DNA of 64,000 nt. It comes from Woeseiaceae bacterium (GTDB lineage: Bacteria; Pseudomonadota; Gammaproteobacteria; Steroidobacterales; Woeseiaceae). The translations under genes were made by a program, and so were the position numbers. This document shows positions 1 to 64,000 of the stretch, piece by piece (the stretch's first letter is position 1; every line of letters starts with the position of its first letter). The stretch is taken from the NCBI GenBank assembly GCA_011772865.1, contig WVYQ01000020.1, forward strand, positions 141,298 through 205,297. Reading direction: 5' to 3'. The notes under the pieces are model-generated. The model was not told where the DNA came from. It saw only the letters and a list, made by a program, of their open reading frames with translations, and did not search any database.

Positions 1-710
1 GCGGCCAGCCCTACGACCCGTCGCAGGGAAAAGCGGCGCATCCCAATTCGCGCTTCACGGTAGCAGCGACGAACAACCCGAGTTATTCGGAGCTCGCCGA
101 TGCTCCGGAAGGCGTTCCGATATCGGCGATCGTATTCGGCGGGCGCCGCAAGCGTCTCGCGCCGCTCGTTTACGAAGCGAGGGACTGGAAGCACGGGGTG
201 CTCGTCGGCGCCAGCGCCGGTTCCGAGACGACAGCGGCCGCCATCGGCGAAGTCGGCGTCATTCGACGCGACCCGATGGCGATGAAGCCTTTCTGCGGCT
301 ACAACTTCGGCGATTACTGGCGCCATTGGCTGTCACTCGAGGAAAGGAGCGACAAGCTGCCGAAAATCTTCCACGTCAACTGGTTCCGGCAAGACGACGA
401 CGGCAACTTCCTGTGGCCCGGTTTCGGCGAAAACCTCAGAGTTCTCAAATGGATCATCGACCGCTGCGAAGACCGCGTCGGCGCGCGCGAGACGCCCATC
501 GGCTACCTGCCCGAGCCGGACGACATCGATACTGCGGAACTCGACATCAGCGCAGAGACGATGCGTGTATTATCGTCGGTCGATTTAGATCGCTGGCGGA
601 TCGAAAACGCTCATTTCGCGACATATCTCGACTCTTTCGGGGAACGCGTACCGCAGGAACTGCGTGACGAGCACGAACGTGTCGCCAGCGAACTGGACAA
701 AGCGTCCTAG
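1..710 (+). CDS. pckG: Phosphoenolpyruvate carboxykinase (GTP), 3' part
   Basis: This is the C-terminal part of GTP-dependent PEP carboxykinase, which interconverts oxaloacetate and phosphoenolpyruvate for gluconeogenesis. The reading frame is open from base 3 and runs past the track's internal start at 198. Seen upstream of that start are the family motif [10 protein letters not shown] and the stretch [11 protein letters not shown]; downstream are [10 protein letters not shown] and [11 protein letters not shown], all typical of the GTP enzyme rather than the ATP enzyme. The start and the nucleotide-binding kinase motifs lie outside the window. The stop is immediately followed by the stop of the convergent cyclase gene. 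Identification is firm; only completeness is unknown. Confidence 0.93.
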
Positions 711-1607
711 CTAATCCAGCGCCTTGTAGTGAATGGCCAGCGGCGCGCCGGGCTCTTCGGAACGCCCGAGCCCGATCGTTCCCTCGCCGCTGATCTCGGT
801 CGAGTCGCGCCGTATGAACGTCTCCTCGCCCTGGATGTTCTGCACGAACGTGCCGTTGGTGCTCTGATCCACGAGCACAAACTTGCCGCGCCGCATCTCG
901 ACCTTGGCGTGAATCCGTGAAATCAGGTTTCCTTTAATGACGAGATCGTTGTCCTCGGCTCTCCCCATGATGACGCTCTTGCGCTTGTCATTGATCTCTA
1001 TCGACGTGTCGCGAAACGACAGGACAAGCCGGGAGGCCTTGCGATCATGATCCTCCCAACCGATCGTGGGCAGCATGCTCGTCGCTTCTTCCGGATTCCA
1101 GAGCAACTCGTACAAAGCGACTTCGTCGAGTTTGCCGCGTACGGTAGCCACATCGATCTGTCGCGTCTGTCGCTTCAGTTCGGGACTCATCTTGGCCACG
1201 GTGTCGCCGGAAATGATGATTTGCCGAGCCTTCGCCTGGGAGGTCATGCGATTCGCGGTGTGCACGGCTGCGCCGAAAATGTCGTTCTGTTCCTGGACAA
1301 CGGGGCCGAAGTGACAGCCGATGCGGATCGACACGGCAATCCGATCGTCCTGCTTGTTGTCGGCCGAAATGCGCGACTGCATCATGACCGCCGCACCCAT
1401 GGCTTCCTCGACGGTAGCAAACGTCGACATGACCTCGTCGCCAATCGTCTTGATGACGGTCCCGTTGTACTGGTGAGTCGCGTCTTTCATGACGTCGAGA
1501 CATTGGGCAACCGTCTCGCTGGCCTTGGTGTCGCCGAACTTGTCGTATAGCTGGGTGCTGCCGACGACGTCGGCGAACACGATAGCGACTTCAAGGTCTC
1601 TTGCCAT
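711..1607 (-). CDS. Class III nucleotidyl cyclase with C-terminal FHA domain
   Basis: A 298-residue soluble protein with an N-terminal class III adenylate/guanylate cyclase domain (about residues 5-170) and a C-terminal forkhead-associated domain (about 195-290). The metal-binding aspartates are visible as FADVVGS (D13) and IKTIGDEVM (D57), with K53 in the position that usually favours ATP. The FHA part shows GRAEDNDLVI, SRIHA and STNGTF, the usual phosphothreonine-binding signature. It probably makes cAMP, with activity or location set by binding a phosphorylated partner. No kinase gene lies next to it. It is convergent and directly abutting with pckG, with its own promoter presumed upstream of 1607. 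Substrate and partner are inferred. Confidence 0.85.
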   Translation of the reverse strand: MARDLEVAIVFADVVGSTQLYDKFGDTKASETVAQCLDVMKDATHQYNGTVIKTIGDEVMSTFATVEEAMGAAVMMQSRISADNKQDDRIAVSIRIGCHFGPVVQEQNDIFGAAVHTANRMTSQAKARQIIISGDTVAKMSPELKRQTRQIDVATVRGKLDEVALYELLWNPEEATSMLPTIGWEDHDRKASRLVLSFRDTSIEINDKRKSVIMGRAEDNDLVIKGNLISRIHAKVEMRRGKFVLVDQSTNGTFVQNIQGEETFIRRDSTEISGEGTIGLGRSEEPGAPLAIHYKALD

Positions 1608-1634
1608 TGCGAGCGTAACTACCTAATTAAGAAA

Positions 1635-2459
1635 CTATTTTTCAGCAACAATATACGCTATCCAGGCGAGATCCGCTTCGCCGGTTTGTGACGGCGTGAA
1701 TTCGCCGTTGCCCTCACCGTCTTCGTCCTCGCCTTCCCAGTACACGGTTACGTTGCGAAAACCCGCTTCATGCAACATGTCACGCAATTCCGGTGCCGTG
1801 TACAGGCGCCAGGCGTAGCTGAATGCGCGCTTGATCTTCGAGCCATCCGGAAACTTGAAGTGTATGTAGCACTGCATGTGGTTCGTGACCGGGTGAAATT
1901 TTGCCTGGTGCCAGATATACGTGAATCCGTCGTGCTTCGTTTTTTCTTTGGTTTCCTCGAACGACTCCGGCCCACCGAACATATCCATGAACAGGATACC
2001 GTCGTCCTTGAGTGCGTCGAAGCAACGCCGCATGTACGCGACCATTTGCGCGCGCTCTTCGAATATCCAGTAGCTGAAGTTGAAAGCTGCAAGGATGTCG
2101 ACCCGGGGGGTCTCGACGGTCTGCACGTCAGACTCGATAAGACTGACGCGCGCCTGATCTTCGGGCTTGAGCCGGCCGATGCGATTCTTGCGGCCCCACT
2201 CGAGCACGGCCGGGTCGATGTCGACACCAATCGACGAATACTCGGGTCCCTGCTTCGCCCACTCGCAGGCCAGGCTTGCCGTACCGCAGAAGTCCTCGCG
2301 AAAGCTGTGGGCGGTCCGTCCACTCAATTCCCTGAACGTCGTGCTCAGGAAGTTGACCTCGTTCTCGACGTTCTGTACCGACTCCTCGTACAGCTCGTGG
2401 ATATCGGCCTGCTCGGCCATCGTCGGCCCTTTCTGTTTCTTGGATGATTTGGCGCCCAT
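1635..2459 (-). CDS. Class I SAM-dependent methyltransferase
   Basis: A Rossmann-fold methyltransferase of about 274 residues. The SAM-binding region is recognisable as FREDFCGTASLACEW followed by IGVDIDPAVLEWG, and NFSYWIF and MDMFGGPES occupy the later core strands. The substrate cannot be read from the sequence. The track's longer start (2543) would overlap dusA; I prefer the ATG at 2459, with AGGAG upstream and an N-terminus of MGAKSSKKQK. An ATG at 2420 (MAEQADIHELYE) is a possible shorter start. It lies 40 bases behind dusA on the same strand and may be co-transcribed. Confidence 0.7.
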   Translation of the reverse strand: MGAKSSKKQKGPTMAEQADIHELYEESVQNVENEVNFLSTTFRELSGRTAHSFREDFCGTASLACEWAKQGPEYSSIGVDIDPAVLEWGRKNRIGRLKPEDQARVSLIESDVQTVETPRVDILAAFNFSYWIFEERAQMVAYMRRCFDALKDDGILFMDMFGGPESFEETKEKTKHDGFTYIWHQAKFHPVTNHMQCYIHFKFPDGSKIKRAFSYAWRLYTAPELRDMLHEAGFRNVTVYWEGEDEDGEGNGEFTPSQTGEADLAWIAYIVAEK

Positions 2460-2499
2460 GTGTAGCCCTTCGCTCCTGCGATGATTGGAGTGGGCAATT

Positions 2500-3480
2500 C
2501 TATGCTGCAACCGGCATAGCATCCAGCGCTTCGCGCAATACATCGGTGCTGGCGTTTTCCCGGTATGCGTGTTCGCTCAGGTATCGCCGCCACGCCCGTG
2601 CACCCGGCAGACCCGCAAACAAGCCGGTCATGTGGCGCGTAATCCGCCCGAGCCGCTCGCCCTGCTGCAGCTCACCCTCGATATAGGGGATCATTTTCTC
2701 TATCACCTCAATGCGATCAGGGAGCGCACACTGTGGATGCATATGATGCTCGAGTTCGGCCAGGAAGTACGGGTGATGATAGGCCTGCCTGCCGATCATG
2801 GCACCGTCGACCTTCTCGATTGCGGCATCGACCTGCTGAATCTCGGTGATGCCGCCGTTCAACACGATCTCCAGGTCGGGGTGCGCCTCCTTGAGGCGAT
2901 AAACACGTTCGTAGTTCAGGGGCGGTATCGAACGATTCTCTTTGGGGCTGAGCCCCTCGAGAACGGCAATACGCGCATGCACGATGAACTTGCGACACCC
3001 GGCCTCAGCGACGATGCCGATAAAACGCCCCAGGAATTCATCGCTGTCCTTGTCGTCGATGCCAATGCGGGTTTTGACAGTCACCGGCACATCGACGGCC
3101 GCCATCATTTCCCGAACGCAAGCGGCAACGATGTCCGGGTGCGCCATCAGGCAGGCGCCGAACCGACCATTTTGTACGCGGTCCGACGGGCAGCCGACAT
3201 TGATATTCACCTCGTCATACCCGGCTTGTGCCGCTTTCGAGGCAGCTTCCGCCATCAGCACGGGATCGCTGCCGCCGAGCTGGATGGCCAGGGGGTGCTC
3301 GGACGAATCAAAGCGCAACAGGGAATCCGTATCACCGTAATGCAGTGCATTCGCCGTGATCATCTCCGTGTACAGGCTTGCGCTCGGGCTCAACAGCCGC
3401 ATGAAATAGCGGCAATGCCGATCCGTCCAGTCCATCATCGGGGCAACCGAAATCATAAGGGCAAGATACTGGCTGGTCAC
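2500..3480 (-). CDS. dusA: tRNA-dihydrouridine synthase A
   Basis: FMN-dependent enzyme that reduces uridines in the D-loop of tRNA using NADPH. The 326-residue length and several family motifs fit DusA: SVAPMMDWTDRHCR at the N-terminus, TEMITANALHYGD, NINVGCPSDRVQ and the catalytic-cysteine loop GRFGACLM, then VKTRIGIDD and FIVHAR. DusA-type features separate it from DusB and DusC. The start may be the second methionine just before SVAPMMDW, since the first eight residues are not part of the barrel. It is divergent from the M20 peptidase gene. Confidence 0.93.
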   Translation of the reverse strand: MTSQYLALMISVAPMMDWTDRHCRYFMRLLSPSASLYTEMITANALHYGDTDSLLRFDSSEHPLAIQLGGSDPVLMAEAASKAAQAGYDEVNINVGCPSDRVQNGRFGACLMAHPDIVAACVREMMAAVDVPVTVKTRIGIDDKDSDEFLGRFIGIVAEAGCRKFIVHARIAVLEGLSPKENRSIPPLNYERVYRLKEAHPDLEIVLNGGITEIQQVDAAIEKVDGAMIGRQAYHHPYFLAELEHHMHPQCALPDRIEVIEKMIPYIEGELQQGERLGRITRHMTGLFAGLPGARAWRRYLSEHAYRENASTDVLREALDAMPVAA

Positions 3481-3547
3481 GGATGTTTCCAGCAGGAGAT
3501 TCTCGTATCACAATAGGCGCCGTGAATCACGACAAGGAAAGCGACCC

Positions 3548-4846
3548 ATGTCCCGGACATTAACCGGCGCCCTCGTGGTGTCGTTGCTGATGCTCTGCAC
3601 GCTTGCCGACGGACACGATGGTGAAGTCGCTGTCGCTATCGATCCCGAGGTCGAACAACAGCTGGCGGCGCTGGCCGCTGATCCGGCCGTCCAGGCCGCA
3701 TTTGCCCATATTGAATCAATGACGGCGAGGTTGCGGGACGAACTCATCGAACTCAATGAAATTCCGGCGCCCCCGTTCCGGGAAGAACAGCGAGGATTGC
3801 GGTTCGCCGAGATGCTGCGCGAAGCCGGGCTGTCCGACGTAAGTGTCGACGGCGAGGGCAATGTTGTCGGCCGGCGGCCCGGACGTGGCGGCGGTCGCAT
3901 CGTCGCCTACGTCGCGCACCTCGATACGGTATTTCCACCCGAGACCGACGTGACCGTGCGCGTCGAGGGCGACACGCTCTACGCCCCCGGGATCGGCGAC
4001 AACACCCGGGGACTGGTTGTGCTGCTGGCCGTTCTGCGCGCAATGGAGCAAGCCGGTATCGAGACCGACGCAGATATCTTGTTCGTCGGAAACGTCGGCG
4101 AGGAAGGCCTGGGCGACCTGCGTGGCGTAAAACACCTGTTCCGCGACGGCGGGCCCCCGATCGACTCGATGATCGCCGTGGATGGCGGCGATACGACGCG
4201 ACTGGTCTACGGCGGCGTCGGTTCGCATCGTTATCGGATCACGTTCAATGGCCCCGGGGGTCACTCATGGTCCGCATTCGGCCGGGCCAGTCCCCATCAC
4301 GCACTTGGCCGCGCAATCGAGAAATTTGTCAGCAACGGACCGTCGGTCACGTCGACGGGTGACAAGACCAGCTTCAACATCGGCCGCATCGGCGGTGGCA
4401 CGTCCGTCAATTCGATCGCATTCGAGTCCTGGATGGAGGTCGACATGCGCTCCGAGACCCAGGACAAGCTGGATGCGATCGATGCCGTGCTGCAACAAGC
4501 CGTCCGGGACGCCCTGGCCGAGGAAAACGCGGCGCGCAAGGAAAACGCGGCACTCACGGTAAGCATCGAACGAATCGGCACACGCCCGGCAGCACGCGGA
4601 GCGATCGACTCGCCGCTGGTGCAACGAGCCGCGGCGGCGATGCGCCAGCTCGGTGTCGAGCCTGACCTGCAACTCAGCTCCACCGACGCCAATTACCCGC
4701 TGTCGATCGGCGTGCCCGCGATAACGATGAGCCGCGGCGGCGTCAGCCAGAATGCGCACGCACCCAACGAGTCATGGCAGGACATCGACAGCCATGTCGC
4801 CATACAGATCGGCCTGTTGACGCTGCTCGCCGAGGCGGGCCGCTAG
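3548..4846 (+). CDS. Exported M20-family metallopeptidase
   Basis: A zinc-dependent exopeptidase or amidohydrolase of the M20 clan with an N-terminal signal peptide (LTGALVVSLLMLCTLADG). Metal and catalytic motifs are AHLDTVFPP, GIGDNTRG and GEEGLGD, the last carrying the general base glutamate. A dimerisation domain follows (HRYRITFNGPGGHSW). It resembles peptidase T / M20 proteins annotated as tripeptidases, and likely trims peptides in the periplasm. GACCCATG precedes the gene with AAGGAAAG as a plausible ribosome site. It ends with a 4-base convergent overlap with the small lipoprotein gene. Exact substrate unknown. Confidence 0.85.
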   Translation: MSRTLTGALVVSLLMLCTLADGHDGEVAVAIDPEVEQQLAALAADPAVQAAFAHIESMTARLRDELIELNEIPAPPFREEQRGLRFAEMLREAGLSDVSVDGEGNVVGRRPGRGGGRIVAYVAHLDTVFPPETDVTVRVEGDTLYAPGIGDNTRGLVVLLAVLRAMEQAGIETDADILFVGNVGEEGLGDLRGVKHLFRDGGPPIDSMIAVDGGDTTRLVYGGVGSHRYRITFNGPGGHSWSAFGRASPHHALGRAIEKFVSNGPSVTSTGDKTSFNIGRIGGGTSVNSIAFESWMEVDMRSETQDKLDAIDAVLQQAVRDALAEENAARKENAALTVSIERIGTRPAARGAIDSPLVQRAAAAMRQLGVEPDLQLSSTDANYPLSIGVPAITMSRGGVSQNAHAPNESWQDIDSHVAIQIGLLTLLAEAGR

Positions 4847-5028
4847 TAGATGCGTCCCCCGACGCTGATGCTCGTGCCGAAGCCACCGCCGCCGTAATAG
4901 CCGCCGCCGCTGTAGGAGCTGTAACCGACGCTGCCATAGACCCGCGGCTGCTCACAGGATGACAGCAGCCCGCTCAGCGCAAACAGCAGCATCGCGCCGA
5001 TGAGGCGTAGTTTTCTGGCAGTAATCAT
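4843..5028 (-). CDS. Small glycine/tyrosine-rich lipoprotein
   Basis: A 61-residue protein hidden inside a longer track ORF (4843..5211). The true start is the ATG at 5028, preceded by a strong AAGGAG. It has a positively charged start, a hydrophobic stretch (LIGAMLLFALSGLL) and a lipobox-like SSC, so it should be a lipid-anchored envelope protein. The mature part is short and repetitive (YSSYSGGGYYGGGGFG). Its ATG overlaps the stop of the VOC lipoprotein gene in an ATGA, which suggests translational coupling. I recognise no family; a structural role at the outer membrane is a guess. Confidence 0.72.
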   Translation of the reverse strand: MITARKLRLIGAMLLFALSGLLSSCEQPRVYGSVGYSSYSGGGYYGGGGFGTSISVGGRIY

Positions 5029-5921
5029 TCGGTATCTCCTTGTTGGAGCGGCCAGGTTTGCAGGGCGATCCCGGCACCCGACGGTCCGGCAACAAATGCC
5101 ACGGTACCACCTATGGGCCGCGGCTGTGCCGGGACTATCACGCGACCACCGAGCGCCTCGACGCGAGAGGTGATCGCCTCGGGGTCTTCGACGCGCAGGT
5201 AATTGACCCATACCGGCAGTTGACCTTCGAACGGGTGCGGCAGGACCGCCACGCGGGCTTGCTCGCCGTCCGTCAACAGCCGGTAAACGACATCGGAGCC
5301 CTCGACGTCGCGGTCATCGACGGAGAGACCCGCCACGCCCCCGAAGAACTGCGACGCGGCGTCGACGTCATCGGTCCACAGCTCGTTCCAGAGCCAGCCA
5401 TTCATGACCGGCTCCTGTGCCTCCGGATCACCGCTCCGGGACTCGAGCAGCGCAATGATGGCTTTGTCCGGGCCCGCCACGACCGCCATCACACCGCGCG
5501 GCCCGACATCCGTCGGCGGAGTGAGAATTTCACCACCGTTTGCCGCAACGTTGCCCGCGGCGGCGTCAATATCGGCGACCGACATTACCGTGACCCACTG
5601 CGAGATATCGCTGTCCCGATTCAGCGCATTGGCATCGACCATACCGCCGATCAGGGCGCCGTTGTGTCGAATGAGCATGTAGGTGTCGTCGTTACCCACG
5701 CCGATACCGCCGGGCGGCGTTTCGAACTCCCATCCAAACAACTCGCCATAAAATGCCCGCGACTCTGCCGGGGTGTCCGTCAGCAAGTCGTGCCAGACGA
5801 TCCTGCCGGTGTCCTGCTCGCCGGTCGGCGTTTCGGAAATCGCCGGCAAACTGGGCGTCACCGTGGCACATCCTCCAGCCAGCATCAGTATCGATGCCAA
5901 CACCACTGTAATTCTGGTCAA
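5025..5921 (-). CDS. VOC (glyoxalase/bleomycin-resistance fold) lipoprotein
   Basis: A protein of about 298 residues with two tandem vicinal-oxygen-chelate domains (about 35-160 and 170-290). The first opens GRIVWHDLLTDTPAESRAFY and GELFGWEFE. The start is decided by a ribosome site: AAGGAG six bases before a TTG at 5921; the upstream ATGs of the track ORF have no such site. From that TTG the protein begins with a lipoprotein signal peptide (VVLASILMLAGGC). Proteins of this type are common and rarely have known substrates. The gene is coupled by ATGA to the small lipoprotein downstream and divergent from the OPT transporter. Confidence 0.78.
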   Translation of the reverse strand: MTRITVVLASILMLAGGCATVTPSLPAISETPTGEQDTGRIVWHDLLTDTPAESRAFYGELFGWEFETPPGGIGVGNDDTYMLIRHNGALIGGMVDANALNRDSDISQWVTVMSVADIDAAAGNVAANGGEILTPPTDVGPRGVMAVVAGPDKAIIALLESRSGDPEAQEPVMNGWLWNELWTDDVDAASQFFGGVAGLSVDDRDVEGSDVVYRLLTDGEQARVAVLPHPFEGQLPVWVNYLRVEDPEAITSRVEALGGRVIVPAQPRPIGGTVAFVAGPSGAGIALQTWPLQQGDTE

Positions 5922-6034
5922 TGTCGTCTCCTTGGTCGACCGGTCGCGAGGGGGGCACAGTCTACCGTATAAACTCCGCCCGATCGTCCTGTGGTAGTCT
6001 CGCATCCACAACGAACAAGAACGGGGGACGCGAC

Positions 6035-7756
6035 TTGAACTCGTCCGCAAACGCAACCCGGCCCTATCCCGAGCTAACATGGGTGGCGGTCATCGTCGGC
6101 TGGATCATCGGCGTCATCATTGCCGTATCGATCGGCTATGCCGCCCTGATCCTCGGCTTCTCAATCGAAGGCTCGGAGCTCGCTGCAATACTGGGCTTCG
6201 GCGTGCTGCGCGGACTGCTGCGCCGCAAGAGCATCATCGAGAACAATATCGTCCAGACGATCGCCTCGGGTGTGAACGGCGCTTCGTCGGGCATGATGTT
6301 CTCGGTGCCGGCAATCTTCCTGCTCGGTTTCGGCGATCGCTTCGATCCCGTGATCCTCACGTTCGGCTGTATTGCCGGTGCATTTCTCGGCATCGCATTC
6401 ATCATCCCGCTCCGCAAGCACATGATCGACTACGAGCGCCTGACCTACCCGGGTGGTGTGGCCGTCGCGACGATCCTGAAATCGCCGGGTGCGGGCGTGC
6501 GCAAGGCCATCATCCTGTTCGTCGCCGCCCTGGTCAGCGCCGGCATCCACTACGCGACGATTCATTTCGAGTTCGACAACTGGAACCTCGGTGCCCTGCT
6601 TGGCATGCCCGACTACATGAACGGCATCTGGTACCTGTCGCTGATGACAATTGGTGTTGCCTTTATCGCCGGCCGCGGAGGTATCGCGTTCATCATCGGT
6701 GGCTTCGTCGCCTATTGGTTCATTTCGCCGATGCTGTCCGCGACCGATGCCTTCCCGGTCGATGCGGCGGGCCAGGCAATCAGCGAGCCCAATGCGTTGC
6801 GGCTGATGCTGTACCGGCCTTTCGGCATCGGCATGCTGATCGGTGGCGCGATCATGGGCGTGATTCTGGCCGCGCCGCTCATCATTAGCGCAATCAAGTC
6901 GATGCAGAAGGCGGCCAGGGTCGCGGGCGGAAGCGGCAGCGAGGAGATGCCGATCAAGCTGCTCTACTTCGCCGTATTCGGCGCCGTTATCCTGCTCTGT
7001 GTCATGGCCGTTGGATCTGTCGACACGATGGGTCTCGGCGGCGGCATCGCGATGGCCCTGCTCGGCACGCTGTGGATCTGGATGGCCGGTATCATCCTGT
7101 CCGAGGCTATCGGCCGTACCAACTGGTCGCCGTTGTCCGGCATGACGCTCGTCGGCATAACGCTGCTGATCGTCGTGACGCAGGCCATCGGCCTCGACCG
7201 CGCCGATTCGATCGTTGCGGCCATCATGGTCGGCGCCGCGATGTGCGTCGCGATGTCGCAGGCGACCGACCTGATGCTCGACCTCAAGACCGGCTATCTC
7301 GTCGGCGCGACGCCGCGCATGCAGCAGATGGGCCAGTTCATCGGCGCCTGGCTCGGGCCGATCGTCGTCATCTTCGTCATTTTCGTGCTGCACGAAGCCT
7401 ATGGGCTGGGCAGCACCAAGCTGCCGGCGCCGCAGGCACAGGCGCTTGCCAGTACCGTTGACGGCATCCTGGGCGGCGATGTGCCCGCACAGAAATACGC
7501 GGCAGGCGCCATCCTCGGTGGCGTGCTTTCGGCATTGATGGGCGGTCTCGGCATCACCGTCGGCCTCGGGTTCTACCTGCCGTTCAACATCGTGCTGACC
7601 TACTCGCTCGGCACGCTCGGCCGCGAACTTGCGGACCGCTTCAAGGGCAAGGACTGGTCGGATGACGTCGGTATCCCGATTGCGGCGGGATTCATCGTCG
7701 GCGAAGCGCTGGTCGGCGTCGGCAACGCGATGGTCGCGGTTCTCGGCGGGGCCTAG
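6035..7756 (+). CDS. OPT-family oligopeptide transporter
   Basis: A polytopic inner-membrane protein of about 573 residues with many hydrophobic helices, matching the oligopeptide transporter (OPT) family that moves small peptides or metal chelates. Seen: PYPELTWVAVIVGWIIGVI near the N-terminus, the long loop LRKHMIDYERLTYPGG typical of OPT proteins, and DLKTGYLVGATPRMQQ. The track start (5921) is too far upstream; a TTG at 6035 preceded by GGGGGA gives an N-terminus just before the first helix. It is followed 13 bases later by a small membrane-anchored protein gene that is probably co-transcribed. The cargo is not predictable. Confidence 0.85.
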   Translation: MNSSANATRPYPELTWVAVIVGWIIGVIIAVSIGYAALILGFSIEGSELAAILGFGVLRGLLRRKSIIENNIVQTIASGVNGASSGMMFSVPAIFLLGFGDRFDPVILTFGCIAGAFLGIAFIIPLRKHMIDYERLTYPGGVAVATILKSPGAGVRKAIILFVAALVSAGIHYATIHFEFDNWNLGALLGMPDYMNGIWYLSLMTIGVAFIAGRGGIAFIIGGFVAYWFISPMLSATDAFPVDAAGQAISEPNALRLMLYRPFGIGMLIGGAIMGVILAAPLIISAIKSMQKAARVAGGSGSEEMPIKLLYFAVFGAVILLCVMAVGSVDTMGLGGGIAMALLGTLWIWMAGIILSEAIGRTNWSPLSGMTLVGITLLIVVTQAIGLDRADSIVAAIMVGAAMCVAMSQATDLMLDLKTGYLVGATPRMQQMGQFIGAWLGPIVVIFVIFVLHEAYGLGSTKLPAPQAQALASTVDGILGGDVPAQKYAAGAILGGVLSALMGGLGITVGLGFYLPFNIVLTYSLGTLGRELADRFKGKDWSDDVGIPIAAGFIVGEALVGVGNAMVAVLGGA

Positions 7757-7769
7757 GAGGAATTTCGAG

Positions 7770-8306
7770 ATGAAGAAGATTGCTTACCTGTTACTGGTCG
7801 CCGGTTTCCTCTATGGCGCCTACGTCGCCGCACTCGATGAAAAAATTGTCGACTGGAACTTGTTCGCGATTGCCGGACTGGCGGCCATTGCGGGCGTTGT
7901 CATAGCGAAACGGGCGGACTCGGCTGCGGCGCGGTCGGGCACGGTGCTCGAGATGAACCGCAACGAGCTCAATGAATCGATCGCCAATATTGTCCGCGAT
8001 CTCGGGGAAGTCACGGATGGTGATCCGCCCACGCGCGAACGATTGCGCGAGTGGATCGACTCGACGCTCAGACATGACCTGCGCCGATTTGCCGAAGCTC
8101 GTGAAAGCATGGTGCATCTCTACGGCATGCAAACTTATGCAGACATCATGAGTGAATTCGCTGCCGGCGAACGCTACGTCAATCGCGTGTGGTCGGCCGC
8201 TGCCGACGACTATGACGACGAGGCCAGGCGCTACCTGGACCGGGCCAATGAGCAATTCCGGCATGCTCAGTCACAGCTGAAGGAAGCCGCAAGCCAGTAC
8301 CTGTAG
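7770..8306 (+). CDS. Membrane-anchored protein of unknown function
   Basis: A 178-residue protein with an N-terminal hydrophobic pair (IAYLLLVAGFLYGAYVA and LFAIAGLAAIAGVVIA) and a charged, helical soluble part (about 50-178) with possible coiled-coil character. The start at 7770 has AGGAGG nine bases upstream; the track ORF at 7629 begins inside the OPT gene. It is probably in the same transcript as the OPT transporter and might be an accessory protein for it, but I recognise no family. Confidence 0.65.
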   Translation: MKKIAYLLLVAGFLYGAYVAALDEKIVDWNLFAIAGLAAIAGVVIAKRADSAAARSGTVLEMNRNELNESIANIVRDLGEVTDGDPPTRERLREWIDSTLRHDLRRFAEARESMVHLYGMQTYADIMSEFAAGERYVNRVWSAAADDYDDEARRYLDRANEQFRHAQSQLKEAASQYL

Positions 8307-8318
8307 ACCGGATCTGCG

Positions 8319-9527
8319 ATGGATTTCGACCACAACGCGAAGACCCTGGACCTGCTCGAGCGCCTGACCGCGTTCATGGACGAGCATGTGTACCCGAAAG
8401 AGCAGGACTTCTTCGACCAGGTTCGCGCGATGGGCGATGACTGGCAACCGGTCCCGATCATCGAGGAACTGAAACCCAAAGCGCGCAAGGCCGGCCTCTG
8501 GAACCTGTTCCTGCCCGAGTCGGAGTACGGTGCCGGTCTGACCAATCTCGAGTACGCGCCCCTGTGCGAGGTCATGGGCCGCGTGCACTGGGCCCCCGAG
8601 GTCTTCAACTGTTCGGCCCCCGATACGGGCAACATGGAGACGCTCGTGCGCTACGGCAGCGCAGAACAGAAGCGCGACTGGCTCGAGCCGCTGTTGGCCG
8701 GCGAGATCCGTTCGTGTTTTGCGATGACCGAGCCCGAGGTCGCCTCGTCCGACGCTCGCAACATCTGCGCGACGATCCTCCGCGATGGCGACGAGTACAT
8801 CATCAACGGACGCAAGTGGTGGTCGTCGGGCTCCGGCGACCCTCGCTGCAAGATTTTCATATTCATGGGCAAGACCGATCCTGACGGAGACGATGTCTAC
8901 CGGCAGCAGTCCATGATCCTCGTTCCGGCCGACACGCCGGGCATCACTGTTCATCGTTCGCTGCCCGTGTTCGGTTACAGCGATGCGCCGCATGGCCACG
9001 GCGAGATCACGTTCGACGATGTTCGCGTCCCCGTCAGCAATATCCTGCTCGGCGAAGGGCGTGGCTTCGAGATCGCCCAGGGCCGGCTCGGCCCGGGGCG
9101 CATCCATCACTGCATGCGTCTTATCGGGCTCGCCGAGGTCGCGCTCGAAAAGATGTGCCGGCGTGCGCTGGAGCGCAGCGCGTTCGGCAAGCCACTGGCC
9201 GACCAGGGCGTCAGCCGGGAACGTATCGCCGAGTCGCGCATCCTGATCGACCAGGCGCGCCTGCTCGTACTCAACGCTGCGGACAAGATGGACAAGGTCG
9301 GTAATCGCGAGGCGCGCAAGGAGATCGCCATGATCAAGGTCGCCGCACCGAACATGGCCTGCCAGGTCATCGACTGGGCGATCCAGATGCACGGTGGCGG
9401 TGGCGTATCCGACGACTTCGGCCTGGCCTACGCTTACGCCGGCGCGCGCACCCTGCGCCTGGCTGACGGCCCCGATGAGGTCCACCGCGACCAGATCGCG
9501 CGCCTCGAGATGAAACCCTATCGCTAG
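8319..9527 (+). CDS. Acyl-CoA dehydrogenase (ACAD10/11-like group)
   Basis: FAD-dependent acyl-CoA dehydrogenase of 402 residues, introducing the alpha-beta double bond into an acyl-CoA. Motifs: [30 protein letters not shown], then [10 protein letters not shown] and a C-terminal [13 protein letters not shown], with [16 protein letters not shown] at the end. These fit the branch that in animals is fused to a kinase-like domain (ACAD10/11). The neighbouring gene encodes exactly that kinase-like domain as a separate protein four bases downstream. Likely substrates are hydroxylated or unusual chain acyl-CoAs, by analogy only. Confidence 0.88.
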
Positions 9528-9530
9528 GCA

Positions 9531-10589
9531 ATGGGCGCCGCCAGGGACAATCGCGAGCTGGGCCGGCCGTCGGAAGCGCTGCAGATCGACCAGTCCTCGC
9601 TCGACGCCTATCTTGGCGTGCAGATCCCCGGCTATGCGGGCGGCGGAGATATACAGCAGTTCCTGGGCGGTCAGTCCAACCCGACCTACCTGATCGAAGA
9701 CGAGTCCGGCAGCTACGTGTTGCGCAAGAAGCCGCCGGGCAAGCTGCTGCCGTCGGCGCATGCTGTCGACCGCGAATACCGGGTCATCTCCGCCCTCGCC
9801 GGCACCGGGGTCCCGGTTCCGAGGGCGCGCATCCTTTGCGAGGACGACAATGTCATTGGGCAGTCCTTCTACGTCATGGACTACGTCCCCGGACGCGTAT
9901 TCACCGGCCGCGAGATGCCGGACTGTGCGCCCCGCGAGGTCACGGAGATGTTCCGATCCATGGCAGGTGTCCTCGGCGCGTTGCACACGGTGGATTTCGA
10001 AGCCGTCGGCCTGAACGATTTCGGTCGGCCGGCAGCCTACGTCGAACGGCAGGTTGCCCGGTGGTCCGGCCAGTACGAAGCATCGAAAGTGGAAGACTGC
10101 GAAGCCATGGATCGGGTCATCGCTTGGCTGGCGGCCAACAATCCAACGGACGAGCGCGCATCCCTCGTGCACGGCGATTACCGGCCCGGCAATGTGATCT
10201 TCGACAATGACGGCCCGGACGTCGTCGCTGTTCTCGACTGGGAGCTATCGACGATAGGCCATCCACTCGCCGATGTCGGCTACTTCCTGATGCCCTATCG
10301 ACTCGACGCCAGGGCGGCACCATTTGGACTCGCGGGACTCGATCTCGACGCGATCGGTATCCCGCCCGAGCACGTCGTGCTGGAGTACTACAGCGAATCG
10401 GCCGGGCTTGACACATCACCCGATATCGACTTCTACATCGTGTTTGCAATGTTTCGTCTGGCCGCCATCCTCGCGGGCGTCCTGAAACGCGGACTCGACG
10501 GCAACGCATCGGACCCGCGCGCCATCGAGCAGGGACGCACCTACGCTCCACTCGCGGCCGTTGCACTAAGTATTGCCCGCAGTTGCTGA
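9531..10589 (+). CDS. APH-like phosphotransferase paired with acyl-CoA dehydrogenase
   Basis: An aminoglycoside-phosphotransferase-fold kinase of 352 residues. The catalytic loop is SLVHGDYRPGNVIFDN and the metal-binding motif is VLDWELSTIGHPLADVG, both intact. Upstream, GGQSNPTYLIEDESGSYVLRKKP covers the nucleotide-binding lobe. This is the homologue of the N-terminal kinase-like part of ACAD10/ACAD11, which in those enzymes phosphorylates 4-hydroxyacyl-CoA so that it can enter beta-oxidation. The ATG lies three bases after the dehydrogenase stop, so the two are translated together. Antibiotic resistance is not implied. Confidence 0.85.
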   Translation: MGAARDNRELGRPSEALQIDQSSLDAYLGVQIPGYAGGGDIQQFLGGQSNPTYLIEDESGSYVLRKKPPGKLLPSAHAVDREYRVISALAGTGVPVPRARILCEDDNVIGQSFYVMDYVPGRVFTGREMPDCAPREVTEMFRSMAGVLGALHTVDFEAVGLNDFGRPAAYVERQVARWSGQYEASKVEDCEAMDRVIAWLAANNPTDERASLVHGDYRPGNVIFDNDGPDVVAVLDWELSTIGHPLADVGYFLMPYRLDARAAPFGLAGLDLDAIGIPPEHVVLEYYSESAGLDTSPDIDFYIVFAMFRLAAILAGVLKRGLDGNASDPRAIEQGRTYAPLAAVALSIARSC

Positions 10590-10613
10590 GCCCGCCAGCC
10601 GCTGGGGTACAAT
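10583..10613 (+). promoter_or_regulatory. Candidate sigma-70 promoter for the FNR gene
   Basis: TTGCTG at 10583 and TACAAT at 10608 with a 19-base spacer, followed by a GC-rich stretch, in the 52-base gap before the ferredoxin-NADP reductase gene. The -10 match is good; the spacer is long. Confidence 0.35.
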
Positions 10614-10641
10614 GCGCGCTCGTTTGCGAAGGCGACCCTGA

Positions 10642-11676
10642 ATGTCAGACAAGATCATCGAAACGGATGCCCTCATAGTCGGCGCAGGTCCGGTAGGAAT
10701 CTTCCAGGTTTTCGAACTCGGCCTGCTGGGCGTCAAGGCGCACATCCTCGACACGATGCGTGTCGCCGGTGGCCAGTGCGCCGAGCTCTACCCGGACAAG
10801 CCGATCTACGACATCCCCGGCATACCGGTCTGCAGCGCTGAAGAACTGATCGACGCCCTGATGGAGCAGATCAAGCCATTCGATGCCGAGTTCCACCTCG
10901 GCGAAGAAGTGACTGAAGTCGAAGTGCTCGACGACGACTGGTTTCGCGTCGTCACCGACAGCGGGACCGAGTTCAGGACGAAGACCGTGTTCATCGCGGG
11001 CGGCGTCGGCTCATTCCAGCCGCGACGGCTGCGCTTCGAAGGCATCGACACTTTCGAGGACAAGAACCTGTTCTACAAGGTGCGCGACCCTGGCAAATTC
11101 GACGGCAAGAACGTCGTCATTCTCGGCGGCGGCGACTCGGCGCTCGACTGGGTCGTCGAGCTTGCGCCGAAATGCGAGAAGATCACGTCAATCCATCGGC
11201 GTCCCGAGTACCGCGGTGCGCAGGCGACCGTCGACAAGATGCTGGCGCTGGCGGATGCCGGCAAGGTCGAGCCCATCATCGGCCAGGTGTCGGGATACAA
11301 GTCGGACGATAATGGCGTCACGGCGATAAGGGTCGAGGTCGACGGCGAGGAACGCGAGATCCCCTGCGACGCTGTCCTGGTTTTCTATGGACTGGCGCCG
11401 AAACTCGGGCCCATCGCCCAATGGGGTCTCGACATCAACCGCAAGACGATCAACGTCGACACCGAGAAGTTCGAGACGAGCACGCCCGGCATCTATGCCG
11501 TCGGCGACATCAACTTCTACCCGGGCAAGAAGAAGCTGATCCTGAGCGGCTTCCACGAGGCGGCGCTCGCCGCGTTCGCGGCCAAGGCACGCATCGAACC
11601 CGAGAAGAAGGTGCGCCTGCAATACACGACGACGAGTCCGCTCATGCACGAGCGGCTCGGCATCAAGGACGAGTAG
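10642..11676 (+). CDS. Ferredoxin/flavodoxin-NADP(+) reductase, thioredoxin reductase-like
   Basis: A 344-residue FAD- and NADP-binding enzyme of the TrxR-like ferredoxin-NADP reductase group (YumC type). Two Rossmann motifs are seen: DALIVGAGPVGIFQ for FAD near residue 10 and NVVILGGGDSALDWV for NADP near 155. The CxxC disulfide of thioredoxin reductase is absent, which is the family distinction. AGGQCAELYPDKPIYDIPG and GVTAIRVEVDG also fit. It moves electrons between NADPH and ferredoxin. It stands alone with its own candidate promoter and is convergent and abutting with the TonB receptor. Confidence 0.88.
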   Translation: MSDKIIETDALIVGAGPVGIFQVFELGLLGVKAHILDTMRVAGGQCAELYPDKPIYDIPGIPVCSAEELIDALMEQIKPFDAEFHLGEEVTEVEVLDDDWFRVVTDSGTEFRTKTVFIAGGVGSFQPRRLRFEGIDTFEDKNLFYKVRDPGKFDGKNVVILGGGDSALDWVVELAPKCEKITSIHRRPEYRGAQATVDKMLALADAGKVEPIIGQVSGYKSDDNGVTAIRVEVDGEEREIPCDAVLVFYGLAPKLGPIAQWGLDINRKTINVDTEKFETSTPGIYAVGDINFYPGKKKLILSGFHEAALAAFAAKARIEPEKKVRLQYTTTSPLMHERLGIKDE

Positions 11677-14550
11677 CTAGTAGTTGAGCGACAGCCTTAA
11701 TGTATAGGCCCGGCCGAATACGTCGTACATTTCGGTATCGGTATTGGCTTGCTGGCCGTTGTCGGCCATAAATGCCGGACCTTCATCGAACAGGTTTGCA
11801 ATCGTCAGACCGAGCGACACATTGTCGTTCAATTCGTGCCGGATACTCAGGTCGACGTAACTCTTCGAACCGATGGATTCGATCGCCGGATTGACGAACT
11901 CGGGCGGGATGCCGAATGCAGGGGCGGCATCACGCGCCGAATTCCTGGTTCCTTCAATCCATCGCCAGGCAAGTTGGGCGTGCCAATCTGACGAACTCCA
12001 CGTAACTGTTGTTCTCATCCGGTTCTCCGGGAATACCGAGTCGTTACCGAACCAGTTGCAGGTAAACCCGAACTTACCGACACATTCAAAAGCGGTCGAC
12101 GCGGGGTCTGCCTGTATCGAGTTCTCGAGCACGTGAGTCCAAACGACACTGACGTCCAGATTCGCATAGCTACTACCCAATGCCAGCCAGCCCGACAAAT
12201 CTGTGCTGAATTCCAGCTGCGTATCGAAACCTTCGGTCCTGAGATTGCCCAGGTTCGCGTTGGTCAAATCCACGGCATTGATGTTAAAAGTCGCCGGATC
12301 CCGGGCAATGCCATCACAGGTCGCCCGCGCCGTGTTTGCCGGATCCCAGCACACGAGCAGCGGGTCCGACTGACCGATAGTGTCCTCGACCTCGATCTCG
12401 AAATAGTCAACCGAGAGCATCCACGGTTCGAACATGGAAAAGATGATGCCGGCCGTCAGCGTCTCCGCGTTCTCCGGCTCGAGCGCCGGATTACCGCCGT
12501 AGGTATATACGACCGGCCATTGCAATGCTGCTTCGAAAGTGCCGAGTTCTGTGACCGGGATGCCCTGCGCGACGCAAACATCTGCGAGCCCGCTGCCCAC
12601 CGGGTCGGCTGACGCCGAACAGGGGTCTTCGCGCGGGTCAAAGAGCACTGCTGCGCCGTCCTCGTCATAAGGAATCTGGAAGGCCTCGCCAAGGTTGGGC
12701 GCACGCGCGCTGCGCTGGAACATCGTACGGAAACGAATGCCCTGGAAGGGCTCCCAGTCGGCGCCCAGCTTCCAGGTTTCCAGTTCCCCGGCTTTGTCGT
12801 AGCTGGACAGGCGACCGCCGAGCTCGAGTCCGAGATAATGGGCCATCGGCACATCGCTCAGCAGGGGCAAGATTGCCTCCGCATAAATCTCATAGACCGA
12901 TTCCTCGCCAACAACATTGGAGTCGGCGCGAAAGCCCAGTGTGTCGCCGCTGAACAGCGCCTCGTCGGCCGTCAGGCTGCCCGAATCCTCTCGCCATTCG
13001 ATGCCAATCGCGGTCGCAACATCGCCTGCAGGCCACTCGAAGACCGTACCGCGAACGAACGCACTCACCAGGCTCTGGTCGCGATCGATGACACTCACGT
13101 AGGGAGCAGCCCGAATGAAGTCGGCCCCGGCCCGAGAAAGATTGCCTTCACCGAAAAGGTTCAGTGGCACGCAGCCATTCGACGGGTCGAAACAGTTGCC
13201 GGTCACGGGGTCGACGAGCAGGCCTTGTTGCAGGCGGGAGAAGGACCCGTCATTGAGCTGCCGCTCCTCCTCTTCCGATTTCGTGTAGCTGACCCACATG
13301 TCGTATTCCCACGATCCGGATATATCCCCTCGCAGACCGGCCAGCAATCGAGTGTAGTCGCGTTCGGATTGGATGATCCTCGGTCCCAGTTCCAGGAGGC
13401 GCCGCGACAGCGCGATGCCGACAACGTTCGGCCCGACAGGGAACCCGTTGTCGGCAAGCAGCTGCTGGTTGGCCGGTGTCAGCACCGGGTTGTCGGTATT
13501 GATCGCGACGAATGCGCCGAACGTGCCCGTCGGTGCAAGGCTGCTAATGACGTCGTCGCGGGTGTGCATCAACTCCGAATAGAGCTCGACCCTGTCAGAG
13601 AGATCAAAATTGATCAGGGCGCCGGCCGAGTAGCGCTCGAGCGGGAGCTGCAGGTAGTTGATCGGCGCGTAGTCGTAACGATCGTCGGGTGAAATCCATT
13701 CGCGCGGATCTCCGTTGGCATCCCAGGTGGTCCGTGCCGGCCCGTTGCCGAAATCGATCCGCGGGAAAGACATCGTGCCCGCCGGTGTCGTCGAACTACC
13801 CCCGGGCTCGAGCATGCCGGTAAACCAGTTGTCGCTTATGGTCTGCGCCGCAAAATCCCGATCTGCCTGGAAAGTTTCCTTGCGGTCGAGGTAGCCGCCG
13901 AACAGAGCCAGATTTCCTCTATTGAAGTTACGGCCCCAGGCGAGGTTCACGTCATATGTGTCCGAGTCACCCTGTTCGGTCGCGTAGTAAGTCATGTCGA
14001 GACCGAAACCATCGAAGTCGTCCCGGGTGATGAAATTGACGACCCCGGCAATGGCGTCGGAGCCGTACACGGTCGTCGCGCCGCCTGTGATGATCTCTAC
14101 GCGTTGCATCAACACGCTCGGCAGCGTGTTCACGTTAACCGCACTGCCAATACCTGCGGGTGCGATGCGCCTGCCATTCATCATCACGAGTGTGCGGCCC
14201 GCCCCGATACCGCGCAGGTCGATCCGCGCCGAACCATCACCGGGATTGTTGCTCGCGCGGCCGAAGGACGGCTGCACCTGCGGCAGGGGATTGAGTGATT
14301 CTTCGAGCGTCGCCTGCCCCGAGCTCACAATGTCATCGCGGTCGATCGAGGTGATCGGACTCGGCGCTGTGAAATCCCGGCGCCTGAGGCGCGACCCGGT
14401 GACGATGATCTCCTCGACACCGGTCTCTTCGCCATCGGCTTCGTCGAAGGTCGCTACATCGTCTTGCGCGGACGCGTACCCACTAAAAATTATGGCAAAC
14501 GCGGCCGCTAAGCCTTTGGAAGAGCCGGAAAGAAACTGCCGGACACGCAT
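11677..14550 (-). CDS. TonB-dependent outer membrane receptor
   Basis: A 957-residue outer-membrane active transporter with signal peptide (SKGLAAAFAIIFSGYASA). A likely TonB-box/plug start (EEIIVTGSRLRRRDF) is followed by the plug domain, including RIDLRGIGAGRTLVMMNGRR and TTVYGSDAIAGVVNFI, and a long beta-barrel ending in an aromatic-tailed strand (LRLSLNY). This type is common in marine gammaproteobacteria that take up peptides or glycans. No hydrolase or regulator gene sits beside it, so the ligand is unknown. Base use matches its neighbours. Confidence 0.9.
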   Translation of the reverse strand: MRVRQFLSGSSKGLAAAFAIIFSGYASAQDDVATFDEADGEETGVEEIIVTGSRLRRRDFTAPSPITSIDRDDIVSSGQATLEESLNPLPQVQPSFGRASNNPGDGSARIDLRGIGAGRTLVMMNGRRIAPAGIGSAVNVNTLPSVLMQRVEIITGGATTVYGSDAIAGVVNFITRDDFDGFGLDMTYYATEQGDSDTYDVNLAWGRNFNRGNLALFGGYLDRKETFQADRDFAAQTISDNWFTGMLEPGGSSTTPAGTMSFPRIDFGNGPARTTWDANGDPREWISPDDRYDYAPINYLQLPLERYSAGALINFDLSDRVELYSELMHTRDDVISSLAPTGTFGAFVAINTDNPVLTPANQQLLADNGFPVGPNVVGIALSRRLLELGPRIIQSERDYTRLLAGLRGDISGSWEYDMWVSYTKSEEEERQLNDGSFSRLQQGLLVDPVTGNCFDPSNGCVPLNLFGEGNLSRAGADFIRAAPYVSVIDRDQSLVSAFVRGTVFEWPAGDVATAIGIEWREDSGSLTADEALFSGDTLGFRADSNVVGEESVYEIYAEAILPLLSDVPMAHYLGLELGGRLSSYDKAGELETWKLGADWEPFQGIRFRTMFQRSARAPNLGEAFQIPYDEDGAAVLFDPREDPCSASADPVGSGLADVCVAQGIPVTELGTFEAALQWPVVYTYGGNPALEPENAETLTAGIIFSMFEPWMLSVDYFEIEVEDTIGQSDPLLVCWDPANTARATCDGIARDPATFNINAVDLTNANLGNLRTEGFDTQLEFSTDLSGWLALGSSYANLDVSVVWTHVLENSIQADPASTAFECVGKFGFTCNWFGNDSVFPENRMRTTVTWSSSDWHAQLAWRWIEGTRNSARDAAPAFGIPPEFVNPAIESIGSKSYVDLSIRHELNDNVSLGLTIANLFDEGPAFMADNGQQANTDTEMYDVFGRAYTLRLSLNY

Positions 14551-14627
14551 GGCCCACCCCCCAGAGTAATGCGGATCAAACTCTGTGTCTTATTTTGGCC
14601 AATTATATCAAGGAAATAGACGCATAT

Positions 14628-16457
14628 TCAGATTGCGGCGCGCTCCTCCCCGAACCGCAACTCTCTCAATGTCGCCGTTTTCTTGTACTGGTGCGCCTGC
14701 ATGCGGCGCAGGATGTCGTCGAGCATGCGGATGGCCGCCAGGATATGCGGGCCCTTGTTAAGCATGACGCAGTCTGCCCGCTGTGACATCGCGGCGTCGG
14801 AAATCTCGGCTCGGGACGGGAATCCTCGCTTCGCTTTCTTCTCGAGGACCTGGGTCGCCCAGATCACGGGCACCTGTGCCGCCTCGCAGATCCACAGGAC
14901 TTCCTCTTGCAGTTCGGCAAGCCGTTCCCAGCCCGCCTCGACGGCAAGGTCGCCGCGCGCGATCATGACGGCCGTTGGATAGCGCCGCATTGCCGTGAGC
15001 AATAACGTTGGCAGGTTCTTGAAGCCCTTCTTCGTCTCGATCTTGATGATCAGGCCGATCTCCTTCGCGCCGATCCGGTCGAGCTCCTCGTGCAGCGCGA
15101 TGATGTCGGACGGCCGACGCACGAAAGACAGGCTTACCGCATCTGCATTCTGGACGATGAATTCGAGATTATTCTTGTCGGCCAGCGTCAGGCCAGGCAA
15201 GCGGATATCGCTGTCGGGGAAATTGATACCGCGATCCCCACGAAGGCGGCTCCCTGTCGGCTTGGCCTTGGTCACCTCGATCTCGAGCACGTCATCCCGC
15301 GAATCGCGGACCACACCCGAGATCTTGCCGTCGTTGAGCGACACGCGGTCGCCCGCTGACACGAACGCGAAGACCTCCGGCTGCCGGCACGATATGCGGG
15401 CCGGTTCCGTGATCTGTCCGTCGTCACCTTCGACGGCAGGCGCACCTTCAATGGCTGCCGCATGCAGCTCCAGCATATCGCCCGGCCGTAACCGCAGGGG
15501 TTGTTCGACGGCTGGCAAGTCACCAACGCGATACGCCAGTTTGTCTGCTTCATTCTGGCGGCACAGTCGCAGCTTCATACCGGTCGCGATGTAAGCGCCC
15601 TGGTAGAGTTCGGCAACAAGTCCTTTGTCGTCCTTGTCGACGATCATCAGTCTGCGCTTCTTGCCTCGCGTGTCCCTGAGCCGCATCACGTCACCACGAT
15701 GGGCGAATTCGAGGCACTCCCGAGGCACGGGTATGACCGCCGCCTTGGTGCCCTGCCACGGGACATCTTCAGGAATCAGGCGAATGCGGCGCGGCGCGAT
15801 GACGCGCCCCAGCGGGTCCCTGCGCGGCCGCATGTGGACAACCCGTGGACCGGGCCGCAGCGGTCCGGTCCTGAGCTTCGGCCCGGCCAGGTCCATGACG
15901 ATGCGGCACGGCTTGCCGGCGGCCTCACTTTCTTGCCGGATGTTACTTACCATGGCTGCCCAGGTCTCCTCGTCATCGTGCGAACAATTGATGCGTGCGA
16001 CATTCATTCCGGCATCGAGCATGCCGGCAACGAGTGACCTGTCTGTTGCAGCCTCGATCGGCATCGTCACCATGATGCTGACGTCGCGACCGGCGGGAAA
16101 CTCACCCAGGATTTCGGCTTTGTGACGATCGGCGGTCGGATTCCTGAGCAGCAGTGGGCTATCGGCTAGCGCTTCGGCCTTATTGCTCAGCGCCGCGCAT
16201 ACCGCGTCAATCGATGCCAGGACGTTGCGCTCCGCCCGTCCCAGCGATGACAAGCCCAGGATAGCGAGGTCTTGCTGCAACTCGCGAATGTCGAACTTGC
16301 GCAGTGCCAGGTAGTGCACGAGGTTTTTCGCGCTTTCGCGGTACCGCGGATCCACGGCCAGGAGAGAATCCGCATAGAGCCCCTCCGATGCGACGGCTTG
16401 CGCTCGAATCGCTTCGAGCTGCTCCGCCACGCGCTCAGTGTCGACAAAGTGGGCCAA
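14628..16457 (-). CDS. Atypical pyruvate kinase-like protein
   Basis: A 609-residue protein whose middle and end match pyruvate kinase: VARINCSHDDEETW, VMDLAGPKLRTGP, IIKIETKKGFKNL (the catalytic lysine), MIARGDLAVEAGWERL and PVIWATQVLEKKAKRG. It departs from the usual enzyme in three ways. There is an extra N-terminal region of about 125 residues without a known fold. A large insertion interrupts the B-domain region. The usual VMLSGETA loop reads VMLNKGPH and the C-terminal allosteric domain is missing. It may still phosphorylate ADP from PEP, or act as a divergent phosphotransferase. Upstream lie 245 bases with no convincing gene. Confidence 0.75.
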   Translation of the reverse strand: MAHFVDTERVAEQLEAIRAQAVASEGLYADSLLAVDPRYRESAKNLVHYLALRKFDIRELQQDLAILGLSSLGRAERNVLASIDAVCAALSNKAEALADSPLLLRNPTADRHKAEILGEFPAGRDVSIMVTMPIEAATDRSLVAGMLDAGMNVARINCSHDDEETWAAMVSNIRQESEAAGKPCRIVMDLAGPKLRTGPLRPGPRVVHMRPRRDPLGRVIAPRRIRLIPEDVPWQGTKAAVIPVPRECLEFAHRGDVMRLRDTRGKKRRLMIVDKDDKGLVAELYQGAYIATGMKLRLCRQNEADKLAYRVGDLPAVEQPLRLRPGDMLELHAAAIEGAPAVEGDDGQITEPARISCRQPEVFAFVSAGDRVSLNDGKISGVVRDSRDDVLEIEVTKAKPTGSRLRGDRGINFPDSDIRLPGLTLADKNNLEFIVQNADAVSLSFVRRPSDIIALHEELDRIGAKEIGLIIKIETKKGFKNLPTLLLTAMRRYPTAVMIARGDLAVEAGWERLAELQEEVLWICEAAQVPVIWATQVLEKKAKRGFPSRAEISDAAMSQRADCVMLNKGPHILAAIRMLDDILRRMQAHQYKKTATLRELRFGEERAAI

Positions 16458-16702
16458 ACGATTTCTCCTGCTGGCACCTTTTTAATGCATTTTGACGTCC
16501 CAGACAGTTCTGGATTTCACGTATGCGAACGCATCAGGGAATTTGCGGATAGCAGGCAGGCGCCGGCTCGGCTGCGGGTGTCGCCGCACGGCGCGCGGCC
16601 GGATCGGAGAAGCCGTGAGTTGCGGATCGACCACGGTTACAGCGGCTGGTACGAGCCAAGCGAGGCCTAATGCCGGCCCGACGGTGACAGCTTCGTCTGT
16701 GA

Positions 16703-17683
16703 CTAGAGGTAGCCGGCGTAGCTGCTGATGTACTTGGCCGCATTGTCGGCGGATATCAGCACCGCCGTGCCGTTCTTTGCCAGGCCTGAGTTCAGTGCCG
16801 CGTGCAGAACGGCGCCCGTCGTGGGTCCGACCATGATCCCATCCTTGCGGGCTACTTCGATGCCGGCCCGGTAGGCCTCTTCGTCGGTAACTGAAACCAC
16901 ATCGTCGAGCAATTCCGTGTCGAGGATGCTCGGGAAATGCTCATCGGGCAGGCCCGTGATGCGCTTGAGGCCCGACAGCTTATGGTGCCGCGATGCCGGT
17001 TCCACGGCGATGATGCGAATGTTCGGGTTCTGTTCCTTGAGATATCGGCCGACACCGCTGATGGTTCCACCGGTGCCGACGCCGGCAAAGAAATAGTCAA
17101 CCGCACCGTTGGTCTGTTTCCAGATCTCGGGACCCGTTGTCGTGTAGTGCGCCTCGACGTTGAGCTCGCTCTCGTACTGGTTCGGGCTCACGTACCTGCC
17201 GTTGTAGGCCTCGCTCTCGACCATGCTCTTGACGACGCCGCGAGCGCCTTCCGACGGGAACAGCGGGCACAGCTCGTCCTCGACCTCGATCAACTCGGCG
17301 CCCAGGAACCTGAGCAGCGCTTTCTTCTCCTCGGGCGTGCCGTCCGGCACGGCGATCTCGATCGGCGTGTCCTGCGCATTGGCCATCGCCGCAAGCGCTA
17401 TGCCTGTGTTTCCGGCCGACGGTTCGACGAGCGCCTGACCTTCTTTTATGCGCAGTCCGCGCAGCATGTGCAGCGCCGTGCGGTCCTTGATCGATCCGAA
17501 CGGGTTCATACCCTCGAGCTTGAGCAGCACATCGAGGTCGTCGCGAGGGTTCATGCGTGGGCTGAGACGCACCATCGGCGTCGGGTTGTCCGGGTTCGGG
17601 GCCAGGTCGACGATGCTGTCGTAAACCCGGTCCCCGGCCGGAGACCCAGATTCTCTCGCGATGAGTTTCAGTGCGGCGTCCAT
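16703..17683 (-). CDS. Cysteine synthase / cystathionine beta-synthase-like PLP enzyme
   Basis: A fold-type II PLP enzyme of 326 residues. The Schiff-base lysine is in NPFGSIKDRTA, the substrate loop is PSAGNTGIALA, and the phosphate-binding glycines are GTGGTISGVGRYLK. The family replaces the activated hydroxyl of a serine derivative with a sulfur nucleophile, making cysteine or cystathionine. The sequence is closer to the CysK/CBS-like group than to threonine synthase, but the acceptor (O-acetylserine, O-phosphoserine or serine plus homocysteine) cannot be told. No cysE or cystathionine lyase gene is adjacent. It stands between the pyruvate kinase-like gene and mltF. Confidence 0.82.
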   Translation of the reverse strand: MDAALKLIARESGSPAGDRVYDSIVDLAPNPDNPTPMVRLSPRMNPRDDLDVLLKLEGMNPFGSIKDRTALHMLRGLRIKEGQALVEPSAGNTGIALAAMANAQDTPIEIAVPDGTPEEKKALLRFLGAELIEVEDELCPLFPSEGARGVVKSMVESEAYNGRYVSPNQYESELNVEAHYTTTGPEIWKQTNGAVDYFFAGVGTGGTISGVGRYLKEQNPNIRIIAVEPASRHHKLSGLKRITGLPDEHFPSILDTELLDDVVSVTDEEAYRAGIEVARKDGIMVGPTTGAVLHAALNSGLAKNGTAVLISADNAAKYISSYAGYL

Positions 17684-17760
17684 AGCCCGAAGTCTATGGG
17701 CGTATTGTTCTCAGGCAATAAAGTGGTACGACCGAGTTGCTATAGCGATATAACTCCTCG

Positions 17761-19317
17761 TTATAAGCACTCCTCGAGCACCTCGCTGTGGCGCTCCGCC
17801 CGGATGTCGCTGCGCTCGCGAATAATCTGGTAGCCGACGTAGTACTTGAAGATGTTGCTAACGTAAGTGACTGTTTCTCGGCCAATTTTTCGTGCCGCGA
17901 TGATTTCGACATTGTCGAACCAGATATTGCGGTCGTAGCCGGCCTCCTCCGCATCCCGGCGCATCCGCGCCACCTTGGCGGGTCCCGCGTTGTAGGCCGC
18001 CAGGCTCAGCAGCCATTGGTTGAGATCGTTGACGCCTGCGTCGTCGAAGTAGCGATCGGCGAGAAATCGCAGATACTTGGCGCCGGCGTGAATGTTGTTC
18101 TCGACCGTGCTGATGTCGTCAATTCCGACGTTTCGATCAGCCGCAGTCGAGGGCTTGATTTGCATGATGCCGACCGCGCCGGCAGGACTGCGGCGATTCT
18201 GCCTCAGACCCGATTCCTGGAATCCCTGGGCCGCCAGCATGAGCCAGTCGAAATCGTATCGCTCGCCGTACGTCATGAAAGTGGATGCCAGTTCCTCGAT
18301 TCGCTCCGAGCGCTGGCCGGCATGCGCACAGCGCACCTGCGAGGCGTCCTTGAGGTAGCGGTTGAACGTGTCGTTGCCGACCAGCGTGCCTTTGCCGTAC
18401 CTGCGCAGAAACTGGTTGACGACATCGAGCAGGCCCGGCGTATCCGAGCGCGTGACCCAGGCAATCGATCCGCCTTCATTGATGACGAGATCTTCACGAA
18501 CCCGTATGTCCGGAAATACTTCCGACCAGAATTTCGCCTTGTAGTCATCGAGAACCGTCACGCCGACCATACCGCCATTGAGCATCTCGAGAATGTCCTC
18601 CGCCTCGAGGAGCTCATCGGCCCGCGTAATGACCGGCCGAGCGAGGCCCTGCGCTTCGAAATCCGTGGCGAGCCGCTGCAGGTGCTCGTGGTAACTGCTC
18701 GACTCGCGGACAAAAATCTCCACACCTGCGAGATCTTCAAGTGTGTCTATATCGGGCGCCGTCGGTCCCGTCACGATCACCTCATCGATTTTGGTCCTGA
18801 GCGGACGGCTGAAACTGAAACTCTCGGATCGTTCGTCGGTAATCGTGAGGTCGGCCGCTACGAGGTCCGCGTGGCCTGCCTCGAGTGCCGGAAGCAGTTC
18901 GCCCCTGCTGACCGGAATAACCACGAAATAGACCTTGACGTTGCCGGTGCCGAGTTGCTCGTTGACGAATCCCTCCAGTCGCTGCACCAGTTCATAGATT
19001 GCCCCCTTGGGACGAGCTTGGTCGTAATAGAACTGGTAACCGCCGTAGGGAACGACGACCCGGACGACGCGCCGCTCGATCATCCGCTGATAATCGACTT
19101 TGGCAGGCGCCCAGATGACCGCGAACGGCATCGGCAGCAAATCTCCGGTCGACGGATTGACGGGCGGGCCTGCATCGGTCTCTGGCTCGGACTCCGATGG
19201 GACTTCGGTTTCGGCCGCCGCCTCGGCCGGCGGCAGCAGCTCTTCCTCGGGGGCCTCCGAGCCGCAGGCGGCAACACTGACGAGGGCCAAGAGCAATATG
19301 AGATCCAGACGCGCCAT
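17761..19317 (-). CDS. mltF: Membrane-bound lytic transglycosylase F-like lipoprotein
   Basis: A lipoprotein of 518 residues with a lipobox (VSVAACGS), a periplasmic solute-binding-type domain (about 80-315; VVRVVVPYGGYQFYYDQARP and ADLTITDERSESFSFS), and a C-terminal SLT transglycosylase domain with the catalytic glutamate in FQESGLRQNRRSPAGAVGIM. This two-domain order defines MltF, which cleaves peptidoglycan strands to 1,6-anhydro products at the outer membrane. It is divergent from the sulfur island across 131 bases that contain the first copy of the shared palindrome. Confidence 0.87.
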   Translation of the reverse strand: MARLDLILLLALVSVAACGSEAPEEELLPPAEAAAETEVPSESEPETDAGPPVNPSTGDLLPMPFAVIWAPAKVDYQRMIERRVVRVVVPYGGYQFYYDQARPKGAIYELVQRLEGFVNEQLGTGNVKVYFVVIPVSRGELLPALEAGHADLVAADLTITDERSESFSFSRPLRTKIDEVIVTGPTAPDIDTLEDLAGVEIFVRESSSYHEHLQRLATDFEAQGLARPVITRADELLEAEDILEMLNGGMVGVTVLDDYKAKFWSEVFPDIRVREDLVINEGGSIAWVTRSDTPGLLDVVNQFLRRYGKGTLVGNDTFNRYLKDASQVRCAHAGQRSERIEELASTFMTYGERYDFDWLMLAAQGFQESGLRQNRRSPAGAVGIMQIKPSTAADRNVGIDDISTVENNIHAGAKYLRFLADRYFDDAGVNDLNQWLLSLAAYNAGPAKVARMRRDAEEAGYDRNIWFDNVEIIAARKIGRETVTYVSNIFKYYVGYQIIRERSDIRAERHSEVLEECL

Positions 19318-19373
19318 CGCCGGATTCTACCTCAGAGGCGGTAGGCAGAATCCCTTATGCAAAATCAGTCTCT

Positions 19374-19389
19374 ATTAGCTAATACTAAT
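19374..19389. promoter_or_regulatory. Sulfur-regulon palindrome, site A (exact ATTAG-N6-CTAAT)
   Basis: The sequence ATTAGCTAATACTAAT is an exact inverted repeat ATTAG-N6-CTAAT, 60 bases before the NarI-like gene. Its right half overlaps a TAATAT that could be the -10 box for that gene, so a bound protein would block transcription. The same pattern recurs at four other sulfur promoters in the window (33051, 38409/38432, 43171, 45449). Confidence 0.6.
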
Positions 19390-19448
19390 ATTCATGAACT
19401 CCATGGCCTTGGGGTTTATGCATCCGACATCTGCAGGGGAAAACGACA

Positions 19449-20102
19449 ATGGATCTCCTCGAATTTGCCCGCGGACCTGCCCTCCAGGTTGCATCCCTGA
19501 TTTTTGCAGCCGGCCTCGTCTGGCGCCTCATACACATCTTCCTGATTCCGAAGAAGACCGACATCTCGGAGGCACGGTTCGGTGGGGAGAAAATGGGTGG
19601 TTTGCGAACGATATTCTCGCGCTTCGTGCACCACCAACCGTTTCGCAGAAGGACTCGCAATGGCACCTTGCTTGCGTACACCACACACATCGGCCTTGCG
19701 ATCATCGTTTTCGGCAGTGCGCCGCACATCCTGTTCATCGAAAGCTTTTCCGGGCTGTCCTGGACGCCGCTGCCCAACGTTGTGATTCATGTTGCGGGCG
19801 CCCTGACGCTGGCTGCGTTGCTCACATCACTCGGGCGGCGTCTCAGCCACCCGGTGCTCAAGATGCTGTCGAACTTCGACGACTACTTCACCTGGCTCGT
19901 AACCACCCTGCCAGTCGTCACGGGCCTTCTGGCGGTCGCGCATGTCGGAGCCAGGTATGAAATGCTGCTCGCAATCCACATCCTGAGCTTCAATGTTTTC
20001 CTGATCTGGTTCCCATTCGGGAAATTAATGCACTCGTTCATCGCGATCGGATCGCGTTACACGACCGGTGTGACGTTTACGCGCAGGGGGGCCAGGGTAT
20101 GA
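19449..20102 (+). CDS. NarI/DsrM-like cytochrome b membrane subunit
   Basis: A 217-residue integral membrane protein with five hydrophobic helices and several helix-located histidines (for example RLIHIFLI, TTHIGLAIIVFG and LLAIHILSFNVF), matching the respiratory nitrate reductase gamma / DsrM cytochrome b family. AGGGGA precedes the ATG by eight bases. Its TGA overlaps the ATG of the next gene in ATGA, so it is coupled to the HdrD/DsrK-like iron-sulfur protein. Together they look like a two-subunit module passing electrons between a cytoplasmic thiol/disulfide or iron-sulfur partner and the quinone pool. No narGHJ is present, so nitrate reduction is not indicated. Heme ligands were not assigned individually. 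Confidence 0.8.
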   Translation: MDLLEFARGPALQVASLIFAAGLVWRLIHIFLIPKKTDISEARFGGEKMGGLRTIFSRFVHHQPFRRRTRNGTLLAYTTHIGLAIIVFGSAPHILFIESFSGLSWTPLPNVVIHVAGALTLAALLTSLGRRLSHPVLKMLSNFDDYFTWLVTTLPVVTGLLAVAHVGARYEMLLAIHILSFNVFLIWFPFGKLMHSFIAIGSRYTTGVTFTRRGARV

Positions 20103-21457
20103 CTCAAGCCACCGAACAATATCCGCTCGATACAAGCGAACAACGCCTCACGATCCGGGAACCGCATCCTCGTCACGATACGCAGGGCGATATGACGGCC
20201 GACGAGCGTCTGCGCAAGGCAATGGCGAACTTCGCCAAGGACATCAACCGCACGACGGCAACCTACATGGAGGCCTGTGTGCACTGCGGCCAGTGTGCCG
20301 AGGCCTGCCACTACTATGTCCGGACCGAAGACCCCCGGTACACGCCGATCTGGAAACTCGAAATCTTCAAACAAGCCTACAAGCGTGAAAACAGTCCGTT
20401 TGGACTTTTCTACCGGGCTCTTGGACTCAAACGCAAGGTCAGTGTCGAACAGCTCGGCGAGTGGCAGGAACTCCTGTACGACTCCTGCACAATGTGCGGA
20501 CGCTGCTCGTTGATGTGCCCGATGGGCATCGACATTGCTACCCTGATCGGCCAGGCGCGGCACGGCATGTTCGAGGCCGGGTTGATCCCGGACGAGCTGC
20601 ACGCTGTGGCACAGCGCGCCCGTGAAGAAGGCAGCCCCCTCGGGGCAACGGCATCGGTGTTTGAAGACCGGGCGGAATGGATGGCCGACGAACACGATAC
20701 CGAGGTATACATCGATGAAGACGAAGCCGACATCCTTGTGACGATGTCGTCGATCGAGATCATGAAATACCCGAATGCCATCGGGGCCACGGCGAAAATC
20801 CTGAATGCGCTCGGCGAAAAGTGGACGTTTCGAACCGAGGGCTACGAAGCGACCAACTTCGGCATGATGGCGGGTAACGTTGAATGGCAAAAGCACGCGA
20901 CGATGAAGCTGATCGACTCCGCCATCAAATGCGGCGCCAAGCTCGTGCTACTCCCGGAATGTGGCCACGCATACGGCGCATTGCGGTGGCAAGGCGCCGC
21001 AATGTACGGCAAACCGCTACCGTTCAAGGTGCAGCACGTCTCGGAGTTCCTGGCGGACGTCATCAGCTCCGGCCGGCTCAAGGTGAAGAAAGTCGACCAG
21101 ACCGTGACATTCCATGATCCGTGCCAGGTATCACGCCGCGGCGGCGCAACGCCTGCGCCGCGAGTCGTTATGGAAGCACTGGGTCTCGATCTCAAGGAGA
21201 TGGTCCCCACTGGCGATTTCAATTGGTGCTGCGGCGGTGGCGGCGGCGTCGTGACGATCCACCGCGCTGACAGGCTGCGTTACAAGGTCTTCGAACTCAA
21301 GATGGAGCAAGTAGAGGCGACCGGCGCCGACACCGTATTGTCAACGTGCTCGAACTGCCGGCAGAGCTACAACGACGCCAAAGAGCACTTCCACTGGGAT
21401 AAGACCATGGAAAGCCTGCTCGAGCTCGTCGCCGATAACCTCGCCGAAGAAAACTAG
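20099..21457 (+). CDS. HdrD/DsrK-like iron-sulfur protein
   Basis: A 452-residue cytoplasmic protein with two ferredoxin-type cluster motifs (CVHCGQCAEAC, C60-C70; CTMCGRCSLMC, C130-C140). Two CCG-type domains follow: the first reduced to PECGHAYGALRW, the second complete with FNWCCGGGGG and STCSNCRQSYND. That arrangement matches DsrK and HdrD, which carry a noncubane-type cluster working on disulfides. It is translated from an ATGA overlap with the membrane subunit. The pair lies in the sHdr neighbourhood and behind the shared palindrome, so it is a candidate electron carrier between sHdr and the membrane. DsrJOP and DsrAB are absent from the window. It ends in a 4-base convergent overlap. 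Confidence 0.85.
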   Translation: MTQATEQYPLDTSEQRLTIREPHPRHDTQGDMTADERLRKAMANFAKDINRTTATYMEACVHCGQCAEACHYYVRTEDPRYTPIWKLEIFKQAYKRENSPFGLFYRALGLKRKVSVEQLGEWQELLYDSCTMCGRCSLMCPMGIDIATLIGQARHGMFEAGLIPDELHAVAQRAREEGSPLGATASVFEDRAEWMADEHDTEVYIDEDEADILVTMSSIEIMKYPNAIGATAKILNALGEKWTFRTEGYEATNFGMMAGNVEWQKHATMKLIDSAIKCGAKLVLLPECGHAYGALRWQGAAMYGKPLPFKVQHVSEFLADVISSGRLKVKKVDQTVTFHDPCQVSRRGGATPAPRVVMEALGLDLKEMVPTGDFNWCCGGGGGVVTIHRADRLRYKVFELKMEQVEATGADTVLSTCSNCRQSYNDAKEHFHWDKTMESLLELVADNLAEEN

Positions 21458-23190
21458 TGCTTGCTGGTAGCGCCCTCGGGTAACGCGAAGAACTGCAGTT
21501 CACCAAGCTCGCCTTCGAGGGACTGGAGTTTCTCCGGTCCTTCATCATTGAGGTGCTCGACCCAGCGCCGTGCATCGGTCATGTAATGATCATAGAGTTG
21601 CTTGCGCAGCGGCAGCGACAGGATGGCCGGCTCCCCTTCTTCATGTTCGAGTGCAGCATCGAGCTCGAACCGCGGTAGCTGACAGCAATCATTCTTGTGT
21701 GACCAGGTGCCTGTCGAGAGATCGAAATCGTAAAGCGCCAGGAAACGGTATCCGTTATTGGCGACGAAATGTACGGCATCGATGACGTAGTTCGCCTCGG
21801 CATCGTCCATGACCCAGTGCAATCCGACGCGACACCAGCCCGGCTTCATGCCGCAATGCCCTTGCTGGACGACGTGGCGGTAACGTTCTGACGTTTCGAG
21901 GTCGATATTGAGAAGCCGATGGCCGTAAGGACCGGCACACGAGCATCCCGCCCGCGACTGAATTCCGAACAGGTCGTTCAGCAAAGCAGTGACGAACTTG
22001 TGATGCAGGTAGTGGCCACGGTCATCCTTGATGTTGAACGACATGATGCCGACGCGCCGTGACGCATCGGGATTGCCGAGAATTTCGATGTTGTCGTTCC
22101 CGGCCCAGCTCTCCAGGGCGCGGCTTGTCAGTTCGTACTCACGTTGCTCGATAACCTCGACGCCGACCCGATCCTTGATCTCGAACACGAGGCCTGCCTT
22201 GAGCGTCTGTAACACGCCCGGTGTGCCGGCTTTCTCGCGCTCCTCGATACGGCTAATGAAGTCCTGATCCGTGGGGCCGACATAGTCGACCGTGCCGCCG
22301 GCACTCATGCTGGGCGGCAGATCACGATTGTAGATACGCTCGTTAAAGACGAGTACGCCACTGGAACCGGGTCCGCCAAGAAATTTGTGCGGCGATATAA
22401 AAATCGCGTCGATCGACGGGTCCTCATCGCCGACCGGTTCCGGGTTCATGTCGATCTCGACATACGGTGCGCATGCCGCATAGTCGAAACAGGCGATAGC
22501 GCCGTAGCGATGCAGCAAAGCCGAGATATCGCGTACATTGCTGCGAATCCCGGTTACGTTTGACGCAGCCGAGAACGAACCGATCCGCAGCCGGTCCCGG
22601 TATTCGGGCGCCTGTAACAGTTCCTCGAGATGACTGAGGTCGATACTGCCATCGCCCGTTAACCGGACTTCAACGGACGTCGCGAGCGACTGGCGCCATG
22701 AAATCTCGTTCGAGTGATGTTCATAAGGTCCGACGAAAACGATCGGACGATGCTTGTCGAGCATGTCTGCAAATGCCCGTGAATCGAAATCGCCTTCGGA
22801 AGCATCGAGCAGCTTGTCGATATTCAGGCGCGTCACCGGAGACAGCGAGACTCCGACGATTTGCTGTAGCTTGTCGATCGCTCCGGTTGCACCCGTCCCG
22901 CAGGCAATGATCCGCCCCGAAGCGCCGGCATTGACCGATTTCTTGATCGCTTCTTCAGCCTCGTGCAGCAGCTGGGTCATGCTGCGGCCTGTGATGTCGT
23001 CCTCGGTATGCGTGTTAGCGTAGACGCGCTGCAGGCTCTGCAGATACGACTCGACGAACCGTAAACAGCGCCCCGACGCCGTATAGTCGCAGTACACCAT
23101 CAGCCGCTCGCCGAACGGCGTCTTAAACGTCGAATCGACCCCGACAATTTGTTGTCTCAGGTCGGCCGGGGTCAATTTTCTTTTATTCAA
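21454..23190 (-). CDS. Cysteine desulfurase-like class V aminotransferase
   Basis: A PLP enzyme of 578 residues in the aminotransferase class V / cysteine desulfurase fold. The PLP lysine is in FISPHKFLGGPGSSG, and a cysteine-rich loop SRAGCSCAGPYGHR sits where desulfurases carry the persulfide-forming cysteine. It is longer than IscS or SufS (about 400 residues): a C-terminal region of about 130 residues (after CRVGLHWVMDD) has no assigned function. The gene overlaps the upstream secreted-protein gene by 8 bases and could be the last gene of the sHdr transcript. It may release or mobilise sulfane sulfur from cysteine or another thiol. Activity is inferred. Confidence 0.75.
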   Translation of the reverse strand: MNKRKLTPADLRQQIVGVDSTFKTPFGERLMVYCDYTASGRCLRFVESYLQSLQRVYANTHTEDDITGRSMTQLLHEAEEAIKKSVNAGASGRIIACGTGATGAIDKLQQIVGVSLSPVTRLNIDKLLDASEGDFDSRAFADMLDKHRPIVFVGPYEHHSNEISWRQSLATSVEVRLTGDGSIDLSHLEELLQAPEYRDRLRIGSFSAASNVTGIRSNVRDISALLHRYGAIACFDYAACAPYVEIDMNPEPVGDEDPSIDAIFISPHKFLGGPGSSGVLVFNERIYNRDLPPSMSAGGTVDYVGPTDQDFISRIEEREKAGTPGVLQTLKAGLVFEIKDRVGVEVIEQREYELTSRALESWAGNDNIEILGNPDASRRVGIMSFNIKDDRGHYLHHKFVTALLNDLFGIQSRAGCSCAGPYGHRLLNIDLETSERYRHVVQQGHCGMKPGWCRVGLHWVMDDAEANYVIDAVHFVANNGYRFLALYDFDLSTGTWSHKNDCCQLPRFELDAALEHEEGEPAILSLPLRKQLYDHYMTDARRWVEHLNDEGPEKLQSLEGELGELQFFALPEGATSKH

Positions 23191-24193
23191 GTACAGCCTC
23201 TTCGATGGAATTTACGATATCACCGGGAACGCCCATATTAGCCGTGAAAGCCCGGTAACCGGAATCCCAGAAGTATAACTGCATTCGCCACATCTGGCCG
23301 TAATGCAGCACCTGCGTCTGTCCGCCTTCCCTGACGATTAATACCTCGGTCGGCAGTGCTGCCACATGATCCACGCCCGGGTATGGAGACAGGTTGCTCT
23401 TGCCTTCCTTGCGATAGCGTGAATTGATACTGATCATACGATCTTCGATGAACGGATTCGTGAGGCCGAGGTGCACGACGTCGTCGCGCAGACGGATCTG
23501 CGATACAAGCTGCCAGCCACCAGGTTCGTCCGCGTTTGCCACTGCGTCTTCTTCGAGACTTGCGACCACCCGTTCGACAACATTGTCGAAGTTGGCAGCC
23601 TCATCTTCAATGATGACCAGCTGGCTCTTCTCCCACTTGCGAAATTTAGCCATCATCCGTGCCGGGCCGTCACCCTTGTACTTGTTGTAATGCTTCTCGG
23701 AACGAAGCGGCTCGGCTTGCACGCTGACGACCTGTCCGGGAATCGTCTTGACCAGATCCCTGATCTCATCAGCTGCGATTCCGGCCGCCTCCACGAGCGC
23801 ATCGTAGTTGGGCGACTCCGCAAAGTAGATCATTGCGTGCGCAACAGGGTTTGCCATATTGACGAATGTGTTCTGCTGATCGCCCGACGTGAACACGGCA
23901 ATACGCAAGATGTGCGCCGACGCCGTGCGTGGAGACTCGGATGATGCCGCTGCGACGAACGCTGGCGACGTCAATACATACAGCCTGGCCTTGTGCTTGC
24001 TCTCGGGCACACGAATATCGTGCGTGCCGTGCAACTGCAGCCCGGATCCAGCGATAGCCTGCTCCAGCGCCGCAGTCGTTTCGCCAAACGATCCCGACGC
24101 TTCGAGTATGGTTTCGAAGATGCCGATTTCATCATCCGCAAACAAAGGTGGCGCCCAAATGAGCGCCACCAAAACGATAATTAACTTTTTCAT
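23183..24193 (-). CDS. Secreted protein of unknown function in the sHdr operon tail
   Basis: A 336-residue protein with a clear signal peptide (LIIVLVALIWAPPLFADD) and no membrane helix afterwards, so it is probably periplasmic. It has two similar-sized halves, the first with SGDQQNTFVNMANPVAHAMI and the second with RMQLYFWDSGYRAFTANMG. It has no cysteine that could carry sulfur. I do not recognise the family with confidence. It lies 34 bases behind the FadL-like porin and overlaps the desulfurase-like gene by 8 bases, suggesting a shared transcript. A GGAGGG upstream of the ATG can pair in a short AGCCC/GGGCT hairpin. Confidence 0.6.
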   Translation of the reverse strand: MKKLIIVLVALIWAPPLFADDEIGIFETILEASGSFGETTAALEQAIAGSGLQLHGTHDIRVPESKHKARLYVLTSPAFVAAASSESPRTASAHILRIAVFTSGDQQNTFVNMANPVAHAMIYFAESPNYDALVEAAGIAADEIRDLVKTIPGQVVSVQAEPLRSEKHYNKYKGDGPARMMAKFRKWEKSQLVIIEDEAANFDNVVERVVASLEEDAVANADEPGGWQLVSQIRLRDDVVHLGLTNPFIEDRMISINSRYRKEGKSNLSPYPGVDHVAALPTEVLIVREGGQTQVLHYGQMWRMQLYFWDSGYRAFTANMGVPGDIVNSIEEAVLE

Positions 24194-24227
24194 GATATTG
24201 CCCAGCCCTCCGGGGCTTGCAATGTTG

Positions 24228-25676
24228 TTAAAAGATGTAAGACACCTCGAATTCGAACTGGCTCATCTCCAGCTCGATCGTCTGCGTCGGATCAAACGGG
24301 CTCACTCCCTTGATGCTCTTCGAGGGCGCATACATCAACGAGAAATTCCATGCGCCGCCGCCGGACGTTTGCGTAGTAAGGCCCAGCGTGAAGTGCTGCT
24401 CCATGACACCCGGTGCCAGGATGTTGAACAGAACCTCGGACTCCGGGATCGGCTGTTCACCATAGCTATAACCGAATCGCCAGGTATTCCGGTCATTGTG
24501 CGTCCACTCCACGCCCACTTTGTAGGTCGTCATGTCTTCCCAGCCGAAACCGGCGCCGTTGCTGCCACCGAGGCAGTTCTGCGGCGGTGATGCCTGGGCG
24601 GCTGCCAATGCCTGTAGCGGGTCACCGGTCTGCCCCAGTACGAACCCGTATACCGCATACGGGCAGCTGAAAATATTCACCATCGGGTTGCCAACGGACG
24701 CAACGTCGCTGAATTCCGTGCGCTCGATGTCGAAATTGACGCGAACGTCGTTCGTGCCCTTGAACGAAATACCGAACTTCGTGCTGGCCGGAATATCGAA
24801 GCCGCCTGCCTCGGCAAACAGGTCCGAATAGTCGTCCAACTCACTCATCGACAGCTTCGACTGGTACGAGAGCCCGATGCTGACCGCATCGCTGAGCCCC
24901 CACCAGATACCGCCGGCAAAGCCATAGCCTGTGGACGTATCATGGCTGTTGTTCGTCAGGGAGTCCGGAGTCGGATCGCAAGTACCGGGCGCCTGGAAAA
25001 AGAAACACTCGTTGAAGGTTTCTGTATACGGCATGAAGTTCATGAGCCCCTTGGCTTCGAACATCTGGACAGCAAATATAGGTCCCAAACCCCAGGCGAA
25101 GCTGTCGCCCGCTTTACCGGCCCAGTTCACGGCGAGGAATGCCTGCGACAGATCGACACCGGCGTCGCCTGCGCCATAGGTCCCGGGAAACGGCATGCCC
25201 ATTCCGCCCGAAGGGTTGAACCATGCTGACGCATTGGAGTCATCCCAGTCGGTGTTCATGCCGCCACGTCCATAGAACATCAAGTTGATGACACTCTCGT
25301 TGCCCAAGCGGAAATTCTTGGCAATGTATGGAATCGGGAACCATTCGCTGCTGCTGTCAAACTTGCCTGGACCGATAGTGAAAGCACCACCGCTGCCCAT
25401 GGCAAGGCTGGGACCGGCCGTATAGCTGCGCCTTGGGCTGAATGCCGCGAGTCCGATCTCCCAGCTGTCCCCGGCGAATACGGCGAGCGCCGGATTCGAT
25501 GCGCCGATAATCGGCCCATTCGCGCTATTAGAGCCGATGCCGGTTCCGGCCATACCTTTCGACTCGGTCCCCACGCCGTGCGTAAAGTAGCCGTTTGTCG
25601 CTGCTGCAGTTCCGCTGAGCAGAGTCAACGCCAGTGCCGACAGCAATGCTGTGGCATGTCTGATTCTCGATTTCAT
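24228..25676 (-). CDS. FadL/TodX-family outer membrane channel
   Basis: An outer-membrane beta-barrel of about 482 residues that admits hydrophobic compounds. The start at 25676 is chosen because AAGGAG and AGGAGT precede it; the track start (25706) would run into arsR. After the signal peptide (ATALLSALALTLLSGTAAA) comes the FadL N-terminus TNGYFTHGVGTESKGMAGTG, and the last strand ends in an aromatic residue (SQFEFEVSYIF). It starts four bases after the ArsR-type regulator stop, inside the sulfur operon rather than beside fatty acid genes. It might import a hydrophobic sulfur species such as S8 or an organosulfur compound, but this is only a positional inference. Confidence 0.85.
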   Translation of the reverse strand: MKSRIRHATALLSALALTLLSGTAAATNGYFTHGVGTESKGMAGTGIGSNSANGPIIGASNPALAVFAGDSWEIGLAAFSPRRSYTAGPSLAMGSGGAFTIGPGKFDSSSEWFPIPYIAKNFRLGNESVINLMFYGRGGMNTDWDDSNASAWFNPSGGMGMPFPGTYGAGDAGVDLSQAFLAVNWAGKAGDSFAWGLGPIFAVQMFEAKGLMNFMPYTETFNECFFFQAPGTCDPTPDSLTNNSHDTSTGYGFAGGIWWGLSDAVSIGLSYQSKLSMSELDDYSDLFAEAGGFDIPASTKFGISFKGTNDVRVNFDIERTEFSDVASVGNPMVNIFSCPYAVYGFVLGQTGDPLQALAAAQASPPQNCLGGSNGAGFGWEDMTTYKVGVEWTHNDRNTWRFGYSYGEQPIPESEVLFNILAPGVMEQHFTLGLTTQTSGGGAWNFSLMYAPSKSIKGVSPFDPTQTIELEMSQFEFEVSYIF

Positions 25677-25680
25677 ACTC

Positions 25681-26031
25681 CTACTCCTTATCGGATGCTG
25701 CGCCACAAAATACGTCGTGCAGCGATTCCATCACCTTGGTTGCTTCGTCACCAGTCAACGAATAACTCACCGACTGCGCGTGTTTTCTCGACCTGACAAT
25801 TTTTTCGCGACGCAGTATCGCGAGGTGTTGCGATAGAGCCGACTGGCTCAGGCCCAGCATGCGTTGCAGCTCGCTCACCGTTTTCTCGCCTTCGGCTAGC
25901 TGGCAGAGGATCATCAAGCGCCATTCATTCGCCATCGCTTTGAGCAACTCGCACGCATTCGCCGCCATGTCGTGCAATTCGGCCATTTTGGCGAAATCTT
26001 CGGGTGTCACACTTTGATTTGCTTCGTTCAC
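25681..26031 (-). CDS. ArsR-family persulfide-sensing-type repressor (SqrR/BigR/sHdrR-like)
   Basis: A 116-residue winged-helix repressor. The recognition helix region is VSELQRMLGLSQSALSQHLA and the wing is REKIVRSRKHAQSVSYSL. It has three cysteines; C43 (MILCQLAEGE) and C109 (HDVFCGAA) are 66 residues apart. SqrR (C41/C107) and BigR (C42/C108) have the same 66-residue spacing for their persulfide-forming pair. The gene starts with GTG at 26031, 22 bases after lbpA and just before the porin gene. It is therefore the obvious candidate to bind the ATTAG-N6-CTAAT sites at all sulfur promoters here, releasing DNA when a sulfane-sulfur bridge forms. DNA binding is inferred. Confidence 0.85.
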   Translation of the reverse strand: MNEANQSVTPEDFAKMAELHDMAANACELLKAMANEWRLMILCQLAEGEKTVSELQRMLGLSQSALSQHLAILRREKIVRSRKHAQSVSYSLTGDEATKVMESLHDVFCGAASDKE

Positions 26032-26053
26032 TGGACGTCTTTTCCGCGCCTGT

Positions 26054-26494
26054 TCAGGCGCAGCCCCCGAACCCTTCGGAGTCCATCTTGGCTTCGTAAG
26101 GCGCCGTTACGTCGGCTCCGGGGACCAATGTCCCGACCACGCTGCCCCAATCCTCGGGTTTCAAAATGACAAGCCAGCCGGCGTCATAAGGATCGTCATT
26201 GGCAAGACTTGGATTCGCGACCAGGTCTTCATTGATCGCGACGACTTCGCCGCCCGCCGCGGACTTGGCCGGTCCGACCCACTTACCGGACTCGAGCGTG
26301 CCGCAGGACTTGCCGGCCCTTACCGAGCGTCCGACCCTTTTCGGTGTATAGGCAACGAGTTTGCCGGCCATGGCCGTAGCGACCGTCGTCATTCCGAGTT
26401 TGACGGTCCCGTCGCCCTGGTCCTGGAACCAGATATGATTGTCAACGTCGTAAAGTAGCTCGTCGGGCAGATTGCATCCGCGTACAACTGGCAT
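26054..26494 (-). CDS. lbpA: Lipoate-binding protein of the sHdr pathway
   Basis: A GcvH-like carrier of 146 residues. The lipoylated lysine is K71 in TLESGKWVGPAKSAAGGEV, aligning with ESVKAAS of glycine cleavage H protein. The rest differs from GcvH as expected for LbpA. In the established sHdr model it carries the sulfur intermediate bound to lipoamide. The start at 26494 is preferred over 26500, because AGGAGG is seven bases before 26494 but one base before 26500. The preceding gene's stop lies within ATGACAATG, so translation is coupled. No other glycine cleavage gene is present in the window, supporting a dedicated role. Confidence 0.92.
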   Translation of the reverse strand: MPVVRGCNLPDELLYDVDNHIWFQDQGDGTVKLGMTTVATAMAGKLVAYTPKRVGRSVRAGKSCGTLESGKWVGPAKSAAGGEVVAINEDLVANPSLANDDPYDAGWLVILKPEDWGSVVGTLVPGADVTAPYEAKMDSEGFGGCA

Positions 26495-26496
26495 TG

Positions 26497-26940
26497 TCAT
26501 GCCTCCTTTGTGGTTCCAGAGTCAAAATTATCGGCAGACCGGATCGGCTTCGCTGAACAACAAAACTCCCCCAGCCCGGCGACCTGCAGCTTGCCGCTGA
26601 CAAACAGATACAGGTGGTTGGACACCATCCTGAGCATCTCGGCACGATTCGCGGTTTGGGTATGCTCAGGCTCCATAGTGACCAGGTTGTAATGCCAGGC
26701 GATTTCACGACACGTTTCCCTGCAGGCGTTAAAACTGGGGTCGCCCCTGGCGCCCTGGCGATGTAACGCAAGCAGTCGAAAGCCCTCACGTTCATCGTGG
26801 GTTGGTTCGTCACCGCGCGCCGTCACCCAGTGTTCGAGCACTTCCTCACTGAACCGCAACAGCTCTTCGGCTGCCTGCAACGGATCGGTCTGCGCGTCCA
26901 CGGCCGCTATGGCCAATTCAATGTCGGCGAGCGGTCTCAT
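26497..26940 (-). CDS. Conserved-position small protein between hdrB2 and lbpA
   Basis: A 147-residue soluble protein, mostly helical by composition, with four cysteines in two pairs (NACRETCREI and EFCCSAKP). Its ATG overlaps the hdrB2 stop (ATGA) and its stop is two bases before the lbpA ATG, so it is embedded in the sHdr-LbpA block and likely made in step with both. I do not recognise a domain. The vicinal CC near the C-terminus and the CxxxC make a thiol or metal role possible. It could be a maturation or docking factor for LbpA or HdrB2. Confidence 0.7.
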   Translation of the reverse strand: MRPLADIELAIAAVDAQTDPLQAAEELLRFSEEVLEHWVTARGDEPTHDEREGFRLLALHRQGARGDPSFNACRETCREIAWHYNLVTMEPEHTQTANRAEMLRMVSNHLYLFVSGKLQVAGLGEFCCSAKPIRSADNFDSGTTKEA

Positions 26941-27869
26941 GCGAGGCCCTTCTGCTTGAGGAACTTCATCGGGTCGGAGACATTTTCATGGACACCGACT
27001 TTCCTGGGCTTTAGACCCAATGCCATGCCGAGGAGCTGGGTGAAATAGAGGATCTTGATATCGACAGTCTCGCCGAGCACCTTCTCTGCCCTTATCTGAT
27101 GCATCTCGAGCCCGGAATGGCAGGTCGGGCATTCGGTCGCAATGACGTCCGCACCGGCGAGTTTCGCCGCTTTGAGAATGTTCAGCACGAGCTTTGTCGA
27201 CGTATCGCTGTCGGACAAGGTGTGCGCGCCCCCGCAACAGGCCGTCTTGAGCGGAAACTCCACATTCTCGGCCCCCGCTGCGGCCAGGAGGTCGTCCATG
27301 AAATGCGGTTTCGACGTCGACTCGGACCCGGGACCCGCATCCTTCTCGGGAAAGATGTGCCGTGGCCGCGTGTACATGCAGCCGTAATAGTTGGCAACCT
27401 TGATGCCGGAGAGCGAATTCTTTACGCGCTCGGCGAGCCCTTCCTCGCCTATCGAATCCTTGATCCAGTCGAGCGCATGAATCGTCTCCACTTGCCCGGA
27501 CTCGTAGCTCTTGTGGCCGGCCTTCTTCGACAGCTTGGCGACAACCTCAACGGATTCGGGATCATGCTTGAGGTCGTATTCGGCTTTTTTCAGGTTGTGA
27601 TAACAACCGTTGCAGGGCGCCATAACGACGTCCATATCCATCTCGTTGACGGCAACAGACATCACGCGTGACGAGAGATAGGTCTGCAGCTTCGGATCGA
27701 TATTCTTGACCTCCATGGCGCCGCAGCAATTCCAGTTTTTGACTTCGACGAGATCCAGCCCCAGCGCCTTGCCGACCGCTTTGGTCGAACGATTGTAGGA
27801 ATGGCCTGTTCCTTCGAGCGCGCAGCCAGGGTAATAGGCAACTTTTTTATATTTGTCTTTTGTCGTCAT
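26937..27869 (-). CDS. hdrB2: sHdr complex subunit HdrB2
   Basis: A 310-residue HdrB-type protein with two complete CCG domains. The first is C16, NWNCCG (C48-C49) and MAPCNGC (C86, C89); the second is YYGCMY, TACCGGAH and TECPTCHSG. Such domains bind noncubane clusters that act on disulfides or thiols, and in sHdr they are proposed to oxidise a protein-bound sulfane sulfur. The track ORF (from 28400) is extended backwards through hdrC2 in another frame; the real ATG at 27869 overlaps the hdrC2 stop as ATGA. Its stop overlaps the next gene in the same way. Confidence 0.92.
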   Translation of the reverse strand: MTTKDKYKKVAYYPGCALEGTGHSYNRSTKAVGKALGLDLVEVKNWNCCGAMEVKNIDPKLQTYLSSRVMSVAVNEMDMDVVMAPCNGCYHNLKKAEYDLKHDPESVEVVAKLSKKAGHKSYESGQVETIHALDWIKDSIGEEGLAERVKNSLSGIKVANYYGCMYTRPRHIFPEKDAGPGSESTSKPHFMDDLLAAAGAENVEFPLKTACCGGAHTLSDSDTSTKLVLNILKAAKLAGADVIATECPTCHSGLEMHQIRAEKVLGETVDIKILYFTQLLGMALGLKPRKVGVHENVSDPMKFLKQKGLA

Positions 27870-28594
27870 GATGACAGCGCCTGCTCCTGTTTCTCGTGCT
27901 GCTCGTCGATGTACTCCTGCATCGCCGCCGCGGCAGAAGACCACCCGCGCGTCTTCGGCGCAACGAATGTCGCGAGACCCATGCGAGTCAGCAAACCGAC
28001 GGGCAGGTTTCGCAGCAAACGCTTGACCATCTCGATCATCCAGGGCTGCATGAGTCCTTGTTTGGTTCGGCTGAAAAAGCGCCGTATCGTGCGGCTCTCT
28101 TCGATCTTGCCGGTCTTGATGACTTGCTCTGTAAACACTTCGTCGAAGTGCATGGATGGTGATTTGGGCGTGTGGCCCTTGCGCTCCAGCCAGTGCGCCG
28201 TCGCTTTCATGACGCCCTCTGGGAAAACGTCTCGCGGACACGCATACGTGCATTTGTTGCAGGACACGCACTGCCAGATGATGTCCTTGTCGCGCAGGAG
28301 CTCGTCCTCCATGCCCATGCGAATCAGGTAGATCCAGTAACGCGGATTGAAATCGGGATTGATCGCGTTGACCGTGCACGAGTTCGTACATGACCCGCAC
28401 TGCCAGCAGCGGTGGATGTTTTCGCCGCCCGGCAACGCTGCAATCTCGTCTTCCATCGCCTCGTTGTAGTCGCTGACGACGCGCGATTCGATGAACGTGC
28501 TCCAGTGACCGGATACATCGACACCGTCAATCACGAGTTCCTCGTGGGTCTTGAGGTTCTCGGGGCGAATCAGTGATTTCTCGTGGATGGGCAT
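27866..28594 (-). CDS. hdrC2: sHdr complex subunit HdrC2
   Basis: A 242-residue iron-sulfur protein with two 4Fe-4S motifs, CWQCGSCTNSC and CVSCNKCTYACP, between about residues 63 and 120, followed by a helical C-terminal region rich in basic residues. It shuttles electrons between the HdrB and HdrA parts of the sulfur-oxidising heterodisulfide reductase-like complex in the cytoplasm. It is the second HdrC in the cluster and pairs with hdrB2, which begins within its stop codon. No membrane helix is seen. Confidence 0.92.
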   Translation of the reverse strand: MPIHEKSLIRPENLKTHEELVIDGVDVSGHWSTFIESRVVSDYNEAMEDEIAALPGGENIHRCWQCGSCTNSCTVNAINPDFNPRYWIYLIRMGMEDELLRDKDIIWQCVSCNKCTYACPRDVFPEGVMKATAHWLERKGHTPKSPSMHFDEVFTEQVIKTGKIEESRTIRRFFSRTKQGLMQPWMIEMVKRLLRNLPVGLLTRMGLATFVAPKTRGWSSAAAAMQEYIDEQHEKQEQALSS

Positions 28595-28605
28595 TCTGTC
28601 GGTGC

Positions 28606-29451
28606 CTAGTTGATTGTCTCGGAGTCGTCGATCACGAACGCCTCACCGTCGATGGATTTGAGCCGGGTCTTGCCGCTGCCCGGCCGCACGCCGTCAAGGC
28701 CGAGTAACCGGCGCGTGTGTTGCATCGGGTCTTCGGGCGCCGAGAAATCGGCGCGCAAATAGCTGCCGCCCTGCTCGCAGATATACTGGGCATAGGCCTG
28801 CGCACACAGGATGTCGACGTACTGCAGGACGTCGCGGAAGAATCCTTCATCCGACAGGAACTGACTCAGTTCCTCGCGCAACATCAGGAACGTGCCATAC
28901 CCGTCCGCGACCTTGATCGTTAAGTGATCGACGTTGTCACCGTGCCAGATCTCGCGCAGGACGCCGGTATTTGCATTCGCGTCCCAGACCCACCGATTCA
29001 TCAGCGGAATCTGTTCGGGATAGACGTTATGCAGCAATTCGGCGGCCAGGTCCCTGACCCACCGATGTTTCTTGTCCTGCGGGAACCGGGCGCAGAATGT
29101 GCTGATCCGGGCGTCGACGTTATCGTCGTCCGCAAACAGCGCGCAAATGCCTTCGTGCAGGTCCGGATACGTGTCGCCGGTCAGCCAGTTGCCGATACGG
29201 CGCCTGACGGTCGCCATAAACGTGCACAGCCCCTTGAACGTCTCGAGGTCGAGACTCTCGACCGCACCATCGGCCAGCGCCTGCTGGAACATCGAGCTCT
29301 TGAGTTTGACGGCATCGACGTAACGCTCGATACCTCCCTGTTCTTCAGAACCTGCAACCACAGACTGCAGCGCCATTCGAATCGCGTCGCCGGACAAGTC
29401 GAGCACGGGACGCTCGACATCAACCGTTTGCAGTGCAGTAAGCCGGGACAC
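28606..29451 (-). CDS. sHdr-associated conserved protein (Hyp between hdrA and hdrC2)
   Basis: A 281-residue soluble protein at the fixed position between hdrA and hdrC2 that is known from type I sHdr clusters (C1-B1-A-hyp-C2-B2). It has no CxxC clusters or nucleotide-binding motif. Visible landmarks are TVRRRIGNWLTGDTYPDLHE, KHRWVRDLAAELLHNVYPEQ and PLMNRWVWDANANTGVLRE. It may be a structural or assembly part of the complex. It is 11 bases behind hdrA and 11 ahead of hdrC2. The position is firm; the function is unknown. Confidence 0.82.
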   Translation of the reverse strand: MSRLTALQTVDVERPVLDLSGDAIRMALQSVVAGSEEQGGIERYVDAVKLKSSMFQQALADGAVESLDLETFKGLCTFMATVRRRIGNWLTGDTYPDLHEGICALFADDDNVDARISTFCARFPQDKKHRWVRDLAAELLHNVYPEQIPLMNRWVWDANANTGVLREIWHGDNVDHLTIKVADGYGTFLMLREELSQFLSDEGFFRDVLQYVDILCAQAYAQYICEQGGSYLRADFSAPEDPMQHTRRLLGLDGVRPGSGKTRLKSIDGEAFVIDDSETIN

Positions 29452-29462
29452 GACGCGTCGCC

Positions 29463-30512
29463 CTAGGCGCTCTTGTCGACCGGCTGGTGGAGTTCGCTCA
29501 ATACGGACATCGCCGCCGCATGGCCCTGCGCAATCGAATCGTCGATCGTCTCGGGGCCCGTCGCCGCACCGGCCACGAATACGCCAGGCCGGGACGTATG
29601 TCCCATCGCACCGTAGCGATTCTCGGCCGCAATGTGACCATGCTCTTCGAGATCGACGCCGAAGATATCAGCAAGCTGCGGATTGTCGACGTTGGGGTCC
29701 ATGCCGATCGCGTGGACGACCATGTCGAACGGGATTGTGATCGGCCGCTTGACGAGCGTGTCCTCGCCCTTGACGATCAGCTTTTCGCCATCAGATGTGA
29801 CCTCCGCGATGCGCGCCTTGATGTACTTGACCTTGAATTCCTCCTGGCTTCGCCAGTAGTACTTGGTCTCGTACAGGCCGAACGTGCGAATGTCCATGTA
29901 GTAGATGTAGACGTGGCATTCGGGCAGTTCCTCGCGAATCTCCATCGCCAGGTTCGACGACACCGTGCAGCAGATCTTCGAGCACCACTCACGCCCGATC
30001 TGGCGATCGCGGGACCCGACACAAAGAAGGATCGCGACGCGCTGGGGTTTGCGGCCATCGGACGGGCAACGCACGCCCTGGCCAGACGAGATCATCTGCT
30101 CGACCTGGGTCGTCGTGACGACGTCGGGAAACGTGCCGAAGCCCCACTCGGGCTTGTTGATCGAGTCGAAGTGGGTGAATCCACTACAAAGTACCGCCGC
30201 TTCAACCTGTGCGTTGTCGCCATTGGAAAACTCTGCGGTGAAGTTGCCCGGTGTCCCGTCAAACTTCGTAACCGTGGTCCCGGTGAGAACCTTGATATTG
30301 GAATCGCCCTCTACCCGATCGACCATGCCGCCGATCGCATCCTTCGCCCACTCGCCCGATGGCACCAGCTTGGCGTAGCCGGACAGTATCGGCGCACCGC
30401 CGAGCTTGTCCTCCTTTTCAACCAGGATGCTGGAGCGACCGACGGTCCCGAGGCTGTGCGCTGCGGCCAGCCCGGCGGGCCCGCCACCGACGATCAGGAT
30501 AGGTTTAGTCAT
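29463..30512 (-). CDS. hdrA: sHdr complex flavoprotein HdrA
   Basis: A 349-residue FAD protein, the short HdrA form typical of sulfur oxidisers, without the extra ferredoxin and MvhD-type domains of methanogen HdrA. The FAD-binding Rossmann motif is at the very start (PILIVGGGPAGLAAAHSLG) and the second flavin motif at the end (SRPGVFVAGAATGPETIDDS). A cysteine group GREWCSKICCTVSSNLA sits where HdrA binds a 4Fe-4S cluster. It is expected to be the electron entry or exit site of the complex. It overlaps hdrB1 by 8 bases, and 11 bases separate it from the next gene. Confidence 0.93.
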   Translation of the reverse strand: MTKPILIVGGGPAGLAAAHSLGTVGRSSILVEKEDKLGGAPILSGYAKLVPSGEWAKDAIGGMVDRVEGDSNIKVLTGTTVTKFDGTPGNFTAEFSNGDNAQVEAAVLCSGFTHFDSINKPEWGFGTFPDVVTTTQVEQMISSGQGVRCPSDGRKPQRVAILLCVGSRDRQIGREWCSKICCTVSSNLAMEIREELPECHVYIYYMDIRTFGLYETKYYWRSQEEFKVKYIKARIAEVTSDGEKLIVKGEDTLVKRPITIPFDMVVHAIGMDPNVDNPQLADIFGVDLEEHGHIAAENRYGAMGHTSRPGVFVAGAATGPETIDDSIAQGHAAAMSVLSELHQPVDKSA

Positions 30513-31854
30513 TGCTTAGTCTCTTGAATCCCGGACCCGATGTAATCATTGTTCTCGGGTCATACAGCGTCTCGCCCTTGCCGGCTTCGACGTCTTTCAG
30601 GTAGGCCTCGAATTCGGCTTTCTTGGCCTGCCAGTCGATGCCCAGTTTGTCCATGAGGGTCTCGGTCGACGACGCATGCCAGTGCGACTGCACGATCTTG
30701 TAGGGATGCGCACCGCATACCAATGCTGCGAACTGGCAGTCGGCGAGTATAGGGAGGTCCACGGGTTTGCCTGCAGCCGCGCCTATCCACTGGTTCTTGT
30801 CGAGCGTCGTGATACAGCCGGTATCGTGACCAATCATCACATCGGCCTTTGCTTCTTCGACGGCGACGCGGATTTTGCGATCGATCGCGAACGAGCGCGT
30901 GAACTCGCGTTCGGAAATAATGTGCCGGAAACCGAAGCCGCAGCAGTCGTACCAGGTACGGTAGTCGATGACCTGCGTGCCCAGCGATTCGAGGATGCCG
31001 GTAGTCACGGCGACGCGATTGCCGCCGAGGATCTTGTCATCGTAGATCGCATCCTCGGGAACCATCTTGTAAACGTGACAGGCCGGGTGCACGGTCGCAC
31101 GAATCTCGCTCGCGTCGATAACCTGGCGCTTCGCGATCTCGTCGCGCATGACGTGCAGCCACTCGGAGTAATGCACGACCTCTTCCGGTATCAGCAGCTT
31201 GCCGTCGACGAGGCGGCCCAGCTTGCCGAGAATCTTTTTGACGCGCTCGCGAAGTTTTGCGGACTGCAGCAGGTATCCGCGCACTTCCTTGTAGTTGCCG
31301 AAAGACGTACCGCAATGCACGAGCGGATAGAAATGACCCTCGGGCAGGCCCTGCGCCTTGGAAGACACATAGGCCTGGTGAAAGTTACGCAGGAATACAG
31401 CAGCGAGGCTTTCAATGTTGCCGATGCCTGAACCATGGTAATTCCACGCCGTACACGACGTCTGGTCCGTCTCGTCGAGGTAGCTGATGTCCAGCTCGTT
31501 CATGAGCCACAAGAGCGACGCCGGGTAACCCGGGATATTGCCGCACTGGCCGCAGGACTTGTGGTGCCAGAGCTGGTTGGTCGGCACACGCTTGTCCCAG
31601 CCATAAAGCGTCTTCACCGTAACGGGCTTGTGCTCGTCCTGGACTCTGTGGACCAGGATCTCGCCGTCCTTCTCGAGCTCCCACATGACGTCGCGGACAT
31701 CTTCAACGCGATCCTTGTTCGTCAGCATCGAACGCCGGTTGACGATCTGGTCGACCCAGACCGTTGCGACATGGGCATCTTCCTTGCTCAGATTCGAATC
31801 GGTCCATTCGGACCCGTGACCCGTAAAACGTTCCCCACCATTACCTGTCGACAT
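30505..31854 (-). CDS. hdrB1: sHdr complex subunit HdrB1
   Basis: A 449-residue HdrB-type protein, longer than HdrB2, with a leading extension of about 90 residues before the first cysteine region. The first CCG-like domain is degenerate (KSCGQCGNIPGYP, then QTSCTAWNYH and LVHCGTSFGNY). The second is HPACHVYKM, TWYDCCGFGFRH and GHDTGCITTLDKNQ. The asymmetry between HdrB1 and HdrB2 is typical and suggests that only one carries a full noncubane cluster per CCG repeat. The gene follows hdrC1 after nine bases and overlaps hdrA. Confidence 0.92.
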   Translation of the reverse strand: MSTGNGGERFTGHGSEWTDSNLSKEDAHVATVWVDQIVNRRSMLTNKDRVEDVRDVMWELEKDGEILVHRVQDEHKPVTVKTLYGWDKRVPTNQLWHHKSCGQCGNIPGYPASLLWLMNELDISYLDETDQTSCTAWNYHGSGIGNIESLAAVFLRNFHQAYVSSKAQGLPEGHFYPLVHCGTSFGNYKEVRGYLLQSAKLRERVKKILGKLGRLVDGKLLIPEEVVHYSEWLHVMRDEIAKRQVIDASEIRATVHPACHVYKMVPEDAIYDDKILGGNRVAVTTGILESLGTQVIDYRTWYDCCGFGFRHIISEREFTRSFAIDRKIRVAVEEAKADVMIGHDTGCITTLDKNQWIGAAAGKPVDLPILADCQFAALVCGAHPYKIVQSHWHASSTETLMDKLGIDWQAKKAEFEAYLKDVEAGKGETLYDPRTMITSGPGFKRLSND

Positions 31855-31863
31855 TTTCTGCTC

Positions 31864-32610
31864 CTAATCCTCGTCTTGCTCATCGAGCCAGTCTTCGTAG
31901 TCATCGCGTTTTTCGTCCATGATGTCGCAGATGACGTCGAAGAGGTTCTCATCAATTGTTTCAAGGCTGTCCAGCACGCCCGTCTCTTCCCAGATCGTGT
32001 AAAGCTCGACCGAGGTCTTGAGGTTGACCTCCCAGGCCGTCTTGGTCGTGTGCAAGGTCGGCATCGGGATGGCCTTGCGCAACAGCTCCAGCGGCGCATC
32101 GACCTTGGAAATATTCGGGCCCCAGTCGGCGAAGTGTTCCGGGTTGATCATGTCGGGCGACAGCTGGTTGCCCGTCGAAATCAGTTTCAGCATCACGCGG
32201 CTGAACGGCCGCAGCACGCTCTTGGCCGACTCCATGCCGTGCTTGATCGCAGTCTCGCGCATGAGCATCACGAGCCCGCCCGGCGAATTACCGAACGGGC
32301 AGCGCGCGGCACAGGTGTAGCACTGCGCGCAGGACCAGATCTTCTCCTGCATGGCATCGTAGATGCCCTCGAGATTCTCGGTCCAGAGCAGCTGCACGAT
32401 CTCGCGCGGACTGAAGTCGTAGTAATGCGCGGCGGGACATGTCGCCGTACAGATACCGCAGTTCAGGCAGCCGTTCAGCTCGTGGTCGTAACGCATGTCC
32501 GACTGTATGTCCTGGAAGATTTCCTCAAGTTGCTCGCGGCCAACGGGCGATTCATCGGAAACCGGATCGCCGATGAATTCCTGGATGCGCGATGTCGATG
32601 AATGAGACAT
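31864..32610 (-). CDS. hdrC1: sHdr complex subunit HdrC1
   Basis: A 248-residue iron-sulfur subunit with motifs CLNCGICTATCPA and CAQCYTCAARCPFG at about residues 48-105. The C-terminal 50 residues are strongly acidic (DEKRDDYEDWLDEQDED), a contrast to HdrC2. It is the first Hdr subunit in the operon, nine bases after dsrE, and would carry electrons from HdrB1 to HdrA. Confidence 0.92.
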   Translation of the reverse strand: MSHSSTSRIQEFIGDPVSDESPVGREQLEEIFQDIQSDMRYDHELNGCLNCGICTATCPAAHYYDFSPREIVQLLWTENLEGIYDAMQEKIWSCAQCYTCAARCPFGNSPGGLVMLMRETAIKHGMESAKSVLRPFSRVMLKLISTGNQLSPDMINPEHFADWGPNISKVDAPLELLRKAIPMPTLHTTKTAWEVNLKTSVELYTIWEETGVLDSLETIDENLFDVICDIMDEKRDDYEDWLDEQDED

Positions 32611-32619
32611 GAGTGAGTC

Positions 32620-32997
32620 CTAGTACGAAAGCACCCGAACGTCCTCTTCCATGACTTCTTCGATCAGGTGCGCGCCGCCGACGATGCCCTCGCATTCCGG
32701 GATCAGGTCATCCTGGGTCATGTCGAACAGGTCGAGATTCGGCGAGCAGCAGTAGAACTTGGCCCCGGCTTCATGGGCATCCTGTATGAAGCTGTAGACC
32801 GACTTGGGCGAACCCTCCTTGACGAAGAGTTTTTCGGCGACGCCCTTTTTCATGAGCCTGCCCGAGGTCGCCGTGCAGATTACATCGACCTCATAGTCCA
32901 TCGCGGCGGCAACCGTGGCCTGGAAAATCGGCGCCCCGAGCTCTTCGCCATTACGCGGGTCGGTGTTGGCCATGACGATAATGAGTTTCTCAGCCAT
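32620..32997 (-). CDS. dsrE: DsrE-type sulfurtransferase of the sHdr cluster
   Basis: A 125-residue DsrE/F-fold protein, first gene of the sHdr operon. The probable sulfur-carrying cysteines are the vicinal C83-C84 (FYCCSPNLDLF), with C41 and C102 elsewhere. Proteins of this group (DsrE3) accept sulfane sulfur from TusA-like carriers and pass it towards sHdr-LbpA. GAGGGG eight bases before the ATG is a good ribosome site. The leader upstream contains a short GC hairpin and the shared palindrome (site B). Confidence 0.9.
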   Translation of the reverse strand: MAEKLIIVMANTDPRNGEELGAPIFQATVAAAMDYEVDVICTATSGRLMKKGVAEKLFVKEGSPKSVYSFIQDAHEAGAKFYCCSPNLDLFDMTQDDLIPECEGIVGGAHLIEEVMEEDVRVLSY

Positions 32998-33025
32998 TTC
33001 TTGTTCCCCTCGGGTCGGCCGTCCG

Positions 33026-33039
33026 GCGCCTGCCGGCGC
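33026..33039. other. Short GC-rich hairpin in the dsrE leader
   Basis: GCGCC-TGCC-GGCGC forms a perfect 5-base-pair stem between site B and the dsrE ATG. There is no T-run, so it is a poor terminator for the lip operon; it could be a leader structure of the sHdr mRNA. Confidence 0.3.
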
Positions 33040-33050
33040 TCCAACAGCAC

Positions 33051-33066
33051 ATTAGCATATCCTAAA
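33051..33066. promoter_or_regulatory. Sulfur-regulon palindrome, site B (ATTAG-N6-CTAAA)
   Basis: ATTAGCATATCCTAAA matches ATTAG-N6-CTAAT at 9 of 10 positions. It starts 54 bases before the dsrE start codon and overlaps the stop codon of the amidotransferase-like gene. This gives the sHdr genes their own regulated promoter within the long minus-strand gene run. Confidence 0.55.
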
Positions 33067-33862
33067 TTACTGTTTCATCCAAACTCTTTGGGGCCTTTGC
33101 GGCCGCCTTCGGCGATGACATAAGGCCCGTGCATTGCACGAGCCCGGTCATGATTGGCACGAGGTCGTCCTCGATCTCCGGCTGCAGCGCGCGGAGCTCG
33201 TCGAGTCTGCGGGCCGCACCCTCGGGGACTTCTTCGAATTCCATGATCAGGTCTTCGACCATGCCGAGCTTAATCCCGGGATTGCCCAGGAAACCATAGG
33301 CATTGTCACCAACTTCGAACACGGCGGCTGAGCCGCCTTCGTCCACGGCCAGCACGCGGGCCGCATCGGGCAGCACGGGCCGGTCACGCATGTAGACAAC
33401 CTGGCTGAAGGTCTCGGGCAGGTAACCGTTCAGGGCGTCGTGGACGACCCGGGTCGCGGTCGTGCACTCGAAGCGGAAATCGGCAGGCTCGCTCGAGCCG
33501 CCGGCCGCGATCGCCAGGATTTGCGCGCCCAGCCCGATGCCGATGACCGGCGTGCCCTCTGCCAGCATCGCGCGCGTGATCGCGATCTCCTCGGCCAGCG
33601 TCGGCAGGTCCCGCGTGCCGGCGCTGCCCCAGGGCCCGCCGCCAAGCAGGATCAGTGCGTCCGCCGGCAGGTCCGGTCCGGGCAGCTTCGCTTTGCCGCC
33701 CGCAAACGGACGAAAGTACTGGAAGCGAATTCGCCGCCCTTCGAGGTGGTCTTCCATGAGTCCAAGATACTCGCCTGCCGTGTGCTGCAGAACGGCGACG
33801 ACGTTCATCGGCGTCTCGGTACGCCCGGCCATTGCGAATGCGTCAGGACTGCACTCAGGCAT
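33062..33862 (-). CDS. Class I glutamine amidotransferase-like protein lacking the catalytic triad
   Basis: A 266-residue protein with the class I glutamine amidotransferase fold (DALILLGGGPWGSAG and AEGTPVIGIGLGAQILAIAA). The nucleophile elbow, normally GxCLGxQ, reads GIGLGAQ, so the cysteine is glycine (G110 here). The His-x-Glu motif, normally FHPE, reads GNPG (N194, G196). Glutaminase activity is therefore not expected; a binding or scaffold role is likely. The start at 33862 has AGGAG six bases upstream; the track start (33943) lies inside the ligase gene. The gene overlaps the sLpl(AB) stop by 8 bases and ends the lipoate assembly operon. Confidence 0.8.
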   Translation of the reverse strand: MPECSPDAFAMAGRTETPMNVVAVLQHTAGEYLGLMEDHLEGRRIRFQYFRPFAGGKAKLPGPDLPADALILLGGGPWGSAGTRDLPTLAEEIAITRAMLAEGTPVIGIGLGAQILAIAAGGSSEPADFRFECTTATRVVHDALNGYLPETFSQVVYMRDRPVLPDAARVLAVDEGGSAAVFEVGDNAYGFLGNPGIKLGMVEDLIMEFEEVPEGAARRLDELRALQPEIEDDLVPIMTGLVQCTGLMSSPKAAAKAPKSLDETVI

Positions 33863-34931
33863 TACGGGCTCCTGCCAGCGCGTTCGCGATCGAGGCCTTG
33901 AAGTCTTCGGGGGACACGCTGAGCATGTCGATATCGTTGTCATTGAAGAACGCGTCGATCTCGCCGTCGATCTCCTCGATGCGCGTCCCGGCCAGGTGGG
34001 CCTCGAGATCGAACACGATTCTTGGCGGCGTCACGAAAAAGTCGCCTGAGATCAGGGCACGCTGCAATACTTGTTTTGTCGGTCCCTCGAGCTTGACGAA
34101 CGAATCGATCGTTCCGCCGGCACCCGTGTGGGTTCCTGCCAACGTACCGTGGTCATCACCGGGGTTGTCGATTTCGGCAACAAACTCGTCGGTGCCGATT
34201 TCTTCAATGAAGTATCGATTGGCCAACGCTTCCTCGTTTTCGGTGATATCGCCTGGCGCGGCCGAAATGCCGAGGCCCTCGGTGAATCCTCGAATGAGCG
34301 CGCCTTTGATCGTCTCGATGTCCGGCATCTCATCGCCGAGCAATTCTTTGAGCGTTACGACCCGTTGCGCCGCCGAGTCCAGGTCCCGCTTGGCGAGCTT
34401 GGCCTCCGGGATCCTCAATGCCTGGACCATCTGCTGGGGGTTCATGTCCACGAGTACCGTGCCCTGGTAGATCAGCACGTCGCCATCGAAGAAGCCACCG
34501 GTACCGGAAATCTTGCGCCCGTCAACCTCGATGTCATTACGCGGGCGGAACGTCGCATCGACGCCCAGTTCCTTGAACCCGAGCGCGGCAGCGTTACAGA
34601 TCTTTTCTGCAAGTTCGGGTAAAGCTGCCACCCCCAACGATGAGCGATGAAAGACGAGCTCCCAACCGAGCTGCCCCTCATCGAGATAGATCGCGCCGCC
34701 GCCCGTGATTCGACGCACGATGCCGACCCCGTTGTTGCGGCAAAAATCGAGGTTGATCTCGCGGCTCAGATCCTGGTGCCGACCGATCAGCGCTGTCGGA
34801 GGAAATCGCAGAAAACGAATCGTGTCCGGCACGTGGCCGGCCTGACGTTCCTCGATCAGTGCTGCGTCGAACGCGATATTGGCACGCCCCTCGCGCACAC
34901 CGGTATCAATAATGCGAAAGGAATCTGTCAT
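33855..34931 (-). CDS. Lipoate-protein ligase sLpl(AB) for LbpA
   Basis: A 358-residue ligase with the LplA-type catalytic domain (RRITGGGAIYLDEGQLGWEL, the lipoyl-AMP loop; GRKISGTGGFFDG with the catalytic lysine) and a C-terminal LplB-like accessory domain from about residue 255. The joined A and B parts are the mark of sLpl(AB), the ligase dedicated to LbpA in the recently described LipS1/LipS2 pathway. It would attach lipoate or octanoate to K71 of LbpA. AGGA six bases upstream supports the ATG. Confidence 0.88.
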   Translation of the reverse strand: MTDSFRIIDTGVREGRANIAFDAALIEERQAGHVPDTIRFLRFPPTALIGRHQDLSREINLDFCRNNGVGIVRRITGGGAIYLDEGQLGWELVFHRSSLGVAALPELAEKICNAAALGFKELGVDATFRPRNDIEVDGRKISGTGGFFDGDVLIYQGTVLVDMNPQQMVQALRIPEAKLAKRDLDSAAQRVVTLKELLGDEMPDIETIKGALIRGFTEGLGISAAPGDITENEEALANRYFIEEIGTDEFVAEIDNPGDDHGTLAGTHTGAGGTIDSFVKLEGPTKQVLQRALISGDFFVTPPRIVFDLEAHLAGTRIEEIDGEIDAFFNDNDIDMLSVSPEDFKASIANALAGARNA

Positions 34932-34949
34932 GACAGTCCTGGCCGTGTG

Positions 34950-36167
34950 TTACTCGACGCGCACGGGGATGTCGAGTTGCCTGCGGATCTTCCTGACGTC
35001 TTTCCTGGACGGCTGGAACGGGTAACTCGCGATGTCCGACGGCGGAGAGTCGCCATAGGGACGGTCGCAGGCCGAAATATCATCCTGAAACTTGCCCGGG
35101 CAGCCCGAGGTTCGGAACGCGATGCCGGCGTCGATGACGTCAGCGAGTTCGGCATCGGAAATACCGTAGGACTTGACCCGGCCGAGGTCGTCGAAACTCA
35201 TCTGGTCGACACGCACGCCACGATAGTCGATCAGGTAACGCGCGAGCTGCACCCGGCGCCACTGATCACGCGGTGTAGCCGGCAGGTGATCCATGAGCGA
35301 ACCTTCCTCGGGAAAGAAACAGAACATGTGACTGTGCCCACCGAGATCGACCAGCTCTTGCACGAGATTCAGGACCTCGTATTCCGTCTCGCCCATACCG
35401 ACAATGATGTGGGCCCCGAACTTCTGCGGACCGAAGATATCCCGGGCGTCCATCATGATCTCCCAGTACTTTGACCACTTGTGCGGCGACTGCACGCCCT
35501 TACCCCGAGTCTTGTCAAAGATTTCGGGGGTCGCCGCATCGAGCGCCACCGTGAAGATGTCGGCGCCGAGATCCTTCGTCTTCTGCACGTCCTCACGCCT
35601 CATCGTCGTCGGGTTCGACAGGATCGAAATCGGGATGGCGTCCGGGTCAATCTTGTCGGTCCACTGCTTGAGCACCGAAAACGTGTCGTCTTCCGAACGC
35701 GGGTGCGTGATCATCGAGATGCACATGCGATGAAATGGACTGTTGCCGGGATCCTGGGCAACGATGTCGACGATGTCGGTCATCGGCACGGCCGGCCAGT
35801 CGACGCGAATGAAATTACGATCGGCATAGTCCCGGTCGGCTTCGCGGTGTCGCGCGAGGCCGCAGTACGCGCAGTTCGCGCGGCAACCTTCGGGATAGGT
35901 CAGCAGCAAATTGAGGCATCGCGTGCAGTCGCAACGATGCATTCGACCACCCATGATGCCCAGCGTGATGGCTGCTGCATTCGACATTTGCACATACTCG
36001 GGCGAACGCATGTGCGGCGCCAGGATGTTGTTGTTCGGCAGGTATACACCCTGCGGTGGAATGTCGTTGGCCTTGACGGGCTTGCCGTTGCGTCGATCGA
36101 CGGGCGTCTTCTCGGGCAGGCGCGGTTCCATTTCGACATTCGATTTCGGTTCAAAACAACTCATCAT
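34950..36167 (-). CDS. lipS2: Radical SAM sulfur-insertion enzyme LipS2
   Basis: A 405-residue radical SAM protein with the cluster motif CRANCAYCGLARH (CxxxCxxC) near residue 95, preceded by another cysteine pair (HRCDCTRC). Biotin synthase-like family. C-terminal cysteines (TSGCPGKFQDDISACDRP) could bind the auxiliary cluster sacrificed for sulfur. With LipS1 it is known to replace LipA, adding the two sulfurs at C6 and C8 of the octanoyl chain on LbpA. It lies 13 bases behind lipS1. The assignment to S2 rather than S1 follows gene order and the cysteine pattern. Confidence 0.85.
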   Translation of the reverse strand: MMSCFEPKSNVEMEPRLPEKTPVDRRNGKPVKANDIPPQGVYLPNNNILAPHMRSPEYVQMSNAAAITLGIMGGRMHRCDCTRCLNLLLTYPEGCRANCAYCGLARHREADRDYADRNFIRVDWPAVPMTDIVDIVAQDPGNSPFHRMCISMITHPRSEDDTFSVLKQWTDKIDPDAIPISILSNPTTMRREDVQKTKDLGADIFTVALDAATPEIFDKTRGKGVQSPHKWSKYWEIMMDARDIFGPQKFGAHIIVGMGETEYEVLNLVQELVDLGGHSHMFCFFPEEGSLMDHLPATPRDQWRRVQLARYLIDYRGVRVDQMSFDDLGRVKSYGISDAELADVIDAGIAFRTSGCPGKFQDDISACDRPYGDSPPSDIASYPFQPSRKDVRKIRRQLDIPVRVE

Positions 36168-36180
36168 CAGTGTCCTTGTC

Positions 36181-37218
36181 TCATGCCGCGCAGGTCTGCG
36201 CCAGCCTCGCTCTAAGATCCCCGCCCAGTTTGATCGAGCAGCAGGAATGCGCCTGCTCGAACGGTCTGCCGACTGCGTGCGCGACCGATACGGCCCCCTC
36301 CGCCGGAAACGCGATTCCGTCCAGGCCGGCCATGATCGCGTAGGCGTCGGTGACGCGCTTGTGCATGCCGGGCGGCCGGGCGCAGCCCAGTAACACCTGC
36401 TGGTCGGGCAAGCGCTCGCGGGCTTCCAGGAAGATCCTGCCGACGTCCGATGTCTGCGGCGTCACGAACGTGCCGGGTTTGGCATAAAACGGCATGATCA
36501 CCACGAGCACGAGCGCAGTAACCGGGTAACGGCTGACAATGTCGAGCGCGTTTGCTTCGCCCAGTATCCTGCCGTAGTGCAGACCGATCACGATGTGCGG
36601 CGTGACCTCCATAGTCGTTGAACACAGCGCGGCCAGCGTCTCCTCGAAGTCTTCCACGGGCCGCTTGAGCTTGTAGACCTGCTCGATCGTCTCGTTCGCG
36701 CCGATAACGTCCATCATCACGGTGTCGACGCCGGCCGACTCCATGGCCTTCGCCTGTTGTTCTTTCATCAGCGCGCTGTGCACCGCGATGCGCATATCGG
36801 GGTAATCACGCTTTAGACCTTCTACAATAGGAAGGTAGCGCAAATAATTGATTTCGTTGCGTTTATTTGAGCCGCCCGATAGCAGAAAGCCGTTGAGTTC
36901 CTGCGTCTCGACGAGGTGCCGCACCTTGGAATCGAGCATCTCGGGATTGGTTGCCGGAATCATCGGCTCGAGAATTTTTTTCTGGCAGTGATCGCAGTTC
37001 AGGCCGCAAGCCGCTGCCGTGATCGAGAACGCCGGGAAGCTGTTCTTGCCACAGCCCTTGAGTTCGGTGGTCTCGTATTCCTTGAATGTCGGCGTGGAAA
37101 ACCGTATCGGGCGCGGAGCGCGCCCCGCTGCGGCGTCCTCGAACCTGGCGATGAGCGACGCGTCGAACTCGGCATCCTCGAGGTCCTCGATATCGGCCAG
37201 GTAATCGATCCACGCCAT
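36181..37218 (-). CDS. lipS1: Radical SAM sulfur-insertion enzyme LipS1
   Basis: A 345-residue radical SAM protein with the motif CGLNCDHCQKK (CxxxCxxC) near residue 71, followed by the glycine-rich FLLSGGSNKRNEINYLRYLP. The last residues include SCCSIKLGG and a terminal TCAA, possible ligands of an auxiliary cluster. It is paired with LipS2 for two-step sulfur insertion into protein-bound octanoate. It sits five bases after the HDAC-like gene. Confidence 0.85.
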   Translation of the reverse strand: MAWIDYLADIEDLEDAEFDASLIARFEDAAAGRAPRPIRFSTPTFKEYETTELKGCGKNSFPAFSITAAACGLNCDHCQKKILEPMIPATNPEMLDSKVRHLVETQELNGFLLSGGSNKRNEINYLRYLPIVEGLKRDYPDMRIAVHSALMKEQQAKAMESAGVDTVMMDVIGANETIEQVYKLKRPVEDFEETLAALCSTTMEVTPHIVIGLHYGRILGEANALDIVSRYPVTALVLVVIMPFYAKPGTFVTPQTSDVGRIFLEARERLPDQQVLLGCARPPGMHKRVTDAYAIMAGLDGIAFPAEGAVSVAHAVGRPFEQAHSCCSIKLGGDLRARLAQTCAA

Positions 37219-37222
37219 TGCT

Positions 37223-38356
37223 TCAGTCCTTGACCAGCTGAGCAGCCAATAATTCTATCTCGGCGCGAACCGGGCCGTCATGCGGAATATCCACGAGGGT
37301 TGTCAGCCAATGCGCATCGACATCTTCTTCGTCGATCAGGTCGCACTCCATCATCGTCAGCATTTCGACGGCAGCTGCGGGTAGCGTCTCGGGCAATTCT
37401 TGGCCCGTCAGTCGGCCCCACATACCTGCCCAGTAACGACAGACGGTCCAGGGGTTATAGCCCCCGCCACCCAGAACCACCGAGGGCACTCCAAATTCGA
37501 GCAACTGGTCGACCGTCTCCCAAAGCGCAACATTACTCAGCTCCATCGACGATAGCGGGTCGCCGGCGAGGCTGTCAGCTCCGCAACACAGCACGAGCGC
37601 ATCCGGTCGGAAATCCGTTGCAATTGGCAGCACGGCAGTCTCCACCAGGTAACGAAGTTCGGCGTCATTAAGTCCCCGCGGTACCGGAAAGTTGCGCGCG
37701 CCTCCACCGGCCCTGTCGTCGGCTGCGCCGCTGAACGGCCATCGATCCTGTTCGTGGATCGACAGCGTCAGCACCCGCGGTTCCTCGGTGAAGGCCTCTT
37801 CGACACCGTCGCCGTGATGCGCATCCAGATCGACATACAGTACGCGGCGGCATCCCCGCTTGAGAAAGGTCCGGATCGCGAATACGGGATCGTTGAAATA
37901 GCAGAAACCGCTCGCACGATCGCGACGTCCATGGTGCGTCCCACCCGACGGGTGGAAGACCACGTGGCCATCGCACGCAAGTTCTGCCGCCAGGATCGAA
38001 CCGCCAACCGTCGTAGCGGCGCGTTCGAACACGCCCTCGAACAGAGGATTCTCGAGCGTTCCTATGTTGTAACGCTCGCGAATTTCCGGATCGACATTCC
38101 CCGCGGAATCTGCGTATTGCAGGGCCTCGACATACTGGGAATCATGAAACCCGGCGAGTTGTTGAACAGTCGCCGCGTGTGGGATGCGGAAGTCTTCTTC
38201 TCGCAGCCAGCCGAGTGTGCGCACAAGATCGAGCACCGCCGAGTGCCGTACGATCTTGAGCGGATGATTGGCGCCGAACGCGGCACGCCGGAATACCTCG
38301 CTGCCCAAATAAAGCGGGGCCTGATAAAGGGCGGTTTCCGGCTGTGGTTGGTGCAT
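37223..38356 (-). CDS. HDAC/AcuC-family lysine deacylase leading the lip operon
   Basis: A 377-residue zinc-dependent deacetylase of the histone deacetylase/AcuC fold. Catalytic motifs are intact: GGTHHGRRDRASGFCYFND, the zinc-binding YVDLDAHHGDGVEEAF and the terminal GGGGYNPW. Usual roles are deacetylation of acetoin-pathway acetyl-CoA synthetase, polyamines or lysines. It is the first gene of the LipS1-LipS2-sLpl operon, four bases ahead of lipS1. It might remove acyl groups, including wrongly attached octanoyl or acetyl groups, from the LbpA lysine, but that is only inferred from its place. Confidence 0.85.
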   Translation of the reverse strand: MHQPQPETALYQAPLYLGSEVFRRAAFGANHPLKIVRHSAVLDLVRTLGWLREEDFRIPHAATVQQLAGFHDSQYVEALQYADSAGNVDPEIRERYNIGTLENPLFEGVFERAATTVGGSILAAELACDGHVVFHPSGGTHHGRRDRASGFCYFNDPVFAIRTFLKRGCRRVLYVDLDAHHGDGVEEAFTEEPRVLTLSIHEQDRWPFSGAADDRAGGGARNFPVPRGLNDAELRYLVETAVLPIATDFRPDALVLCCGADSLAGDPLSSMELSNVALWETVDQLLEFGVPSVVLGGGGYNPWTVCRYWAGMWGRLTGQELPETLPAAAVEMLTMMECDLIDEEDVDAHWLTTLVDIPHDGPVRAEIELLAAQLVKD

Positions 38357-38408
38357 ACTGTCGCGACCAGTGTTGGAATAGATCGGGTCTGACCCGAAGG
38401 GCCAGAAT

Positions 38409-38424
38409 ATTCTATCGCCCTAAT
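38409..38424. promoter_or_regulatory. Sulfur-regulon palindrome variant, site C1
   Basis: ATTCTATCGCCCTAAT: the right half CTAAT is exact and the left half reads ATTCT instead of ATTAG, so 8 of 10 positions fit. The left half also belongs to a perfect 10-base palindrome AGAATATTCT at 38404-38413. It sits between the divergent lip and DsrE2-tusA operons. Confidence 0.45.
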
Positions 38425-38431
38425 AAAGACA

Positions 38432-38447
38432 ATTCTGATATTCTAAT
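38432..38447. promoter_or_regulatory. Sulfur-regulon palindrome variant, site C2
   Basis: ATTCTGATATTCTAAT repeats exactly the variant pattern of C1 (ATTCT-N6-CTAAT), 23 bases centre to centre, roughly two helical turns. A pair of weaker sites may allow cooperative binding across the divergent promoter. Confidence 0.45.
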
Positions 38448-38492
38448 ATGCTCCCGAGGGCTGGAACCGGTAAAGACGAAGAGGTGAATTCA

Positions 38493-39032
38493 ATGTCCAG
38501 TGAAGCTCAAGTCGTACAAGACGCAGTGAGCGCAGCACCAGTCGCTGCTCCCGAAGAAAAAAGCATGTCGATCATCGTAACCAAAGGTAGCCTCGACTGG
38601 GCCTACCCGCCGTTTATTCTTGCAACTACTGCGGCCGCTATGGGATTGCCGGTCACGATGTTCTTCACCTTCTACGGCCTGCCGCTGCTGCTCAAGAAAC
38701 TCGACCTGCAGGTGACGGCTGCCGGCAACCCGGCGATGAAGATGCCGATGATGGGCGGCCACATGGGACTGCCCAATCTCGTAACCGCGATTCCCGGCGT
38801 CGACGCGGCATGCTCGGTCATGATGAAGAACCTGATCAAGAAAAAAGGCGTTGCCTCGATAGAAGAGCTGCGCGAGCTCGCCGTGGAGGCTGACGTTCGC
38901 CTGATCGGCTGCCAGATGACGATGGACCTGTTCGAGTACGACAAGGAAGACATGATCGACGGTATCGATATCGGCGGCGCGGCGACGTACATCGAATGTG
39001 CGTCCAATGCGCACATCAACCTGTTTATTTAA
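38493..39032 (+). CDS. DsrE2-type membrane-associated sulfurtransferase
   Basis: A 179-residue DsrE/F/H-like protein with a hydrophobic segment (YPPFILATTAAAMGLPVTMF) and cysteines C107, C140 (RLIGCQMTMDLF) and C169, matching the DsrE2 group that accompanies TusA in sulfur oxidisers. It likely receives sulfur at or near the membrane and passes it to TusA. The ATG at 38493, with AGAGGTG upstream, is preferred over the track start 38448, which overlaps site C2. Methionine-rich runs (MKMPMMGGHMG) are typical of the group. Confidence 0.85.
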   Translation: MSSEAQVVQDAVSAAPVAAPEEKSMSIIVTKGSLDWAYPPFILATTAAAMGLPVTMFFTFYGLPLLLKKLDLQVTAAGNPAMKMPMMGGHMGLPNLVTAIPGVDAACSVMMKNLIKKKGVASIEELRELAVEADVRLIGCQMTMDLFEYDKEDMIDGIDIGGAATYIECASNAHINLFI

Positions 39033-39047
39033 GCGGAGCTATCGGAA

Positions 39048-39275
39048 ATGGCTGACCACACACTCGACGCAAAGGGATTGAACTGCCCGTTGCCGATCCT
39101 CAAGGCGCGTAAAGCGCTCAACGAGGTACCCGTTGGTGGGACCCTGGAAATCCTGGCGACTGACCCCGGGTCCGTGGCCGACTTCGAGGCGTTCTGCCGC
39201 CAGACCGGTCACGAGCTGGTCGAGCATTCGGTCGACGACAACGTTTACCGTTTCCTGCTCAAGAAAGCGGCTTAG
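39048..39275 (+). CDS. tusA: Sulfur carrier protein TusA
   Basis: A 75-residue TusA with the signature LNCPLPILKARKAL; C13 is the persulfide-carrying cysteine of the CPxP motif. It carries sulfane sulfur in the cytoplasm towards DsrE and sHdr-LbpA. It is 15 bases behind the DsrE2 gene and ends in a 4-base convergent overlap with the metallophosphoesterase gene. Length and motif leave little doubt. Confidence 0.94.
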   Translation: MADHTLDAKGLNCPLPILKARKALNEVPVGGTLEILATDPGSVADFEAFCRQTGHELVEHSVDDNVYRFLLKKAA

Positions 39276-40027
39276 ACAACTTCCCGGGCCTCACTGACGA
39301 GGCCGGCCGAGCGGGATACTTGGTGCAACATATAGATGGGGCGGCCCTGAACGACTGACTCGTCGATACCCTTGCGAACATCAACTGCGATACTTGGCAT
39401 GATGCGCGCCTGGGTTCCCGCCCACATGCGTTCGATCGGCCAGTGCACATGCCCGCAAAGCAATCCGATGACCTGCGGCTGCCGCTGTACGATGTCTGCG
39501 AGAGCCTCGGCCTCTTCCGGATGGCGGTAGCCACCGACGTAATGATCGCCAACGTCGAAGGGCGGGTGATGAATGAAGAGCAGCGTCGGCCGGCCGGGCT
39601 GGTCATGGAGCGTCTTGTCGAGCCAGGACTGCCGTACTTCGCAAAAGCGGCCCTTGCGTTCGCTCGCCAACGTCGAATCGATGCCGACGAGGCGCGTATC
39701 GTAATCGTCGATCACATAGTGCAGGAAATCGCCCGTCGCGGGTAAATAAGCCAGGTCACTCAACGCGGCACGCATCGCGTCCTTATCGTCGCGGTTGCCC
39801 GGCACCGGGTAAAGCGGCGCCTCGAGCGGTGCCAGCAGTTCGCGCAAGAGCGCGTACTCTTCAGGCTGACCATGCTGCACCGTATCGCCGGTGAAAATCA
39901 CGGCGTCGGGCTGCCGGTAATTGATGTCGGCGACAGTGCGGCGCAGGCAGTCGGCCCGCAAACTCGCTGCGGGCTGGTCCGACTCTGGCGACAGTATGTG
40001 CGTGTCGCTGATCTGCGCAATGAGCAC
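39272..40027 (-). CDS. Calcineurin-like (Icc/CpdA-type) metallophosphoesterase
   Basis: A metal-dependent phosphodiesterase of about 251 residues with the complete motif set: AQISDTHILS, FTGDTVQHG, PGNRDDKD, FIHHPPFDVG and CGHVHWPIE. It resembles cAMP phosphodiesterase CpdA. I prefer the GTG at 40027, whose G is shared with the aprA stop (TAGTG) and which leads directly into the first strand (VLIAQISDTH). The track ATG at 40069 would add 14 residues from inside aprA. Being the last gene of the apr operon, it may act on a nucleotide linked to APS metabolism, or on cAMP. Confidence 0.8.
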   Translation of the reverse strand: MLIAQISDTHILSPESDQPAASLRADCLRRTVADINYRQPDAVIFTGDTVQHGQPEEYALLRELLAPLEAPLYPVPGNRDDKDAMRAALSDLAYLPATGDFLHYVIDDYDTRLVGIDSTLASERKGRFCEVRQSWLDKTLHDQPGRPTLLFIHHPPFDVGDHYVGGYRHPEEAEALADIVQRQPQVIGLLCGHVHWPIERMWAGTQARIMPSIAVDVRKGIDESVVQGRPIYMLHQVSRSAGLVSEAREVV

Positions 40028-41871
40028 TAGTCGACGATGTGATAGACGGGCGCTTTCTCCAGCTCCCATTCACCCGTGTTCTTGTCGTACTGGGAAAGCG
40101 TAAAGCAATGCCAATCCTGGTCGTCGAGCTTCATGTGGTCGCCGCGATAGTAGTACCCGGGCCACCGTGTCTCCTTGCGGAACAGCGTGTGGTGCGTGAC
40201 CGATTCCGAGGCGCGCAGACGATGTTGCAGCTCCCATGCCCGCTGCAGCTGATGCAGGTCTTCGGCGCCGATGTTGTCCATGTCCTCCCGGAGCATATCC
40301 AGCAATTCGAGGCCTCTTGTCAGTAACGGTTCGTTCGTCATGTAACCGGTACTGATTCCGCCAACGTACTCGTCCATGATTTTCTCGAGACGCTGCAGGC
40401 CCTGTATCGGCGAGAAATAACTCGGCGAAACGGTGCCCGCGACGATCTCGTTGCGTCCCACTTCGTAGTTTTCGAGAGGCTGGAAGACTTTCTTTTTCAG
40501 CCCCTGGTACTCGTCCTCGCTGACCTGTGGCGCATCCTTGCCCATGTTCTTGATGTACCTGACCGCCGCCTTGGCGGCGATACGGCCTTCCGTGTAAGAG
40601 CCCGATGAGAATTTGTGGGCGGTGCCACCAATCGTATCACCGGCCCCGAACAGACCATCGACCGTCATCATGCGGTTGTAGCCCCACTGATACTCGTCAG
40701 GCGCGTAGTCTTCGGGTCCGCTCGCCCAGGCACCCGAACACGTAGCATGAGAACCCATGACGTAAGGTTCGGAGGTCGTCAGTTCGGGATTGACGTGCTT
40801 GGGATCGATATTCTGTGATGCCCACACAACGGCCTGGCCGATAGTCATGCCCAGGAAGTTCTCCCAGCCGATGGTTTCCTTGTGAGGATCCTGGAAGGCC
40901 TCTTTGGTCACCATTCGGATCGGCCCCCTCCCCGCCTTCAGTTCCTCGAGCAACGCATGGTTACGCAGGCAGGTCGGGACCGGGTGACGATCGACGTAGT
41001 CACCTACGAGCTCCTTCGTATGGTCGTACCATTTGGACTCGTACTCCTCGCCGTAGGCGTTCTCGGTGTACGTCTTCAGATGGAGGAAGTACGCACCGAC
41101 CGGGCCGTAGCCGTCCTTGAATCGCGTGAGGACGATGCGATTTTCCATCTGCGTCATCTTGGCGCCGACCTCGATCGGCAAGGCATACGCGGAAGCGCTG
41201 CTCCACGGGGCGTACCAGGTCCTGCCCATGCCCTCGCCGACCGCGCGTGGCTTGTAGATATGCGATGCGCCACCCGCGGCCACGATGACGGCTTTGGCAC
41301 GAAAAACATAGAAATCGCCGGTACGAACGTTGAAACCTACGGCGCCCGCAACCCGGTTTTCTTTCGTCTTGTCCATCAGCAGGTGGGTCACCATGATGCG
41401 GTTGTAGACCTCTGACGCAGCCTCGCGCGCGGCTTCGGCAACAATCGGCTTGTAGCTTTCGCCGTGAATCATGATCTGCCATTTGCCCTCGCGCTGGTAG
41501 CGGCCGGTCTCGGGATCGCGCATGATCGGCAGGCCCCACTCCTCGAACTTGTGGACGGTAGAGTCCACGTGGCGCGCGATGTCGTAGCCGAGATCCTCGC
41601 GAACGAGGCCCATGAGGTCATTGCGCGCATAGCGGACGTGATCCTCGGGCTGATTCTCGTCCCACTGCATGCCCATATAGCAGTTGATGGCATACAGACC
41701 CTGGGCTACGGCTCCGCTGCGTTCGATGTTGGCTTTCTCGACGCAAACGATCTTGAGGTCGCGACCCCAGTGCCGGGCTTCGTAGGTCGCGCCGCAACCG
41801 GCCATGCCACCGCCGATGACGAGAACGTCGGAATCTACAAATTTTGTCTTTCTACGTGAGAACAGTCCCAT
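40027..41871 (-). CDS. aprA: Adenylylsulfate reductase alpha subunit
   Basis: A 614-residue FAD protein of the fumarate reductase family, the catalytic subunit of dissimilatory APS reductase. In sulfur oxidisers it runs in reverse and forms APS from sulfite and AMP. Seen: VLVIGGGMAGCGATYEARHW for FAD, VCVEKANIERSGAVAQG, GAGDTIGGTAHKFSSGSYTEG, and the C-terminal HYTLFRKETRWPGYYYRGDH-like stretch typical of AprA. The ATG overlaps the aprB stop (TAATG). The order aprM-aprB-aprA marks the AprM type rather than the Qmo type. Confidence 0.95.
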   Translation of the reverse strand: MGLFSRRKTKFVDSDVLVIGGGMAGCGATYEARHWGRDLKIVCVEKANIERSGAVAQGLYAINCYMGMQWDENQPEDHVRYARNDLMGLVREDLGYDIARHVDSTVHKFEEWGLPIMRDPETGRYQREGKWQIMIHGESYKPIVAEAAREAASEVYNRIMVTHLLMDKTKENRVAGAVGFNVRTGDFYVFRAKAVIVAAGGASHIYKPRAVGEGMGRTWYAPWSSASAYALPIEVGAKMTQMENRIVLTRFKDGYGPVGAYFLHLKTYTENAYGEEYESKWYDHTKELVGDYVDRHPVPTCLRNHALLEELKAGRGPIRMVTKEAFQDPHKETIGWENFLGMTIGQAVVWASQNIDPKHVNPELTTSEPYVMGSHATCSGAWASGPEDYAPDEYQWGYNRMMTVDGLFGAGDTIGGTAHKFSSGSYTEGRIAAKAAVRYIKNMGKDAPQVSEDEYQGLKKKVFQPLENYEVGRNEIVAGTVSPSYFSPIQGLQRLEKIMDEYVGGISTGYMTNEPLLTRGLELLDMLREDMDNIGAEDLHQLQRAWELQHRLRASESVTHHTLFRKETRWPGYYYRGDHMKLDDQDWHCFTLSQYDKNTGEWELEKAPVYHIVD

Positions 41872-42335
41872 TAGACCACTCCCTTCTTGAGTTGGTCCGG
41901 ATTCAACGCGGGCAAGCCGCCTTCAATGTTCAGTGCGTCGGGTTCGTGGGCAAGCACCTGGCTCATCAGGTCCTCGTCACTGGGCGGCGGCAACTCGGCC
42001 GGCGAAGGAATCGTTCCCCAATCCGTCGTGCGTATTGGCGAGACGAAGTCCTTTTCATGACCGTTCCTGAAGATGATCTTCCAGGAGATCGTGCCTTTCT
42101 CTGGCTCACGCAGTACGCGCACGCTGTGACCGAGCGGTGCGAAATCAGCATAACCGCGGGCGTCAATCGCGTTCTGGGGGCACGCCTTGACACACGAATA
42201 GCATTCCCAGCACATGTTCGGTTCGATGTTGAGTGCACGCCGATAGGTCTTGTCGATGTGCATGATGTCGGACGGACAGATATCGACGCAGTGTCCACAG
42301 CCGTCGCAACGAGTCATATATACGAAAGTAGGCAT
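41871..42335 (-). CDS. aprB: Adenylylsulfate reductase beta subunit
   Basis: A 154-residue iron-sulfur subunit with two clusters (CDGCGHCVDICPSDIMHI and CWECYSCVKACPQNAID) and the C-terminal tail that wraps around AprA. It passes electrons from the AprA flavin to the membrane partner AprM. It is 14 bases behind aprM and overlaps aprA by one base. Confidence 0.95.
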   Translation of the reverse strand: MPTFVYMTRCDGCGHCVDICPSDIMHIDKTYRRALNIEPNMCWECYSCVKACPQNAIDARGYADFAPLGHSVRVLREPEKGTISWKIIFRNGHEKDFVSPIRTTDWGTIPSPAELPPPSDEDLMSQVLAHEPDALNIEGGLPALNPDQLKKGVV

Positions 42336-42349
42336 AAATTCCGTCCTTC

Positions 42350-43132
42350 TCAGTAGTTACGCGACGAATGGGTGACTTTGCTGAACTTCGCGGGTTCGTC
42401 TGCAGGTGCTGGCAAATTGGATCTTGTGCCGTTAGCGGCCGACAGGCGCTTCTCGAACGCCGCGGCGGGCTTGAAGAACATGTGGGCAAACTTCGACCAG
42501 GGCACGGAGCTGAACAGGATCGTGGTAAAGATGACATACAGCCAGAATGCGATCATGGTCCAGTCGTGCCCCTTCGCCTGAAGGTATCCCCAGACCAGCG
42601 CGAACGTTGCGCTGCCGAGCAACGACAGAATGAACAGGTCCGCCTTCATGAGCCGAAACGGTGAGCCACCCTCGGCCGAGACATCGGCACGAATGAAGAA
42701 CCAGAACCAGTAGCCGCCGACGCACACCATCGCCGCGCCCAGCCACCACAATTGCGGCCAGATCGCCGGCGTCACGAGGTCGCTGGTCGGATAGCGGAAT
42801 ACCATCACCACGGTCGCGAGAGCGAAGAAAATGAATCCGTACATGCCGAGGAGATGTGCGATACGGCGCTTCTGATTGCAAAACTCGCCTGAGACCGCGA
42901 CATCGACGACCGCGGTCTTGATCGCCATGGAGAGCATCTCTGCGCCACCGACTTTTGTGCCCGCAGCCTTCGATTTCCGCATGTTCTCGCGAAAATACCT
43001 GGCGCTCTTTTTATGCAGTACATCGTAGATCGTGCCCAGTGCAACCAGGACGATCATCACGATGATGTAGGTCTGCATAATGGCGGGCGAGATGAACGCC
43101 GAGACTTCGGCGAACGGATTGGTTGCAAACAT
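42350..43132 (-). CDS. aprM: AprM, membrane anchor for APS reductase
   Basis: A 260-residue integral membrane protein with about five to six helices (AIMQTYIIVMIVLVALGTIY at the start, WLGAAMVCVGGYWFWFFI, FALVWGYLQAKG). It matches AprM, which links AprBA to the quinone pool in sulfur oxidisers that lack QmoABC. It is first in the apr operon. GGGGA six bases before the ATG is a good ribosome site, and the exact palindrome D lies 39 bases upstream. No qmo genes are in the window. Confidence 0.88.
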   Translation of the reverse strand: MFATNPFAEVSAFISPAIMQTYIIVMIVLVALGTIYDVLHKKSARYFRENMRKSKAAGTKVGGAEMLSMAIKTAVVDVAVSGEFCNQKRRIAHLLGMYGFIFFALATVVMVFRYPTSDLVTPAIWPQLWWLGAAMVCVGGYWFWFFIRADVSAEGGSPFRLMKADLFILSLLGSATFALVWGYLQAKGHDWTMIAFWLYVIFTTILFSSVPWSKFAHMFFKPAAAFEKRLSAANGTRSNLPAPADEPAKFSKVTHSSRNY

Positions 43133-43170
43133 TAAATGTCCCCAATGCGAAAAAAGCTGCAGATTATCTT

Positions 43171-43186
43171 ATTAGAATTTGCTAAT
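43171..43186. promoter_or_regulatory. Sulfur-regulon palindrome, site D (exact ATTAG-N6-CTAAT)
   Basis: ATTAGAATTTGCTAAT is an exact copy of the inverted repeat, 39 bases before aprM. On the minus strand a GATAAT -10-like box (43163-43168) lies two bases downstream, so the site would cover the spacer and -35 region of the apr promoter. Confidence 0.62.
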
Positions 43187-43226
43187 TCTTATACGGCGTA
43201 AAGGACCTCACTGTCAATCCGATAAA

Positions 43227-44405
43227 TTACTGACGCCCCTCGCTGTCGTAATATTCCCGCAGCACGGCGACTACCTCGGGACGGCTGAATTCCGGCGGGA
43301 TTTCCTCACCGTTGGCGAACATCTCGCGCAGTCGCGTGCCTGAAATTGCGAGCCGGTCGTTCTGTTCATGCGGACAGGTCTTGCTCGTTGCCATGCCATT
43401 GCACTTGTAGCAATAAAACGTGATGTCGATCTTCAGCGGCTGCGTATGCATGCTGCCGGGTGGCAGCGTGTCAAAAATGTGGTGCGCGTCGTGCGGTCCG
43501 TAATAGTCGCCGACGCCGGCGTGATCGCGCCCGACGACGAGGTGCGAACAGCCGAAGTTCTGCCGGAAGACGGCATGCAGCAATGCCTCACGGGGACCTG
43601 CGTAACGCATCTCGATGGGATAACCGGCCTGCAGGACGGTGCCCTCCACGAAATAGTGCTTCGCAAGAGCATCGATTGCCTTGACCCGCACGTCGGCCGG
43701 AATGTCGCCGGGCTTCAGCGCGCCCAGCACCTGGTGAATCAAGACGCCGTCGCAGACCTCGATGGCGATCTTTGCCAGGTACTCGTGGCTGCGATGCATC
43801 GGGTTTCTTGTCTGGAACGCGGCTACATTCGACCAGCCTTTCTCCAGGAACATCGCCCGGGTCTCTGCCGGGCGGTGATAAAGCCCGGCATAGGTTTGCG
43901 GAAAGTGGCCTTCCGAAAACGTGCGCACCGGACCAGCGAGATTGACAGGTCCCTGGCTCATGACTTTGTCAACGCCGGGATGGGCGACATCCGTCGTGCG
44001 GAACACGTGTGAGCATTCGAAACCGGTATCGGCCGAGTATTTTTCCTCGACGGTGAGAATGCCGAGCAATTCGTCCGTATCGCCGGCAGCCAAGGCGACG
44101 TCTTCACCGAGGCCGATGCTGTCGCCGAGTTCCTGTGTGCAGGACAACGTGATCGGAATAGGCCAGAAAAGTCCCCCGGCCAGTTTCATATTTTCGCAGC
44201 AGCCACGCCAGTCGGCCTCACCCATGAAGCCATCGAGCGGCGTATAAGCACCCATGCCGAGCATGAGCAGGTCGGAGACCTCCCGGGTCGTCATCGCTAC
44301 CTTTTTCAGACTTGCGGCCCGCTCGAGGTCTTCTGCTCTTTCGGATTCGGGTAATAGCAGCGGGTGCAGCGAATCGGAGCCGTGAGGAGGAACGAGATTG
44401 GGCAT
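43227..44405 (-). CDS. sat: ATP sulfurylase (dissimilatory Sat)
   Basis: A 392-residue single-chain ATP sulfurylase. In sulfur oxidation it makes ATP and sulfate from APS and pyrophosphate. The nucleotide-binding motifs are [16 protein letters not shown] and [21 protein letters not shown] CxxC group near the C-terminus ([18 protein letters not shown]) resembles the zinc-type Sat proteins of sulfur bacteria. It is not the CysDN assimilatory form. It follows the yeiH-type gene by six bases. Confidence 0.95.
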
Positions 44406-44411
44406 ACGTGG

Positions 44412-45404
44412 CTACCTGATCAGGGCGACGCCGCCAATGACAAGCGCGGCGAGCAAGAGAGTTTGAATGACCATTACGCCGACCGGCGCCGGCCCGACGT
44501 CGGCCAGCGCTTTCAGCGACGTTTTGACGCCGAGTGCCGCGACCGCGGTCAGCAGGCACCAGCTCGAGAACGGCGTCAGCACAGACTGTGCGGTTGAAGG
44601 AACCCAGCCCATGCTGTTGACAATAACAAGAACGACGAATGCAATCAGGAACCACGGCAGCAGCGGCCGCCTGTCCGGCGATTCGGCACGGCTGCGGTGA
44701 GTGATCAGCGAGATCGTGATAACGACGGGCACCAGGCAGGCCACGCGGATGAGTTTCACGAGCGTGGAAATTTCACCCGTCTGATCAGAAATGATGTACC
44801 CGGCGCCAACGACCTGTGCGACATCATGAATCGTCGCGCCGAGAAACACACCCGCGGTGGCGTTGTCGTACTGCAGGTAGGTCGCGAACACCGGGTAAAT
44901 GACCATCGCAGCCGTGCTCAAGGCCGTGACGCCGGCAACCGTTATGATCGTGTTGCGCTCATGATCTTTGTGCGTCGGCAGCACCGACGAGATTGCAAGG
45001 GCGGCAGAGGCGCCGCAAATGGCAACTGCGCCTGCGGACAGGACAGACTGGTCGCCCTTCAGACCGAAGGCTCGTCCGACGAGCCCGCCGGCGAGAATGG
45101 TGACGACGACACTCACGACGATCAGGCCCACAACGGGCCAACCGAGATCCATCACCTCGGTCGTCGTAATGCGTAAACCGAGCAGCGCGACGCCAATACG
45201 CAGAATGTTGCGGCTTGCGATATATATGCCGCGCGCGAAACGCTCGTCCTCCGTAAGAAAGTTGAACGCCATCCCGAACAACAAGGCATACAACATTGCC
45301 GGACCGCCGAGCTGGTCGCTGACAAACCTGACAGCGAGGGCGATGGTTGCAGCCAGAAGCAGGCCGGGTCCTGCATCCCGCAGCCTGTCACGCAAATCGG
45401 TCAC
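44412..45404 (-). CDS. YeiH-family putative sulfate exporter
   Basis: A 330-residue membrane protein of the YeiH/UPF0324 family with about ten helices; conserved stretches are LLGLRITTTEVMDLGWP, SAGAVAICGASAALAISSV and GATIHDVAQVVGAGYIIS. The family is often labelled putative sulfate exporter with little direct proof. It begins with GTG at 45404 and precedes sat by six bases under promoter E. Export of the sulfate made by Sat would fit well. Confidence 0.85.
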   Translation of the reverse strand: MTDLRDRLRDAGPGLLLAATIALAVRFVSDQLGGPAMLYALLFGMAFNFLTEDERFARGIYIASRNILRIGVALLGLRITTTEVMDLGWPVVGLIVVSVVVTILAGGLVGRAFGLKGDQSVLSAGAVAICGASAALAISSVLPTHKDHERNTIITVAGVTALSTAAMVIYPVFATYLQYDNATAGVFLGATIHDVAQVVGAGYIISDQTGEISTLVKLIRVACLVPVVITISLITHRSRAESPDRRPLLPWFLIAFVVLVIVNSMGWVPSTAQSVLTPFSSWCLLTAVAALGVKTSLKALADVGPAPVGVMVIQTLLLAALVIGGVALIR

Positions 45405-45448
45405 CTGAAGCCCCAGTTGTTGCGCCAGCGAGCGCCGGCAGAGTACAA

Positions 45449-45464
45449 ATTAGTATATTATAAT
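45449..45464. promoter_or_regulatory. Sulfur-regulon palindrome, site E, over a divergent promoter
   Basis: ATTAGTATATTATAAT fits ATTAG-N6-CTAAT at 9 of 10 positions. It ends in ATTATAAT, which reads TATAAT on the plus strand (45459-45464) and TATAAT on the minus strand (45457-45462). Both the sulfite dehydrogenase operon (start 49 bases right) and yeiH-sat (start 53 bases left) can use these -10 boxes, so one bound protein could silence both. Confidence 0.58.
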
Positions 45465-45512
45465 TTCTAAATATACAGGAAACATGTCGATGCTTAACAG
45501 GCGGATTACCCG

Positions 45513-46829
45513 GTGAAAAACAATCAACGCGGCATTCATGAAATGTATGCTGAAAACCCGGTCACGGCCGACGAACTCATCTGGGGACGGAAGGTCGACC
45601 CCCTCACTCGCCGTGGCTTCCTGAAGAACAGCGGGTTGGTCGCGATGTCTGCGGCGCTCGGCGCATCAATCCCGTTTGCGCACCTGATGCCCGGCGGGCT
45701 GATACCTGCTGCTCTCGCACAGTCCGGCGAGGGTTTCACGATTCCGGGAAAAGAAGGCTTGATCATCCTCAATGACCGGCCCGTCAATGCCGAGACTCCG
45801 GCGCATCTGCTCGACGACGAAGTCACGCCGGGTAAATATCTCTTCGTTCGTAACAACGGCACGCCGCCTGTAACCACGAACATCGATCCCGACGCCTGGG
45901 CGCTGGAGATTGCCGGCGAGTCAGCGGCGCGACCGCTGACGTTGACGATCGCCGAACTCAAAGAGAAGTTCGAGCACCACACCTACCAGCTGCAGCTCGA
46001 GTGCGGCGGCAACGGCCGCAGGGAATTCGTTCCGCCCGCCGCCGGCAACCAGTGGTCGGTCGGCGCCGTAGGGTGCCCTGAATGGACCGGCGTGCGGCTC
46101 AGGGATGTACTCGAGGAAGTCGGCATTAAAGATGATGCTGTCTACGTGGCCTACTACGGTGCCGACACCCATGCGAGCGGTGATCCGACCAAGGTGCCGA
46201 TCTCGAGGGGCGTGCCGATGCACAAGGCGCTCGAGGATGAAGCGCTGATCGCCTGGGCGATGAATGGCGAAGACATCCCGCCAATGAACGGCTACCCGCT
46301 GCGACTCGTGATCAGCGGCTGGCCCGGTTCGGTTGCCGGCAAGTGGCTGAAGAAACTCGTCGTGCGCAACATCGTCCACGACGGGCCGAAGATGACGGGT
46401 ACCTCGTACCGCGTGCCGTGCAAACCCGTCGCTCCCGGCAGCGTGGTGCCCGACAACGAGATGTGCATTATCGAGTCAATGCCCGTCAAATCACTCGTGA
46501 CCTTCCCTCGCTCCGGCATCGAACACGCACTCGGGGAAGCACTCGCCGTGCGTGGCCACGCCTGGGCTGGCGACAACGCCGTCGGTGCCATGCATGTCTC
46601 GATCGACTTCGGCGCGACGTGGCAGGAAGCCGACCTCAAAGCCCCGCGCAACCGCTATGCATGGCAGCGTTGGAACGCCAGGCTCGAGTTCCCGGAAACC
46701 GGCTATTACGAAATCTGGGCGCGGGCGACGGACGACGTCGGCCGCTCGCAGCCGATGGTGCTGCCCGGCTGGAACCCGAAGGGTTACCTCAACAACGCCT
46801 GCCATCGAATCGCAGTACAGGTGATCTGA
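45513..46829 (+). CDS. SorA/SoxC-like molybdenum sulfite dehydrogenase
   Basis: A 438-residue sulfite oxidase-family protein with a Tat signal (LTRRGFLKNSGLVAMSAALG), so it is exported folded with its molybdopterin cofactor. The molybdenum-ligating cysteine is in LQLECGGNGRREF; other family motifs are GDPTKVPISRGVPM and SGWPGSVAGKWLKKLVV. A C-terminal dimerisation domain follows (GHAWAGDNAVGAMHVSIDFG). It oxidises sulfite (SorA) or acts as SoxC; no soxYZ, A, B or X gene is here, so a SorAB-type role is more likely. It starts with GTG and its stop overlaps the cytochrome gene. Confidence 0.87.
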   Translation: MKNNQRGIHEMYAENPVTADELIWGRKVDPLTRRGFLKNSGLVAMSAALGASIPFAHLMPGGLIPAALAQSGEGFTIPGKEGLIILNDRPVNAETPAHLLDDEVTPGKYLFVRNNGTPPVTTNIDPDAWALEIAGESAARPLTLTIAELKEKFEHHTYQLQLECGGNGRREFVPPAAGNQWSVGAVGCPEWTGVRLRDVLEEVGIKDDAVYVAYYGADTHASGDPTKVPISRGVPMHKALEDEALIAWAMNGEDIPPMNGYPLRLVISGWPGSVAGKWLKKLVVRNIVHDGPKMTGTSYRVPCKPVAPGSVVPDNEMCIIESMPVKSLVTFPRSGIEHALGEALAVRGHAWAGDNAVGAMHVSIDFGATWQEADLKAPRNRYAWQRWNARLEFPETGYYEIWARATDDVGRSQPMVLPGWNPKGYLNNACHRIAVQVI

Positions 46830-47227
46830 TGTTGCGACTGCTCCTGATCATGATCGCGCTGCTTGCCGCGCCTGCCGCGGCGCAGGATATTCCGGTCGAT
46901 CCGTTCTCGGGACTGAAGATGACGGGCGACTGGCAGATCGTGATGGGCAATTGCATCGCCTGCCACTCGCCCAAACTGATCACCCAACAACGCGGCACCC
47001 GTGACCAGTGGCTGCAGATGATTCGCTGGATGCAGGAAAAGCAGAACCTGTGGCAATTCCAGCCCGAGGTCGAAGACAAGATCCTGACGTACCTTGCGGA
47101 AAATTATCCACCGCGTGAAGATCAGCGACGCGCAGCGGTTCCGCCGCACCTGATGCCGCCGAATCCCTACGCACCGCCGACCCAGCAACCAAACCGGGAG
47201 ACAGACAATGCTGGTCAATCCCTCTGA
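46829..47227 (+). CDS. Cytochrome c partner of the sulfite dehydrogenase
   Basis: A 132-residue periplasmic cytochrome with a signal peptide (LLLIMIALLAAPAAAQD) and one heme site, NCIACHSPK; a downstream methionine (LPPHLM-type tail) may be the distal ligand. The ATG overlaps the dehydrogenase TGA (TGATG), so the two are coupled. It is the likely electron acceptor of the SorA/SoxC-like enzyme. The C-terminus is proline-rich and runs into the rhodanese gene (20-base overlap). Confidence 0.83.
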   Translation: MLRLLLIMIALLAAPAAAQDIPVDPFSGLKMTGDWQIVMGNCIACHSPKLITQQRGTRDQWLQMIRWMQEKQNLWQFQPEVEDKILTYLAENYPPREDQRRAAVPPHLMPPNPYAPPTQQPNRETDNAGQSL

Positions 47228-47597
47228 CCTTGTCGCGCAGGCAAAAGCAACAATCCGGGAATGTTCGGTAGTAGACGTGCACGACTGCATCGGCGCCGAC
47301 ACGATTTTCATCGATATCCGTGAAGCCGCGGAGTATCAGCGCGGCCACATCCCGGGCGCCGTGCACCTCCCGCGCGGCCTGCTCGAGTTCGAGTTGCACA
47401 GTCTGGTCGATCGCTGCCGCAAGGACATGAACGTTCCCCCCGAAGAGCAACCGATTGTCCTTTACTGCGGTACCGGAGGTCGGTCGGCATTTGCCGCGGT
47501 TACTGCGGAAGCGCTCGGCTACAAGAATGTGAAGTCGATGTCAGGCGGTATTGTTGCCTGGGCCGAGGCGCGGCATCCGATCGATTTTCCTGAATAG
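47208..47597 (+). CDS. Rhodanese-domain sulfurtransferase
   Basis: A 129-residue single-domain rhodanese. The active cysteine is C87 in VLYCGTGGRSAFAA, and FIDIREAAEYQRGHIPGAVH is the typical entry motif. No signal peptide is seen, so it is cytoplasmic, unlike the two exported proteins before it. Two further cysteines (C19 and C27) precede the domain core. It may feed sulfane sulfur to TusA or DsrE2. It overlaps the cytochrome gene by 20 bases. Confidence 0.85.
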   Translation: MLVNPSDLVAQAKATIRECSVVDVHDCIGADTIFIDIREAAEYQRGHIPGAVHLPRGLLEFELHSLVDRCRKDMNVPPEEQPIVLYCGTGGRSAFAAVTAEALGYKNVKSMSGGIVAWAEARHPIDFPE

Positions 47598-47616
47598 ATA
47601 GCGATCAATCCACCTG

Positions 47617-47697
47617 GTGGACAGGGCGCTCATACTGTTTGATCTCGGCGGCGTCCTGGCCGACCTGGGGAATCCACCGTTGCAGATGGGACTGGAA
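47617..47697 (+). pseudogene. Remnant of a HAD-family hydrolase N-terminus
   Basis: A GTG-started frame opens ALILFDLGGVLADLGNPPLQ, the classical HAD motif I with the nucleophile aspartate, then loses similarity within about 27 residues and runs antisense into the thioesterase gene. The rest of a HAD hydrolase (about 200 residues) is missing. It looks like a truncated gene left by a deletion or rearrangement at the edge of the sulfur island. Confidence 0.5.
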
Positions 47698-47707
47698 TGG
47701 ACTCGAG

Positions 47708-48178
47708 TCAGTCCTCAGGGCTTGCGGGATCACGCGCCGGGAAAAGTAGGCAGGTCGCCGAGCCCTTGGCCAGAACGACCCCTCGGTCGTCGTAGATTAC
47801 GCCGTCAGACTGGCCAACCTGCTTGCCGACGCGAACGACCTTGCCCTCGGCGCGCACGTGACCGGTCTTGATCGTTATCGAGCGTACAAAATCGATCTTG
47901 ACTTCCACGATCGTGAAACCGGTCCCCGGCGGCAGCGTGGAGTGAACCGCCGATCCCATGCACGAGTCGAGTAGCGCCGCCGGCCAGGCTCCGTGAATGG
48001 TGCCGTTGGGATTACAGTAATCAGGGCCTGTCGTGCCCTCGATAACGGCACGGCCCTCCTCGACCTCGGTGAGGCGGAAGTCGAGTGTATGCGCCATGCT
48101 GGGATGGTCGATGCGCCCGTCGGAGATCGCGGTCAGAACTTCCAGACCGCTCATTCCCTTGATCTCTTCGGGCGACAC
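47708..48178 (-). CDS. PaaI-type hotdog acyl-CoA thioesterase
   Basis: A 156-residue single hotdog domain with the PaaI/YdiI signature NPNGTIHGAWPAALLDSCMG, where the asparagine/histidine part forms the active site. It probably hydrolyses a short or aromatic acyl-CoA. It lies 12 bases ahead of a small exported-peptide gene on the same strand. It overlaps no other coding frame of confidence, but the HAD remnant ends at its 3' side. Confidence 0.82.
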   Translation of the reverse strand: MSPEEIKGMSGLEVLTAISDGRIDHPSMAHTLDFRLTEVEEGRAVIEGTTGPDYCNPNGTIHGAWPAALLDSCMGSAVHSTLPPGTGFTIVEVKIDFVRSITIKTGHVRAEGKVVRVGKQVGQSDGVIYDDRGVVLAKGSATCLLFPARDPASPED

Positions 48179-48190
48179 CGGCGGCGAGTC

Positions 48191-48358
48191 CTAGTCCGTC
48201 ACGAGTTCGACTTTCTTGACCACCTTGATCTGGTGATGGTCTTCATGGGCGCCATCATCAGTGATGAATTCGAGTTTGACTCTCGATTCCTCTTGCGCCA
48301 ACGCCACACCAAACATTCCCACTGCAACTAGACTGATCGCAGCTTTTAACGTGTCCAT
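48191..48358 (-). CDS. Small secreted histidine-containing peptide (55 residues)
   Basis: Too short for the ORF track. From the ATG at 48358 it reads MDTLKAAISLVAVGMFGVAL, then AQEESRVKLEFITDDGAHED, then HHQIKVVKKVELVTD and a stop at 48191. The first 21 residues form a signal peptide with an ALA cleavage site; the mature part has a histidine-acidic patch (HEDHH) and a basic strand. A GGAGAG lies upstream at a workable distance. No family recognised; metal binding is conceivable. Confidence 0.6.
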   Translation of the reverse strand: MDTLKAAISLVAVGMFGVALAQEESRVKLEFITDDGAHEDHHQIKVVKKVELVTD

Positions 48359-48443
48359 GGGTCATTCTCTCCGTCTTGGTTAAGTCACGTCGCATAAGGT
48401 GCGCAGCCGTGGCGAATGGTCGCATTGTATATAATTCGGCCGA

Positions 48444-49247
48444 TCAGTTGCTGGCCTGCAGCCCTGCTTCCCCGGTCAGTGCCAGGTCGAGTACCTCCCA
48501 GCTGTGTGCCGTGACGCGAACAGGCCCGCGAACACGCTCCAGAAACCGCATCGGCCAGATGTAGCCGCCGATTTCGGTGTGGCCTGCGAACGCGACGTCG
48601 ACGTGTGCACCACGTGTCGATGCCAGGCCGTCGATCGTAAAGTGAACGAGATCGAGGTAACCGGTCAAGTCGTTGATCCAGAGTATGGCCTCATCCTGCT
48701 CGGAGAAACCGAATCCCGGCCGCAATTCGGCATGGATGCGCTGATAGGTCTGGCCATCACGCGTTGCCGACGGCATCAAAGTCAACCTGGCATCCCGCAG
48801 CCTGAAGAACGAGGGGCCGCTCAGGAACATCGTGTATGCATCCGCAACCAGCGCTGATGCCGCTCGCGTCGTTTCGTCATCCGACTCCTTGCCGTTGTAG
48901 ATAACGGAAACATCATCCGCCGTGCGTGCCACGAGCTTGGTGCCGTCGGGACCATCATGCACTTGCAGCAAAGCACCCGACGAACGATCGAGCACTTCCT
49001 CGGACTGCTTGCGATAGCCCGCATCGACGAGAACGGGTTGCAGGAACTTGACCGTCTGCCGCCAGCGGCCGTCATAGTGAACATGTATCGAGCCCTGCTC
49101 GTCGAACAGGTAACCGCCGTGTGCCGCTATCGAGCGGTCGAGTACGGTCTTGGCCGCCTGCGGGTCGCCGGCAGTTTCAGGCTCCGGGAAAGGTGTGGCA
49201 CAGCCGGCAATCAGCGCGGCCAGTAGCAGTGATATGACAGGTCTCAT
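48444..49247 (-). CDS. Lipoprotein of unknown function
   Basis: A 267-residue lipoprotein with a clean signal (ISLLLAALIAGCATPFP, lipobox IAGC). The mature protein has AAHGGYLFDEQGSIHVHYDG and a series of amphipathic strands ending WPMRFLERVRGPVRVTAHSW, resembling outer-membrane lipoprotein-sorting-like folds that bind lipids, but no certain match. It stands alone between the small peptide gene and the beta-oxidation gene. Confidence 0.68.
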   Translation of the reverse strand: MRPVISLLLAALIAGCATPFPEPETAGDPQAAKTVLDRSIAAHGGYLFDEQGSIHVHYDGRWRQTVKFLQPVLVDAGYRKQSEEVLDRSSGALLQVHDGPDGTKLVARTADDVSVIYNGKESDDETTRAASALVADAYTMFLSGPSFFRLRDARLTLMPSATRDGQTYQRIHAELRPGFGFSEQDEAILWINDLTGYLDLVHFTIDGLASTRGAHVDVAFAGHTEIGGYIWPMRFLERVRGPVRVTAHSWEVLDLALTGEAGLQASN

Positions 49248-49330
49248 AATGTTGCTCGTTTCGAATCAACCAGGCAGCAACATACAGAGTTTTGCGGCGC
49301 TCGCTCGCCGCTGTTACAAACGCTTACGTT

Positions 49331-51427
49331 TCAGGCGCGCTCCGCCCAGTCGGCCAGCCCGCGGCCTTCTCCAACGAGTTTTTCCAGGAGCGGCGCCGGT
49401 GTCCAGTGATGCTCTCCGAACCGCTCTCGGAACTCATTGATCCGAGCAAGCACACGGTCCAGGCCGACCGCGTCCGCGTAGTGCATCGGACCACCCCGCC
49501 AGACCGGAAACCCGTAACCGTAAATGTAAACAACATCGATATCCCCGGGCCGCTGGGCAATACCTTCTTCCAGTATCCGGAAGCCCTCGTTGACCAGTGC
49601 ATAGATCAACCGGTCAACGATTTCTTCCGCATCGATGGCGCGCCGCGCAATGCCCAGAGCAGCGGCTTCGCGCTCTACGATCTCGTGAACCTCTGCGTCG
49701 GGACTCTGTTTTCGCGTTTCGGGATCATAGATATAAAAACCCTTGCCGCTCTTTTGGCCGAGCCGGCCCGCCTCGACAAGCACGTCCGCAACACGATACG
49801 CGGCCGGATCACCACGCTCATCCTCGGGCAAGGCCTGCCGCGCCTTGTAACCCACGTCGAGACCGGCGAGATCCGCAACGCTGATCGGACCCATTGCCAT
49901 TCCCCACCCGACCATCGCCGCATCTACACTTTCGGGTGTTCCACCTTCGACCAGGCACAGCTGCGCTTCACGGAAATATCCTTGCAGCATGCGATTGCCA
50001 ATGAAGCCATAGCACACACCGGATACCACCGCGACCTTGCGAATGCGCTTGGCCAGCGCCATGACAGTCGCCAGTACTTCGTCTGCGGTCTTCTCGGCGC
50101 GGACAACCTCGAGCAACTTCATGATGTGCGCAGGACTGAAGAAGTGCATGCCGAGAACGTCTGATCGGCGATTCGTGGCTTTCGCTATTTCATTGACATC
50201 CTGGTAAGAGGTATTCGTCGCGAGTATCGCGCCCTGCTTACAAGTCTTGTCGAGCTTCGCAAAGATTTCTTTCTTGAGCTCCGGGTCCTCAAACACCGCT
50301 TCGATGACGAGATCGACGTCGGCAAGCGCCGCATAGTTTGTGTGACCCGTGATAAGACCACGGCACTGTGTCGCCCTTTCCTCGCTGAGCTTGCCGCGCT
50401 TTACGCTGCCGGCGTAGTTGCCGTCAATAATTGACAGACCCCGCGCCAGGGCTTCATCGTTGATCTCGACCATGTGGACAGGAATACCGGCATTGGCGAA
50501 GCTCATCGCGATGCCGCCGCCCATCGTGCCGCCGCCGATGATCCCGATCGAGTTAATTTCGCGCTTTGGCGTGTCCTTTGACAATCCCGCTAACTTGGCG
50601 GCCTCGCGCTCGGCGAAGAACAGGTGACGCATCGCGGCCGACTGCGGGTCTTTCATGCTTTCGGTGAACAACTCTCGCTCGCGTTTCTGGCCGTCGGCGA
50701 AGGACGTTGCCATGGCGGTCCGGACGCATTCGATGATTCTTGGCGGGGCCGTTTGGCCACGCGCTTTTTTGGCCACCACCGCCGCGGCAGCGTCGAAAAT
50801 CGTTGCGTCCGCCTGCGCCACCTGCAGTTCGCTGGCGCGACGAGGCCGGGCGCCCGATTCAACCAGCTCGCGCGCATAGCGCTTGGCCTCGTCGAGAAGG
50901 CTGTCATCGACAACCCTGTCGATAAGTCCGAGGTTCGCAGCGCTTTCGGCGGCAACAGGTGCGCCGTTCAACATCAGGTCCAGGGCGGCTTCGACACCGG
51001 CCAGGCGTGGCACCCTCTGCGTCCCGCCGGCGCCAGGCAGCAATCCCAGTTTCACCTCCGGGAAACCGACTTTCGCGCCTTCGAGTGCGATCCGGTAGTG
51101 GCAGGACAAAGCCGTCTCGAAACCACCGCCGAGCGCGGTGCCGTGGAGTGCGGCGACGACAATCTTGTCGCTTGCCTCGATCTCGTTCAGAAGATCGGGC
51201 AGCAGTGGCTCCGCATGCGGCTTGCCAAACTCGGTGATATCCGCGCCGGCAATAAACGTGCGGCCATCGCAGTGGATCACGACAGCTTTGCAATCGTCTT
51301 GCGCAGCAGCGCGTATCGCCTCAAGAAGCCCCTGCCGGACTGCCTGTGAGAGTGCGTTTACGGGTGGGTTATTGACCGTGACGACGGCCAGGTTGCCGTC
51401 GATGACATAATTCACGACGTCGTTCAT
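49331..51427 (-). CDS. Bifunctional enoyl-CoA hydratase / 3-hydroxyacyl-CoA dehydrogenase
   Basis: A 698-residue FadB/FadJ-type enzyme. The N-terminal crotonase domain shows the oxyanion loop ALHGTALGGGFETALSC and the catalytic FPEVKLGLLPGAGGTQR. The NAD-binding dehydrogenase domain begins SIGIIGGGTMGGGIAMSFAN near residue 300, and C-terminal helical repeats follow. The start is moved to 51427 (GGAG five bases upstream); the track start 51508 overlaps the divergent AraC-type gene. It performs steps two and three of beta-oxidation; no thiolase gene is adjacent. Confidence 0.9.
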   Translation of the reverse strand: MNDVVNYVIDGNLAVVTVNNPPVNALSQAVRQGLLEAIRAAAQDDCKAVVIHCDGRTFIAGADITEFGKPHAEPLLPDLLNEIEASDKIVVAALHGTALGGGFETALSCHYRIALEGAKVGFPEVKLGLLPGAGGTQRVPRLAGVEAALDLMLNGAPVAAESAANLGLIDRVVDDSLLDEAKRYARELVESGARPRRASELQVAQADATIFDAAAAVVAKKARGQTAPPRIIECVRTAMATSFADGQKRERELFTESMKDPQSAAMRHLFFAEREAAKLAGLSKDTPKREINSIGIIGGGTMGGGIAMSFANAGIPVHMVEINDEALARGLSIIDGNYAGSVKRGKLSEERATQCRGLITGHTNYAALADVDLVIEAVFEDPELKKEIFAKLDKTCKQGAILATNTSYQDVNEIAKATNRRSDVLGMHFFSPAHIMKLLEVVRAEKTADEVLATVMALAKRIRKVAVVSGVCYGFIGNRMLQGYFREAQLCLVEGGTPESVDAAMVGWGMAMGPISVADLAGLDVGYKARQALPEDERGDPAAYRVADVLVEAGRLGQKSGKGFYIYDPETRKQSPDAEVHEIVEREAAALGIARRAIDAEEIVDRLIYALVNEGFRILEEGIAQRPGDIDVVYIYGYGFPVWRGGPMHYADAVGLDRVLARINEFRERFGEHHWTPAPLLEKLVGEGRGLADWAERA

Positions 51428-51491
51428 TGCGACTCCATATCGCCCGCCAGCACGGGCTCCTGAAAGCGAATTCTGGTAGCATCTTGCCACC

Positions 51492-51872
51492 ATGTATGGC
51501 CAGCTCATAGAACAAGCCGAGAAATACCTGCGATCGCTCTACGCCCAGGACAACCTGGCCGCACAGCTCAAGCGATTGCTGGCCGAGCTACTGGCAGCCG
51601 GGGAGGCCAACGCCGACGTGGCATGCCGCCGCCTCAAGCTCAGCCGCCGCACCTTGCAGCGCCGTCTGCGCGCAGAAAAAACCAGTTTCCAGAAGATCCT
51701 CAACGAGGTGCGTGCGGTGCTCGCCGTCAACTACCTCAGTGACGATCGGCTCAAGGCCCTCGAGGTGGCGATGCTGCTGGGTTACTCGAGCATCAGCTCG
51801 TTCACCACCGCCTTCAAGTCCTGGTACGACATGCCACCGGCCGAGTACCGGCAGAAATTCCTCGCCGCGTAA
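51492..51872 (+). CDS. Short AraC-type DNA-binding protein
   Basis: A 126-residue protein consisting almost only of an AraC-family DNA-binding domain: VACRRLKLSRRTLQRRLRAE is the first helix-turn-helix and AMLLGYSSISSFTTAFKSW the second. The usual N-terminal ligand-binding domain of about 200 residues is absent. It could be a genuine stand-alone regulator of the divergent beta-oxidation gene 64 bases away, or the remnant of a longer OruR-like gene. Confidence 0.7.
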   Translation: MYGQLIEQAEKYLRSLYAQDNLAAQLKRLLAELLAAGEANADVACRRLKLSRRTLQRRLRAEKTSFQKILNEVRAVLAVNYLSDDRLKALEVAMLLGYSSISSFTTAFKSWYDMPPAEYRQKFLAA

Positions 51873-51888
51873 GGGTCTCGACGGGCTT

Positions 51889-53070
51889 TCAGTAAGGAAT
51901 CGTGCTCTCGACGATTTCCCACTTGCCGTCGCGCACCTGGTAGAACCTGAGATAGTCACCGCCCTGGTGTTTCGTGGCGCTGAATGACATCGAAGGACCT
52001 CCGAACGGATCCTCGTAGTAGTCGATGCTCTCCAGCGCTGCCAGTACCTTTTCCACGGTCAGGTCACGCCCGGCCGCCTCGAGCGCCCTGACGACAAGAT
52101 CGGCGCTCGTGTAACCGACAATCGACTGCGGAGCCGGCTCTTCGCCGAATCTGGAGACGTATTCCTCATACCAGTTGGCAAGCCAGGAACCGGGCTCGGC
52201 CGCCTTGAAATCCGGCACGTAGAACGATGATGCCGTATAAAGCCCCTCTGTCGACCCGTTCGCGGCACTCGCCACTTCGGCGACATAAGACACCATGTTG
52301 CTGATTATCGGCGCATTCCAGCCCGCGTCGCGCGCCGCAGCGTAGATCAGGATCGTGTCCTTGACCAGGGGTCCAAGCACCAGCATCTCACAGCCCGAGT
52401 TCTTGATCGCCGTGATCGTCCCGACAAAATCCGTCTCCGTGTTCTTGTGCCGGCCGACATACACGGACTCCAGGCCCAGTTCTTCTACCGCCTGTTCGTA
52501 GCCATGCAGATTTTCTTCGCCATAGTCATTTGCGATGGCCTGCAGACACACTTTGTTTATATTCTGCTTCTCGACCATGTAACGCATGCCGCCACGAACC
52601 TGATCGCGGTAACTCACGAAGTAGCTGAACTTCATGGGATGCAAGGGTTCGTACATCTGCACGGCTCCCGTCAGCGGGAACAGGCTCGGCACATCAACCT
52701 CAAACATTTTCGGCATCAATGCGATATTCATGGGCGTGCCCATCGCGCCTACCATCAGAAAGATGTCGTCGACATTGAGCAACTTGTTGGTCGCCTTGAC
52801 GGCCATTGGCATCTGGTACTGCGTATCCTCGACGATAAATTCGATCGTGCGCCCATGAATACCGCCGGCAGAATTGACATCGTCGAACCGCATGCGTTGC
52901 CCGTTGCTGGACGGCACGCCCCAGATCGCGAGGACACCGGAAAGATCGTTGTGCGAACCGATGACGATCGTGTCGTCGGTCACGCCGCGCGGCGCGTCGC
53001 CCGCGGTTTCCACCGACTCACCGCCGCAGCCGAACGAGAACAGTGGAAGTAACAAGATCAGCTTTCTCAT
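51889..53070 (-). CDS. LIV-type ABC transporter substrate-binding lipoprotein
   Basis: A 393-residue periplasmic binding protein of the branched-chain amino acid type (Peripla_BP_6), with a lipoprotein signal (LILLLPLFSFGCGG). GVTDDTIVIGSHNDLSGVLA is the family opening and GIHGRTIEFIVEDTQYQ follows. The start at 53070 has GAGGG upstream; the track start 53094 adds eight residues. It follows the acyl-CoA synthetase gene by 20 bases and supplies the LivHMGF permease. The ligand may be an acid that is then CoA-activated. Confidence 0.85.
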   Translation of the reverse strand: MRKLILLLPLFSFGCGGESVETAGDAPRGVTDDTIVIGSHNDLSGVLAIWGVPSSNGQRMRFDDVNSAGGIHGRTIEFIVEDTQYQMPMAVKATNKLLNVDDIFLMVGAMGTPMNIALMPKMFEVDVPSLFPLTGAVQMYEPLHPMKFSYFVSYRDQVRGGMRYMVEKQNINKVCLQAIANDYGEENLHGYEQAVEELGLESVYVGRHKNTETDFVGTITAIKNSGCEMLVLGPLVKDTILIYAAARDAGWNAPIISNMVSYVAEVASAANGSTEGLYTASSFYVPDFKAAEPGSWLANWYEEYVSRFGEEPAPQSIVGYTSADLVVRALEAAGRDLTVEKVLAALESIDYYEDPFGGPSMSFSATKHQGGDYLRFYQVRDGKWEIVESTIPY

Positions 53071-53090
53071 AGTCGGACCCTCTATCCGAT

Positions 53091-54920
53091 TCACGCACTC
53101 GCACTGTACATACTATCAATCAATTCGGCGTACTTTTCGCTGACGAAGCTTCTTTTGAGCTTCATCGTCGGCGTCAGCTCCTCATCCTCGGCGGTTAACA
53201 GTACATCGATCAGGCGAAACTTCTTGACCTGTTCGACACTGGAAAAGCCACTGTTGACTCGTGTGACTTCACTATCGATCAACCCGATGACCTCTGGACG
53301 CGCACACAGCGACCGATAATCCGTGAAGGGAACCGAATGCGTTTGCGCGTAGTGCTCGACATTCTCCTGATCGATCATGATCAGACAGGTCAGGAATTTG
53401 CGTTGGTCGCCAATAATAACCGCATCCGAAATATACGGCGAAAACTTGAGCTCGTTTTCCATGACAGATGGCGTGATGTTCTTGCCGCCCGCCGTGATGA
53501 TGATGTCTTTGAGTCGATCAGTAATCGAAAGGTTGCCTTCTTCATCCAGCTCGCCAACATCGCCAGTATGGATCCAGCCATCGACGATGGTCTCCGCCGT
53601 CTTTTCGGGAAGATTCAGGTATCCCGAGAACTGGCCATCGGATCGCGCAACGATTTCGCCATTGCCGTCAATTCGTACCTCGGTTCCAGGCATGGCCGGG
53701 CCAACCGTGCCGAAGCGAAACTTGCCTTCGCGCGTACTCGTTACGATACCGAGCTCCGTCTGCCCCCAGAGCTCGTCGATCGCGATGCCCATGGCCAGGA
53801 ACCACCTTAGCAGCGCCGGCGAAATCGGCGCCGCACCCGAGCAGGCATTGCTTGCCCGATCCAGACCGAGCACTTTCTTGATGTTGCTGAAGACGAGTGC
53901 GTCAGCTACCGCATATTGCAGGCGATCCAGGCCAGATACCGCTCGTCCGGAAACAATATTGTCGGCGCGGCGCATACCGACCTGCATCGCCCATGCATAG
54001 GCTTTTCGACCGATCCAGGTCGCCTCGGACATCGCGGTCGTCACACGGGAGTAAAACTTTTCCCACACCCTCGGCACGGCAAACACATAGGTCGGAGACA
54101 CTTCCTGCAAGTTTTGCATGACGGTCTCGGGACTTTCGGCAAAGTTGATCGTGGCGCCGTGAGCCATCGGCAACCAGCACGAGAAGACACGCTCTGCGAT
54201 ATGGCACAGCGGCAGGTAGGTCAGCAATTCATCTTCGGCACCCTGCCTCAGGTATTCGGGAGCAATCGACATCTGGAACATGATGTAGCGCTGCGACAGC
54301 ATGGCGCCTTTAGGCATACCGGTCGTTCCTGACGTGTATACGAGTGCGGCAAGGTCGTCGCCGCTGCCTTTTTCCGCAATGCTCTCGATCAATCCTTCAT
54401 TGTTCTTCCCGAAGTCCCGGCCAATCTCGAAAAGGTGGTCGATCGGTGCAACCTTGGCATGATTGAAATCGCGCAGCCCTGTCCAGTCAAACACGAAAAC
54501 GCGCTCGATATTGGGTAGCTTTTCTTCGATCTCGAGGTACTTGTCGAGCTGTTCCTCGTCCTCGGCAAACAGGAAGCGACAGTTCGAATCGGTCAGCGTG
54601 TGCTCGACCTGCCGCGACTGGTAGGTCGGATAGATGCCGTTGACAACCCCGCCTGCGAGCATCGATCCGATGTCCGCCCACAGCCACTCGCGGCAATCCT
54701 CACTCTGGATCGATACGACATCGCCGCGCTCGAGGCCAAGCGCCAACAAGCCCCAGGCGATCTCGAACGCACGGTTGCGGTAGTCCGCCCAGGTGTAGCT
54801 CTGCCAGATCCCGAAGTCTTTTTCGCGCATCGCGACACGGTCGCCGCGCTCCAGGGACTTCTTCAGGAACAATTTGGGCAGCGTGTCGCAGCCATCGACG
54901 AGAACCGTCTTGGCGTTCAT
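53091..54920 (-). CDS. Long-chain acyl-CoA synthetase (AMP-forming)
   Basis: A 609-residue ANL-family ligase. The P-loop-like motif is LVYTSGTTGMPKGAMLSQ, later motifs are ELWGQTELGIVTST and GWIHTGDVGELDEEGNLSIT, with DRLKDIIITAGGKNITPSVM near the end. It activates a carboxylate to its CoA thioester through an acyl-adenylate. The length and N-terminus (TLPKLFLKKSLERGDRVAM) match the long-chain group. Its ATG overlaps the livF stop, so it belongs to the transporter operon. Confidence 0.87.
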   Translation of the reverse strand: MNAKTVLVDGCDTLPKLFLKKSLERGDRVAMREKDFGIWQSYTWADYRNRAFEIAWGLLALGLERGDVVSIQSEDCREWLWADIGSMLAGGVVNGIYPTYQSRQVEHTLTDSNCRFLFAEDEEQLDKYLEIEEKLPNIERVFVFDWTGLRDFNHAKVAPIDHLFEIGRDFGKNNEGLIESIAEKGSGDDLAALVYTSGTTGMPKGAMLSQRYIMFQMSIAPEYLRQGAEDELLTYLPLCHIAERVFSCWLPMAHGATINFAESPETVMQNLQEVSPTYVFAVPRVWEKFYSRVTTAMSEATWIGRKAYAWAMQVGMRRADNIVSGRAVSGLDRLQYAVADALVFSNIKKVLGLDRASNACSGAAPISPALLRWFLAMGIAIDELWGQTELGIVTSTREGKFRFGTVGPAMPGTEVRIDGNGEIVARSDGQFSGYLNLPEKTAETIVDGWIHTGDVGELDEEGNLSITDRLKDIIITAGGKNITPSVMENELKFSPYISDAVIIGDQRKFLTCLIMIDQENVEHYAQTHSVPFTDYRSLCARPEVIGLIDSEVTRVNSGFSSVEQVKKFRLIDVLLTAEDEELTPTMKLKRSFVSEKYAELIDSMYSASA

Positions 54921-55690
54921 CGCCAGGTCTTCCTCTTCTTCCAGCGTCGCCGGCCACGCACGCCCTCCTCCTTCTTGCCGAGATAGAACTCCTTGATATC
55001 CTCGCTTTCGATCAGGTGCTCCGAAGGCCCGTCCATGACCATTCCCCCGACCTCCATGACGTAGCCACGATCCGATACCTGCAGCGCGACATTCGCATTC
55101 TGTTCAACGAGCAGGATTGTGAGGCCCTGCTCATCGTTGAGTCGACTGATGATCTCGAAAATTTCCTTTACGAGAACCGGCGACAGGCCGAGGGACGGCT
55201 CATCGAGCATCAGCAGACGCGGCCGCGCCATGAAGCCGCGGCCGATCGCGAGCATTTGCTGCTGTCCCCCGGAGAGGTAGGCGGCCATTCTGTCGTCAAG
55301 CTGTTTGAGCGCCGGGAAGTAGCCGTATACGGTTTCGACGTCTTTCGCGATGGCATCTTTATCGCTGCGATTGAAAGCCCCCATCGCCAGGTTTTCTGCG
55401 ACGGTCAGGAACGGGAACACTTCGCGCCCCTCGGGGACGTGCGCGATTCCCTTGCGCGCCACCCAGTCCGGATCACGACACTGTATTTGCTCCCCGTCGA
55501 GCAATACCTGGCCCTTGTTGCTGTCCAGTGCCCCGGTTGCAGTCTTCAGCAGTGTCGTCTTGCCGGCGCCGTTGGCGCCCAGCACCGCGACTATCTCGCC
55601 TTCATCGACATTCAGGCTGACGCCGCGAATCGCCATTATCGGGCCGTAGTAGGTCTCGATATTGCGCAACTCCAGCAACGGCGCGGTCAT
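54917..55690 (-). CDS. livF: LIV-type ABC transporter ATPase LivF
   Basis: A 257-residue ATPase with Walker A VLGANGAGKTTLLKTATG, signature YLSGGQQQMLAIGRGF, Walker B LLMLDEPSLGLSP and the switch histidine region LLVEQNANVAL. LivF type is told from LivG by its order and by the VEQN motif. The C-terminus has an extra basic tail (EEGVRGRRRWKKRKTWR). Overlaps with both neighbours are 4-base ATGA junctions. Confidence 0.9.
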   Translation of the reverse strand: MTAPLLELRNIETYYGPIMAIRGVSLNVDEGEIVAVLGANGAGKTTLLKTATGALDSNKGQVLLDGEQIQCRDPDWVARKGIAHVPEGREVFPFLTVAENLAMGAFNRSDKDAIAKDVETVYGYFPALKQLDDRMAAYLSGGQQQMLAIGRGFMARPRLLMLDEPSLGLSPVLVKEIFEIISRLNDEQGLTILLVEQNANVALQVSDRGYVMEVGGMVMDGPSEHLIESEDIKEFYLGKKEEGVRGRRRWKKRKTWR

Positions 55691-56460
55691 TCGGTGACCC
55701 CCAGGTAGGCGCTTTGCACGTCTGGATTCTCGCGAACCTCATCGGGAGAACCGATCGCCAGTAACTTGCCATGGTTGATGGCCATGACGCGATCCGCAAC
55801 CTGCCCGACGAGGTTCATGTCGTGCTCGACCATGACAAGCGTTACGCCGAGATCGTGCTTTACATCGTCGAGGTAGAACGAAATGTCATCGGTCTCTTCG
55901 TTATTGAGACCCGAGGCAGGCTCATCGAGCAGTAGCAGTGTCGGCTCGGCGCAGAGAGCCCGCGCCAATTCGACATTCTTGCGCGCGCCGTAGGGAAGAT
56001 CGGCGATCCGCTCGTCGCGATATTGGGTAATTTCGAGCAGGTCGATGATGTCTTCGACCTTCTCGCGGTGCTCGATCTCGCGCTTGCGCACGCCCGGCCA
56101 GAACAAGAAATTGCTGAATGGGTTCCTGTGCATGTGCGCGTGCCGCCCTACGAGCAGGTTCTGCAAGACCGTGGCATGCTCGAACAGCTCGATATTCTGG
56201 AAGGTTCGGCCGATGCCGGCGCTGACGACCCTGTGCGCAGGCAGATCGAGGAGATTCTGTCCGCCGTAATGAATCGTTCCGTTTGTCGGCTCGTACAGCC
56301 GGCTGATCAGGTTGAAGATCGTGCTTTTGCCGGCGCCGTTCGGGCCGATGATTGCAAACGTCTCGCCAGGCTCGACGTCGAAGGATACGTCGTCCACCGC
56401 GTGCACACCACCGAACTCGATCGACAGGTTCTTTACAGAAAGGGTCCGTGCCGAGCTCAT
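55687..56460 (-). CDS. livG: LIV-type ABC transporter ATPase LivG
   Basis: A 257-residue ATPase with Walker A IIGPNGAGKSTIFNLIS, signature LPYGARKNVELARALC (degenerate LSGGQ, as usual for LivG), Walker B LLLLDEPASGLNN and the VMVEHDMNLVGQV switch. The track ORF begins far upstream at 56886; the real ATG at 56460 overlaps the livM stop as ATGA. Confidence 0.9.
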   Translation of the reverse strand: MSSARTLSVKNLSIEFGGVHAVDDVSFDVEPGETFAIIGPNGAGKSTIFNLISRLYEPTNGTIHYGGQNLLDLPAHRVVSAGIGRTFQNIELFEHATVLQNLLVGRHAHMHRNPFSNFLFWPGVRKREIEHREKVEDIIDLLEITQYRDERIADLPYGARKNVELARALCAEPTLLLLDEPASGLNNEETDDISFYLDDVKHDLGVTLVMVEHDMNLVGQVADRVMAINHGKLLAIGSPDEVRENPDVQSAYLGVTE

Positions 56461-57533
56461 CGCATACGCTCCGTCTTGAGGTATGACTTCTGCCGCACGA
56501 ACGACGACTTGCGGTAATAAGGAAACGTTTCGAAGAAAAATCGAATCTTCATCCAACGCCCGTAAAGCCCGGCTGGCTCGAAGACGATGACGAGCACGAT
56601 GATCATGCCGAACAACAAAGGCTCCAGCCCCGCAGTCTGCCCGATCGCTGGCGGCAGCGCGCCCTTGAGGAAGCTCAGTCCCACGGGCAGCAGCGAGATC
56701 ACGATCGCGCCGAGAATCGCTCCCAGTATCGTGCCGAGGCCGCCAACCACGATCATTAGCAGCAGTTTGAGTGATTCGAGAACACCGAAGACGTCCGGTG
56801 CCAGGTACGTCAGGTGGTGGGCGAGCAGCGCGCCGGCCAATCCGGTGATGGCCGCGCTGATACCGAACGACTGAATCTTGACCCACTCGACGTTCACGCC
56901 CAGGCAGCGCGCGGATAGTTCCGAGTCACGAACTGCAACAAAAGAACGCCCGGTCGGGCTGCGAAACAGGTTGGCCGCGCCGACAACAACGAACAGTGCG
57001 AACAGCAGGTCGACATAGTATTGCTGCCAGACCTCGGTCAGCGGGACACCGAAAACTTGCAGCGCTGGCACGGCATATCCCATGTGTCCGCCCGTAACGG
57101 ACGACCACTCGCCGAACAAGGTCTCGATCAGGATCCCGAATGCGAGTGTCGCGATCGCCAGGTAGAAACCGTGCATCTTGGACGCTGAGCGGCCCAATGC
57201 CATTCCGACCAGTCCGGCAATAGCTGTGCTGGTCAGAATCGACAACAGGAACGGAAAGCCGACAGTCAACAGGACTGAGTGCGCGTATGCGCCTATTCCA
57301 AGGAATCCGGCATGACCAAAACTGACCTGTCCCGTGTGGCCCGTCAGTAGCATCAGGCCGATTCCGGCGATCGCGTACACGAGCAACAGGCCGAGTTCCG
57401 CCAGGTAATAGTCCTGTAGGAACAGCGGTGCTGCGAGCAGGAAGATGACGACGATCGAAACACGCACTTTTTCCCCGGTCTTCGCGAGAAAGCGTATGTC
57501 GTCGTTATAAGCGGTCTTGAACAGGAACTGCAT
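56457..57533 (-). CDS. livM: LIV-type ABC transporter permease LivM
   Basis: A 358-residue permease with about nine to ten helices. It shows the family stretch GLMLLTGHTGQVSFGHAGFLGIGAY (quoted in parts: GLMLLTGHTGQVSFGHAGF) and IVVGGLGTILGAILGAI, the coupling-helix region. It follows livH by three bases and couples to livG. Confidence 0.88.
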   Translation of the reverse strand: MQFLFKTAYNDDIRFLAKTGEKVRVSIVVIFLLAAPLFLQDYYLAELGLLLVYAIAGIGLMLLTGHTGQVSFGHAGFLGIGAYAHSVLLTVGFPFLLSILTSTAIAGLVGMALGRSASKMHGFYLAIATLAFGILIETLFGEWSSVTGGHMGYAVPALQVFGVPLTEVWQQYYVDLLFALFVVVGAANLFRSPTGRSFVAVRDSELSARCLGVNVEWVKIQSFGISAAITGLAGALLAHHLTYLAPDVFGVLESLKLLLMIVVGGLGTILGAILGAIVISLLPVGLSFLKGALPPAIGQTAGLEPLLFGMIIVLVIVFEPAGLYGRWMKIRFFFETFPYYRKSSFVRQKSYLKTERMR

Positions 57534-57536
57534 CGC

Positions 57537-58415
57537 TCAGACCTTCTTTTGGTAAGTCTGCGGAATCAGGCCCTCGGGCCTGACGAACAGGACCAGCAGC
57601 ATCACGACATAGGCGGACACGCCCTTGATGCCAGGCAGGAAGTAATCTGCGAACGGCTCGATGATTCCGATCAGGATGCAACCGAGCAGCGCCCCGTAGA
57701 TGGAACCGAACCCACCGACGATGGCGCCCGCCAGGGCCTTGATGCCGAGAAAACCGATTGTCGTATCGACCTGGGTCACGGGCGCCAGCAATGCGCCGGC
57801 GGCGGCGGCGATGAAAGCGCCGATCGCCCAGGTTGCTGATACGAGGCGCTTGACCGGAATCCCCATGTAGTAGGCCGCGAGCTGGTTTTGCGACGCGGCT
57901 TGCATGGCCACCCCGAATCGCGTGCGACGGAAGAACAGTCGTATCGCGATGACGAAGATTACGGTCGCCATAATGATGATCAGCCGGTCATAATTGATTT
58001 CGATCATGTCTCCGACGACAAGCTTGCCATCGAACGGGGCGTCCACAGAACGAGCGTTCCAGCCGAAAATCATTCCCGCCAGGGCGCGAAAAATGAAGCC
58101 GAAGGCGACAGTCAGGATAAAAATACTCGCCTGCGACTCGCCGATGATGCGGCGCATGATTTGCGCGTCAACGATATAGCCGACGACGGCAATCGCCATG
58201 CAGCCGACCAGAAAAGACGACCAGAATCCCCAGCCCAGCGCTTCGGACAGCGTGAGCACCGCGAAGGCTCCGAGCATCATGAACTCACCGTGCGCGAAGT
58301 TTACGACCTCGGTCGCCTTGTAGATCAGGACGAACCCCAGCGCGATCAGGCCGTATGCACAGCCCTGCGCGACGCCCGTAATGGCGAGATGAACGACGTC
58401 ACTCAGTGGTAACAA
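57537..58415 (-). CDS. livH: LIV-type ABC transporter permease LivH
   Basis: A 292-residue permease with about eight helices, beginning VVHLAITGVAQGCAYGLIAL and carrying EVVNFAHGEFMMLGAF and ALAGAIVGGFGSIYGALLGC, all LivH hallmarks. It starts with TTG preceded by a GGGGGG run. First gene of the importer operon livH-M-G-F-acyl-CoA synthetase-binding protein. Confidence 0.88.
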   Translation of the reverse strand: MLPLSDVVHLAITGVAQGCAYGLIALGFVLIYKATEVVNFAHGEFMMLGAFAVLTLSEALGWGFWSSFLVGCMAIAVVGYIVDAQIMRRIIGESQASIFILTVAFGFIFRALAGMIFGWNARSVDAPFDGKLVVGDMIEINYDRLIIIMATVIFVIAIRLFFRRTRFGVAMQAASQNQLAAYYMGIPVKRLVSATWAIGAFIAAAAGALLAPVTQVDTTIGFLGIKALAGAIVGGFGSIYGALLGCILIGIIEPFADYFLPGIKGVSAYVVMLLVLFVRPEGLIPQTYQKKV

Positions 58416-58463
58416 TACGCCCCCCTGTTCTTATTATTTTGCGGCACCGAATGTCAGCGCCGA

Positions 58464-59762
58464 TCAGCTGGCCTTGCGCAAATCTTTGGCCAGCTTTCTT
58501 ATGGTGTTGCCAGTCACTTCGAGGGCCTCTGCCAGCACCTCCGGCTCAATGGTCAGCGGCGGCAGAAACCGTATCACGTTGCCTCGCACACCACAGGTCA
58601 AAAGGAGCACGCCTTGAGTCAAGGCGTCCGCCGCAACGGCCATCGTCAGGTCGGCATCCGGGCTGTCCGGGTCACCGTCTCTGACAAATTCGATGGCGGA
58701 CATCGCGCCGGTGATACGGATATGCCCGATGCAATTCGTCTCCGCCTGCAACTGCTCGGCCCATTCTTCGATCTGGCGGCCTATCGCCTTCGCCTTGCCA
58801 CAGAGATCTTCTTCCGCGATGACATCGAGCACCGCCAGGCCCGCGGCGCAGCCTATCGGCGAGCCTCCGAAGGTGCTGCCGAGACCACCCGGATCCACGG
58901 CGTCCATAATGTCGGCCTTGCCGATGACCCCGGCCAACGGGAAACCACCCGCGATGCTCTTGGCGACGGGCATGAGGTCGGGCTCGACGCCGGCCTGCTC
59001 GCAAGCAAACAACGTACCCGTGCGTCCGAAGCCGGTCTGGACTTCGTCGATGATCAGCACGATGCCATGCCGGTCGCATTGCTCCCGCAGGGCTTGGAGG
59101 AATTCCGCAGGTGCCGGATAGAAGCCGCCCTCGCCCTGCACGGGCTCGACGATCATGGCGGCGATTCGGGACGGCTCGACGTCGGACTTGAACAAGGTTT
59201 GCAACGCATTCAGGGCGTCCGCCACCGATACCCCGTGGTACTCGATCGGAAAGGGCACGTGAAAGACCTCGGCCGGAAACGGCCCGAACCCCGCCTTGTA
59301 GGGCACGACTTTGCCGGTCAGCGCCATGCCCATCATCGTGCGGCCGTGAAAGGCCCCCGAAAACGCAATAATGCCGCTACGCCCGGTGTGTTTTCGCGCA
59401 ATTTTTACTGAATTTTCAACAGCTTCAGCGCCAGTATTCACGAAGATTGTCTTTTTTCGCGTAGGACCCGGTGCCGCCTTGTTGAGGCGTTCGGCCAACC
59501 TGACGTACACATCATAAGGTGTGACCTGGAAACAGGTGTGAGTAAAGCGATCGAGTTGCGCCTTGACCGCGGCCACGACCCTGGGGTGGTTGTGACCGGT
59601 TGCGACTACCGCAATGCCGGTTGCCAGGTCGATGTAGCGGTTGCCCTCGACATCCCAGATCTCGGCATTCCTCGCCTTGTCGGCAAAGACACCCGTCAGG
59701 ATACCCACGCCGCGCGGCGTCTCGCTGCCTCGGATTTCGAGCAGTTCTTTATTCGTTGTCAC
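58464..59762 (-). CDS. gabT: 4-aminobutyrate-type class III aminotransferase
   Basis: A 432-residue PLP enzyme. The PLP lysine is in LMPVAKSIAGGFPLAGV, with IIDEVQTGFGRTGTLFACE and FVNTGAEAVENSVKIAR also clear. It matches 4-aminobutyrate / 5-aminovalerate transaminases; related specificities cannot be excluded. It is divergent from an aldehyde dehydrogenase that could use its semialdehyde product, an arrangement that fits amine or amino acid degradation. Confidence 0.85.
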   Translation of the reverse strand: MTTNKELLEIRGSETPRGVGILTGVFADKARNAEIWDVEGNRYIDLATGIAVVATGHNHPRVVAAVKAQLDRFTHTCFQVTPYDVYVRLAERLNKAAPGPTRKKTIFVNTGAEAVENSVKIARKHTGRSGIIAFSGAFHGRTMMGMALTGKVVPYKAGFGPFPAEVFHVPFPIEYHGVSVADALNALQTLFKSDVEPSRIAAMIVEPVQGEGGFYPAPAEFLQALREQCDRHGIVLIIDEVQTGFGRTGTLFACEQAGVEPDLMPVAKSIAGGFPLAGVIGKADIMDAVDPGGLGSTFGGSPIGCAAGLAVLDVIAEEDLCGKAKAIGRQIEEWAEQLQAETNCIGHIRITGAMSAIEFVRDGDPDSPDADLTMAVAADALTQGVLLLTCGVRGNVIRFLPPLTIEPEVLAEALEVTGNTIRKLAKDLRKAS

Positions 59763-59841
59763 CTTATTCCTCCGGCCACTCCATAACAGGCCACATGCTC
59801 CGTTTTAGGATATCATTCGCGCCTCGCGAAGGAGGACCAGC

Positions 59842-61281
59842 ATGCGCGAAATGCTCAAATTCTATATCGACGGCGAGTGGGTCGATCCCGTCACGCCAAA
59901 CCCTTTTGATGTCATCAACCCTGCAACCGAGGAAGTTTGCGGGAGGATAAGCCTCGGCTCGGCCGCCGACGTCGATATTGCGGTCGCCGCCGCAAGGCGG
60001 GCATTCGAATCGTACTCGCAGACGACGCGCGAAGATCGGTTGGAATTGCTCGAGGCAATCCTGGCCGAATTCGCCAAACGCCATGACGAGGTTGCCGAGG
60101 CCATCATGGAAGAAATGGGTGCGCCCTGGGGTCTCGCCAGGAATGCCCAGGCGGCAAGTGGCCCGCAGCACATCAAGGCCGCCATTAGGGCACTGAAGAA
60201 TTTCGAATTTGAGGAGCGCAACCGGACGACGTTGATCGTCAAGGAACCCATCGGTGTCTGCGGTCTGATTACGCCCTGGAACTGGCCGATGAACCAGACC
60301 GCGGTCAAGGTTGCGCCCGCACTTGCGGCGGGATGCACGATGGTCCTCAAGCCGAGTGAAATCGCACCGTTTGACGCGATGATCTTTGCCGAGATACTCG
60401 ATGCTGCCGGCACGCCCGCCGGCGTGTTCAACCTGGTCAATGGCGATGGGCCGGGTGTCGGTACCGCATTGAGCCAGCATCCTGGCATCGACATGATGTC
60501 GTTTACGGGGTCGACTCGGGCCGGCGTTCTCGTCGCCCAGAATGCCGCACCGACGGTCAAGCGCGTGGCGCAGGAGCTTGGCGGCAAGTCGGCAAACATC
60601 ATCCTCGACGACGCCGACTTCGGCAACGCTGTGAAAAATGGTGCGTCTGACGTGTTCGAAAACACGGGCCAGTCCTGTGATGCGCCCTCGCGGATGCTCG
60701 TCCCCAAAGAGCGTATGGAAGAAGCTGCCGCGCTTGCCGCATCGGTTGCCGCGGCAACGGTCGTTGGCGACCCGCGCAGCGAGGACACCGAGGTCGGGCC
60801 GCTGGTCTCGGATGTGCAGTGGAAAAAGGTCCAGGACCTGATTCAGAAAGGTATCGATGAGGGCGCCACATTGGCCGCCGGGGGAACAGGGAAACCGGAG
60901 GGGCTCGACAAGGGATATTTTGTCAGGCCGACCGTGTTCGCCAACGTCAGCAATGACATGACGATCGCCCGGGAGGAAATCTTCGGGCCAGTGCTGTCGA
61001 TCATCCCTTACGAGGATGAAGACGACGCTGTAAAGATCGCCAATGACACCCTTTACGGCCTGTCGGGCTACGTATCTTCGGGTGATCTCGACAGGGCTCG
61101 AAGCGTTGCCGCACGAATGCGCACAGGCATGGTCCACATTAACGGTGCGCAGCTCGACTCCATGGCGCCTTTCGGCGGCTACAAGCAGTCCGGTAACGGC
61201 CGGGAATGGGGTACCCATGGCCTCGAGGAATTTCTCGAGGTCAAATCGATTTTTGGCTTTGACGCCGGCAACAAGGACTAG
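59842..61281 (+). CDS. Aldehyde dehydrogenase (NAD(P)+)
   Basis: A 479-residue aldehyde dehydrogenase. The catalytic cysteine is in FENTGQSCDAPSRMLV, the general-base glutamate in QELGGKSANIILDD, and the cofactor motif is FTGSTRAGV. ITPWNWPMNQTAVKVAPALA is the family oxyanion/asparagine region. GAAGGAGG precedes the ATG. Specificity may be for an amino- or carboxy-aldehyde given the divergent gabT. Confidence 0.88.
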   Translation: MREMLKFYIDGEWVDPVTPNPFDVINPATEEVCGRISLGSAADVDIAVAAARRAFESYSQTTREDRLELLEAILAEFAKRHDEVAEAIMEEMGAPWGLARNAQAASGPQHIKAAIRALKNFEFEERNRTTLIVKEPIGVCGLITPWNWPMNQTAVKVAPALAAGCTMVLKPSEIAPFDAMIFAEILDAAGTPAGVFNLVNGDGPGVGTALSQHPGIDMMSFTGSTRAGVLVAQNAAPTVKRVAQELGGKSANIILDDADFGNAVKNGASDVFENTGQSCDAPSRMLVPKERMEEAAALAASVAAATVVGDPRSEDTEVGPLVSDVQWKKVQDLIQKGIDEGATLAAGGTGKPEGLDKGYFVRPTVFANVSNDMTIAREEIFGPVLSIIPYEDEDDAVKIANDTLYGLSGYVSSGDLDRARSVAARMRTGMVHINGAQLDSMAPFGGYKQSGNGREWGTHGLEEFLEVKSIFGFDAGNKD

Positions 61282-61296
61282 GAACGGAAGTACCGC

Positions 61297-62643
61297 ATGA
61301 AGCATTACCTGCTACTGGCTATTGCAGCCACGTTTGTTGTCAGCGGATGCGCCAAGGAATCCGAGCGGCCGAAGGCGACGGGCGAAGGAACCGTGCGCGC
61401 TATCAATGCCATCTCGACATCGCCCGATTTCGGCTTCCTGATCGAGGAGCGATTCCTGGAACCACTCAAATACAAGACGGCCTCCTCCGAGTCGACATGG
61501 GATAACCTCTCGTACACGTTCAATTTCGATGTGCTCCTCGCCGGCGACGTGGCGCGCACCCGCGTGGCCAGCGTTCTTATCGATGTCGAGAATGACCGTG
61601 ACTACACGATGCTATTAAGCGGTGCGATCGACGCTCCGGACGTCACGTTATGGGAAAACGAAATTCGCGAATGGCAGAGCGACGAAACAGCCTTTGAGCT
61701 GCGAATTGCAAATGCGTCCCCCACGTTAGGTCCGGTCGATGTCTACTTCGACGCCCCGGGCACTGCGCCGGTCCTCGGCAATGCGCTCGGCACGGTCGAT
61801 TTCGGCGAAATCCTCCCGGCGCAGGAATATGAGCCTACAGAAAGGACTTTAATCCTGACGGCCGCGAATGATCCGGGGACGGTACTTTACGAGTCTGTCC
61901 CCTTGACCCTGGCCGAACGTACTTCTTACATACTGGCTCCATTTGACCCTGACGCAAATGATGTTGGGCCAATCCCGGTCCTGCTGATCAACGCTACGCG
62001 GGGGGGAGGCGGATCCATTGCCGACGTCAATACGCAATCAACGGCGCGATTCTTTCATGCATCCCAGGCCATGGGCAACGCCGACATTTTCATCGACGAT
62101 CCGCTGACTGTTCCGGTTGTCGCGAACCAGGCGTTTGGCGAGTTCACTGGTGATCTGCCAGTGACGAGCGGTGACGTTCCGGTGACGTACACGGCCCCGG
62201 GCAATGTCGGTTCGATCCTGATCGATTCGGATCGGGTCTTTACCGTCAACGCGCACCATAGCCTGTTTGCCGTGCGTAACAGCGTCGGTGAAGACCTTGT
62301 CAGCAACTTCGTAATCGACCGTCGCAGCGTGGAAACTCAAACCAAGCTGACCATAATCAACACGACCACGAATCACCCGATAGTCGACGTCTATGTCGTT
62401 CCAACGGGTGAGAGTATCGATGAGACCTTCCCGGTAATTCCTAGGCTCACCGCCCTGGCGCCACCGTTTACCACACCCCTGCTGCCGGAACAGTACGATC
62501 TCTACCTGACCGTGCCGAACGAGAAGACCGTCTTGCTCGGTCCGATCGCATTGGACGCCCAGCCCGGAAGCGTCATCGAGGCATTGATCTACGACACCGT
62601 GGATCCGAACGTACCCAGTCTCGCGGTGATCCCGCCGCCGTAA
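61297..62643 (+). CDS. DUF4397-like repeat lipoprotein
   Basis: A 448-residue lipoprotein with signal LLLAIAATFVVSGCAKE. The mature protein has repeated beta units of the DUF4397 kind: VRAINAISTSPDFGFLIEE, LRIANASPTLGPVDVYFDAP, ARFFHASQAMGNADIFIDD and LTIINTTTNHPIVDVYVVP, each about 90-110 residues. Such proteins are surface-exposed with no known enzyme activity. It lies 15 bases behind the aldehyde dehydrogenase, perhaps by read-through. Confidence 0.78.
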   Translation: MKHYLLLAIAATFVVSGCAKESERPKATGEGTVRAINAISTSPDFGFLIEERFLEPLKYKTASSESTWDNLSYTFNFDVLLAGDVARTRVASVLIDVENDRDYTMLLSGAIDAPDVTLWENEIREWQSDETAFELRIANASPTLGPVDVYFDAPGTAPVLGNALGTVDFGEILPAQEYEPTERTLILTAANDPGTVLYESVPLTLAERTSYILAPFDPDANDVGPIPVLLINATRGGGGSIADVNTQSTARFFHASQAMGNADIFIDDPLTVPVVANQAFGEFTGDLPVTSGDVPVTYTAPGNVGSILIDSDRVFTVNAHHSLFAVRNSVGEDLVSNFVIDRRSVETQTKLTIINTTTNHPIVDVYVVPTGESIDETFPVIPRLTALAPPFTTPLLPEQYDLYLTVPNEKTVLLGPIALDAQPGSVIEALIYDTVDPNVPSLAVIPPP

Positions 62644-62655
62644 AGGCGCCGAGTC

Positions 62656-62672
62656 GGTGCGGCAGCAGCACC
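62656..62672. terminator. Weak bidirectional hairpin between convergent genes
   Basis: GGTGC-ggcagca-GCACC forms a 5-base-pair stem in the 29-base gap between the DUF4397-like gene and arsC. No T-run follows on either strand, so termination is uncertain. Confidence 0.3.
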
Positions 62673-63110
62673 TCAGACATGCAGTTCTCCAGACGACTGG
62701 AGAAACTCGGTGATCCTGGCGCGCAACTCATCGTAGGCGTGATCAAAGGCGCGACGGCGTTCACCGGTATCCTCGCAAGCGACCGGGTCCGGCACGCCCC
62801 AGTGCAAGGTGACAGGGCTGCCGTTCCATACCGGGCAGGCTTCGCCTGCAGCGTTGTCGCAGACCGTAACCACGAGGTCAAACGCGATCGCATCCTCGCC
62901 CGAAAATTCGTCCCAGGATTTTGACGCCAGGCCGTCGACCGAATGTCCTGCAGCTGTCAGCTTCTCGATTGCACCAGGATTGACTTCGCCCACAGGTTGG
63001 CTGCCCGCGCTATACGCACGAAACGCACCCCGGCCCAGGTCATTCATCAATACCTCGGCAAGAATGCTGCGTGCCGAATTACCGGTGCACAGAAAAAGCA
63101 CATTACGCAC
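62673..63110 (-). CDS. arsC: Arsenate reductase, low-molecular-weight phosphatase type
   Basis: A reductase of about 145 residues with the phosphatase-type loop FLCTGNSARS (C8) at its N-terminus and two further cysteines VCDNAAGEAC (C84, C92) for the disulfide relay, the layout of thioredoxin-linked ArsC. It reduces arsenate to arsenite in the cytoplasm. The track ORF starts at 63401 inside the arsI gene; I prefer the GTG at 63110, which overlaps the arsI end by 8 bases and opens directly into the first strand. AGGGG lies ten bases upstream. Confidence 0.87.
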   Translation of the reverse strand: MRNVLFLCTGNSARSILAEVLMNDLGRGAFRAYSAGSQPVGEVNPGAIEKLTAAGHSVDGLASKSWDEFSGEDAIAFDLVVTVCDNAAGEACPVWNGSPVTLHWGVPDPVACEDTGERRRAFDHAYDELRARITEFLQSSGELHV

Positions 63111-63531
63111 AACAACGCGACCCCTGTTGCGGTTTTGCTCCTGCCGGTTCCACGTCTTCGCCGTAGTGCGTGATCTCACCGTGAGTGACGAATGTTTCCC
63201 AGGCCACTGCATCCGGATCACGTACCCAGGTTTTGCTCGATTTCGCGTAACAGCATTCGGCATCGGGCTGATCAAACGTCTGTTCACCGGCGCTGCGCAG
63301 GCGTTGCTGGATTTCGCCCAGCTCATCCATCGTGTCGGCCTGGAAGCCAATATGGTTGATACCCGCGGAATGGCGCGACTGACTGATCGCGAAATTGACA
63401 CGGGGATCCTCCAACATCCACTTGGCGTAATCCGCTTTCAAGACATCGGGATCCTTGCCGAACAAGGTACGATAGAAATCGGTTGACTGGGACAGATCGG
63501 TGACCGCCACATTAACGTGAAATCTCTTCAT
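63103..63531 (-). CDS. arsI: ArsI/CadI-like VOC protein, probable C-As lyase
   Basis: A 142-residue single-domain VOC protein. Metal ligands expected for ArsI are in place: H5 (MKRFHVNVAV), H60 (GINHIGFQ) and E112 (VAWETF). The vicinal cysteines that bind trivalent organoarsenicals are C93-C94 (DAECCYAKSSK). ArsI cleaves the carbon-arsenic bond of methylarsenite with oxygen and iron(II). A terminal CC (GSRCCA) may add arsenic affinity. It is between arsR and arsC, supporting the call. Confidence 0.85.
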   Translation of the reverse strand: MKRFHVNVAVTDLSQSTDFYRTLFGKDPDVLKADYAKWMLEDPRVNFAISQSRHSAGINHIGFQADTMDELGEIQQRLRSAGEQTFDQPDAECCYAKSSKTWVRDPDAVAWETFVTHGEITHYGEDVEPAGAKPQQGSRCCA

Positions 63532-63540
63532 TGTTGTCTC

Positions 63541-63867
63541 CTACAAGTCGATTGATGCTGCAACCGGCGCACAGACCTCAGCGCTGCCGCCACAGCAGTC
63601 TTCCATCAAGTACACGATCAGTTCGCTGACCGCTTCGAAGTCAGCCCGGTAGATGACATGCCGGCCATCGCGTTCGCTTTTTACAATCCCGGCCCTGTGC
63701 AACTTGGCCAGGTGGCTCGACATCGTGTTCTGCCGCGCACCGAGCCGCTCCGCGATTGCACCTGCCGTCAAACCGTCCGGACCGGCCTTGACCAGCAACC
63801 GGAATACGCTGAGCCGAGTTTCGTGAGCAAGCGCTTCGAGCGCTTCAATGGCGTTCAACATTTCCAT
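63541..63867 (-). CDS. arsR: ArsR-family arsenic-responsive repressor
   Basis: A 108-residue winged-helix regulator, with HETRLSVFRLLVKAGPDGLT, the recognition region RLGARQNTMSSHLAKLHRAG and the wing SERDGRHVIYRAD. The C-terminal pair MEDCCGGSAEVCAP (vicinal CC plus one) is a probable arsenite site. The track ORF (to 63990) extends upstream without a ribosome site; the start is ATG 63867 or 63861. The start codon lies inside the 9-base palindrome, so the mRNA may be nearly leaderless. Confidence 0.85.
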   Translation of the reverse strand: MEMLNAIEALEALAHETRLSVFRLLVKAGPDGLTAGAIAERLGARQNTMSSHLAKLHRAGIVKSERDGRHVIYRADFEAVSELIVYLMEDCCGGSAEVCAPVAASIDL

Positions 63868-63889
63868 ATATCGAGAATAATCGATATAT
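63866..63889. promoter_or_regulatory. ArsR operator: perfect 9-base inverted repeat
   Basis: ATATATCGA-gaataa-TCGATATAT is a perfect 9-base inverted repeat with a 6-base spacer, overlapping the proposed arsR start codon. It is the expected autoregulatory operator of the ars operon. To its right (63890-64000) I see no gene I can support. Confidence 0.65.
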
Positions 63890-64000
63890 AGTCGGAATGC
63901 AAGCCAAGACAGTTTTTCGTTCAACGGGAAATCAGATCTCGTTCCGCACGCTACCCATGAAGGCGGCGCCATCATTCGCGGCATCGTCATCGGCCTGGGC

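Follow-up and report, generated by a model that had tools for sequence, protein, structure and literature searches.

The window analysed here is a 64,000-nucleotide stretch of Woeseiaceae DNA. On its minus strand a run of lip genes begins with a histone-deacetylase (HDAC)-fold gene (37223–38356; PF00850, E 5e-70), which precedes lipS1 in most loci whose flanks are long enough, and continues with lipS1 (36181–37218; NF053742, E 1e-57), lipS2 (34950–36167; NF053743, E 5e-55) and the lipoate-protein ligase gene slpl(AB) (33855–34931; PF21948, E 6e-47). Then comes lipX (33062–33862, also minus strand), an open reading frame of 266 aa with no internal stops, adjoined by a DsrE-family gene that is probably dsrE3C (32620–32997; PF13686). 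The next gene (31864–32610) we take to be shdrC1, from its place in the conserved order and from knowledge of sHdr clusters. The sHdr marker shdrB1 (30505–31854) was identified by sHdrB1 searches, and shdrA (29463–30512), a hypothetical gene of the sHdr cluster with no Pfam match (28606–29451) and shdrC2 (27866–28594) were assigned by conserved order. The lipoate-binding protein gene lbpA (26054–26500; PF01597, E 2e-30) lies beyond them, and all these genes are on the minus strand. The 8-base overlap of the slpl(AB) end and the lipX start (33855–33862), pointed out in an earlier, sequence-only reading of this DNA, was confirmed. Lying between slpl(AB) and dsrE3C, with its start overlapping the slpl stop, the gene has the position expected in sHdr-lip clusters and is, by that position, the lipX of the literature.

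Other features of the window were recorded in passing. The HDAC-fold gene could encode a lysine deacylase acting on LbpA. LipS1 and LipS2 (34950–37218, minus strand) both score below the NCBIfam curated cut-offs; LipS1 matches in all searched samples did so, the true-looking ones reaching about 181–205 bits against 230. A clear LipT was not found in the window genome (85% complete): one match lay in the lipS1 region, probably through overlap of the query frame with lipS1, and the second reached only 27% identity. Beside the lip genes of the Woeseiaceae-type loci L021–L047 no LipT homologue was found, and one was present in 41 of 84 LipX loci. Upstream of the lip genes, at 40027–42335 (minus strand), are flavoprotein and ferredoxin-type genes resembling aprA and aprB, and a few loci likewise have AprA homologues.

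The closest Pfam and NCBIfam families to the window LipX are class I glutamine amidotransferases (GATases), and its match to the Pfam GATase family PF00117 (E 6e-6) passes the cut-off. An AlphaFold2 (AF2) model built from a 49-row alignment had a pLDDT of 87.4 and a pTM of 0.87. Its top Foldseek matches were the class I amidotransferases 1o1y (E 3e-14) and 3m3p (E 1e-13), and also 8khs. The predicted fold of the window LipX is that of a class I GATase. Whereas the fold and the Pfam match are those of a catalytic class I GATase, the catalytic Cys, His and Glu are each missing. The nucleophile elbow reads G-I-G110-L-G-A-Q, against G-I-C-L-G-A-Q in active relatives, and the His/Glu motif reads G-N194-P-G196, against F-H-x-E. 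The substitutions are Cys110 to Gly (codon at 33533–33535), His194 to Asn (33281–33283) and Glu196 to Gly (33275–33277), all on the minus strand. From the reading frame, Pfam, AF2, Foldseek and its orthologues, lipX can be described as a catalytically dead class I GATase homologue. Two further features mark it. The oxyanion-loop segment LLGGGPWG (residues 72–79; 33626–33649, minus strand) carries a one-residue Gly insertion, which the earlier description did not include; this Gly74 is missing in LipX2 (see below) and in Cys-bearing GATases. The C-terminal helix seen by AF2/DSSP (residues 216–245; 33128–33217, minus strand) is mostly unaligned in Cys-bearing relatives, columns 232–248 being gapped in most of the active ones.

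To see how far the substitutions are shared, LipX was aligned from 16 genus orthologues (65–81% identity to the window protein) and 80 named loci of alpha-, beta- and gammaproteobacteria, and residues were counted over 81 LipX including that of the window. Position 110 was Gly in 81/81 across the three classes, and Cys in 23/23 active relatives. At position 196 Glu was lost in all 81 (80 Gly, one Ala) and present in 23/23 active relatives. Position 194 was His in 58/81 and Asn in 23/81; His was kept in 5 of 28 Woeseiaceae-type LipX versus 53/53 of the others. Thus loss of His194 is restricted to Woeseiaceae-type members (23/28), and the universal losses are two of the three. The claim that all three catalytic residues are gone is right for the window protein and most of its genus but does not extend to the family. 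The check for a shared loss in homologues gave a clear answer, since no intact Cys-His-Glu triad occurred among the 81. Conserved residues across the LipX alignment include no Cys. A divergent LipX pair (L148 and L149) has Glu at the nucleophile position. Among Woeseiaceae-type genes the median pairwise dN/dS was 0.143 for lipX and 0.123 for slpl; lipX is under purifying selection.

A class-wide gammaproteobacterial search detected further proteins at about 60–115 bits. One branch of 16 proteins was designated LipX2; G127, with an intact Cys motif, was left out. Gly occupies the nucleophile position in 16/16, and the His/Glu motif is mostly FRPE(M/L)KPG, indicating that His was replaced by Arg and Glu retained. 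In gammaproteobacteria LipX2 is located apart from the lip genes. In the fetched regions (L119–L134) a LysR-family gene was upstream and a short unknown gene downstream of LipX2 in 16/16 loci, and a permease-like gene followed in 11/16; no sHdr genes were seen beside LipX2 within these regions. The short gene of L119 had no Pfam or NCBIfam match. HDAC-fold genes also occur within the fetched regions of seven LipX2 loci. Cys is replaced by Glu in a third lineage (L150). A third Cys-less lineage is likewise represented by L172:7970–8677 (minus strand) of G332, with Cys to Glu, His kept and Glu to Gln; this gene adjoins an apparent hemL-like gene and a DsrE2 homologue, and G332 also carries LipS1 and sHdrB1.

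In a tree computed without the triad columns, 22 Cys-less and 23 Cys-bearing proteins were separated by a split with 100/100 support. As the tree is unrooted and its Cys-bearing rows are those reached by the profile, it shows one split between the two groups and falls short of proving a single loss. Ten residues (E37, R43, Y49, R51, P195, K198, E203, D204, M207 and E208) are fully or almost fully conserved across LipX and LipX2 but not among Cys-bearing relatives; the new charged residues shared on the Cys-less side are E37, R43, Y49, R51, K198, E203, D204 and E208. The former catalytic positions differ among lineages, 110 being Gly or Glu and 194 His, Asn or Arg.

The usual gene order at LipX loci was HDAC-fold gene, lipS1, (lipT), lipS2, slpl, lipX, dsrE3, shdrC1, B1, A, hypothetical gene, C2, B2, lbpA. 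sLpl was directly upstream of LipX in 74/84 loci and DsrE3 directly downstream in 76/84. The sHdr and lip genes occupy opposite strands in four loci (L078, L095, L170 and L171), and there LipX stays with DsrE3-sHdr, which rules out a strict tie between LipX and sLpl. In L059 and L075 LipX comes after sLpl, and the 3.6–4.8 kb downstream show no sHdr gene. sLpl-LipX fusions, suspected from long frames in L049 and L074, were dismissed when a domain search gave no sLpl part. Three loci (L057, L066 and L068) come from metagenome-assembled genomes titled Bordetella parapertussis, probably a misnomer, in which sHdr and lip genes occur.

The distribution of LipX was then set against those of LipS1 and sHdrB1. 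Among 274 gammaproteobacterial genomes (carriers counted without G127), LipS1 was found in 21, LipX or LipX2 in 18 and both in 16. sHdrB1 was found in 15 genomes of a 229-genome gammaproteobacterial draw, and all 15 had LipX or LipX2. With the remaining three carriers covered by a separate search, sHdrB1 was present in 18/18 gammaproteobacterial carriers. Across the genomes sampled, LipX or LipX2 was present wherever shdrB1 was. One search found sHdrB1 in all 20 LipX/LipX2 genomes tested, including G164, which has LipX2 and sHdrB1 and no LipS1 above 38 bits. Classes beyond the gammaproteobacteria were covered by sampling only. The Fisher value for co-occurrence (8e-24) overstates the evidence, because the counts depend on E-value cut-offs, the draw of 229 was taken as part of the 274 (all listed handles recur) and related genomes are not independent.

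LipX was not present wherever lipS1 was. Six genomes had LipS1 and lacked LipX (G093, G103, G236, G244, G325 and, from the phylum sample, G696). In these six, no sHdrB1 was detected at the threshold used, and the LipX2 profile gave nothing or weak matches of at most 62 bits. In the five loci fetched, all except that of G696, lbpA and slpl lay beside lipS1, and LipS2 was also seen in those of G103, G236 and G325; the fetched contigs of G093 (7.9 kb) and G244 (6.5 kb) are short, G236 and G244 are 72% and 81% complete, and G696 is known by LipS1 only. dsrA passed the curated cut-off in G093, G103 and G325, G244 gave only a low-scoring match, and G236 and G696 gave none. Two genomes of one genus with lip genes differ in the same way: G214 has both sHdrB1 and LipX2, G325 neither. 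In the genomes sampled, the LipX gene goes with sHdr and not with lipoate assembly. The sequence-only reading had tied the gene to LbpA lipoylation through its overlap with sLpl and had proposed that it scaffolds LipS1, LipS2 and LbpA. Neither proposal was supported as stated, since the six lipS1-bearing genomes without LipX all lacked sHdrB1, five of them with lbpA and slpl adjoining, and the carriers have sHdrB1.

A conserved non-catalytic role, which that reading had also thought likely, is well supported by the family-wide loss, the purifying selection and the family's own conserved signature. Decay or sequencing error limited to one genome is effectively ruled out, because the change is common to all orthologues and lipX evolves at a dN/dS of about 0.14. 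Continued glutamine hydrolysis or ammonia transfer by LipX in the absence of Cys is highly improbable. The annotation alone, "putative glutamine amidotransferase" (PMC10332631), speaks for it; against it, Cys is missing in 81/81 LipX and 16/16 LipX2, and a Cys to Ser change explains the lost glutamine use of human CPS1 (PMC4655335). With Gly or Glu replacing Cys throughout LipX and LipX2 and the Glu gone from LipX, glutamine should therefore not be processed by the usual thioester route. It is unlikely, too, that LipX is an enzyme with new chemistry at other residues of the old pocket, which might be K198/E203/D204/E208 or R51. A new charged set, conserved in both LipX and LipX2 but not among active relatives, would suit such an enzyme, but the conserved residues include no Cys, and lineages differ at the positions that were once catalytic.

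A non-catalytic helper of lipoate assembly that scaffolds sLpl, LipS1, LipS2 and LbpA has more to recommend it, and we still consider it somewhat unlikely. LipX directly follows sLpl in most loci and overlaps it in the window, and the passages on these genes in PMC11582611 and PMC10332631 place lipX in the assembly set. Moreover, E. coli carrying lipS1-slpl(AB)-lipT-lipS2 and no lipX attached a mercaptooctanoyl group to LbpA with an inefficient second sulfur insertion (as described in PMC10332631), leaving room for a missing helper, but the same account puts the incomplete second insertion down to heterologous expression. A helper is hard to square with the absence of LipX from six genomes that have lipS1, five of them with lbpA and slpl beside it, and with G164, which has LipX2 and sHdrB1 and no LipS1 above 38 bits. 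These results suggest that LipX takes part in sulfur oxidation without catalysing a step, and is not an enzyme of lipoate synthesis. Our main reading, to which we give a probability of about 50%, is that LipX is a conserved pseudo-glutamine amidotransferase whose contribution to sHdr sulfur oxidation is to bind rather than to hydrolyse. It rests on the triad loss, the 100/100 split, the shared signature, the dN/dS, the fold and the co-occurrence with sHdrB1. Several observations weigh against this reading: the place of LipX directly after sLpl in 74/84 loci; the two loci with sLpl-LipX and no sHdr gene 3.6–4.8 kb downstream; the LipX2 genes, which in the fetched regions have a LysR regulator and a permease-like gene, and no sHdr genes, as neighbours; and the co-occurrence counts, which are not independent and to part of which a shared lithotrophic lifestyle could give rise.

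If LipX does serve sHdr by binding, the strand-end residues Q26-H27, R51-P52-F53, GGGPWG, G110 and H/N194-P-G-x-K198 would, judging from the fold topology, still form a pocket, and this pocket may hold a ligand or a side chain. LipX would then dock to an sHdr-specific partner, which may be the sHdr complex, the sulfur donor DsrE3C, or LbpA when it works with sHdr. Extending this, we tentatively propose that LipX and LipX2 are an unrecognised regular sHdr component of Proteobacteria, a pseudo-amidotransferase holding or gating another sHdr partner, which may be DsrE3C or LbpA loaded with sulfur; on this view they would be retained in every user of sHdr and missing where lip genes occur without it. 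To our knowledge, how sHdr converts sulfane sulfur to sulfite, and what part LbpA plays there, is not settled. If LipX matches sHdr genome by genome, a dead amidotransferase would add a component to the sHdr machinery, and if the sHdr reading is true, lipX would move out of lipoate assembly.

The lipX gene of Hyphomicrobium denitrificans (Hden_0687) is described as a "putative glutamine amidotransferase" (PMC10332631, PMC10451225). Like the window lipX, it comes immediately behind slpl(AB), its start overlapping the slpl(AB) stop, and is followed by dsrE3C and the shdr genes; the likeness is one of position. In the passages on Hden_0687 in these papers, the gene is grouped with lipoate assembly, as in that on lipX in PMC11582611, and the triad loss is not mentioned. 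A GATase1 drawn in sHdr clusters (eLife 2018, PMC6067878, Figure 2 legend) is, by name and cluster, very probably the same gene; it appears there as a legend label, and no catalytic analysis was found with it. In the open-access literature searched, we found no report of catalytic loss in LipX or of a pseudo-amidotransferase in sulfur oxidation. The inactive glutaminase domain of human CPS1 (Cys to Ser294; PMC4655335) resembles LipX in that a class I GATase domain was kept after loss of the Cys, but it is a domain of a synthetase, whereas LipX stands alone, and no synthetase partner accompanies it in the loci studied. LipX has its fold and several motifs in common with active class I GATases of the PRK07053/PRK06490 type, solved relatives being 9xfs, 3m3p and 1o1y. 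The active enzymes keep Cys, His and Glu, whereas LipX is without Cys and Glu and has an inserted oxyanion-loop Gly and a longer C-terminal helix.
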